Assembly (NCBI GenBank): GCA_027488575.1
Contig: JAIYBJ010000007.1
Span: 1-37,780 of the forward strand
DNA: 37,780 nt
Source: Streptomycetaceae bacterium
GTDB lineage: Bacteria; Actinomycetota; Actinomycetes; Nanopelagicales; Nanopelagicaceae
Direction of reading: 5' to 3'
The notes beneath the pieces were generated by a model. It was not told where the DNA came from and made no database searches. It saw only the letters and a program-made list of their open reading frames with translations. Position numbers and translations under genes: made by a program. Of the stretch, positions 1 through 37,780 are shown one piece after another; within the stretch, counting starts at the first letter, position 1; each line of letters begins with the position of its first letter.

Positions 1-468
1 ATGAACTTGGGCAGACTTGTTGCAGGCTATGCCGCACCACTTCCATGTACACCTCGCGGAATTGTTGCGCTCTTGCAGCACTACAACGTGCCACTTAATG
101 GCGCAGAAGTCACTGTTATAGGTCGTGGTTTAACAGTTGGTCGCCCACTTGGACTCTTGTTAACTCGCAGACAAGAAAATGCAACCGTTACATTGACTCA
201 TACCGGAACAAAGGATTTAGCTCTGCATACTCGAAGTGCTGACATAGTTGTTGCAGCGGTCGGACAGGCGCATTTTCTCAACGCATCAATGATTAAAGAG
301 GGCGCTGCAATTCTAGATGTTGGTATTTCACGCACCGATGCAGGTTTACTCGGAGATGTACATCCAGATGTTATGCAAAAGGCTGGCTTCGTAGCGCCAA
401 TGCCAGGTGGAGTTGGACCAATGACTAGAGCAATGCTTGTTACGAATGTTGTGGACGCGTGTTCCTAG
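1..468 (+). CDS. folD: FolD, C-terminal part (5' end outside window)
   Basis: Bifunctional methylenetetrahydrofolate dehydrogenase / methenyltetrahydrofolate cyclohydrolase, which interconverts one-carbon folates in the cytosol. The visible 155 residues are the NADP-binding half: a PCTPRGI segment near residue 16, the Rossmann stretch [13 protein letters not shown] near 39-51, and the C-terminal [14 protein letters not shown] block near 133-146. All of these are diagnostic of FolD. The family is about 285 residues, so roughly 130 N-terminal residues, including the catalytic lysine region, lie upstream of base 1; the ATG at base 1 is an internal methionine. The stop codon at 466-468 overlaps the start of the next gene, suggesting translational coupling. 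Confidence 0.95.
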
Positions 469-686
469 ATTCACGAGTCATTAGATTCGCTAGCTATGCA
501 TTCGTTGTAGTTGGTGTTGTTTTAGGAGCCTTGAGTTTTGTGCGATCCGGCTCACTCCTAATTGCTCTTGGAACTTTAGGCATAGCTTTTCCAGCACGTC
601 ATTTGCGCACAATTGAGTTCTATTTCCCAGTGGGCATTGCAGTCGGGCTCTTTGTCCTGGCAATTTCACTGCCGCACGGGTTGTAG
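459..686 (+). CDS. DUF3017 small membrane protein
   Basis: A 75-residue protein of unknown function that looks almost wholly membrane-embedded, with three hydrophobic stretches at about residues 10-27, 30-45 and 53-71. The GTG start at 459 overlaps the folD stop by 10 bases. Position directly after folD and before malate dehydrogenase matches the actinobacterial DUF3017 family, which is typically folD-linked; that assignment rests on context, size and hydrophobicity. No catalytic motif is visible. A role in the membrane near one-carbon metabolism would be a guess. Confidence 0.75.
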
Positions 687-743
687 AGTTATCTCGATAT
701 CAAGGCAGATGTAAAACCACATTTCGAAAGAGGGACGAAGTCC

Positions 744-1694
744 ATGGCAGGCAAAGTAACCGTCGTTGGTGCAGGTTTTTATGGTTCAACAACTGCGATG
801 CGATTAGCTGAATACAATATTTTTGACACAGTAGTTCTGACTGACATTCTCGAAGGCAAGCCAGAAGGTTTGGCCTTAGATATGAATCAATCTCGATCTA
901 TCGAGGGATTTGAAACAAAGATAATTGGCGCCACAACAAGTGCTGATGGTGCCGGCTACGAAGCAACTGCAAACTCAGATGTGGTTGTCATTACGGCTGG
1001 ATTACCACGCAAACCCGGAATGAGCCGCATGGATCTCATTGGTGTTAACGCTGGAATTGTGCGCGGAGTAGCTGAAAACATCGCTAAGCATTCACCTAAT
1101 GCCGTAATCATTGTGGTTTCAAACCCACTCGATGAAATGACAGCATTAACTCAACTTGCCACAGCTTTTCCGCATAATCGTGTAATGGGTCAAGCAGGAA
1201 TGCTAGATACCGCCCGCTTTACAGATTTTGTTGCAGAAAAACTACATGTTCCAGTCTCCTCAGTAAGCACACTCACACTTGGTTCTCACGGAGAAACAAT
1301 GGTTCCAGTACCAAGCCGTTGCACTGTTGATGGCAAAGCACTGAGCGAGAAATTATCTCAAGCCGAAATTGACGAACTCGTTGATCGCACACGTAACGGC
1401 GGCGCAGAAGTTGTTGCACTGCTTAAGACAGGTTCTGCTTACTACGCACCATCAGCTGCAGCTGCTCGTATGGCCAAAGCTGTCATTGAAGACTCCGGTG
1501 CAACAATGCCTGTATGTGCATGGGTTGATGGCGAATACGGAATCTCTGGTGTTTATCTCGGTGTAGAAGCGCAGATTGGTCGCCAAGGAGTAAAGAAAGT
1601 TGTTGAAACAAAACTTACTGACTCTGAATTAGCAGCACTCAAAGTTGCTGCAGAGGCAGTTCGAGCAAAACAAGCAGACGTACAGACACTCTAA
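744..1694 (+). CDS. mdh: Malate dehydrogenase (NAD, LDH-like fold)
   Basis: Oxidises malate to oxaloacetate with NAD in the TCA cycle. The 316-residue length is normal for the LDH-like bacterial class. The dinucleotide-binding motif GAGFYGS lies at residues 9-15. The mobile loop LPRKPGMSR carries Arg89, the residue that marks malate rather than lactate specificity, and Arg95. The catalytic His182 is in the GSHGE motif. A purine-rich ribosome binding site (gagggacg) stands just before the ATG at 744. Isocitrate dehydrogenase follows after 14 bases, so two TCA enzymes appear co-transcribed. Confidence 0.95.
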
Positions 1695-1708
1695 AGGGAG
1701 CGCAGAGC

Positions 1709-2923
1709 ATGGCCAAGATCAAAGTCGAAGGAACAGTCGTTGAATTAGATGGCGATGAAATGACTCGCATCATCTGGCAGTTCATCAAGGATTCTTTGAT
1801 ACTTCCTTACCTCGATGTAAATCTTGAATATTATGATCTTGGAATGCAAAAGCGCGATGAAACTGATGATCAAATAACGATTGATGCAGCACGCGCAATT
1901 CAAAAGCATGGTGTTGGTATCAAGTGCGCAACCATTACTCCTGATGAAGCTCGCGTTGAAGAGTTTGGCCTCAAGAAAATGTGGAAGTCTCCAAACGGAA
2001 CTATTCGCAATATCTTGGGCGGAGTAATTTTCCGCGAGCCAATCATCATTAGCAATGTGCCCCGTTTAGTACCTCACTGGACACAACCAATCGTTATCGG
2101 ACGTCACGCATTTGGTGATCAGTACAAAGCAACAGATTTTAAAGTTCCTGGTCCAGGAAAACTCACGCTCTCATTTGTTCCAGAAGATGGCTCAGCGCCA
2201 ATGGAATTTAATGTCTTTGACTTCCCAGCTGCGGGCGTTGCTATGGGTATGTACAACCTTGATGATTCAATTCGCGACTTTGCGCGCGCATCCCTTAACT
2301 ACGGATTGAATCGAAAGTTCCCTGTTTATCTATCAACAAAGAACACAATTCTTAAGGCATACGATGGTCGCTTTAAAGATATCTTTGAAGAGATTTACCA
2401 AGCAGAGTTTAAATCTGCTTTTGATGCAGTGGGTATTTGGTATGAACACCGCCTAATCGATGACATGGTTGCAATGTCACTGCGCATGGAAGGTGGATAC
2501 GTCTGGGCTTGCAAGAATTACGATGGCGATGTTCAGTCAGACACCGTCGCACAAGGTTATGGTTCCCTCGGATTAATGACATCTGTGTTGATGACACCAG
2601 ATGGAAAAGTCGTCGAATCAGAGGCCGCACACGGAACTGTTACTCGTCACTACCGCGATCACCAAGCAGGTAAAGCAACTTCTACAAATCCGATCGCATC
2701 TATATTTGCTTGGACTCGAGGACTTGCTCACCGCGCCAAACTCGATAACAACAAGGAGCTCGCACGATTCTGCGACACTCTCGAACAGGTGTGTATTCAA
2801 ACAGTTGAACAAGGAAAGATGACAAAGGATTTATCACTACTTATTTCAGAAAATGCTCCATGGCAAACAACGCAGGAGTTCCTCAATTCAATTGATGAAA
2901 ACCTCAAGAAGGCGATGGCGTAG
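1709..2923 (+). CDS. icd: NADP-dependent isocitrate dehydrogenase, homodimeric type
   Basis: Decarboxylates isocitrate to 2-oxoglutarate, making NADPH. At 404 residues it resembles the homodimeric eukaryote-like IDH class rather than the E. coli type or the long monomeric type. The start region ([14 protein letters not shown]) and the substrate-binding segment [12 protein letters not shown] near residues 95-106 are characteristic of that class. A segment rich in conserved acidic residues around [15 protein letters not shown] (about 262-276) supplies metal ligands. It lies 14 bases after mdh and 5 bases before the next gene. As the usual NADP-linked enzyme, it may be a main NADPH source in a small genome. 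Confidence 0.95.
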
Positions 2924-2928
2924 CCACA

Positions 2929-3660
2929 ATGAGTTCTGAGCGCGGTGCTCTGGCACTTGTTGGCTCAGGTGAATATTTAGTTCAGATGCAGGAGATCGAA
3001 ACTGATCTTCTGCATCGAGGCATTTCTAAAGGTAAATCAAATACCTACATTCAAATTCCAACCGGTGCGGGTCAAGAAGGTGAAGATCGCATTGAGTTTT
3101 GGAAAGAGCGTGGAGCGGCGCAAGCTAATCGAATTGGGTCCGAATGCAGATTCCTTCCGATTTTAAAGCGAGACGATGCTTTCAATGAGGCATACATAGA
3201 AGAAGTAACAAATGCGGGACTCATTTATTTCTCTGGCGGTGATCCGGGCTACATCACTGAAGTATTTGAAGGAACTCCGCTCTGGGAAAAAATAAAGTCA
3301 GAGTTTTATTCCGGGAGCTCACTCGCTGGTTGCTCAGCTGGCGCCATGGCGTTCGGATCAAAAATTGTTGGCATCCGTAAGTCTCATGTGCAAAGTGGGT
3401 TAGGTTTAATTCCAGAAATTGAAGTGATTCCTCACTATGACAAGTTTCTTGGATGGGTTCCAGATCGCATTGCATCCATTGCACTTCGTAGCGATAAAGG
3501 ATCTTACTTAGTTGGAATCGATGAAGACACAGCACTTGTACTCACCGAGAAATGGCGAGTTCAAGGCCGTGCACGTGTGCATGTCCTTAAAGGACTTCCT
3601 GATTCGCCACAAACATTTGCAAGTGGCGAAGAGGTTGCCTTACTTCAATCTTTCGCCTGA
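2929..3660 (+). CDS. Peptidase S51 / class I glutamine amidotransferase-like protein
   Basis: A 243-residue protein with the S51 (dipeptidase E / cyanophycinase-like) fold. The nucleophile elbow AGCSAGAM places the serine at residue 136, and FSGGDPGY near residues 102-109 is the usual preceding loop. Family members are serine peptidases acting on small or acidic peptides; the substrate here cannot be told. The ATG lies 5 bases after the icd stop, so it is probably the last gene of the folD-mdh-icd transcription unit. Its 3' end overlaps the convergent ABC ATPase gene by 21 bases. Confidence 0.8.
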   Translation: MSSERGALALVGSGEYLVQMQEIETDLLHRGISKGKSNTYIQIPTGAGQEGEDRIEFWKERGAAQANRIGSECRFLPILKRDDAFNEAYIEEVTNAGLIYFSGGDPGYITEVFEGTPLWEKIKSEFYSGSSLAGCSAGAMAFGSKIVGIRKSHVQSGLGLIPEIEVIPHYDKFLGWVPDRIASIALRSDKGSYLVGIDEDTALVLTEKWRVQGRARVHVLKGLPDSPQTFASGEEVALLQSFA

Positions 3661-4722
3661 TTGTGCATCAAAAAGATGTATGGCTGATGTATCAGCACTT
3701 ACAGTTATTGTGTCACCTGGTTTTGGCGGGTTCTTTGGATCCCAGCGAACAATAATTTGTGCACCTTCTTCTGTTGCCTGCGCATACGAAACACTTGAAT
3801 CAGCAGGTTGTCCGTAAACAAATGCATCCGAACCAAGTTCTTCGACAACTTCAACTTTTACTGCGAATCCGTCAGTTGCTGGAGCAAATCCTTCTGGGCG
3901 TATTCCGACAATTACTGAAGCTCCTGCACTGGCAGGTACATCGAATGAGAGTTTTCCAAGGTGCGCTTTGCCAGCACTGACTGCAGTTTTCAATAAATTC
4001 ATTGCAGGTGAACCAATAAATCCAGCCACAAAAGCATTTGCAGGATTGTCATACAAATTGCGTGGGGTATCTACTTGTTGCAAAACGCCATCTTTGAGGA
4101 CGGCAACGCGGTCACCCATTGTCATTGCTTCAACTTGATCATGGGTTACATAAACAGTGGTGATTCCAAGTCGGCGTTGAAGTGCAGCAATTTGGGTGCG
4201 AGTTGCCACGCGTAATTTTGCATCGAGGTTAGAGAGCGGTTCGTCCATAAGAAATACTTGTGGTTCACGAACAATTGCTCGGCCCATTGCTACACGCTGA
4301 CGTTGACCACCTGATAGCGCCTTTGGTTTGCGATCAAGGTATGCCTCGAGATCCAGCAACTTTGCAGCTTCTAAAACTCTGCGGTCACGCTCTTCTTTTG
4401 GAGTGCCCGCAATTTTTAATGCGAACCCCATATTTTCTGCAACGCTCATATGTGGGTATAACGCATATGATTGAAAAACCATTGCGATATCACGATCTTT
4501 AGGTGCTGTGTGTGTTACATCTTTGTCGCCAATTAAGATTCGACCGCTATCAACTTCTTCAAGTCCTGCGAGCATACGAAGTGATGTTGATTTTCCGCAT
4601 CCCGATGGTCCGACAAGAACTAAAAACTCGCCATCTTTTACAACGAGATTCAAATTATTTACTGCCGGTGTTGTTGATCCCGGGTAAATGCGCGAAGCGT
4701 TTTCAAATACAACTGTAGCCAT
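3640..4722 (-). CDS. Sugar ABC transporter ATPase, MsmX/UgpC family
   Basis: A 360-residue cytosolic ATPase that powers carbohydrate import. Walker A GPSGCGKST is at residues 38-46, the Q-loop glutamine at 84, the signature LSGGQ at 136-140 and the Walker B DE at 160-161. A C-terminal OB/TOBE-like regulatory extension follows from about residue 240, the layout of MsmX, UgpC and MalK. No permease or binding-protein gene is adjacent, so it may be a shared ATPase serving several sugar importers. I chose the ATG at 4722 because AAGGAG lies 9 bases upstream (4732-4737); an in-frame extension to 4788 reads through a hairpin and is unlikely. Confidence 0.92.
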   Translation of the reverse strand: MATVVFENASRIYPGSTTPAVNNLNLVVKDGEFLVLVGPSGCGKSTSLRMLAGLEEVDSGRILIGDKDVTHTAPKDRDIAMVFQSYALYPHMSVAENMGFALKIAGTPKEERDRRVLEAAKLLDLEAYLDRKPKALSGGQRQRVAMGRAIVREPQVFLMDEPLSNLDAKLRVATRTQIAALQRRLGITTVYVTHDQVEAMTMGDRVAVLKDGVLQQVDTPRNLYDNPANAFVAGFIGSPAMNLLKTAVSAGKAHLGKLSFDVPASAGASVIVGIRPEGFAPATDGFAVKVEVVEELGSDAFVYGQPADSSVSYAQATEEGAQIIVRWDPKNPPKPGDTITVSADTSAIHLFDAQSGERLK

Positions 4723-4731
4723 GAGAAATTT

Positions 4732-4737
4732 CTCCTT
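4732..4737 (-). promoter_or_regulatory. Ribosome binding site that fixes the ABC ATPase start
   Basis: On the minus strand this reads AAGGAG, nine bases before the ATG at 4722. It supports this start over the upstream in-frame ATG at 4788. Confidence 0.75.
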
Positions 4738-4740
4738 CTC

Positions 4741-4758
4741 CGGGCAGGTACGTGCCCG
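4741..4758 (-). promoter_or_regulatory. Perfect inverted repeat in the ABC ATPase leader
   Basis: CGGGCA, six spacer bases, then TGCCCG: a six-base GC-rich perfect inverted repeat placed just upstream of the Shine-Dalgarno sequence of the minus-strand ATPase gene. It could be a repressor operator or an mRNA hairpin; the sequence alone does not decide. Confidence 0.5.
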
Positions 4759-4806
4759 ACGATCCGTAGGTGAAGGTGCTGAGCCCATCTGGACTCAACG
4801 AAGCCA

Positions 4807-4835
4807 AGGTTAAGGTATTTAGCCTCTGGCGACAA
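4807..4835 (-). promoter_or_regulatory. Candidate promoter for the sugar ABC ATPase
   Basis: Read on the minus strand, TTGTCG (4835-4830) and TAACCT (4812-4807) are separated by 17 bases, the optimal sigma-70 spacing. Predicted transcription starts near 4800, giving a leader of about 75 bases that contains the inverted repeat at 4741-4758. The -35 matches the consensus at four of six positions. This is a prediction by eye. Confidence 0.4.
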
Positions 4836-4863
4836 TGAAGAGTCCTGTAGAGTTAGCACCCTT

Positions 4864-6159
4864 ATGGAGCCCCACTCGTTCGGCGGATTAATCGCGGCTT
4901 TAGCAACTGTCACGGCTCTCATACTTTTAGGCTCACTCTTCGTTGCCGCTGAAATTGCACTTATCTCTCTTCGTGAAAGCCAGATTCGACAGATGGCCAC
5001 GAAAGGTAAACGCGGTAAGCGTGTAGCAGCACTGTCTGAAAACCCAAATCGATTCTTAGCTGCTGTTCAAGTAGGGATCACACTATGCGGATTTCTATCC
5101 GCAGCATTGGGTGCCGAAAAACTCGGTGATTACGTTATTCCTTGGCTTGAGGACTTAGGCATTAGTGAATCTTTGAGTTCAATTACATCACTCATCGGCC
5201 TAACCGTGATTATTGCTTATTTCTCATTGGTCTTTGGTGAGCTAGTTCCAAAGCGCTTGGCACTATTTCGTACAGAACAGATTTCCCTGGCGCTCGCTCC
5301 GATAATTGACGTTGTCGCAAAACTATTTCGTCCGATTATTTGGCTACTTTCTCACTCAACTGACATTGTTGTTCGAATTTTTGGTGTTGATCCAAAAGAA
5401 CAACGCACAGCCATGTCTGAAGAAGAGTTACTTGATTTAGTAGCAGGCCACGCAGCATTGACAGATGAAGAGCGCGATATTGTTGAAGAAGTTTTTAATG
5501 CATCAGAGCGGCAGATTCATGAGTTGATGGTTCCGCGTACCGAAGTTGACTTTATGGACGCTTCACTTACGGTCTCTAAAGCAATTGAACTGGCAGTCGA
5601 TAAGGCACATTCTCGTTATCCGGTTGTTCGTGGTTCAACAGATGAAGTCATTGGATTTATTCACGTACGTGATTTGCTTGATACGTCTCTGGTTTCAACT
5701 GGTGGAAAAGTTCAGGAACTTGTTCGAAATATTATGTACTTACCAGGTACAAAGGGTGTTTTGCCTGCACTTACAGAAATGCGTAATCAGAGACAGCACC
5801 TTGCAATTGTTTTAGACGAGTACGGTGGCACGGATGGAATCATCACACTTGAAGATTTAGTTGAGTGTCTAATTGGCGATATCCGTGACGAATACGACTC
5901 GGATGAAATGGAAGTACAAATCGAATCCCGCACCGGTGATTTCGAAGTTGATGGTCTAATTTCAATTGAAGATTTGTGTGAACAAACTGGACTCGAAATT
6001 CCTGAAGGGCCCTACGAAACAGCCAGCGGATTTGTGATGCATGTACTTGGCCGCATTCCAGTCGTAAACGATGTCGTAAGTATTAATGGATTGAGATTTA
6101 CGGTTCTGACACTCGAAGGTAAGCGAGCGGGTCAGCTATTGATCTCTCGAAACGCCTAG
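4864..6159 (+). CDS. CNNM/HlyC-CorC family membrane protein with CBS domains
   Basis: A 431-residue integral membrane protein, often annotated as hemolysin-family or CorC/HlyC-family transporter. The N-terminal DUF21/CNNM domain (about residues 5-190) has several hydrophobic helices. A CBS pair (about 205-330) contains the typical [10 protein letters not shown] entry and [19 protein letters not shown] stretch. A CorC_HlyC domain closes the protein (about 345-428). Relatives act in magnesium or other divalent-cation export, with the CBS pair sensing nucleotides; the ion cannot be told here. A TAGAGT hexamer lies 10 bases before the ATG, suggesting a very short leader. trpS follows after 20 bases. 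Confidence 0.88.
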
Positions 6160-6179
6160 TTCGTGCGAGAATAAAGACT

Positions 6180-7178
6180 ATGAGTACTAAGAGAGTTCTT
6201 TCAGGCATACAGCCAACGAGTGACTCTTTTCATCTAGGTAACTACCTTGGCGCTGTTAAGCAGTGGGTTGAGTTACAAGATGGCCACGATGCCTTTTATT
6301 GCATCGTTGATCTGCACGCTTTGACAGTTGAAACCGATCCAGCCTTAATGCGCAAACGAACACTGGTTTCTGCGGCACAGTTATTAGCCCTTGGAATTTC
6401 TCCAGAAAAATCTACGCTCTTCGTGCAATCACAAGTTCCAGAACACAATCAATTAGCTTGGATAATGGAGTGCATTACTGGCTTTGGCGAAGCAAGTCGC
6501 ATGACTCAATTCAAAGACAGAACCGCAAAAGGGGGATCTGACAGCACCAAGGTCGGAGTTTTTACGTACCCAATGTTGATGGCAGCAGATATTTTGTTGT
6601 ATCAAGCTGATTTAGTTCCGGTGGGCGAGGATCAACGCCAACACATCGAACTGACAAGAGATTTAGCGGAACGATTTAACTCCCGCTACGGAGCAACATT
6701 TACTATTCCGGCTGGGTTTATTCTCAAGCAAGGCGCAAAAATTTATGATCTTCAAAATCCAACCGCCAAAATGAGCAAGTCTGCCGAGTCAGTTTCAGGA
6801 CTTATTGAGATTCTGGATACTCCAGAAGTTAATGCAAAGAAGATTAAATCAGCAGTGACTGATGCGGGGCGTGAAATAAAATTTGATGAAAAGGAAAAAC
6901 CTGGCGTCAGTAATCTGTTAACAATTCACAGTGCGCTGTCGGGACAGAGTATTTCCGAGCTTGAAAACCACTTTGCAGGTAAGGGTTATGGAGACCTCAA
7001 AGGTGAAGTAGCGGATGTGGTTGTGGAATACCTCCAGCCCATTCGTGAAAAAACCCTTGAACTACTCTCTGATGAGTCACATCTGCTGGCAGTGCTCTCT
7101 CAAGGGGCGGCTAAGGCGCAAGGCGTGGCGTCCACAACCCTTACTAAAACGTACGAGAACTTAGGTTTAGTCCGCTAA
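6180..7178 (+). CDS. trpS: Tryptophanyl-tRNA synthetase
   Basis: Class I aminoacyl-tRNA synthetase that charges tRNA-Trp in the cytosol. The 332-residue length is typical of the bacterial enzyme. The N-terminal [18 protein letters not shown] carries the HIGH-equivalent motif (HLGN), [13 protein letters not shown] near 155-168 is the conserved tryptophan-site region, and KMSKS is at residues 197-201. The ATG is 20 bases after the CNNM gene; a GAGAAT hexamer 7 bases upstream of the ATG may be an own weak leaderless promoter. A weak hairpin follows the stop. Confidence 0.96.
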
Positions 7179-7190
7179 TACGCTTTAGAG

Positions 7191-7214
7191 TTTCAACTTA
7201 AGGTTGAGAGTTTT
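7191..7214 (+). terminator. Weak terminator-like hairpin after trpS
   Basis: TTTCAAC (7191-7197) pairs with GTTGAGA (7203-7209) across a 5-base loop, including one G-U pair, followed by a short T run (7211-7214). The stem is AT-rich, so termination would be inefficient; it is nevertheless the only candidate between trpS and the nucleoside-uptake operon. Confidence 0.3.
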
Positions 7215-7288
7215 AGAAAAGTTATCTTTCTTACTTTCCACGACACATTAATTTTTGTTTAATTTTTGGGTTTCCTGCCACAAAAATA

Positions 7289-7345
7289 CTAGGCTCACCA
7301 CCAACGACAACCCCCCTAGCTATAGGTGTTTCACATATAACTAGG
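7289..7345 (+). promoter_or_regulatory. Alternating CTAGG / CCTAG / CTAGG elements in the BMP leader
   Basis: CTAGG occurs at 7289-7293 and 7341-7345, with the complementary CCTAG at 7315-7319 between them. The middle element could pair with either partner, giving two mutually exclusive stems just upstream of the ribosome binding site of the BMP gene. Stems are only 5 bp, so this is a weak structural hint. A TATAAC hexamer at 7336-7341 may instead be a -10 element. I found no match to the purine riboswitch core. Confidence 0.25.
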
Positions 7346-7352
7346 ACTCCTT

Positions 7353-7357
7353 GGAGG
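7353..7357 (+). promoter_or_regulatory. Ribosome binding site supporting a TTG start
   Basis: GGAGG followed by AAAA leads directly into the TTG at 7362. The strong Shine-Dalgarno compensates for the rare start codon of the nucleoside-binding protein gene. Confidence 0.75.
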
Positions 7358-7361
7358 AAAA

Positions 7362-8417
7362 TTGAAGAAGTCAATTCGCATTGCGGCAATCGTCGCAGCT
7401 GCAACTCTTGCAGCTGGCGCACTTATTGCTCCAACTGCAAACGCAGCAAGCAAAGTAAAGGCAGCAGTTGCCTACGACATCGGTGGACGTGGCGACAAGT
7501 CATTCAATGACTCAGCTGCAGCCGGTCTCGATCGCGCAAAGAAGAAGTTTGGCGTAACTGTTCGTGAAGTAACAGTTACACAAGGATCTGATTCAGAGCG
7601 TGAAGACAAACTACGTCTTCTCGCTAAAGCAGGACACAACCCAATCATTGCAGTCGGATTCCTTTATGCAGGACCACTCAAGAAGGTTGCTACTGAATTT
7701 CCAAAGACACAATTCGCAATCGTTGATGATTCATCAGTTGCACTTCCAAACGTTTCATCACTTGTTTTCGCTGAAGAGCAAGGTTCATACCTAGCTGGCG
7801 TAGCTGCTGCACTTGCATCAGTAACTGGTGAAATTGGCTACATCGGCGGCGTACGTATTCCGTTGCTTCAGAAGTTTGAAGCTGGATTCGTTGCAGGTGT
7901 TAAGGCAACAGATAAGAGTGCTTCAGTTGACGTTAAGTACGTTACAGAGCCACCTGACTTCGGTGGGTTCAATGACCCAGCAAAAGCAAAGGTTATTGCT
8001 AACGGAATGATCGATCGTGGTATCGATGTTATTTACTCAGCAGCAGGTGGTTCAGGTGCGGGTAACTTCGCAGCTGCAGTTGACTCTGCTAAGTACGGTA
8101 ACAAGGTATGGACAATCGGTGTTGACTCCGATCAGTACCTAACAGCATCAGCAGCAGAACAGAAGAACATGCTCACATCAATGCTAAAGCGCGTTGACAA
8201 TGCTGTTTATGACGTAATTGCTGCAGCGACAGCTGGTAAGAAAGTTAACGATCCACTAGGTGGCGGAGCATTTGGCCGTGCCTACGGCTTGAAGCTTGGT
8301 GGAGTTGGAGTTTCATACTCTGGCGGTTACATCAACAAGTACAAGGCAAAGATCGAAGCTGCTTCAAAGGCAATTGCTTCTGGAAAAATCAAAGTTCCAA
8401 CAACTCCAGCAAAGTAA
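7362..8417 (+). CDS. BMP-family substrate-binding protein of a nucleoside ABC importer
   Basis: A 351-residue extracytoplasmic binding protein of the BMP/PnrA-like family, which binds purine or other nucleosides. The TTG start is supported by GGAGG at 7353-7357. Residues 1-28 form a Sec signal peptide (KK, long alanine-rich hydrophobic core, TANA cleavage site). The mature protein begins near the family's typical AVAYDIGGRGDKSFND segment. There is no cysteine anywhere, so it cannot be a lipoprotein, unlike most Gram-positive relatives. Lysine codons are strongly biased to AAG (about 26 of 33), suggesting high expression. Downstream ATPase, permeases and nucleoside enzymes fit nucleoside uptake. 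Confidence 0.9.
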   Translation: MKKSIRIAAIVAAATLAAGALIAPTANAASKVKAAVAYDIGGRGDKSFNDSAAAGLDRAKKKFGVTVREVTVTQGSDSEREDKLRLLAKAGHNPIIAVGFLYAGPLKKVATEFPKTQFAIVDDSSVALPNVSSLVFAEEQGSYLAGVAAALASVTGEIGYIGGVRIPLLQKFEAGFVAGVKATDKSASVDVKYVTEPPDFGGFNDPAKAKVIANGMIDRGIDVIYSAAGGSGAGNFAAAVDSAKYGNKVWTIGVDSDQYLTASAAEQKNMLTSMLKRVDNAVYDVIAAATAGKKVNDPLGGGAFGRAYGLKLGGVGVSYSGGYINKYKAKIEAASKAIASGKIKVPTTPAK

Positions 8418-8450
8418 TTCCAAGTAGTTGAGTAATAGTTAACAAAAGCA

Positions 8451-8503
8451 GTAGCGCTCGGTCCAAAAGTGGAGTTAGATTCACTTACTGGACCGGGCGC
8501 TAC
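8451..8503 (+). terminator. Long hairpin (attenuator or partial terminator) after the binding-protein gene
   Basis: GTAGCGCTCGGTCC (8451-8464) pairs with GGACCGGGCGCTAC (8490-8503) over 14 positions with a single G-U pair. Inside the loop AAGTG pairs with CACTT, extending the structure. TCTTTAG follows, a weak T run. A stable hairpin between a binding-protein gene and its membrane components commonly limits read-through or protects the upstream mRNA, giving excess binding protein over ATPase and permeases. Confidence 0.6.
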
Positions 8504-8546
8504 TCTTTAGTGCAAGTGACAGTCAAAAGAAAAGGAGTCTGTTGTT

Positions 8547-10052
8547 GTGGCGATAGCAGTTGAGCTTCGACATATAAGCAAGAGATTTCCTGGAGTCATT
8601 GCAAATAAAGATGTCTCTATCAAAGTGGAGTCCGGTTCTGTTCACGCTTTAATTGGTGAAAATGGTGCTGGTAAATCCACTGTTATGAAAATTTTGTACG
8701 GAATGCAACGTCCAGATAGTGGCGAGATTTTTGTCAATGGCCAGAGTGTTCAATTTAAGAAGCCGGCAGATTCCATTGAAGCAGGAATCGGCATGGTTCA
8801 CCAGCACTTCATGTTGGCAGATAACTTCACAGTGTTAGAAAATATTGTTTTAGGTTACGAACCTTCTCGTGGTGGTGTTATTGATTTCAGCGCAGCCCGT
8901 AACAAAATTAACGAAATGGCTGCGGCGTACGGTCTGACCGTCGACCCAGATGCTCTGGTTGAAGATTTAGGTGTGGGACAGCGACAGAGAGTTGAAATTC
9001 TTAAAGTTTTATACCGTGGCGCAAAGATTCTAATTTTTGATGAACCAACTGCTGTACTTGTTCCGCAGGAAGTAGATGAGCTATTTGAAGCACTACAGGG
9101 TCTACGTAAAGACGGGTTAACGGTCATCTTCATTACCCATAAACTAGATGAAGTATTACGTGTGGCCGATGACGTCACAGTTATTCGCGCAGGATCCACT
9201 GTTGCTGAAGTTAAAGCGAGTGATGTCAGTGCTAAAAAATTGGCCGAGCTAATGGTTGGCAGCGAACTGCCATCGCCTGAAATTCATGGAAGCGCTAAGC
9301 GCAGTGAAGTAACACTCTCACTTTCAAAACTCACAGTTCCAGCGGAATCTGGTGCGCGCAATCTTGTTAGCGATGTGAGCTTCACATTGCACGCGGGCGA
9401 AGTCCTTGGAATTGCAGGCGTAGAAGGTAACGGCCAAAGTGAGTTAATCGAAGCAATACTTGGATTACGTAATTACACCGGAACAGTTATTTTTAAAGGC
9501 GAACCACTCGATGATGAATCAGTCTCTGAACGTCGCGACATGGGAATCGGTTTTATTCCAGAGGATCGCCAACGCCAAGCTCTACTGATGGCTTCACCAC
9601 TGTGGGAAAATAGAATTTTGGGGCACCAACGTGGAAAACCTGTAATGAATGGCGCACTGATTGATCGCAAGGCGACAATGAAGGACACTGTTCGAATAAT
9701 GCAAGAGTTTGATGTCCGAGCTCCGGGACCAGACACGTTGGCGTTGGCACTCTCAGGTGGAAATCAACAAAAGTTTATTGTTGGTCGCGAAATGAGCGGA
9801 TCACCTTCGTTGCTTCTGGCTTCACACCCAACTCGCGGAGTAGATGTTGGTGCACAAGCTGCAATTTGGAATGAACTACGCGCAGCTCGCGAAAAGGGAA
9901 TGGCAATTGTTCTCATAAGCGCTGATCTCGAAGAACTAATTGGCTTATCTGATCGTTTGATTGTCATGCTACGTGGTGCTGTGACTGCAGAGTTAGATCC
10001 CGCGAAGACAACTCCAGAATCACTCGGTTCGGCAATGACGGGCGCTGCGTGA
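8547..10052 (+). CDS. Nucleoside ABC importer ATPase with two nucleotide-binding domains
   Basis: A 501-residue RbsA/YufO/NupA-type protein with two fused ABC domains. The first domain has Walker A GENGAGKST at residues 37-45, the signature region LGVGQRQR and the Walker B DEPTAVL. The second has the naturally degenerate P-loop VEGNGQSE and the signature LSGGNQQK, plus TRGVDVGA in place of a classic Walker B. This asymmetry is usual in the family. The GTG start at 8547 has AAAGGAG nine bases upstream. Its stop overlaps the next start, so ATPase and permeases are translationally coupled. It energises uptake of the ligand bound by the upstream BMP protein. Confidence 0.93.
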   Translation: MAIAVELRHISKRFPGVIANKDVSIKVESGSVHALIGENGAGKSTVMKILYGMQRPDSGEIFVNGQSVQFKKPADSIEAGIGMVHQHFMLADNFTVLENIVLGYEPSRGGVIDFSAARNKINEMAAAYGLTVDPDALVEDLGVGQRQRVEILKVLYRGAKILIFDEPTAVLVPQEVDELFEALQGLRKDGLTVIFITHKLDEVLRVADDVTVIRAGSTVAEVKASDVSAKKLAELMVGSELPSPEIHGSAKRSEVTLSLSKLTVPAESGARNLVSDVSFTLHAGEVLGIAGVEGNGQSELIEAILGLRNYTGTVIFKGEPLDDESVSERRDMGIGFIPEDRQRQALLMASPLWENRILGHQRGKPVMNGALIDRKATMKDTVRIMQEFDVRAPGPDTLALALSGGNQQKFIVGREMSGSPSLLLASHPTRGVDVGAQAAIWNELRAAREKGMAIVLISADLEELIGLSDRLIVMLRGAVTAELDPAKTTPESLGSAMTGAA

Positions 10053-11152
10053 TGAGATACAAACCAGGAAAAATTGCACTCGCAATTGCCGCACCTGTTT
10101 TTGCAGCAGTATTTAGTTTGGCAGTTTCAAGTGCCTCACTAATTGCCACCAATAAATCACCTCGCGAAGCCTTTGCACTTATGTGGGAGTTCGGTTCTGG
10201 TGCTGGCTCACTTATGGAAGCTGTCAATCTTGCGACCTCTTATTACATCGCAGCAATTGCAATTGCACTTACATTCCGAGCAGGTTTATTTAATATCGGC
10301 GTTGAAGGACAACTTCGCTTGGGTTCTCTTTTTGCCGCCTACTTTGGAGCCATGATTGTTCTCCCACCAGTCCTACATATTCTTGCGATTTTTCTAATCG
10401 CAATGTTTATTGGTGGTTTGTGGGCAGCAATTGCTGCATACATGAAGGTCAAACGTGGCGTCAGCGAAGTTATTTCGACGATTATGCTCAACAGCATTGC
10501 CGGCGGTTTGTCTGCGTACTTATTGTCCAAACACTTTATGGTCAAAGTTGAAGGCAGCAATGACTTAGCAACCAAGCCACTACCTGCTAGCGGTCAGTTC
10601 CCAGATTTGATGCCTGTCCTAAAGAAGATGGGTGTAGAAGAGCAACCTGGCGGCGGCGTGTATGGAATGCTCATAATCGCAATCATTTTGGGTATCGCAT
10701 TTTGGTTTGTTGTTAATCGCACACGTTTTGGATTTGAATTACGTTCCAGTGGCATGAATCCAATTGCTGCGCGAGTAAGCGGAGTTAACTCAAAGAAGAT
10801 GACCTTTATTGCCCTCGTTGCTAGTGGTGCGATTGCAGGTCTTGCTGGCTTGCCAACACTGCTTGGTGACACACATAGTTACACACTCGGATTCCGAGGC
10901 GGTGTTGGATTTACGGCAATTGCAATCGCCCTTCTTGGTAGAAACACAGCACTTGGTATGGCAATTAGCGCGATGCTATTTGGCTTCCTTGAAGTCGCAT
11001 CACGTACTCTCGAGCTAATTGATATCGCTCCAGAAACATATGTGATCATGCAAGGTTCAATTCTTCTCAGTGCAGTGATTGCCTACGAAGTTGTTCGCAG
11101 ATACCAACTAACACTGCAAAGTCACGCACTTGCTAAGGCAGGTGACAAATAA
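10052..11152 (+). CDS. Nucleoside ABC importer permease 1
   Basis: A 366-residue polytopic membrane protein of the BPD_transp_2 / YufP-like family. Hydrophobic helices run through most of the length, and the GLFNIGVEGQLRLGSLFAAY segment near residues 75-95 is the family hallmark. The stop of the ATPase (TGA 10050-10052) and this ATG share one base; an in-frame GTG at 10049 would overlap by four and is equally coupled. It forms the membrane channel with the next gene product. The central RFGFELRSSG segment followed by ARVSGVN is the probable ATPase-coupling loop. Confidence 0.9.
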   Translation: MRYKPGKIALAIAAPVFAAVFSLAVSSASLIATNKSPREAFALMWEFGSGAGSLMEAVNLATSYYIAAIAIALTFRAGLFNIGVEGQLRLGSLFAAYFGAMIVLPPVLHILAIFLIAMFIGGLWAAIAAYMKVKRGVSEVISTIMLNSIAGGLSAYLLSKHFMVKVEGSNDLATKPLPASGQFPDLMPVLKKMGVEEQPGGGVYGMLIIAIILGIAFWFVVNRTRFGFELRSSGMNPIAARVSGVNSKKMTFIALVASGAIAGLAGLPTLLGDTHSYTLGFRGGVGFTAIAIALLGRNTALGMAISAMLFGFLEVASRTLELIDIAPETYVIMQGSILLSAVIAYEVVRRYQLTLQSHALAKAGDK

Positions 11153-12402
11153 TGTTAGAAAAAGGCAAACTTTCAGGAATGCGTCGCTCCATAATCATCT
11201 TCTTCGGAATTATCGCAATCCTCTCCATTATTCGAGTTGTAACAGGTGCATCTGATTTAACAAGCGTTGGAACTGCGCAAGCCGCTTTGTTGCTCTCCGT
11301 TCCAATTGTTTTGGCAGCACTCGGTGGCTTATTTGCCGAACGTGCTGGTGTTGTAAACATTGGCCTTGAAGGCATGATGATTATGGGCGCATGGGCTGGC
11401 GGATTTATTGGAAGCGTTCATGGACCATGGATGGGATTAGTTGGAGCAATTATTTTTGGCGCAGTTGGTGCACTTGTTCACGCAGTTGCAACAATTACAT
11501 TTGGTGTTGACCACGTGGTATCTGGCGTTGCAATTAACATCATTGCAGCGGGTTTAGTTCGCTACATCTCAACTATTTTGGCCCAAGGTGGGTCATGGCC
11601 GGGACCTTCACAGTCACCGGATGTCGAGCCAATTGGGCAAAATGGTTTGCCAATACTCTCTGGTGGACATTATTTTGGTTGGAAGAGTCCAGATATTCTC
11701 AATTCAATTGGTGAGAAAAACTGGTTCTTGATTTCAGATGTATCTCGTGTTTTGCGTGGATTAACTGGAGAGCTTTCTTACGTAACGATGATTGCTATCG
11801 CTCTTGTCCCACTGAGCTATTTCCTCTTATGGAAAACTTCATTTGGGTTGCGCTTACGAAGCACAGGTGAATCTCCTGTTGCAGCTGAATCACTCGGTGT
11901 AAATGTTTACGTAATGAAGTATTGGGGCGTATTACTCTCTGGTGGCTTCGCTGGTTTAGGTGGTGGCTTCCTCGCAATTGTTGCGGCAAATCACTATCAA
12001 GAGAATCAAGTAGGAGGCCGCGGATATATCGGATTAGCAGCAATGCTCTTTGGCAATTGGCGCCCGGGTGGATTACTTGCAGGTTCTGCACTATTTGGAT
12101 TTGCTGACGCGCTACAACTTCGAGATTCTGCTGCTATTCACGCACTCATTTTGTTGATCATTGCATTCTTGTTGTTTGCATCATGGAGATCATTTAAGAA
12201 GGGTCAACGGATTGCAACCATCGTGGCTCTGGCACTGGCCGGATTCTTTGCATGGTTCTTCGTTGCCTTTGAAGAACTTCCAGGCCAACTTGTAACAATG
12301 ACTCCATATCTCGCAACATTGATTGTTCTATCCCTGGCGTCGCAGCGATTACGTGGACCTGCTGCTGCGGGCTTCCCATACAGACGTGGTGGATTAAAGT
12401 AA
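11152..12402 (+). CDS. Nucleoside ABC importer permease 2
   Basis: The second membrane subunit, 416 residues, YufQ-like. The ERAGVVNIGLEGMMIMGAWA stretch near residues 63-82 corresponds to the matching motif in permease 1, and SFGLRLRSTGESPVAAESLG is the cytoplasmic coupling segment. The ATG overlaps the preceding stop by one base (TAATG). Relative to typical relatives the C-terminal region has extra hydrophobic stretches (about residues 320-410). cdd begins on the next base after the stop, tying uptake directly to intracellular nucleoside metabolism. Confidence 0.9.
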   Translation: MLEKGKLSGMRRSIIIFFGIIAILSIIRVVTGASDLTSVGTAQAALLLSVPIVLAALGGLFAERAGVVNIGLEGMMIMGAWAGGFIGSVHGPWMGLVGAIIFGAVGALVHAVATITFGVDHVVSGVAINIIAAGLVRYISTILAQGGSWPGPSQSPDVEPIGQNGLPILSGGHYFGWKSPDILNSIGEKNWFLISDVSRVLRGLTGELSYVTMIAIALVPLSYFLLWKTSFGLRLRSTGESPVAAESLGVNVYVMKYWGVLLSGGFAGLGGGFLAIVAANHYQENQVGGRGYIGLAAMLFGNWRPGGLLAGSALFGFADALQLRDSAAIHALILLIIAFLLFASWRSFKKGQRIATIVALALAGFFAWFFVAFEELPGQLVTMTPYLATLIVLSLASQRLRGPAAAGFPYRRGGLK

Positions 12403-12801
12403 ATGTCACTCACACCTGATTGGCAGCTGTTACATACAACTGCCATTGCTGCGAGTAAAAAAGCCTATGCACCGTATTCAAACTTTCCAGTCGGAGTCGC
12501 AGGTTTAGTTAGCGATGGTCGAATAGTTAGTGGTTGCAACGTTGAAAATGCTAGTTATGGCCTCGGTTTATGTGCCGAATGCAGCATGACATCAGAGCTA
12601 GTAATGAGTGGAGGAGGGCGCCTGGTTGCTGTTTTGTGCGTTGATGCACAAGGTGATTATTTGGCCCCGTGTGGACGTTGCAGACAACTTCTCTTTGAAC
12701 ATGGTGGAAATGAACTTTTGCTGATGACACCTGATGGACCAATGAAAATGTCTACTATTTTGCCGTGGGCATTTGGTCCAGATGATTTAGATCGCAATTA
12801 A
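12403..12801 (+). CDS. cdd: Cytidine deaminase
   Basis: Hydrolyses cytidine and deoxycytidine to uridine and deoxyuridine. The 132-residue length fits the homotetrameric class. NVENASYGLGLCAEC contains zinc ligand Cys57 and catalytic Glu59; PCGRCRQ supplies zinc ligands Cys90 and Cys93. It starts directly at the base after the permease stop, with no spacer, and deoA follows after 6 bases. Products feed the pyrimidine phosphorylase encoded next. Confidence 0.95.
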   Translation: MSLTPDWQLLHTTAIAASKKAYAPYSNFPVGVAGLVSDGRIVSGCNVENASYGLGLCAECSMTSELVMSGGGRLVAVLCVDAQGDYLAPCGRCRQLLFEHGGNELLLMTPDGPMKMSTILPWAFGPDDLDRN

Positions 12802-12807
12802 TTTTAC

Positions 12808-14097
12808 ATGAGTGCTGTCGAACCATTTTCAGCTGTAGAGATAATTGCGGCAAAGCGAGATAAAGCAACTCTGACAAACCCACAAATTGATTGGGTTATT
12901 GATGCATACACTCGTGGCATCGTTGCAGATGAACAAATGTCTGCATTGCTGATGGCAATTTTACTCAATGGAATGAATTCACAGGAAATTTCTCGTTGGA
13001 CTAATGCAATGATAAATAGCGGTGAAAAAATGAATTGGTCGGCGCTGGATCGACCAACAGTGGATAAGCATTCAACTGGCGGCGTTGGTGACAAAATTAC
13101 CCTGCCACTTGCACCACTTGTTGCAGCTTGTGGCGCTGCTGTTCCACAACTATCTGGTCGTGGATTAGGTCATACAGGTGGAACACTCGATAAGTTAGAA
13201 GCAATCTCAGGATGGCAAGCATCTTTAAGTAATGAAAAAATGTTGCAAGTTTTGCAAGAGTGTGGGGCAGTTATTTGCGCAGCTGGCGCAGGCCTTGCAC
13301 CCGCAGACAAAAAACTTTATGCCCTTCGTGATGTAACAGCTACGGTTGAAGCGATTCCGCTTATTGCTTCATCGATCATGAGTAAAAAAATTGCAGAAGG
13401 TACAAGTGCACTGGTGCTGGATGTTAAAACCGGCGGTGGTGCTTTTATGAGCGATCCACTTAAGGCGCGCGAGTTAGCACAGACAATGGTTGGTCTCGGA
13501 AAAGATGCCGGAGTGAAAACCCTTGCACTAATTACTGCAATGGATATTCCACTGGGACTTACTGCCGGAAATGCACTAGAAGTTCGCGAATCAATCGAAG
13601 TTTTATCAGGTGGTGGCCCGGCAGATGTCGTTGAATTAACTGTCATTTTTGCTCAAGAAATGTTGGAACTCGTTGGAATTAAAGGCAAAGATCCAGCCAA
13701 AGCGCTTAAAGATGGTTCAGCTATGGATGTCTGGCGAAAAATGATTAGTGCGCAGGGTGGAAATCCGGATGCACCGTTGCCGATAGCAAAAGAAAATCTA
13801 ACGATCACCGCAGATTCCAGTGGAACAATGCTTTCCATGGACGCAATGGCAGTCGGAGTTGCAGCGTGGAGACTAGGGGCTGGACGTTCACGTCAGGGCG
13901 AAAGCGTGCAATCAGGAGCGGGCATCGAAATTCACAAAAAACCAGGTGAAAAGATCACAACAGGTGAAGCGATTTACACGCTGCATACGGATACGCCTGA
14001 ACGATTTGCACGAGCGCAAGAAGTGTTAGAAGGTAGTGTTGCAATCGGAAGCGGAGAAGTGAAGCGACTCCCACTTATTGTTGAACGAATTAGCTGA
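12808..14097 (+). CDS. deoA: Thymidine / pyrimidine-nucleoside phosphorylase
   Basis: Cleaves thymidine, deoxyuridine and possibly uridine with phosphate to the base and (deoxy)ribose-1-phosphate. At 429 residues it matches the DeoA/Pdp family. The [11 protein letters not shown] segment (near residues 88-98) binds phosphate, and [18 protein letters not shown] (near 116-133) is the family signature. A C-terminal PYNP domain follows from about residue 340. Sequence inspection cannot separate strict thymidine phosphorylase from the broader pyrimidine enzyme. The sugar-1-phosphate produced fits the mutase and DeoC encoded in the convergent arm of the island. Confidence 0.93.
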
Positions 14098-14110
14098 AAT
14101 TGGTGAAAAA

Positions 14111-15205
14111 GTGAGCATGCAAAGTATCCCAACGGTAGAACAAATTAAGCGAGTTCCGAAAGTCCTTCTACATGATCACTTAGATGGCGGCCTTCGCCCA
14201 CAAACTATTATTGATATCGCGAAAAAAATTGGATACACCGCACTACCAACAATGGACGCAGAAGAATTAGCCACATGGTTTCGTGAATCATGCGATTCGG
14301 GCTCGTTGGTTCGTTACTTGGAAACTTTTAGCCACACAATCGCAGTTATGCAGACACGTGAAGATATCCTTCAAGTAGCTCGTGAGTGCGCGCTTGATCT
14401 TGCACGAGATGGTGTTGTTTATGCTGAAGTTCGTGGTGCACCAGAGTTATTTACCGAACAAGGCCTCACCCTTGAACAAGTTGTCCAGGCGACTCTTGAT
14501 GGCTATCGGGAAGGTGAAGAGTTAGCTCGAAAAGAAGGCTTCACAATTCAGGTTCGTTCGCTCCTATGCGGAATGCGACAAAACAACCGTTCGCAAGAAG
14601 TTGCTGAACTTGCCGTGAAGTATCGCGACAAAGGTGTTGTTGGTTTTGATATTGCTGGACCAGAAGATGGTTTTCCACCTTCAAACCAACAGGAAACTTT
14701 CGAATATCTTCGTCGCGAAGATGCTCACTTCACAATTCATGCTGGCGAGGCATACGGTTTGCCATCTATTTGGGAAGCAATTCAGTTGTGCGGGGCAGAA
14801 CGACTAGGCCATGGCGTAAGAATTATTGACGACATAGATGTTTCAGGCCCAGAACCAAAATTAGGACAACTAGCGTCATATATTCGCGATCGCAGAATTC
14901 CTCTAGAACTCTGTCCAACATCTAATTTGCAAACAGGTGCCGCAAAGAATATTTCACAGCACCCAATTGGAATATTGGCTAAATTACGTTTTCGTGTAAC
15001 GCTCAATACCGACAACCGCCTCATGAGCCAAACTTCAATGACTCACGAAATGACCGAACTTGTTGGTGCATTTAAATGGGATTTCGCTGATTTACAAAGA
15101 GTCACAATCAATGGCATGAAGAGCGCATTTATCCCTTACCCAGAACGGCTTGAGATAATTGAAAAGATTATTAAGCCGGGATATGCAGCGATTGCTTCTG
15201 AATAA
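14111..15205 (+). CDS. add: Adenosine deaminase
   Basis: Deaminates adenosine and deoxyadenosine to inosine forms for cleavage by purine nucleoside phosphorylase. Zinc ligands are visible in LLHDHLDGG (His21 and His23), [12 protein letters not shown] (His with catalytic Glu) and the late NTDNRLMS motif (Asp). RLGHGVRI is also characteristic. About 364 residues from the chosen GTG at 14111; ATG at 14117 is an equally possible start, and both share a weak GGTGA upstream. A longer TTG start at 14078 would overlap deoA by 20 bases and adds residues not expected in the family. Confidence 0.93.
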
Positions 15206-16399
15206 ATGATTGATTTTCTCGATCACAAATTCATCGAAAATCCTTATCCAGCACTAGAGAAGTTACGCTCAGAAGGTAAACCTGTCTGGCACGAAGGTGT
15301 TGGGATGTATCTAGCGGCACGTTATGAAGACGCTAATGACGTACTTCGCACGAAATCTCTTGGAAGAATCTTTAAGGCAAAAGAGCCAGATTTTGAATGG
15401 GATGTATTTAACTGGCTTCATTCAGATTCAATCCTGGATAGCGAGCCACCTAAACACACACGATTGCGCTCACTAGTCGCCAAGGCATTTAACCGAAATA
15501 AGATTGAAAGCCAGAGGCCAGCGATTGAGAAAATTACGAATGATTTACTCGACGCCATAGAGATCAAAGTTCGTGCAGGTCAAACTTTTGATGTGATTGC
15601 AGATTATGCCGAACCACTTCCGGTAAAAGTTATCGCCGCACTTTTGGGATTTCCAGCTGAAGACGAGCATCTTTTAAGACCTTGGTCCCAATCTATTGTG
15701 AAGATGTATGAAGTAAATCCATCTATAGAACATCAAAATGAAGCCAAAGCAGCTGCAAAAGCTTTTGCTGATTATGTACTTGGGCTGATGCATGAACGCA
15801 AGAAGAATCCTGGTACAGATTTGATTAGCGATCTTGCTGCTGTCGAAGAGAGTGGTGAAAAACTAAGCGCACATGAACTCGTGGCAACGTGCGTTCTCTT
15901 GCTCAACGCAGGTCACGAGGCAAGCGTTAATGCTTTTGGAAATGGAATGGTGGCTGCGCTCTCGCGTCCTGATCAAGCAGAGTTATTACGCACCAAATCA
16001 AGAGAAATTGCAGAGACTGCCGTTGAGGAGTTTTTGAGATTCGATGCACCTTTACATTTATTTGAACGAACAGCAACTGCTGATACTGAAATTGGGGGAG
16101 TAACTGTTCGAGAGGGTCAGAAAATTGCTTCATTACTCGGCTCTGCTAATCGCGATGAAAGCGTTTTCGAGAACTCAAATGAGATGAATTTATTGCGAAA
16201 TCCAAACCCACATATTGGTTTTGGTGCGGGCATACATTTTTGCTTAGGTGGCCCACTTGCTCGACTCGAAATGGCAATATCGCTACCCGCACTCTTCGAA
16301 CGATTTAACGATATTGAATTAGCGAGTACCCCAAAGCGACGCCCAACTTTTGTTCTGCGTGGTTATGAAAGTGTAGATATCTCAGCTGCAGTCGGATAA
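15206..16399 (+). CDS. Cytochrome P450 in the nucleoside operon
   Basis: A 397-residue soluble bacterial P450. The haem-binding loop HIGFGAGIHFCLGGPLARLE places the axial thiolate at Cys346. The K-helix motif is EEFLR. In the I helix the usual AGxET is AGHEA: Ala239 replaces the conserved threonine, as in CYP107A1 (P450eryF), where substrate groups assist oxygen activation. No ferredoxin or reductase gene is nearby. The ATG directly abuts the add stop, so it is co-transcribed with nucleoside genes, an unexpected partner. Substrate unknown; a modified nucleoside is conceivable but unsupported. The 3' end overlaps convergent ribokinase by 37 bases. Confidence 0.93.
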   Translation: MIDFLDHKFIENPYPALEKLRSEGKPVWHEGVGMYLAARYEDANDVLRTKSLGRIFKAKEPDFEWDVFNWLHSDSILDSEPPKHTRLRSLVAKAFNRNKIESQRPAIEKITNDLLDAIEIKVRAGQTFDVIADYAEPLPVKVIAALLGFPAEDEHLLRPWSQSIVKMYEVNPSIEHQNEAKAAAKAFADYVLGLMHERKKNPGTDLISDLAAVEESGEKLSAHELVATCVLLLNAGHEASVNAFGNGMVAALSRPDQAELLRTKSREIAETAVEEFLRFDAPLHLFERTATADTEIGGVTVREGQKIASLLGSANRDESVFENSNEMNLLRNPNPHIGFGAGIHFCLGGPLARLEMAISLPALFERFNDIELASTPKRRPTFVLRGYESVDISAAVG

Positions 16400-17259
16400 G
16401 AAGACTGTGCGCCTTTTCTTGTAACACTTAGTGCAGCAATGCGACAGGCAAATTCAGCTGCGCTCTTGGCATCTAAGCCCGAAGCGATTGCGAATGAGAA
16501 TGAGCCAATAAAACAATCTCCCGCACCAGTTGAGTCAACAGCTTGAACTTTTGTCGTTGCAATCGAAGTTAACGCACCATCTTCAGAGATTAAAACTGCA
16601 CCTTTATCTCCTAGAGTGACAATTGAATTCTTTCCAGGACGAAATTGTGAGAGAGATTCAGATGTTGGAGCAGCGCCAACAAATTCTTCAAATTCAACTT
16701 CGTTTGGAATTAACCAATCAGTTACCGACAATAAATCGGGGGAAAGCACTTGATAAGGCGCCGGATTGAAGATTGTTATTGCTCCACGTTTTTTGGCAGC
16801 AACGAATGCGGCTGTTGTAACAGATTGTGGGACCTCGCATTGACCTAAAACTATTGAAAGCTCTGGAATTGATGCGACTGCCTGTGCAGCATGACTCTCA
16901 TTAAAGTCATGATTAGCACCAGGAACAATCAAAATTCTATTTTGACCCTGCGCATCAACCCAAATATGCGCGACTCCTGTTGGTAAATCAGAAATCTTGA
17001 TATGTTCTGAGTTAACTTTTCGATTCTTAAAATTTTCTTCTAATGATTTTCCAAAAAGGTCATTTCCGATACTTCCCACCATGTACACGTTGGCACCAGC
17101 TAGGGCTGCCATCACTGCTTGGTTTGCGCCTTTTCCGCCAAAGCCAGTTGTAAATTGATTGCCATAAAGTGTTTGCCCTGCTTGTGGCAATACATCTGCA
17201 TAGCAAGTTAAATCCATACTCGCGCTGCCTACAACGGCGATCACTGGTGCTTTGGCCAT
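16363..17259 (-). CDS. rbsK: Ribokinase-like PfkB carbohydrate kinase
   Basis: A 298-residue PfkB-family kinase. The N-terminal signature GFGGKGANQAV (near residues 39-49) and the C-terminal DSTGAGDCFIGS (near 240-251, catalytic Asp in GAGD) are those of ribokinase. It would phosphorylate ribose released by the adjacent nucleoside hydrolase to ribose-5-phosphate. A canonical -10 (TATTAT) sits 7 bases before the ATG, so the transcript is probably leaderless. The 3' end overlaps the P450 gene by 37 bases. Another sugar or nucleoside kinase activity is possible; context favours ribose. Confidence 0.85.
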   Translation of the reverse strand: MAKAPVIAVVGSASMDLTCYADVLPQAGQTLYGNQFTTGFGGKGANQAVMAALAGANVYMVGSIGNDLFGKSLEENFKNRKVNSEHIKISDLPTGVAHIWVDAQGQNRILIVPGANHDFNESHAAQAVASIPELSIVLGQCEVPQSVTTAAFVAAKKRGAITIFNPAPYQVLSPDLLSVTDWLIPNEVEFEEFVGAAPTSESLSQFRPGKNSIVTLGDKGAVLISEDGALTSIATTKVQAVDSTGAGDCFIGSFSFAIASGLDAKSAAEFACRIAALSVTRKGAQSSYPTAAEISTLS

Positions 17260-17266
17260 GAAATAG

Positions 17267-17272
17267 ATAATA
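17267..17272 (-). promoter_or_regulatory. -10 element for rbsK, leaderless
   Basis: TATTAT on the minus strand, 7 bases before the rbsK ATG. It overlaps by two bases the opposite-facing -10 of the nucleoside hydrolase gene, so both promoters cannot be occupied at once. Confidence 0.6.
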
Positions 17273-17276
17273 GGCT
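17271..17276 (+). promoter_or_regulatory. -10 element for the nucleoside hydrolase gene, leaderless
   Basis: TAGGCT on the plus strand, 6 bases before the ATG at 17283. It fits the TANNNT pattern of actinobacterial leaderless promoters. No convincing -35 is visible. Confidence 0.5.
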
Positions 17277-17282
17277 ACCTCC

Positions 17283-18230
17283 ATGAATTCCACACCCGTC
17301 ATTCTTGATGTAGATACAGGAATTGATGATGCATTCGCTATTTTGTTCGCAGCGCGACATCCATCAATAAAGTTATTGGGCGTTACCTGCGTTGACGGAA
17401 ATACGAATGTGGCACAAGTTGTAGCAAACACACTTCAGGTTCTAGATGCTGCTGGAGCAGGAGACATTCCAGTAGCACGAGGTGCTATTCGTCCTCTCTT
17501 GGGACAATCTCAATATGCTGAGTATGTTCATGGTGAAGATGGAATGGGCGATTTAGGTTTACCGCCATCTCGCAGAAGTGTGGATTCACGATCTGCAATC
17601 GAATTACTCCGTGATTTAGTTGATCAATCTTCTGAGCCGGTGACGCTAGTCCCACTGGCGCCATTAACAAACATCGCACTTTTTTTGCGCGCTTTTCCTG
17701 AGAGTGCAAAGAAACTGAAGCGAATTGTTTTAATGGGTGGTTCTGCTTCAGCTGGAAACGCAACCCCTGCAGCTGAGTTCAACGTGTGGCACGATCCTGA
17801 AGCAGCTGCAATTGTTTTCCAAAGTGGAATTCCAATCACGATGTATGGTCTTGATGTCTTCATGCGCCCGTGTGTGAGCGCAGAAGAGGCAGACAAATTA
17901 TCTAAATCCGCCGATCCATGTGCCCAATTCGCTGGAAGATTAATCAACGCATTCGTTGAACGTATTGGTTCGCCAGTTACTTTGGGCGACTACGGCGCTG
18001 TAGCAAGTGTGATTGCACCAGAATTAGTTACGACGCAGCGTTTTGATGTAGTTGTTGATACATCTGCTGGCCCTGCGCGAGGTCAAACGATTGTTGATCG
18101 CAGACCGGCCCTGGAACTTGAGATAGAACCACTGAGGTTAGAAAATGCTGCGAAAGTTGATGTCACACTCGATTTAGATGTCGAAGGCATCCGTCAATTG
18201 TGGCTCAAAACAATTGATCCACACTTCTAA
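17283..18230 (+). CDS. Inosine-uridine preferring nucleoside hydrolase family protein
   Basis: A 315-residue nucleoside hydrolase that splits ribonucleosides with water into base and ribose. The N-terminal DVDTGIDDA (near residues 9-17) is the calcium-binding aspartate cluster defining the family. VLMGGSA near 150 and the EFNVWHDPEAA stretch near 165-175 are further conserved elements. Base preference cannot be read from sequence. The divergent ribokinase 23 bases away would capture the ribose. The gene ends exactly where the convergent short aldehyde dehydrogenase gene ends, with no bases between. Confidence 0.92.
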   Translation: MNSTPVILDVDTGIDDAFAILFAARHPSIKLLGVTCVDGNTNVAQVVANTLQVLDAAGAGDIPVARGAIRPLLGQSQYAEYVHGEDGMGDLGLPPSRRSVDSRSAIELLRDLVDQSSEPVTLVPLAPLTNIALFLRAFPESAKKLKRIVLMGGSASAGNATPAAEFNVWHDPEAAAIVFQSGIPITMYGLDVFMRPCVSAEEADKLSKSADPCAQFAGRLINAFVERIGSPVTLGDYGAVASVIAPELVTTQRFDVVVDTSAGPARGQTIVDRRPALELEIEPLRLENAAKVDVTLDLDVEGIRQLWLKTIDPHF

Positions 18231-19076
18231 CTAAACGCCTATTGGGTGCCAGACTGTCTTTGACTCCATAAATGCCAAGATCCGTGCAGGTGAAGAAATA
18301 TCTTTAAATGAGTGAATTCTCTTTAAGTTCTGCGCACCACTCTTTTTAATCTCAGTCACGAGCTTTGCATCCAAGCCAGAAATATCTAAACCATCAATAT
18401 CCATGTGGGAAGCAAACCATGGAGCAAGCTCAGCACTCTTTCCAGTCAAGATATTTACAACACCAGCCGGAACATCACTGGTTGCAATAACTTCTGCAAG
18501 GCTCATTGCAGGCAGAGGAGCGCTCTCGCTTGCAAGAGCAATAACGGTATTTCCACTAGCGATGATTGGAGCGATACCTGCAACAAATCCAAGGAGCGCA
18601 GATTTCTTCGGGGCAATGAAGCCCACAACACCGAGTGATTCTGGAATAGTGAAGTTGTAATACGGCCCCGCAACAGGGTTAGTCGCACCATCTAGTGCAC
18701 TGATTTTATCTGTCCAGCCTGCATACCAAACTAGAAGATCAATACTTGCGTCTACTTCATCCTGTGCTTTCTTCGGTGCAACTCCAGCGAGTTCGATAAT
18801 TTCTGAAACAAATTGATCGCGTCGACCTTCTAGCATTTCAGCTATTCGATAAAGGATTTGTCCGCGGTTATACGCGGTTGCGTTCGACCAACCTGAGTGA
18901 GCAGCACGAGCAGCAACGACTGCATCTTTTAGATCCTTGCGTGATGCCAAACATGGATTAGCAATAAATTCTCCACGTGCGTTCTTTACTTCATAAGTTC
19001 GGCCTGATTCAGTTCGAGGAAAAGCCCCACCGATAAATAACTTGTAGGTTTTTTTCACATCAATGCGCTTACTCAT
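18231..19076 (-). CDS. Short, non-catalytic aldehyde dehydrogenase-like protein
   Basis: A 281-residue protein matching only the N-terminal, NAD-binding part of the aldehyde dehydrogenase fold (for example LGVVGFIAPKKSALL and VPAGVVNILTGKSAELAPW). It ends before the ELGGK glutamate motif and the catalytic-cysteine loop, so it should be catalytically inactive alone. It overlaps the upstream full-length enzyme gene by 8 bases. Full-length plus short ALDH next to deoC resembles a split ALDH16, whose second ALDH domain lacks the cysteine. A structural partner role is inferred. The adjoining convergent gene leaves no lost C-terminal half. Confidence 0.85.
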   Translation of the reverse strand: MSKRIDVKKTYKLFIGGAFPRTESGRTYEVKNARGEFIANPCLASRKDLKDAVVAARAAHSGWSNATAYNRGQILYRIAEMLEGRRDQFVSEIIELAGVAPKKAQDEVDASIDLLVWYAGWTDKISALDGATNPVAGPYYNFTIPESLGVVGFIAPKKSALLGFVAGIAPIIASGNTVIALASESAPLPAMSLAEVIATSDVPAGVVNILTGKSAELAPWFASHMDIDGLDISGLDAKLVTEIKKSGAQNLKRIHSFKDISSPARILAFMESKTVWHPIGV

Positions 19077-20508
19077 GAGTTACTCCTTTGAGATAAGCAG
19101 TCAGACCGTGGCGACCGCCTTCACGTCCCCAACCAGACTCTTTATATCCACCAAATGGACTCGTTGGATCAAATTTATTGAATGTATTAGTCCAGATAAC
19201 ACCAGCCTTTAACTTCTGCGCTGCCCATAGAGTCTTAGATCCCTTTTCGCTCCAGACACCAGCTGATAACCCAAAGGGAGTGTTATTCGCTTTATCGATA
19301 CCCTCTTGAGGAGTACGAAATGTTAAAACAGATAGCACTGGTCCAAAGATTTCCTCGCGTGCGATTCTGTGAGATTGCGTAACGCCAGTAAAGATTGTTG
19401 GCGCAAACCAGAAACCCTTGTCTGGCAAGGAGCATTGCGGACTCCAGCGCTCTGCACCTTCGGCATCTCCAGCAAGTGATAACTCTTTGATTTTCTCTAA
19501 TTGAGCACGTGAATTAATGGCGCCTAAGTCCGTGTTCTTATCTAAAGGATCTCCTACGCGAATTTTCTCCATACGCTTCTGCAATTTCTTAATGAATTCA
19601 TCAGAAATACTCTCTTGGATAATGAGTCTTGAACCTGCGCAACAGACATGACCTTGATTAAAGAAAATACCGTTAACGATTCCTTCAACGCTCTCATCAA
19701 TTGCCGCATCTTCAAATACAAGATTCGCGGCTTTGCCGCCTAGTTCGAGGGTCACACTCTTTGATGTTCCAGCAACTGATTCGGCGATTATCTTTCCAAC
19801 TTCTGTCGAACCCGTGAATGCGATTTTGTTGATGCCAGGATGATTCACAATCAGAGCACCAGTTGATCCATCTCCGGTAACAATGTTCACAACACCAGCG
19901 GGTAATCCTGCTTGCTCGCATACTTCTGCAAATAACAGTGCGGTCAAAGGCGTTGTTTCAGCTGGTTTAAGAACAACTGTGTTGCCAGTAGCAAGGGCGG
20001 GTGCAACCTTCCATGCCAGCATTAGTAGTGGAAAATTCCACGGAATAATCTGTCCTACGACGCCGTGTGGCTTTGCTTTTGTTCCAACACCGGCAAATTC
20101 GAGTTTGTCTGCCCAGCCTGCGTGGTAGAAAAAGTGTGCAGCAGCAAGTGGAACATCGACATCACGAGATTCTCTAATTGGCTTTCCATTATCTAAACTT
20201 TCAAGAACGGCAAATTCGCGCGCACGTTCTTGCAAAATTCGAGCGATACGGAAGAGATACTTGCCACGTTCACGCCCTGAAAGTTTGGACCAATGTAAAT
20301 CCAACGCTTTCTTGGCAGCCTTTACAGCTGCATCGACATCTTTTTTTCCACCAAGTGAAATAGAGCTCAAAACTTCTTCAGTGGCTGGATTGATTGTTGG
20401 AAAATGCTTTTCACCCGCAACAAACTTTCCACCGATGTAATACCCATACTTGGGTTTAATGGTGACGCTGGCGCGAGATTCAGGCGCCGGTGCATATTCA
20501 AATGTCAT
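19069..20508 (-). CDS. Aldehyde dehydrogenase (catalytic subunit of an ALDH pair)
   Basis: A full-length NAD(P)-dependent aldehyde dehydrogenase, 479 residues. The IIPWNFPLLM segment is near 154-163, the active-site glutamate is Glu255 in ELGGK, and the nucleophile is Cys289 in NQGHVCCAGSR. The C-terminal FGGYKESGWGREGG motif is present. The ATG at 20508 has GGAGA upstream and lies 13 bases after deoC. DeoC releases acetaldehyde from deoxyribose-5-phosphate, so oxidation of acetaldehyde to acetate is the simplest role; the substrate itself is inferred. Confidence 0.92.
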   Translation of the reverse strand: MTFEYAPAPESRASVTIKPKYGYYIGGKFVAGEKHFPTINPATEEVLSSISLGGKKDVDAAVKAAKKALDLHWSKLSGRERGKYLFRIARILQERAREFAVLESLDNGKPIRESRDVDVPLAAAHFFYHAGWADKLEFAGVGTKAKPHGVVGQIIPWNFPLLMLAWKVAPALATGNTVVLKPAETTPLTALLFAEVCEQAGLPAGVVNIVTGDGSTGALIVNHPGINKIAFTGSTEVGKIIAESVAGTSKSVTLELGGKAANLVFEDAAIDESVEGIVNGIFFNQGHVCCAGSRLIIQESISDEFIKKLQKRMEKIRVGDPLDKNTDLGAINSRAQLEKIKELSLAGDAEGAERWSPQCSLPDKGFWFAPTIFTGVTQSHRIAREEIFGPVLSVLTFRTPQEGIDKANNTPFGLSAGVWSEKGSKTLWAAQKLKAGVIWTNTFNKFDPTSPFGGYKESGWGREGGRHGLTAYLKGVTHE

Positions 20509-20521
20509 GCGTATGTCTCCA

Positions 20522-21478
20522 TTAATCGATCGTCACGTACTGAGGGCTAGCGTAGTAGCCATCATCCATTTTCATGCGTTGCATCAATAAATCATTGAGA
20601 AGTGCGCTGGCACCTATTCGAAATAGAGATGGTGTTAGCCATTCCGGGCCCGCTGTCTCATTAACCAGAACTAGTTGTTTGATCGCATCCTTTGTGTTGC
20701 GGATTCCACCCGCAGGTTTTACACCGATGCGAACGCCCGCCATTTCATAGAAGTCTCGAACAGCTTCGAGCATCACAAGTACAACGGGGGGAGTAGCTGC
20801 AGGTGCAACTTTTCCAGTGGACGTTTTGATGAAATCTGCACCGGCTAGCATCGCTAAATAAGACGCCTTGCGAACATTGTCATAGGTAACTAATTCACCA
20901 GTTTCAAAGATGACTTTAAGGTGTGCTTTTTCTCCGCAAATTTCTTTGATGGCCACTATTTCATTAAAGACTTCAATGTAATTTCCAGATAAAAAAGCGC
21001 CGCGATCGATGACCATATCTATTTCGCCAGCACCTGCATCAATCGCATCTTGAGTATCTTGGATTTTGACCTTCATTGATGCTCGACCAGATGGAAACGC
21101 AGTTGAAACTGCTGCAACAGGAACGTGTGCACCACCAATTGAATCCAAATGTTTTCTTGCCACGCCAACCATGTCGTTGTACACGCAGACCGCACCAACA
21201 CTTGGCACACTCAAATCAGTGGGATCTGGACGCACAGCCTTGGCACATAAAGCCTGAACTTTGCCCACGGTGTCAGCACCCTCAAGTGTTGTTAAGTCCA
21301 CCATTGAGATGGCAGTGTCAATAGCCCAGCGCTTGCTCGTTGTTTTAATGCTTCTAGTGGCAAGCATTGCAGCGCGAGCATCTGCACCAACTGCGTCGAC
21401 ACCAGGTAATTTATTTAGAAACTCTTTTAATGATGAATCAGAACCGTCAATGAGGCCGTAGTACTTCATGCACCTCAT
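20522..21478 (-). CDS. deoC: Deoxyribose-phosphate aldolase
   Basis: Class I aldolase cleaving 2-deoxyribose-5-phosphate into glyceraldehyde-3-phosphate and acetaldehyde. The 318-residue length matches the long, human-type DERA rather than the 259-residue E. coli enzyme. The Schiff-base lysine is Lys218 in FIKTSTGK and the second lysine is Lys254 in GVKPAGGI; both positions coincide with human DERA numbering. The start is uncertain: ATG at 21478 (AGGGA upstream) or the ATG three codons later (GAGG upstream). It sits between the mutase and the aldehyde dehydrogenases, the order in which the pathway runs. Confidence 0.95.
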   Translation of the reverse strand: MRCMKYYGLIDGSDSSLKEFLNKLPGVDAVGADARAAMLATRSIKTTSKRWAIDTAISMVDLTTLEGADTVGKVQALCAKAVRPDPTDLSVPSVGAVCVYNDMVGVARKHLDSIGGAHVPVAAVSTAFPSGRASMKVKIQDTQDAIDAGAGEIDMVIDRGAFLSGNYIEVFNEIVAIKEICGEKAHLKVIFETGELVTYDNVRKASYLAMLAGADFIKTSTGKVAPAATPPVVLVMLEAVRDFYEMAGVRIGVKPAGGIRNTKDAIKQLVLVNETAGPEWLTPSLFRIGASALLNDLLMQRMKMDDGYYASPQYVTID

Positions 21479-21493
21479 CCAATCCCTAGTTGA

Positions 21494-23110
21494 TTAAGAG
21501 AGTAATTCTCTCAGTGAAGGGCGTAATTGTTCAAGTAGGGACATTGCAATGGTTTTTTCGGAGTTAACGACTTCTATGTAGCACTTGATCTTTGGCTCTG
21601 TACCGCTTGGACGGATGATAATTCGAATGTTCTGTTCTAGCGTGAATCGAAGTCCATCTGTTGGGGGCAAAGAATTTGCAGGCTTTGCTAAATCATCCAT
21701 TAATACAACCTTAAATCCAGCAATTTCTGAGAGTGGATTTGCGCGTAACTTATTCATAATGGTTGAGATAAGAGCAATGTCAGTTACGCGGATAGAAATC
21801 TGTTCAGTTGCATGAAAACCATAAGTTTTCCAAATTTCATCCAGTAAATCACTAAGCGTCTTTCCTTCACTCTTTAAATCTGTTGCAATTTGCGCGAGCA
21901 ATAACGCGGCAGATATTCCATCTTTATCATTTACTGTATGTGAATCAACACAGAAGCCAATTGCTTCTTCATATCCAAAAATTAGGTTAGGAATCTTGGC
22001 AATGTACTTAAAGCCAGTAAGCGTTTCTGCAAAATCTAACTTGTGATAAGTGGCGATTTTAGAGAGAACTGTAGATGAAACTATTGAGTTAGCCAGAGTT
22101 CCAGATTGTGCGTTTCTTGCTATAACTTCACCGAGAATTGCACCAATTTCATCTCCACGAAGCGCTCTCCACCCGAGATCACGATCTTTAATTGCAACCG
22201 AACAACGATCGGCGTCGGGATCATTTGCAATCACCAAATCTGCATCAAAAGTTTTTGCTGTTTCAAGCGCCAGGTCGAGTGCTCCTGACTCTTCGGGATT
22301 AGGAAATGGCAATGTTGGAAAATCAGGATCTGGCTGCGCCTGAGATTGCACAAGAATTAGCGATGGAAAACCGGAACGATGAAAGACGCGTTGTAAAGTT
22401 TTTGTACCTACACCGTGCATCGCTGTGTAAACAATTTTTAGATCACCTGGTCGCGGTGCTAAGACTTTTGTTCGCTCGACGTATTTTTCGACCATATCTT
22501 CATCAAGTACTTGCCAACCAGAACCTCGTGGGACTTCTTTGAGTGATTTAATGCTCTTAATGTGAGTTGAAATTTGTTTATCTGCAGGAGAGATTATTTG
22601 AGAGCCGCGGTACGTAACCCCATCGACTGTGCCACCTAAATAAACTTTGTAACCATTATCGCTTCCAGGATTATGGCTTGCGGTAACCATTACCCCAACA
22701 TCAACGCCTAACTCATTTACTGCAAAGGCAAGCACTGGTGTTGGCAGGGGACGTGGCAAGACTGAAACTTTCAAGCCAGCGCCACTAAAAATCTCAGCAC
22801 TGATTTTTTCAAAGACATCGGATCCATATCTAGCATCGCGCCCAATCACTACTGATGTAAGAGAACGCTCTTTCATGTATCTAACGATGCCAGCAACTGT
22901 TTTGCCCACAACAGCTTGATTCATGCATGAAGGACCAGGTCCGAGTGGGCCACGCAAACCAGCAGTGCCGAACTCCAGGAACCCAGCGAAAAATTTACGA
23001 AGAGTTACTTCATCTTCCGCGTCAAGGAGTTGCTTTAACTGTGCGGCTGTTACTGGATCTGGATCATCTTCAATCCATGCACGAACTTCGGCGAGAAGAT
23101 TTGAATCCAT
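21494..23110 (-). CDS. Phosphohexomutase-family enzyme, probable phosphopentomutase
   Basis: A 538-residue alpha-D-phosphohexomutase superfamily enzyme. The phosphoserine loop TASHNPGSDNGYK places the active serine at residue 145, the metal site is NDPDADR, and RPSGTEPKIK near the C terminus binds the substrate phosphate. It equals the actinobacterial 'PmmB' beside the purine nucleoside phosphorylase gene. Because its neighbours are PNP and DeoC, conversion of (deoxy)ribose-1-phosphate to the 5-phosphate, as in PGM2-like enzymes, is the likely role; phosphomannose or phosphoglucose activity is the alternative. Confidence 0.88.
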   Translation of the reverse strand: MDSNLLAEVRAWIEDDPDPVTAAQLKQLLDAEDEVTLRKFFAGFLEFGTAGLRGPLGPGPSCMNQAVVGKTVAGIVRYMKERSLTSVVIGRDARYGSDVFEKISAEIFSGAGLKVSVLPRPLPTPVLAFAVNELGVDVGVMVTASHNPGSDNGYKVYLGGTVDGVTYRGSQIISPADKQISTHIKSIKSLKEVPRGSGWQVLDEDMVEKYVERTKVLAPRPGDLKIVYTAMHGVGTKTLQRVFHRSGFPSLILVQSQAQPDPDFPTLPFPNPEESGALDLALETAKTFDADLVIANDPDADRCSVAIKDRDLGWRALRGDEIGAILGEVIARNAQSGTLANSIVSSTVLSKIATYHKLDFAETLTGFKYIAKIPNLIFGYEEAIGFCVDSHTVNDKDGISAALLLAQIATDLKSEGKTLSDLLDEIWKTYGFHATEQISIRVTDIALISTIMNKLRANPLSEIAGFKVVLMDDLAKPANSLPPTDGLRFTLEQNIRIIIRPSGTEPKIKCYIEVVNSEKTIAMSLLEQLRPSLRELLS

Positions 23111-23114
23111 AAAC

Positions 23115-23945
23115 CTAGAGTAACTTCGGAATTACTTCCTTGAGAAGAGTTCCCATGCGAGTTGCTGCAGCTTTTCCAGCGGCAATAACTTCTTCGTGAT
23201 TGAGTTTTTCTCCTGTTACACCTGCAGCAGCATTTGTTACTAAGGAGATTCCAAGAACTTCTGCACCTAATGCGTGCGCTGCAATTGCTTCTGGAACGGT
23301 GGACATTCCGACTAAATCAGCGCCCATTGCTCTCATCATCAGAATCTCAGCGGGCGTTTCATACGTTGGTCCGCGCCAATGGACGTAGACACCTTCTGCT
23401 AAGGATGAATCTGCACTCTTCACAATAGATCTGATTCGCTTGCTATAAAGATCAGTCAAATCAACAAAGTGCGCTCCGATTAGGGGAGATGTTGCAGTAA
23501 GAGAGATGTGGTCGCGAATTAAAACTGGTTGACCGACTGAATAATCTTTATTTATACCGCCACAAGCATTTGTAAGAATTACTACTTTGCATCCAGATTT
23601 AACTGCAGTCCTGACGCCATGAACAACCGGTTCAATTCCTTTGCCTTCATACAAATGTGTGCGGCCAAGAAATACAAGTGCACGCAAAACTTTGTCACCG
23701 CTTTTTATGGAGTAAGACCGAATTTTTCCGGAGTGACCTTCGACAGCAGGCGGAAGAAATCCAGTGATTTCATCAGCATTGCATTCGTAATCTGGCGCAC
23801 CAAGTGCTGAAACTGCATCGACCCATCCAGAACCCATAACTAATGCGATGTCATGAGAAATTACGCCTGTGCGTTTGGCAATATCAGCCGCAGCTTGTTC
23901 GGCAGCCTTCAGTGGATCGCTATAGAGCAGTTGGTCGCTAGTCAT
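23115..23945 (-). CDS. punA: Purine nucleoside phosphorylase, trimeric class
   Basis: Cleaves inosine, guanosine and deoxy forms with phosphate. The 276-residue length and motifs are those of the low-molecular-mass trimeric family: GSGWVDAV near residue 38, GRTHLYEGKG near 93-102, the base-site segment HWRGPTYETPAE and VGMSTVPEAIAA. It receives the inosine made by the adenosine deaminase, and its sugar-1-phosphate product goes to the next gene's mutase, 4 bases downstream. A CATTAT hexamer 6 bases before the ATG could be a leaderless -10; co-transcription with maf (26 bases upstream) is also possible. Confidence 0.94.
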   Translation of the reverse strand: MTSDQLLYSDPLKAAEQAAADIAKRTGVISHDIALVMGSGWVDAVSALGAPDYECNADEITGFLPPAVEGHSGKIRSYSIKSGDKVLRALVFLGRTHLYEGKGIEPVVHGVRTAVKSGCKVVILTNACGGINKDYSVGQPVLIRDHISLTATSPLIGAHFVDLTDLYSKRIRSIVKSADSSLAEGVYVHWRGPTYETPAEILMMRAMGADLVGMSTVPEAIAAHALGAEVLGISLVTNAAAGVTGEKLNHEEVIAAGKAAATRMGTLLKEVIPKLL

Positions 23946-23971
23946 GTATCAATAATGTCACAAAGCGCATT

Positions 23972-24574
23972 TCATTTCATTAACTTCACTTCTGGCCAGC
24001 TATATCCAAGTTGATTCATCGCGCTACGAAGAAAGGGCATTGAGATACCAACAACGTTTGTGTAGTCACCTTCGATAGATGGAATGAAAGGAGAGCTAAA
24101 ACCATCGAGCGTAAAGCCACCTGCTACGTGAAGAGGTTCACCGGAGTTTATGTAATCATCTATTTCAGCATCTGACATGTCTGCAAAAGTGACTTTCGTA
24201 GTTATTCGATCACTTATCTCTCGCCCCTGGCTTGTATCGATCACACAATGGCCTGTATGCAAATATCCAGATTTCCCTCGAACTCTTTGGGCCCGCTGCT
24301 TAGCAACATGTGCAACGCCAGGTTTGCCAAGTGATTCGCCTTCGAATTCAAAGGTTGAGTCGCAACCAATAATGATTGCAGGAAAATCGATTTGCTCACG
24401 AATTGTGTGCGCTTTGGTGATTGCCAATGCAATAACCATGTCTTGAGGTGTCATTGCATTGAAGAAATCGGTTTCTTCATCAACATTGCTCACCATAATC
24501 TGTGGGGAAAGCCCAGCAGACTCCAAGAGTCTGCGTCTAGAAGTTGATTGAGAAGCTAGAACAATTTTTGGCAT
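23972..24574 (-). CDS. maf: Maf-family nucleotide pyrophosphatase
   Basis: A 200-residue Maf protein, a house-cleaning nucleoside-triphosphate pyrophosphatase linked to septum formation control. The N-terminal LASQSTSRRRLLESAG (near residues 6-21) is the family signature, and the catalytic aspartate lies in GCDSTFEFEG near residue 70. The C-terminal DYTNVVGISMPFL matches the usual NVxGLP region. It is on the minus strand with the nucleoside genes, 26 bases upstream of punA, and divergent from the PurK-like gene. Confidence 0.92.
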   Translation of the reverse strand: MPKIVLASQSTSRRRLLESAGLSPQIMVSNVDEETDFFNAMTPQDMVIALAITKAHTIREQIDFPAIIIGCDSTFEFEGESLGKPGVAHVAKQRAQRVRGKSGYLHTGHCVIDTSQGREISDRITTKVTFADMSDAEIDDYINSGEPLHVAGGFTLDGFSSPFIPSIEGDYTNVVGISMPFLRSAMNQLGYSWPEVKLMK

Positions 24575-24644
24575 TTAGTTTTTTCGTCCTGATTCAAATT
24601 TGTTGAGTTGAAATAGCGCCGCAGGTGTACGCAGTTCACGGTCC

Positions 24645-24672
24645 ATACCCGTACGGTACTAGTGGCGGGTAT
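24645..24672. promoter_or_regulatory. Inverted repeat between maf and the PurK-like gene
   Basis: ATACCCG (24645-24651) and CGGGTAT (24666-24672) form a perfect seven-base inverted repeat with a 14-base centre, and the palindrome CCGTACGG lies at 24649-24656. It sits in the 110-base divergent interval and could be an operator or hairpin. Otherwise this interval shows only a possible TTGAAT hexamer 7 bases before the downstream GTG. Confidence 0.35.
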
Positions 24673-24684
24673 TGAATTACGTCA

Positions 24685-25647
24685 GTGGTGAGCCAAGCCG
24701 CCAATAAGATAACTACTGTGAAATCTGAATTTCCAGTCGTGGGCGTAATTGGCGCAGGCAAATTAGCACGAATGATGGTTGCACCAGCAACAGCGTTGGG
24801 CATTAAGTTAATTCCGTTCGCATCAAGTCAGGCAGATAGCGCCGCCCAGATAACACATTGCGTGATTGGTGATTACTCAGATATTGAAGCCATCAAGAAA
24901 TTTGCAGAACTGTGCGATGTAGTGACCTTCGAGCACGAACTCGTTCCACTGCACATCATTAAAGCCCTGGAAGTTGCTGGGGTCAGGGTTCGTCCCGGTT
25001 CACATACTTTCGAGTATTCAAGGGAAGAACTCCTAACAAAGGATTTAACCGATTTTGATTATGAAATTTCTGTGATGGTCGCGCGATCACCACACGCACA
25101 AGCCACTTCATGGGCGCCAACGCAGTTGATAAAAAGCGATGGAGTTCTTTCTGTAACTATTTCACCTGCACCATTAATGAGTGCTGAAATGAGTGAGCAG
25201 AGCCAAAAAATTGCTCTAGATATTGCTGCTGAGATAAAACTAATTGGTGTCATGGCAGTTCTAATGTGCGTGAAGGGTGAGAATGTATTTGTAAATAATC
25301 TCGTTTTACATCCGCACGTATCAGGTAATTGGAGTATCGAGGGTTCGCAAACGAGCCAATTCGAACAACACATTCGTGCCATTCTCGATCTTCCGCTGGG
25401 TGATCCAACGATGCTCGATGATTATGTTGTAACGGGAAATATCATTGGAAAAGATAAATCTGACATGTATCGCCCTTACCTTCACTTAATGGCACGTAAT
25501 CCTTCTCTCAAATTCCATATGTACGCAAATGAAGTTCGCCCCGGCAGCGAAGTTGGTCATATCACCGTTGTTGGAGATGACCTTGAGAATTTGCAAACCG
25601 AAATACATCACGCCCTTGACTATATGAGCGGTGAAATTGAAGAATAA
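24685..25647 (+). CDS. PurK-like protein lacking the ATP-grasp core
   Basis: A 320-residue homologue of N5-carboxyaminoimidazole ribonucleotide synthase. The N-terminal GAGKLARMM (near residues 23-31), CDVVTFEHELVP and C-terminal SQFEQHIRAILDLPLG, RPGSEVGHITVVGDD match PurK. Between EELLTKDL and FDYEISVMVARS, however, the roughly 80-90 residues holding the ATP-binding lysines and glycine-rich loop are absent, without frameshift. The metal-binding NE(I/L)APRPHNSGH segment reads NNLVLHPHVSGN, losing Glu and Arg. Synthase activity is therefore unlikely. No purE follows. Start GTG at 24685 or 24688. Either a decaying purK or a repurposed non-catalytic protein. Confidence 0.85.
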   Translation: MVSQAANKITTVKSEFPVVGVIGAGKLARMMVAPATALGIKLIPFASSQADSAAQITHCVIGDYSDIEAIKKFAELCDVVTFEHELVPLHIIKALEVAGVRVRPGSHTFEYSREELLTKDLTDFDYEISVMVARSPHAQATSWAPTQLIKSDGVLSVTISPAPLMSAEMSEQSQKIALDIAAEIKLIGVMAVLMCVKGENVFVNNLVLHPHVSGNWSIEGSQTSQFEQHIRAILDLPLGDPTMLDDYVVTGNIIGKDKSDMYRPYLHLMARNPSLKFHMYANEVRPGSEVGHITVVGDDLENLQTEIHHALDYMSGEIEE

Positions 25648-25664
25648 AAAAGAGATCTAGCTAG

Positions 25665-26024
25665 TTATTTAGCGCGATACTCAATTGCAGGACACCGATC
25701 CATAATTGCTATTAAACCCGCTGCTTCTGCGCGCTGTACAGAGTCTTGATCAATCACGCCAAGCTGTAACCAGATTGCTTTGGCACCGAGTGCGATAGCA
25801 ACGTCGACATGGGGGCCTACCAGCTCTGAATTAACGAAAAAATCAACTACATCAATTTTTACTGGAATCTCTTCAAGAGTTGCGTACCCTTTTTCACCAT
25901 GAACACTCTCTGCTTTTGGATGAACAGGAATGATTGTGTGACCCTTTTGTTTTAAGAGCGCTGCAACCGAATAAGCCGCTCGATCAGGGTTATTACTTAG
26001 TCCTAAAATTGCCCACGTTTTCAA
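25665..26024 (-). CDS. CoA-binding domain protein (YccU-like)
   Basis: A 119-residue single-domain protein of the CoA_binding_2 family with a Rossmann-like fold. The start (WAILGLSNNPDRAAYSVA) and the end (DRCPAIEY) are typical, the latter containing the conserved cysteine. Function in the cell is not established for the family. It begins with TTG at 26024; no better start is visible because the upstream codons are not starts. It occupies the position where purE would be expected in actinobacteria and lies 31 bases after the ugd stop. Confidence 0.85.
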   Translation of the reverse strand: MKTWAILGLSNNPDRAAYSVAALLKQKGHTIIPVHPKAESVHGEKGYATLEEIPVKIDVVDFFVNSELVGPHVDVAIALGAKAIWLQLGVIDQDSVQRAEAAGLIAIMDRCPAIEYRAK

Positions 26025-26055
26025 GCCAAGGACGCGATATATCTCTTCCTTTGTA

Positions 26056-27366
26056 TTAATCGGTGCGACCTAGCGCGTGAAATTGCCAACCAGATGAACG
26101 CCATTTATCTCGATCTAATGCATTTCTGCCATCAATAACAATTTTCTTCTTTACAAGTGAAGCCAGTGCTTTTGGATCTAGTTCGCGATACTCACGCCAC
26201 TCAGTTAGATGCAAGATTAAGTCTGAATCTTTTACACACTCTTCAACACTCACCGCGAAACCAAGCTTAGGAAAACGCTTGCGAGCATTCTCGATTGCTT
26301 TTGGATCATGAACAACAACATCTGCACCTGCTGCCTGTAATTGTGCGGCGATATCTAAAGCTGGAGAGTCTCGAACATCATCACTATCAGGCTTAAATGC
26401 AGCACCGAGTACAGCAATCTTGTATGCAGTGAGATCTTCAGTGAGTTCAGCGCGAACCACATCAATTACTCGCTGACGAGCTCGCAAGTTAATGGCATCG
26501 ATTTCGCGCAAAAATTCGAGAGCTTGCTTAGCGCCCAACTCTTCTGCACGAGCCATAAATGCACGGATATCTTTTGGAAGACATCCACCACCAAAGCCAA
26601 TACCTGCTTGTAAGAAACGGTTTCCGATTCGTGGGTCATAACCGATTGCCTTCGCAAGTACAGTTACATCACCACCTGCTGCTTCACACACTTCAGCCAT
26701 CGCATTGATAAATGAAATTTTGGTTGCAAGGAAGGAGTTTGCAGCAACCTTCACTAATTCTGATGTTGGAAGATCCGCTCGAATCCATGGCGTACCTAGA
26801 TCAATAATTGGCTTGTAAACCTCTTTAAGAACTTCTTCTGCACGATCATTGGCAACTCCGACAACTAAACGATTTGGAGTTAGCGTGTCTTCAACAGCGA
26901 AACCTTCTCGCAAAAACTCTGGATTCCAGGCTAAATCAGATTGTGGCGCACTCTGTGCTAATTGCTCGCGCAATCCTTGTGCAGTTCCAACCGGAACCGT
27001 TGATTTTCCAACGACTAAAGATCCATTCTTCAAATACGGAGCAATCGCTGCCACAGCTGATTTAACGTAGGTAAGGTCTGCCGCCAATCCATCTTTGCTC
27101 TGTGGTGTTCCTACGCAAATAAAATGAACATCGGCATCTGCGACAGCCGAAAAATCAGTTGTGAATGTAAGACGACCTGTCTTTATCTCGGTTGCAAGTA
27201 AGGAATCAAGACCGGGTTCATAAAAAGGTAGTTCGCCCTTCGAGAGTAAAGCAATTTTTTCAGGATCTGTATCAACACCAATAACTTCAAAACCTAGGGA
27301 AGACATACATGCAGCGTGCGTTGCTCCTAAATAACCGCAACCAACAACAGAGAGCTTCAGTGCCAT
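26056..27366 (-). CDS. ugd: UDP-glucose 6-dehydrogenase
   Basis: Oxidises UDP-glucose twice to UDP-glucuronate, the precursor for acidic surface polymers. A 436-residue protein with N-terminal NAD motif GCGYLGATHA (near residues 9-18), CVGTPQSKDG, catalytic Cys262 in GFGGGCLPKD, and a C-terminal domain containing GAAFKPDSDDVRDSP. It lies 10 bases after the LCP gene, and glycosyltransferase and exporter genes are next door, so it probably supplies the sugar for that polymer. Closely related UDP-sugar dehydrogenases share these motifs, so UDP-glucose is the most likely, not proven, substrate. Confidence 0.92.
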   Translation of the reverse strand: MALKLSVVGCGYLGATHAACMSSLGFEVIGVDTDPEKIALLSKGELPFYEPGLDSLLATEIKTGRLTFTTDFSAVADADVHFICVGTPQSKDGLAADLTYVKSAVAAIAPYLKNGSLVVGKSTVPVGTAQGLREQLAQSAPQSDLAWNPEFLREGFAVEDTLTPNRLVVGVANDRAEEVLKEVYKPIIDLGTPWIRADLPTSELVKVAANSFLATKISFINAMAEVCEAAGGDVTVLAKAIGYDPRIGNRFLQAGIGFGGGCLPKDIRAFMARAEELGAKQALEFLREIDAINLRARQRVIDVVRAELTEDLTAYKIAVLGAAFKPDSDDVRDSPALDIAAQLQAAGADVVVHDPKAIENARKRFPKLGFAVSVEECVKDSDLILHLTEWREYRELDPKALASLVKKKIVIDGRNALDRDKWRSSGWQFHALGRTD

Positions 27367-27376
27367 AGTGATAATC

Positions 27377-28489
27377 CTATTTCAGTTCTCCGCATGGATT
27401 TTCATCAGCGGTTCGTGTCTTGAATTTATCGACGATTGTTTTCTCTGCTTTAGCAGTGCTGGAGGCACTAGGTGATGGGGTCACTTCATCAACAATTGGC
27501 AGATCATCTCGCAATCTTTGAAAGAGTTCACCAGCTAGAACAGAATCCCATGTGACAACAGATCCGACACCATCTGCGTATGCGTTTGGATTATCAATTG
27601 GCACAGTCAATGTTCGAACTTTGCTTGCAGACAAGTTACGCAATTGCTTTGCCAAAGTGAGTAAGTCGGATTCATTTAATCCTGAATCTGTTTTGACTGT
27701 TGAGATTGCAGCATTGAAAAAATTCACAAGTTTAATTGGATTAAGTAAAACACCTGTGCTTGTAGCTTTTCTTAGTACAGAGCTCATGAATTGTTGCTGA
27801 CGTTGCATACGTCCGATGTCACCAAGTCCATCAAAGTCACGGGTTCGAACGTACTTAAGCGATTCAATTCCGTTGAGTGTATGAACTCCTGCCGCAAGTA
27901 CGAGGTGGCTCTTAGGGTCATCAATATCTTTCTTAGTACAGACTTCAATTCCGCCGAGTGCATCAACAATTCCAGCAAAACCGGCAAAGTTAACCTCGAT
28001 GTAATGATCAATGCGTAAGTTTGTTGCAAGTTCAACAGTTTCAATCAATAGCGGTGCACCGCCCCATGCAAAGGCTGCATTAATTTTTGATTTACTTACG
28101 CCAATATCTTTTGTGCCATCAGAACTGCGATGCGCAGGAATGGTTACCAGCGAATCTCGAGGCAGCGAAATAATCATCGCTTTATCTCGGGCTTTACTAA
28201 TATGAACAAGCAACATCGTGTCTGATCGACCGCCAGCAGCAGTTTTTGTGCTTCCAACGCGCAGCACTTTCATCTGTTCTTTTGTAAGTCCTTCGCGGGT
28301 ATCTGATCCCACGAGCAAGTAGTTCAGCGCTTTCGATGTTTTCTCTGGACGTGAATCTAAATTTCCGAATACGTCAATTCTCTTAATTGAGCCGCTGACT
28401 TGGCCTAGGGCTAACCAAGAAAAAGCAGATACGAGTACAACGCTTACTGATAAGACAGTGAGCGCTTTAATTCCTCGCGTAGTATTCAC
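27377..28489 (-). CDS. LytR-CpsA-Psr (LCP) family glycopolymer ligase
   Basis: A 370-residue membrane-anchored protein. A short cytosolic N terminus is followed by one transmembrane helix (about residues 8-30) and an extracytoplasmic LCP domain. LLVGSDTREG, GGRSDTMLLVHI, SLPRDSLV, and the KINAAFAWGG segment are conserved LCP elements for polyprenyl-phosphate binding. LCP enzymes transfer glycopolymers to peptidoglycan. The low-complexity tail is rich in Pro, Ser and Lys. GTG at 28489 starts the gene; TACGCT 6 bases upstream suggests leaderless transcription. ugd lies downstream in the same unit. Confidence 0.92.
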   Translation of the reverse strand: MNTTRGIKALTVLSVSVVLVSAFSWLALGQVSGSIKRIDVFGNLDSRPEKTSKALNYLLVGSDTREGLTKEQMKVLRVGSTKTAAGGRSDTMLLVHISKARDKAMIISLPRDSLVTIPAHRSSDGTKDIGVSKSKINAAFAWGGAPLLIETVELATNLRIDHYIEVNFAGFAGIVDALGGIEVCTKKDIDDPKSHLVLAAGVHTLNGIESLKYVRTRDFDGLGDIGRMQRQQQFMSSVLRKATSTGVLLNPIKLVNFFNAAISTVKTDSGLNESDLLTLAKQLRNLSASKVRTLTVPIDNPNAYADGVGSVVTWDSVLAGELFQRLRDDLPIVDEVTPSPSASSTAKAEKTIVDKFKTRTADENPCGELK

Positions 28490-28495
28490 AGGTAG

Positions 28496-28501
28496 AGCGT
28501 A
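28496..28501 (-). promoter_or_regulatory. -10 element for the LCP gene, leaderless
   Basis: TACGCT on the minus strand, 6 bases before the GTG at 28489. The same hexamer at the same distance precedes dapD. Confidence 0.5.
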
Positions 28502-28510
28502 CTTGGACGA

Positions 28511-28516
28511 TAGCGT
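28511..28516 (+). promoter_or_regulatory. -10 element for the glycosyltransferase gene
   Basis: TAGCGT, 9 bases before the ATG at 28526, predicting a leader of zero to a few bases. It lies within the 36-base divergent interval with the LCP gene. Confidence 0.35.
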
Positions 28517-28525
28517 GTAGGGGTT

Positions 28526-29536
28526 ATGTCGACATCAGGAATTGAGTTATCTCTCTCACCGGGCACCAATTTGCCCGCTGTTTCCGTCGTGCTCCCTGTC
28601 CTTAATGAAGAATTGCATTTAGCAAATGCAGTTAACTCCATTCTTGCTCAAGATTATTCAGGCTTACTCGAAGTAATTTTGGCACTCGGTCCATCGAAAG
28701 ATAGAACTGATGAAATAGCAAAGCAGCTAGCTGCATCAGATTCACGAATTACATTGGTTGAAAATCCCAGTGGCAGGACTGCGGCGGGTTTGAATGCGGC
28801 TATAAACAAATCAAAAAACCCCGTCATCGTCAGAGTTGATGCACATTCTGAGCTACAAAAAAATTATATTTCCCAAGCAATTGAAGTAATGAAATCAAGT
28901 GGCGCCGTAAATGTTGGTGGAGTTATGGGAGCAGAAGGCAAATCAGCTTTTGAAAAAACTGTTGCTGCTGCAATGAGAAGCCCACTTGGCGTCGGCGCAT
29001 CGAGATTTCATACAGGCGGTGAATCTGGGTACGTAGACACTGTGTACCTAGGTGTTTTTCTTCGTTCGGCAGTTATTGCTGTAGGCGGCTTCGATGAACG
29101 CTTTATTCGGGCGCAAGATTGGGAATTAAATTATCGTCTTCGCCAAGCAGGAGGCACAATATTTTTTGACCCACGGTTGCACGTGACGTATCGTCCACGA
29201 TCTACTGTTAAAGCTCTTGCTAAACAATATTTTGAGTATGGCAGATGGCGTCGGGTTGTATCACGCCGACATCAAGGCACAATCAATTATCGTTACTTAG
29301 CGCCACCTTTTGCATTGATGGGAACAACTCTGTCACTGTTGATGGCTATAGTAATAAATTTAATTTTTATAATTCCTGCAGCAATTTACGGAATCTTCTT
29401 AATTCTTGCCTCACTTATAACTGGAAAAGGCATAACAGAAAAACTACTTTTGCCAATCGTTTTATTCACGATGCAGATGTCGTGGGGCCTTGGTTTTCTC
29501 ACATCACCCAAGACTCTTGCTCCAGACAAGGGCTAA
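28526..29536 (+). CDS. Family 2 glycosyltransferase (ExoA-like)
   Basis: A 336-residue inverting glycosyltransferase with a GT-A domain and a C-terminal membrane part. SVVLPVLNEELHL near residue 19 binds the nucleotide sugar, RVDAHSE near 108-114 is the DxD-like metal motif, and RAQDWELNYRLRQAGG near 193-208 is the acceptor ED-type motif. Two or three hydrophobic helices (about 258-330) anchor it at the inner face. It resembles ExoA-type enzymes building extracellular polymers. The exporter genes follow 30 bases downstream. Confidence 0.88.
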   Translation: MSTSGIELSLSPGTNLPAVSVVLPVLNEELHLANAVNSILAQDYSGLLEVILALGPSKDRTDEIAKQLAASDSRITLVENPSGRTAAGLNAAINKSKNPVIVRVDAHSELQKNYISQAIEVMKSSGAVNVGGVMGAEGKSAFEKTVAAAMRSPLGVGASRFHTGGESGYVDTVYLGVFLRSAVIAVGGFDERFIRAQDWELNYRLRQAGGTIFFDPRLHVTYRPRSTVKALAKQYFEYGRWRRVVSRRHQGTINYRYLAPPFALMGTTLSLLMAIVINLIFIIPAAIYGIFLILASLITGKGITEKLLLPIVLFTMQMSWGLGFLTSPKTLAPDKG

Positions 29537-29553
29537 GAAAGTAAAGGCTGATG

Positions 29554-29559
29554 TAGCCT
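29554..29559 (+). promoter_or_regulatory. -10 element for the polysaccharide permease gene, leaderless
   Basis: TAGCCT, 7 bases before the GTG at 29567. The same hexamer and distance occur before pepA (34891). Confidence 0.5.
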
Positions 29560-29566
29560 GTACACC

Positions 29567-30394
29567 GTGAGCGCGCCATTGCAGGTATACGAACCATTTA
29601 GAGCAGGGCTGCCACCGCTTCGCAAATATTGGAGATCACTCTGGTCGCGAAGAACTTTTATCGCTGAGTATTCTCGATCTGAATTACGTGAACAGCACTT
29701 CGATTCAATCTTTGGACAACTATGGCTGATTCTTAATCCGCTTCTGCTTTCAGGTGTTTATTTCTTGTTAATTGTCATCATTGGTGGCTCTGGGGGAGCA
29801 CTTCGTTATGGCCACCTCACTGCAAGTCTTTTCCTCTTTTACTTAATTAGTAACAGTTTAAGCGGAGGAGTGAAATCAGTTACTGCCGGACAGCGCTTAA
29901 TTCTTAACACAGCGTTTCCACGAATGATGCTTCCAATTTCAGCCACTGTGATTGCTTTCTTTAAGTTCATTCCAACCCTGTTCGTATTCTTAATAATGCG
30001 TACAGTATTGGGGCTGCCATTTGGGTGGGAAATGTTGTGGGCAATTCCGATAATTCTTATTGCTCTGGTTTTTGCTTTAGGCGTTGCAATTTTGATTTCA
30101 ACAATAAATGTTTATTTTCGAGATATAGCAAGCTTCCTGCCGTACCTAATCAGAACTTTGCTGTACTTATCCCCAATCCTTTACGAAGCATCAGCACTCA
30201 AGCCAGAACTACGAATCCTTCAGCACATCAACCCACTTTTTGCGCTACTTGATTCTTGGTCTACAGCAATTGTTCATGCGCAGACTCCAGAGCTAGCAAG
30301 CATGCTCGCTGCCAGTGGTTGGGCTCTCGGAGTCTTGCTTGTCGGAACATATTTCTTTTTATCGAGGGAGCGTGAGTTCGCTGTCCGCCTCTAA
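29567..30394 (+). CDS. ABC-2 type polysaccharide export permease (Wzm/TagG-like)
   Basis: A 275-residue membrane protein with an amphipathic N terminus followed by about six hydrophobic helices. The SELREQHFDSIFGQLWLILNP segment (split here: SELREQHFDSI near residues 37-47, then FGQLWLILNP) is the classic start of Wzm/TagG permeases, and NVYFRDIASFL near 185 is the conserved cytoplasmic loop. It exports an undecaprenyl-linked polymer together with the ATPase encoded next, whose start it overlaps. GTG start supported by TAGCCT 7 bases upstream. Confidence 0.9.
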   Translation: MSAPLQVYEPFRAGLPPLRKYWRSLWSRRTFIAEYSRSELREQHFDSIFGQLWLILNPLLLSGVYFLLIVIIGGSGGALRYGHLTASLFLFYLISNSLSGGVKSVTAGQRLILNTAFPRMMLPISATVIAFFKFIPTLFVFLIMRTVLGLPFGWEMLWAIPIILIALVFALGVAILISTINVYFRDIASFLPYLIRTLLYLSPILYEASALKPELRILQHINPLFALLDSWSTAIVHAQTPELASMLAASGWALGVLLVGTYFFLSREREFAVRL

Positions 30395-31178
30395 CGCACT
30401 TCATAAAACAGGTGACCTTGCAGTCTCCGTTAACAATCTTGGTCTAACTTACACAACTGCAATTGATCGCAGGCCAACGCTTAAGGCGCGTGTTAAATCT
30501 TTAGGTCGTGGCACAAAACAAACACGTGTTGTGCAAGCACTCGATAATGTAAATCTTGATGTTACATATGGCCAAGTCCTTGGTGTTATTGGAACAAATG
30601 GTGCCGGTAAGTCATCCTTAATGCGCACTATTGCCGGAATCATTCCGCCAACGCAGGGACGCATAGAAGTTTTCGGAAAAGTAAGCACTTTGCTAGCACT
30701 TGGCGTGGGCTTCAATCCTGCAATGTCTGGTCGTGCAAATGTTCACCTTGGTGGACTTGCGGCAGGAATGACGCGCAAAGAAATAGAAGAGCACTTTGAT
30801 GAAATCGCAGAGTTTTCTGAACTTGGAGATGCCATAGATGCACCGATGCGCACCTATTCATCAGGAATGTATGCACGTTTAGCATTTTCAGTAGCTGCAA
30901 CTGTTCAGCCAGATATTTTGATTGTTGATGAGGCGCTCAGCACAGGAGATGCGCACTTTAAAGAGAAGAGTTTTAACAAGATCAAGGAACTCAGGAGCGA
31001 AGATCGTGCCTTGATTCTTGTCAGTCATGCGATGGCGACTCTTCGTGAAATATGTAATGACGTTGCTTGGCTACACAAAGGCAAATTAGTCTCACGTGGC
31101 AACCCAGATCAAATAATTGATGAGTATCAAGATTTCTTGCACCTAGGAAAGAGCTCTGCAATTGATGAGGATCTCTAA
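30372..31178 (+). CDS. Polysaccharide export ATPase (Wzt/TagH-like)
   Basis: A 268-residue ABC ATPase for export of lipid-linked glycopolymer. Walker A GTNGAGKSS is near residues 75-83, the signature is YSSGMYARLAF and Walker B is ILIVDEALSTGD. It lacks the C-terminal carbohydrate-binding domain present in O-antigen Wzt proteins, so it resembles the shorter teichoic-acid type. I chose GTG at 30372, overlapping the permease gene by 23 bases with GAGGGAG just upstream; a longer frame from 30315 would overlap by 80 bases and adds non-homologous residues. It also overlaps the next gene. Confidence 0.9.
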   Translation: MSSLSASNALHKTGDLAVSVNNLGLTYTTAIDRRPTLKARVKSLGRGTKQTRVVQALDNVNLDVTYGQVLGVIGTNGAGKSSLMRTIAGIIPPTQGRIEVFGKVSTLLALGVGFNPAMSGRANVHLGGLAAGMTRKEIEEHFDEIAEFSELGDAIDAPMRTYSSGMYARLAFSVAATVQPDILIVDEALSTGDAHFKEKSFNKIKELRSEDRALILVSHAMATLREICNDVAWLHKGKLVSRGNPDQIIDEYQDFLHLGKSSAIDEDL

Positions 31179-32412
31179 AACTTTTTTAGTAGTTTTCGCA
31201 CTTCTTTTTTCAGCTACACCCGCGCAGGCTCTCGAAATTCCGGCAGAGTTTAATTTTCAAGGTACCGGGTATGGGCACGGTGTTGGTCTAAGCCAAATCG
31301 GTGCTCGCGGGATGGCTCTTAGCGGGGCAAGCGCTCAATCAATTCTTTCTTATTATTACGGTGGTACTGAGCTACTCTCATTAAACGATAATCAGAATAT
31401 TCGCGTAAACATTGGTCACATGCTTACGCAAGCAACAATCAAATCTGGAACTCAAAATTCAACGCTTAATCTTTACATGTCAGATGTGGGTGAGGACACC
31501 GCTGCGATTCCAATTGCCTCTCTAAATTCGAAATCTGGCATTTCCTTTATTCAACTGGGTCGCAGTATTTCGGCATTTGTTGTGACTGGAAAAAACTCTC
31601 AATTTATTGGTAACAGTTCCGCTTGGAGTGTTCGTTGGTCAGGCACACGTTATTTAGAAGGAATCCCGTCAACAGTTTCGTTAAAAATTAATTCAAAGAG
31701 TGTGAAGTATCGCTACGGACAAATACAAGTGAAATCCGTGAGAGCACCGCTATTGGGACACCGAATGGCTGTGACAAACACCCTTCGAATTCACGATGAG
31801 TATTTATACGGAATTGGTGAAGTTCCTTCTTCGTGGCCAACTCAGGCACTCATTGCTCAAGGAATTGCATCTCGCTCATATGCACTGAGCAAACTCGGAA
31901 CTCCAAAATCTGCATGTGACTGCAATGTCTATAACAATATTTCCGATCAATCTTTTGTTGGCTTTTCAAAAGAGATTGAACCAATCTATGGAAAGTTATG
32001 GAAAGAAGCCGTTCAGGCGAGTTCAACTTCTGAAACAACTGGGCAGGTAATCACACTTAATGCTCTACCAATCACCGCATTTTTCTTCTCATCAAGTGGA
32101 GGTCAAACTGAAACGAGTGTAAATGCGTGGGGTCAAGAGAGAAGTTTTACAACAAGTGTTGCTGATCCCTATAGCCAAGATCCGATTCTTAATCCACGTT
32201 TTTACACCTGGAACCGACCGTTGTCTCAAGCAGTTCTTTCGCGAGCATTCGTACTCCCAGATATTGTCGCGTTAAACATTGAATCTAGAAATACAACCGG
32301 AACGGTTGCGCGAATTACAGCTAGGTCGAGTGATGGAAAAACTTCTACGCTGCGCGGTGAAACCTTTAGAAGTAGGACTCAACTGCCATCGGCTTGGTTT
32401 AACTTAATTTGA
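31165..32412 (+). CDS. Secreted SpoIID/LytB-domain protein
   Basis: A 415-residue exported protein. Residues 1-23 form a Sec signal peptide (hydrophobic core, cleavage near AQA). The glycine-rich block [20 protein letters not shown] comes right after it (residues 34-53), and the SpoIID core lies downstream ([26 protein letters not shown], given here only as its start [11 protein letters not shown] near 217, and SSSGGQTET near 310). SpoIID relatives cleave denuded glycan strands of peptidoglycan. TTG at 31162 or ATG at 31165 may start; I prefer ATG. It overlaps the Wzt gene by 14 bases and dapD by 9. Confidence 0.82.
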
Positions 32413-33327
32413 ATGTAGAACTGAGTTCAAGCCGCCCCACGAACCTGTTCGCATAACCACTTCTAAGCAACCATCTAGCGAGTTGCGTCTAAAAAGTAAA
32501 TTACTGGCTCCAGATAAAGAAGATGCCTTGACGACATCTCCATCTGGCAGGCGAACCTTTGCTGCAGCTGTTATGTAAGTACCAGATTCGATTACACAGT
32601 TATTTCCAAGTGATATTCCGAGACCAGAGTTTGCACCCAACAGGCACCTTTCTCCGATAGAGATAATTTCTTTTCCGCCTCCGCTGAGAGTTCCCATGAT
32701 TGAAGCGCCGCCACCAACATCTGTTCCATCGCCAACAACTACCCCGGCAGAAATTCTTCCTTCAACCATTGATGTTCCAAGTGTTCCGGCATTGAAGTTA
32801 ACAAAACCTTCATGCATCACAGTTGTTCCAGAAGCTAAGTGCGCTCCAAGTCGCACGCGATCAGCATCTGCAATCCGCACTCCTGATGGAATAACGTAAT
32901 CAACCATCCGTGGAAATTTATCAACGGAAAGAACTGTTATAGCGCCGTACTTTTGCTTCAGATTTGCTCGTGTAATTTCAAAATTTTCAACCGGACAAGG
33001 ACCAACAGAGGTCCACACAACATTATTTAATATTCCAAATATTCCTTCGAAGTTGGCGCCGTGAGGCTTGATGACTCGATGTGACAGTAAGTGAAGTCGA
33101 AGGTAGGCATCGCTTACGGATTCAGGGGCTTTATCTAAATCAATCTCAAGTGAAACAACTTCACGCTTTACTCCGCGAATTTCATCAACGCCTGCAAGTG
33201 CCGAGAGAAATGGCAAGACTGGGGCAGACAGATTGCCTAAGACAGGTTCTGGAAACCACGTATCTAAAACCGCTCCACTGAGTGAAACGGTAGCAAGTCC
33301 ATGGCCTGATGCAATGCGTTGTGACAT
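32404..33327 (-). CDS. dapD: Tetrahydrodipicolinate N-succinyltransferase
   Basis: Succinylates tetrahydrodipicolinate in the lysine and meso-diaminopimelate pathway. The 307-residue length and overall pattern follow the actinobacterial DapD type, with an N-terminal alpha/beta region and a left-handed beta-helix of hexapeptide repeats (about residues 160-260: [38 protein letters not shown]). The glycine-rich [13 protein letters not shown] loop is part of the active site. dapE is not adjacent. TACGCT 6 bases before the ATG suggests leaderless transcription under the palindrome shared with the divergent gene. Confidence 0.93.
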
Positions 33328-33333
33328 GGGCTA

Positions 33334-33339
33334 AGCGTA
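33334..33339 (-). promoter_or_regulatory. -10 element for dapD, leaderless
   Basis: TACGCT on the minus strand, 6 bases before the dapD ATG. It is overlapped by the inverted repeat at 33335-33355. Confidence 0.5.
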
Positions 33340-33355
33340 ACGCCTATTGTTACGC
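33335..33355. promoter_or_regulatory. Perfect inverted repeat (putative operator) between dapD and the LOG gene
   Basis: GCGTAAC, seven bases, GTTACGC: a perfect 7-bp dyad of 21 bases centred in the 30-base divergent interval. It covers both predicted -10 elements, so a bound dimer would block both genes. The half-sites are about two helical turns across in total, fitting a helix-turn-helix dimer. The regulator is not identifiable here. Confidence 0.5.
33345..33350 (+). promoter_or_regulatory. -10 element for the LOG-family gene, leaderless
   Basis: TATTGT, 7 bases before the ATG at 33358. Confidence 0.45.
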
Positions 33356-33357
33356 CC

Positions 33358-33900
33358 ATGTCGTTACGTATATCTGTGTATTGCTCATCTTCTCCAACTA
33401 TTGATATGAAATATCAAGATTTAGCATTTGAACTCGGAGAAGCAATCGGTGCACGTTCCTGGAATCTTGTTTCAGGTGGCGGGCACATCTCGATGATGGG
33501 CGCAGTTGCACGAGGGGTTAGAAAATCTGGCGGTCACACAATCGGTGTCATCCCACAACTGCTCGTAGATATTGAGTTTGCAGACAAAGATAGCCATGAA
33601 CTACACATTGTCGGTTCGATGCGAGAGCGTAAAGGCAAAATAGAAGAGCTGGCAGATGCATTTATTGCTCTACCTGGTGGCCTTGGAACCCTAGAAGAGT
33701 TATTTGAAATATGGGTCGGACGCTTCTTGAATTTTCATCAAAAACCAGTTGTGGTACTCGATCCATTTGGTTTGTATGACCCACTCAAAACATTAATTGA
33801 TCATCTAGAAGTCGAAGGTTTCGTTAAACCGGGACAACGCGAGTTGTTGCATTGGTGTACGACAATCGATCAAGCATTGGATATCTGCAATGGCCGATAA
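33358..33900 (+). CDS. LOG-family nucleoside 5'-monophosphate phosphoribohydrolase
   Basis: A 180-residue TIGR00730/LOG family protein, once mislabelled lysine decarboxylase. SGGGHISMMGAVARG near residues 39-53 and the catalytic signature SMRERKGKIEE followed by ALPGGLGTLEELFE (near 97-122) are diagnostic. Family enzymes remove ribose-5-phosphate from AMP-type nucleotides or cytokinin ribotides. The ATG immediately follows the divergent promoter region; the next gene overlaps by 11 bases. Confidence 0.9.
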   Translation: MSLRISVYCSSSPTIDMKYQDLAFELGEAIGARSWNLVSGGGHISMMGAVARGVRKSGGHTIGVIPQLLVDIEFADKDSHELHIVGSMRERKGKIEELADAFIALPGGLGTLEELFEIWVGRFLNFHQKPVVVLDPFGLYDPLKTLIDHLEVEGFVKPGQRELLHWCTTIDQALDICNGR

Positions 33901-34339
33901 TCACATTGCCCTCACACTCACACTGCCATGCAACGTGCAACGCGCATGGGATGAAGTTACTAATTGGGAAAAACAAGGTTCATGGATGTTACAGACTTCG
34001 GTATGGCTTACATCTGAAATAGAGAAAGGACCAGGAACTGAAATTGCAGCGTTTACCGGTCCTCTTCATAAACTCTTTCCACGCTTTAAATTTTTAGGAC
34101 TTTTAGACACCATGGTTGTCACAAACTGGCAACCACCACACATCTGTGATGTTTTACATACAGGCAAAATACTTAAAGGCACAGGACGCTTTGAAGTTAT
34201 TGAAATAGATAATCACACTTCCCGATTTAATTGGTCAGAAGTCATTTGGGCGCCGCGCATAATATTTTTGATAGTCAAACCAGCGCTTTACGTTGGAGTT
34301 TGGATTTCTCTGCGTAGATTCGCTCGAACTCTAAGATAA
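33890..34339 (+). CDS. SRPBCC (START-like) superfamily protein
   Basis: A 149-residue protein with the layout of the polyketide cyclase / SRPBCC ligand-binding fold: an N-terminal strand with ALTLTLPCNVQRAWDEVTNW, a glycine/proline turn (KGPGTEIAAF), beta strands to about residue 110 and a long C-terminal helix (about 120-148). Function unknown; such proteins bind lipids or small hydrophobic molecules. The ATG at 33890 overlaps the LOG gene end by 11 bases, so both are probably co-translated. In some actinobacteria a similar gene lies in this neighbourhood. Confidence 0.7.
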   Translation: MADNHIALTLTLPCNVQRAWDEVTNWEKQGSWMLQTSVWLTSEIEKGPGTEIAAFTGPLHKLFPRFKFLGLLDTMVVTNWQPPHICDVLHTGKILKGTGRFEVIEIDNHTSRFNWSEVIWAPRIIFLIVKPALYVGVWISLRRFARTLR

Positions 34340-34389
34340 CTCTCACAATAACTCGCCTAGATGCGGGCAAAGGTTGGCCGTTAGCACAG

Positions 34390-34395
34390 TAAACT
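34390..34395 (+). promoter_or_regulatory. -10 element for the sigma-region-4 gene, leaderless
   Basis: TAAACT, 7 bases before the ATG at 34403, TANNNT type. Confidence 0.45.
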
Positions 34396-34402
34396 TTGAG
34401 AT

Positions 34403-34594
34403 ATGAGCGAGCCTAAAACTTTGGCAGAAGTTCTGGCTGCGCTCCCAGACGAAGAAAGAATTATTTTGGTGATGCATTATTTGCGATCCATGCCACCCAG
34501 TGAGATTGCTCAACATTTAGGGGTTCCAGAGCGTTCGGTTACTGCGGTCATCGCTTTAGGCAAGGCTCGCCTGAGCAAAGTACTGGGCCTTTAA
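34403..34594 (+). CDS. Stand-alone sigma-70 region 4-like HTH protein
   Basis: A 63-residue protein consisting of one sigma-70 region 4 domain: the lead-in LAALPDEERIILVMHYL, then EIAQHLGVPERSVTAVIALG as the helix-turn-helix (residues about 33-52), and a short end. It has no region 2, so it cannot act as a normal sigma factor; it may bind DNA near -35 sites or contact RNA polymerase. Own promoter TAAACT 7 bases before the ATG; a terminator-like hairpin overlaps its end. It could be a relic of, or regulator related to, an ECF sigma factor. Confidence 0.72.
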   Translation: MSEPKTLAEVLAALPDEERIILVMHYLRSMPPSEIAQHLGVPERSVTAVIALGKARLSKVLGL

Positions 34595-34605
34595 GCCTCT
34601 TTTTT
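34585..34605 (+). terminator. Weak intrinsic terminator at the end of the region-4 gene
   Basis: GGGC (34585-34588) pairs with GCCT (34595-34598), one G-U pair, over a 6-base loop holding the stop codon, followed by C and six Ts (34600-34605). The stem is short, so efficiency is doubtful. Confidence 0.35.
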
Positions 34606-34674
34606 CGATTTCATATATTTGCTCTACATGCGAGATACTTCTCCCTTACAGAACGCTCTTCGATTTACTTCCCT

Positions 34675-34680
34675 AAGGAG
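34675..34680 (+). promoter_or_regulatory. Ribosome binding site that fixes the DUF3117 start
   Basis: AAGGAG ends 7 bases before the ATG at 34688. It decides against an in-frame upstream ATG at 34619, which would add 23 residues absent from the family. Confidence 0.75.
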
Positions 34681-34687
34681 TCCCCAG

Positions 34688-34867
34688 ATGGCAGCTATGA
34701 AACCCCGCACTGGTGATGGTCCCATGGAGGTCACAAAGGAGGCTCGCTCACTTGTGATGCGAATTCCTCTAGAAGGCGGCGGTCGTCTCGTAGTTGAAAT
34801 GAATGCAGAGGAAGCAAATAACCTCAGCGCTGCGTTACATGCCGCAGTCTCTCTCGTTAAGAAATAG
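34688..34867 (+). CDS. DUF3117 small conserved protein
   Basis: A 59-residue protein beginning MAAMKPRTGDGP and continuing with VMRIPLEGGGRLVVEM, the invariant opening and core of the actinobacterial DUF3117 family. Function unknown; it is a marker of the phylum. The ATG at 34688 is chosen because of AAGGAG at 34675-34680 and the family's length. Unlike its neighbours it has a real leader, with a possible TATATT hexamer around 34614-34619. An AT-rich terminator hairpin overlaps the stop codon. Confidence 0.92.
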   Translation: MAAMKPRTGDGPMEVTKEARSLVMRIPLEGGGRLVVEMNAEEANNLSAALHAAVSLVKK

Positions 34868-34887
34868 AGCGCATTTCTTCCTTTTTT
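34859..34887 (+). terminator. Intrinsic terminator after DUF3117
   Basis: AAGAAAT (34859-34865) pairs perfectly with ATTTCTT (34873-34879) across a 7-base loop, then CC and six Ts (34882-34887). The stem is AT-rich but complete. A fresh promoter for pepA begins 4 bases later. Confidence 0.5.
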
Positions 34888-34890
34888 AGT

Positions 34891-34896
34891 TAGCCT
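34891..34896 (+). promoter_or_regulatory. -10 element for pepA, leaderless
   Basis: TAGCCT, 7 bases before the ATG at 34904, immediately after the terminator of the preceding gene. Confidence 0.55.
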
Positions 34897-34903
34897 TTGC
34901 GTT

Positions 34904-36385
34904 ATGCCTAATGCCCAACTAGCGAGCATCTCTTCACGCTTGGAAGATATTGTCAGTGCAGATGCAATCGCAGTTGGTTTCGTTAAATCCGAAGAAGATG
35001 GATACGAATTAGTCGGTGCTGTTGATGCCATCGCATCATTAGAGAAATTCTTTGAAGTTGATCTCATCGATGAAATTGCTTTTTTTCAACCTGCAGGCAA
35101 ACCTGGCGAGATTCTTGAAATCCCAGTGAGTCAAAAAGCCACAAAAGCTGATCGCGTTTATGTAATTGGCCTCGGAGATCAGAGCACTCAATCTCATCGC
35201 CTCGCAGCCGCTAGCTTAGGTAGAAAATTGCGCGGCAAAAAAATTAATGTTTCAAATCTATTGGCTAGTCAGACACAAGATATTCGAGCCCATGCAATCT
35301 CAGCAGTTTTAGGTTCATACACATGGACACTTAAGAGCGATACGAAAACTGATCAGCCAACATTTAATATTGTGGGCAAGAGTGAAAAAATTGTTGACGA
35401 AGCTGCTGTGATTGCAAATGCAGTGTGTCGCGCTCGCGATTTAGTTCATACTCCATCGAATATAAAAAATCCGCTCTGGATGGCGCAACAAGCGCAGAAG
35501 ATTGCAAAAGAAGGCAAACTCACCATCAAAGTATTAGCTGGAAAAGAACTCGCACAATTCGGCGGTTTGCGTGCGGTAGGAAACTCATCACCTAAACCAG
35601 GACCCCGATTTATTCAGATTTCCTATACGCCCAAATCAAATGGCAAGAAAGTTCCACACGTAGTCTTAGTTGGTAAAGGAATTACTTTTGATACGGGCGG
35701 AGTTTCACTTAAGCGCCCTTACGATTTGATGATGGCCATGAAGAGTGACATGGCTGGTGCATCTGCTGTTCTAAACGTTGTGGGAGCGCTACCAGAATTA
35801 AAACCGCGCGTGAAAGTTACAGCACTATTGATGTGCGCTGAAAATGCGCTCTCAGGTACTTCTCAAAGACCAAGTGATGTGATTACTCATTACGGCGGAA
35901 CCACAGTAGAAGTTCTAGACACTGATGCCGAGGGACGTTTAGTACTGGCAGATGGATTGGCGTACGCCGATGCAAAGCTTGATCCAGATTACTTATTGGA
36001 TATCGCAACGCTCACCGGTTCTGCAACACTGGGTTTAGGCCGTCAATATGGCGCCATGTATACCCGTGATTTGAAATTAGCATCGCAATTAGTTGCAGCT
36101 GGTGAATCATCAGGTGATCGCCTGTGGCACATGCCTTTGATTGATGATTATCAAGATGCACTTGAAAGTGACATCGCAGACTTTAATCACACCGCAGATA
36201 AAGGTGATTACTCTGCAGGTTCGGTAACTGCTGCTTTGTTCCTTGAGAAATTTACTGGCAATAGAAAATGGGTTCATCTAGATGTTGCAGGCACAGCGCG
36301 AAGTGAAAGTGACGCGGGAGAGTCTCCTAAAGGCGGTACAGGTTTTGGAGTTCGCTTACTAATTGATTGGATCATGAGTTTATGA
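34904..36385 (+). CDS. pepA: Leucyl aminopeptidase (M17)
   Basis: A 493-residue cytosolic metallo-aminopeptidase, normally hexameric, removing N-terminal leucine and similar residues. The N-terminal macro-like domain (about residues 1-165) is followed by the catalytic domain: KGITFDTGGVSLK (near 260-272), MKSDMAGA (near 283-290), and the metal-binding signature reading DTDAEGRL (near 344-351), where the usual first residue is asparagine. The C-terminal GTGFGVRLL closes the fold. Leaderless promoter TAGCCT upstream. The stop overlaps the methyltransferase start (ATGA), so the two are co-translated. Confidence 0.94.
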   Translation: MPNAQLASISSRLEDIVSADAIAVGFVKSEEDGYELVGAVDAIASLEKFFEVDLIDEIAFFQPAGKPGEILEIPVSQKATKADRVYVIGLGDQSTQSHRLAAASLGRKLRGKKINVSNLLASQTQDIRAHAISAVLGSYTWTLKSDTKTDQPTFNIVGKSEKIVDEAAVIANAVCRARDLVHTPSNIKNPLWMAQQAQKIAKEGKLTIKVLAGKELAQFGGLRAVGNSSPKPGPRFIQISYTPKSNGKKVPHVVLVGKGITFDTGGVSLKRPYDLMMAMKSDMAGASAVLNVVGALPELKPRVKVTALLMCAENALSGTSQRPSDVITHYGGTTVEVLDTDAEGRLVLADGLAYADAKLDPDYLLDIATLTGSATLGLGRQYGAMYTRDLKLASQLVAAGESSGDRLWHMPLIDDYQDALESDIADFNHTADKGDYSAGSVTAALFLEKFTGNRKWVHLDVAGTARSESDAGESPKGGTGFGVRLLIDWIMSL

Positions 36386-37011
36386 TGAAAATAGATCCAC
36401 ATGCATATGCCGAAAGTTTCATCCAAGAAGATGAATTTCAAATCAGAGCACGTGCTCGAGGGGCAGAAGTTGGTGCTAACGATGCAACAACAGGTGTTGG
36501 TGCCTATCTTCGCGCTCTTGCACATCAGCTTTCTGCACAATCAGTTGTAGAAGTTGGAACTGGATCAGGAGTCGGAAGTCTTTGGATTTTAAGCGGAATG
36601 ATTACCAGCGGAACTCTCACGTCTATTGATGATGAAACCGAGCATTCACGAATTGCCAGAATTGCAATGCAAGATGCTGATATTGCTCCATCACGGTATC
36701 GATTGATTACAAATTCAATTATGGATGTCATGACGAAGTTAACTGATCGCGCATATGACTTAGTTGTCTTGAGGCACAATCCTGAAGACCTGACGTACAC
36801 AATTGAAGAAGCGCACCGAATTCTGCGAAGTGGTGGAGTTATGGTTATCGACGGATTTTTCGGTGGAGGCAAAGTTAGCGATCCATCACAGCGTGATCCA
36901 CGAACCATTGCACTGCGCGAAGCTGGCAAAACCGTTAAAGGGGCTACAGACCTTTGGGTGAGCACACTCATCACTGTTGGTGATGGTTTGTTAATCGCAA
37001 CAAAGTTGTAG
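36382..37011 (+). CDS. SAM-dependent O-methyltransferase (Rv1220c-like)
   Basis: A class I O-methyltransferase of about 209 residues. VVEVGTGSGVGSLWIL (near residues 54-69) is SAM motif I, with the acidic residue in SIDDET after it, and AHRILRSGGVMVIDGFF (near 147-163) is the motif containing the metal-binding aspartate. SDPSQRDPRT matches the usual late loop. It is of the COMT-like type next to the sigE-rseA-htrA locus in other actinobacteria. The start at 36382 overlaps the pepA stop; 36385 is equally possible. The protease gene begins 13 bases after its stop. Confidence 0.87.
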   Translation: MMKIDPHAYAESFIQEDEFQIRARARGAEVGANDATTGVGAYLRALAHQLSAQSVVEVGTGSGVGSLWILSGMITSGTLTSIDDETEHSRIARIAMQDADIAPSRYRLITNSIMDVMTKLTDRAYDLVVLRHNPEDLTYTIEEAHRILRSGGVMVIDGFFGGGKVSDPSQRDPRTIALREAGKTVKGATDLWVSTLITVGDGLLIATKL

Positions 37012-37024
37012 CAGGATAAGCGCC

Positions 37025-37780
37025 ATGAAGTTTCGTTCCCGAAAATCCAACGTGCCAACAAATGCACCGTGGTGGGACTCTCAAGATTTTCCACGCTCCA
37101 ACAGAGGAGTCACTCCTGGCGCACTCGTAATTCTTGCAATCATCGCTGGACTAGTTGGTGGAGCACTGGGCATAAATGCATCAGGTGGTTTTTTTGGAGG
37201 CAAAGCTAATTTAGTGTCTGCTTCAAATTCAGTTGAACGCAAACCAGATTCAGTAGCGGGTTTAGCAAATCGAGTTCTGCCATCAGTTGTATCAATTACA
37301 ACATCTGCTGGAAGCTCTGGCTCAGGGTTTATTATCGACAGTTCAGGATTTATTCTGACAAACAATCACGTGGTTGAAGACGCCGCACTTTCCAAAGCAA
37401 AAATTATTGTCACACTCAATAATGGCAAAGAATTCGAAAGCAAGATTGTTGGTCGAGATGCTTCATATGACTTAGCTGTCCTGAAAATTCTTGCAACAGG
37501 ATTGCCTGCCCTGCAATTTGGAGATAGTGACAAAGTAGCCGTGGGTGATTCTGTAATTGCAATTGGTTCACCGCTTGGATTATCAGGAACTGTAACTCTC
37601 GGCATCATTAGCGCGAAGGATCGTGCTGTAACTGCCGGTGGCTCAGCAGGCGAGAGTTCATTTATTAACGCATTGCAAACCGATGCTGCAATTAATCCCG
37701 GCAATTCAGGTGGACCTTTAATCGACACAACTGGCGCAGTCATCGGAGTTAACTCTGCCATCGCAACTCTTAGTGGATCA
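37025..37780 (+). CDS. htrA: HtrA/DegP-type serine protease (3' end outside window)
   Basis: The visible 252 residues give an S1C membrane-anchored protease: a 30-residue cytosolic N terminus, one transmembrane helix (about 31-50), and a trypsin-like domain with catalytic triad His115 (LTNNHVVE), Asp149 (SYDLAVL) and Ser228 (NPGNSGGPL). The frame is open to the last base, so the PDZ domain should lie beyond it. It degrades misfolded envelope proteins. In mycobacteria and relatives sigE and rseA stand between the O-methyltransferase and htrA; here they are missing. The ATG follows the methyltransferase stop by 13 bases. Confidence 0.93.
   Translation, partial: MKFRSRKSNVPTNAPWWDSQDFPRSNRGVTPGALVILAIIAGLVGGALGINASGGFFGGKANLVSASNSVERKPDSVAGLANRVLPSVVSITTSAGSSGSGFIIDSSGFILTNNHVVEDAALSKAKIIVTLNNGKEFESKIVGRDASYDLAVLKILATGLPALQFGDSDKVAVGDSVIAIGSPLGLSGTVTLGIISAKDRAVTAGGSAGESSFINALQTDAAINPGNSGGPLIDTTGAVIGVNSAIATLSGS

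Follow-up and report, generated by a model that had tools for sequence, protein, structure and literature searches.

Streamlined genomes drop genes that are not needed, and the retention of an apparently dead enzyme in such a genome calls for an explanation. The DNA analysed here (37,780 nucleotides, referred to as the window) comes from the acI group of freshwater Actinobacteria, which is among the most abundant groups of lake bacteria and of which some members have been grown. At positions 24685-25647, the window carries an open frame that is clearly a homologue of PurK, but whose ATP-binding part is missing. Why is a PurK kept that would no longer be able to catalyze its own reaction? The features on which the answer depends are listed in Table 1.

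The PurK gene and its surroundings

The frame is open throughout its 320 codons, and GTG 24718 (residue 12) is the likely real start: homology sets in at this codon, and pLDDT values are below 50 for residues 1-12. Aligned with full-length relatives of the same genus (376-391 residues), the protein shows a single gap, between EYSREE and LLTKDL, and is otherwise continuous. The stretch absent relative to the nearest full-length relative of this gene, that of G034 (QAMRKK...GGYDGRGVW...KNSPK), includes the ATP lysine and the GGYDGRG loop. Both had been placed in the missing part by an earlier sequence-only reading, whose estimate of 80-90 deleted residues is replaced by 61 in this comparison.

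Residue roles were taken from the literature on the enzyme (PMC3261824, E. coli numbering), and the metal carboxylates were assigned by alignment position. The metal segment, already suspected to be degenerate, reads NNLVLHPHVSGN where full-length relatives have NELAMRPHNSGH (rare variants occur among the latter), and by alignment position the second metal carboxylate, a Glu, has become Asn205. Near the C-terminus, the YAKEVRPGRK of full-length relatives has changed to YANEVRPGSE. An AIR-binding role, which had also been proposed, is hard to reconcile with these changes: the equivalents of E. coli Gln11, Lys307, Arg313, and Lys314 are K, N, S, and E in the window protein and are mostly lost across the short forms. 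Retention of the catalytic columns among all short forms is 12% for the Gln, 6% for the metal Glu, 0% for the Arg of RPHNSGH, and 3% for the His of SGH; in the RPGRK columns, Arg is retained in 6% and Lys in 12%. Because the ATP lysine, the GGYDGRG loop, and the metal and AIR residues are gone, we infer that the window PurK would be unable to function as an ATP-grasp enzyme.

Elsewhere, the protein remains recognizable as PurK. Three Pfam models (PF02222, PF22660, and PF17769) match above their cut-offs. They cover the pre-ATP-grasp and PurK C-terminal domains and, of the ATP-grasp domain, the C-terminal stretch at positions 70-179 of 179. The NCBI purK model TIGR01161 gives 221.3 bits, which is below its curated cut-off of 318.4, compared with 349.5 for a full-length relative of the same genus. 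The AlphaFold model (47 aligned sequences) has a mean pLDDT of 91.5 and a pTM of 0.89, with disorder in residues 1-12 only, and VIA-align superposes it on solved PurK chains with Z scores of 37-38 and an rmsd of about 2 A over about 300 residues; Foldseek agrees. Since the input alignment consisted mostly of full-length PurK, the predicted fold is partly given by homology. A PurK fold minus the lid is confidently predicted.

In nearly all genomes with full-length PurK, purE lies directly 3′ of purK, the exceptions examined being cuts at contig ends. The CoA-binding gene of the window had been thought to take the place of purE; it is instead the ancestral convergent neighbour of purE, and what has happened is that purE is missing from between it and purK. 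A suggested link to the adjacent nucleoside-scavenging island turned out not to be specific, as punA, PMM, and deoC also lie close to purK where PurE is present and PurK is full-length. When neighbourhoods were compared for a partner gene, no neighbour was gained or lost strictly together with short purK. Some further differences were noted at this locus. Between 23972 and 24685, the window lacks accA, accD, and birA, which surround maf before purK in full-length relatives (L216:2800-7669); these three genes are missing from the same place in several short-PurK genomes, but G258 has all three and G265 has accD and birA. In several genomes of another genus, g40, an AIG2-like gene of the gamma-glutamyl cyclotransferase family is inserted between punA and maf (L252:2494-2949).

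Table 1. Features of the purK locus in the window (positions count from the first letter of the window; short forms are PurKs that lack the lid).
Feature	Position	Strand	Basis
maf, divergent neighbour of purK	23972-24574	-	Locus comparison
Lid-less, putatively non-catalytic PurK (pseudo-PurK)	24685-25647	+	320-codon frame; probable true start GTG 24718 (309 aa)
Lys26 in place of AIR-contacting Gln (E. coli Gln11)	24760-24762	+	Q in all full-length rows and 12% of short rows
Deletion junction Glu115/Leu116	25027-25032	+	61 residues absent vs G034, including Lys (E. coli 120) and Asp (E. coli 127) of the ATP-grasp region
Kept motif RSPHAQATSW	25084-25113	+	Short forms: R 94%, S 100%, H 94%, Q 100%, W 91%
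Leu193 in place of Glu of VAVEMF (metal carboxylate by position)	25261-25263	+	Alignment
Degenerate metal segment NNLVLHPHVSGN (NELAMRPHNSGH in full-length relatives)	25294-25329	+	Alignment
Kept motif W...T..FEQH.RAILDLPLG	25330-25401	+	W, E, R, L, P, L, G in 100% of short forms
Kept motif MYRPYLHLMARNPSLK	25465-25512	+	P, L, H, L, A in 100% of short forms
Asn282, Ser288, Glu289 in place of AIR-contacting Lys, Arg, Lys (E. coli 307, 313, 314)	25528-25551	+	Alignment
Kept C-terminal motif HA..Y.SGEI.E	25609-25644	+	Column conservation in short forms
Site of purE in full-length relatives; here purK adjoins the CoA-binding gene	25648-25664		Locus comparison
CoA_binding_2 protein (PF13380), ancestral convergent neighbour of purE	25665-26024	-	Locus comparison, Pfam

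Distribution, repeated origin, and the purine pathway

A short PurK was found in 9 of the 135 genomes of the genus (G000, from which the window comes, and G258, G265, G262, G027, G016, G020, G229, and G281), and purE was found in none of these nine. The search for individual pathway genes covered purE, purL, purF, and purH. Neither purL nor purF had a match in any of the six short-PurK genomes tested (G000, G016, G020, G027, G229, and G258), apart from weak matches to other enzymes; purH is present in G000, G020, G027, and G258. The source genome (1.16 Mb in 46 contigs) is 86% complete, and chance incompleteness is an unlikely cause of its losses because the absence of purL, purF, and purE is common to the five other short-PurK genomes tested, which supports the earlier proposal that step 6 of purine synthesis is broken. 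Some caution is needed, as two incomplete genomes with full PurK and PurE (G009 and G034) likewise gave no strong purL or purF match. The same loss of purE, purL, and purF was observed in genus g25, complete genomes among them, whose short PurK has 276 residues and is not recognized by Pfam. Since published acI genomes have been described as complete for de novo nucleotide synthesis (PMC5301498), the pathway loss is lineage-specific; the literature covered, from which most subscription papers were absent, contained nothing relevant on purK or purine loss in the acI group.

Two further candidates were rejected in these searches. A second full-length PurK in the source genome was rejected, as an ATP-grasp search returned, besides the short gene, only a 370-residue and a 1088-residue frame, consistent in size with D-Ala-D-Ala ligase and carbamoyl-phosphate synthase. 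An apparent purF remnant with stops in G258 was also dismissed, because the contig concerned has no similarity to the purF of G014. This small contig (C176; L267) holds an unrelated glutamine-amidotransferase-like stretch that looks foreign, possibly viral, and is probably a contaminant of the bin.

Close relatives do have a complete ATP-grasp region, as the sequence-only reading had foreseen for the case of a sequencing or assembly deletion; such an artefact is ruled out here, since several independent genomes each show deletions of their own. The deletion edges are particular to each of G000, G258, G265, G262, G027, and G020 and common to G229, G281, and G016. A PurK tree built without the deleted columns requires six changes between short and full-length forms in the family and four in the genus, with some long branches (G020 and G027) placed less certainly, and a tree of flanking genes (maf, UGDH, LCP, punA, and PMM) likewise requires six in the family. 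A single short clade was rejected by the AU test, both for all nine genus rows (p = 2.5e-5) and for G000, G258, G265, and G027 (p = 4e-11). One ancient short paralogue, or horizontal spread of a short form, is thereby rejected by the AU tests together with the flanking-gene tree. These comparisons indicate that short PurK arose independently at least four times in the genus and about six times in the family. A separate observation concerns the full-length purK of G034 and G263 (L038 and L216), which differs by a dS of only 0.11 compared with about 1.1 for the nearby UGDH, which makes it likely that the purK stretch was recently exchanged between species.

Gutted forms are also found in other genera. 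In the sister genus g27, 13 examined genomes carry a gutted PurK, which purE directly adjoins in 12, the short gene being flanked by birA and purE so closely that their ends overlap or touch; purL, purF, and purH are present in most of the genomes examined. No other full-length PurK was found in the short-PurK genomes of g27 except in G158, which has a distant full-length purK-purE pair elsewhere (L120:3468-5070), probably acquired, and still keeps the short purK at the ancestral place (L105:1084-1974). Shorter and more divergent PurK remnants occur in g37 and g40, at the same place between maf and UGDH, and in g32, beside maf or close to birA; LPLG and PxLHLxAxxP are still present in them, as is an HA near the C-terminus. 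In G067 of g32, a 411-codon frame without a Pfam match stands beside the remnant (L254:1887-3119), and frames of similar length occupy the same place in G082 and G094.

Selection on the short genes and reasons for their retention

Pairs of short genes have dN/dS values of 0.17-0.26 in the clade of G229, G262, G281, and G016 and of 0.08-0.14 in g25, compared with 0.05-0.07 for most of the comparable full-length pairs and 0.02-0.06 for neighbour genes, several of the dS values being saturated. The rate of change at third codon positions of the short genes is roughly two to five times that at second positions. All short PurKs found are free of internal stops (the two TAG codons that were flagged precede the start), and only 6% of unconstrained copies would be expected to remain stop-free at 0.1 substitutions per site and 0.7% at 0.2. 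As short purK evolves several times faster than its neighbour genes, the constraint on it is weaker than that on the enzyme. Taken together, the short PurKs have remained under clear purifying selection after the loss of catalysis, which favours the non-enzymatic role that had been suggested for the window protein. Such a role would not be indispensable, given that at least one genome (G134) has lost purK from an otherwise intact locus with purE kept, and that several g40 genomes gave no PurK match.

The columns kept in short forms, mostly at 85-100%, are R, S, H, Q, and W of RSPHxQxxxW, a further W, E and R of EQHxRA, LPLG, PYLHLMA, and the C-terminal H/A/Y/G/E; most of the kept motifs are shared by actinobacteria with full-length PurK, including Streptomyces and Brevibacterium. 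We lean towards the explanation that a non-catalytic PurK has been kept as a functional pseudoenzyme for a second, purine-independent role. Under this model, the PurK of the family would have, or have had, a second function that needs no ATP, AIR, or PurE, hence its retention; with the need for catalysis lost, the ATP-grasp lid could have been excised and the metal and substrate residues could have decayed. The pre-ATP-grasp and PurK C-terminal domains would have been kept as one folded body together with the C-terminal half of the ATP-grasp domain. The retained job is probably one of binding or scaffolding, for which the conserved C-terminal motifs RSPHxQxxxW, EQHxRAxLDLPLG, RPYLHLMARxPxLK, and HAxxYxSGEIxE are candidate determinants. 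Alternatively, the kept residues could simply be those that the fold needs.

Several other explanations have to be weighed against such a second function. The short gene might be a decaying relic whose function went with the pathway and which has not yet been removed, and its faster evolution than that of its neighbours, the complete loss in G134, and the still shorter remnants in g37 and g40 would all fit. However, the absence of stops, the dN/dS range of 0.08-0.26, the keeping of the 276-residue form by the whole genus g25, the invariance of the motifs across independent lineages, and the readiness with which unused genes are otherwise lost from these genomes make this unlikely. No greater likelihood is given to the idea that the remaining nucleotide-type fold may act as a small-molecule sensor, binding a purine or another ligand and regulating salvage. 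Within the genus, the pre-ATP-grasp domain has been largely preserved, and punA and deoC lie close by; nevertheless, the AIR and ATP residues are gone, the nucleoside island also accompanies full-length PurK, and it is the N-terminal domain that is least conserved in g25, g37, and g40, while the C-terminal motifs persist.

Retention for operon reasons only, such as translational coupling to purE, would agree with the tight arrangement of birA, purK, and purE in g27, but we regard it as very improbable: purE is gone from the short-PurK genomes of the genus and from g25, selection acts at the amino-acid level, and G134 keeps purE without purK. Least probable is an altered but still PurK-type enzyme, for which the overall fold would speak; against this stand the loss of the ATP lysine, the GGYDGRG loop, both metal carboxylates, and four AIR residues, and the failure to find PurE and the upstream pathway in the source genome.

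PurE of the sister genus and comparison with known systems

The PurE proteins of g27 that stand beside a gutted PurK or with none (G134), 12 in total, were compared with 24 that stand beside full-length PurK. Relative to all 24, Met49 is replaced in every one of the 12 (11 Thr and 1 Val), Ser80 is Ala in 12/12, Met77 is Val or Ile in 11/12, and His73 is Ala in 7/12; these genomes form one clade, so the diverged PurEs may represent a single event. These substitutions lie in the active site and are diagnostic of such PurEs. The motif AAHLPGM/VASL has become AAHLPGV/VAAL or AAALPGV (e.g., L104:3054-3575, L102:3449-3970, and L249:4083-4604), as if the chemistry had changed. It may be that PurE of g27 handles AIR without PurK, either carboxylating it directly or drawing on N5-CAIR formed non-enzymatically, two routes that have been discussed for other organisms (PMC3261824). 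A broader and more tentative proposal, which we consider possible, is that actinobacterial PurK has an undescribed, purine-independent function in its C-terminal half, to which acI lineages would have repeatedly stripped the protein (about 200-320 residues, unrecognized by Pfam in the most diverged genera), the loss in g27 having been accompanied by a shift of PurE towards forming CAIR without PurK.

That a catalytically dead enzyme is kept several independent times after the loss of its pathway suggests that a textbook enzyme has a hidden function, and the independent cases, when compared, already separate catalytic residues from those of the other function. The change in g27 PurE offers a natural experiment on living without PurK. 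In addition, an annotation of purK as present does not imply purine prototrophy.

With PurK itself (EC 6.3.4.18; TIGR01161; structures 3aw8, 3r5h, and 3k5i), the window protein shares descent, locus, the pre-ATP-grasp and C-terminal domains, and overall fold, but it has no ATP-grasp lid, metal site, or AIR residues and no PurE partner in its genome. It resembles cases of domain atrophy (PMC4432964) in that a large deletion has affected a core domain of an otherwise intact protein, whereas here the deletion recurs independently in related lineages and would abolish catalysis; the PurK discussed in that study is an intact enzyme set against a different fold. The literature covered, with most subscription papers lying outside it, contained no PurK pseudoenzyme. 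Purine synthesis without PurK, by class II PurE or at high CO2, is known from archaea and others (PMC3261824) and is similar to g27 in that the pathway is present without a working PurK; unlike in those systems, PurE of g27 keeps a class I frame with substitutions of its own, and the dead PurK mostly remains beside it. Finally, pseudoenzymes such as inactive metallopeptidase homologues (PMC11266112) provide a likeness in which the fold is kept, catalysis is lost, and the protein is retained under selection.
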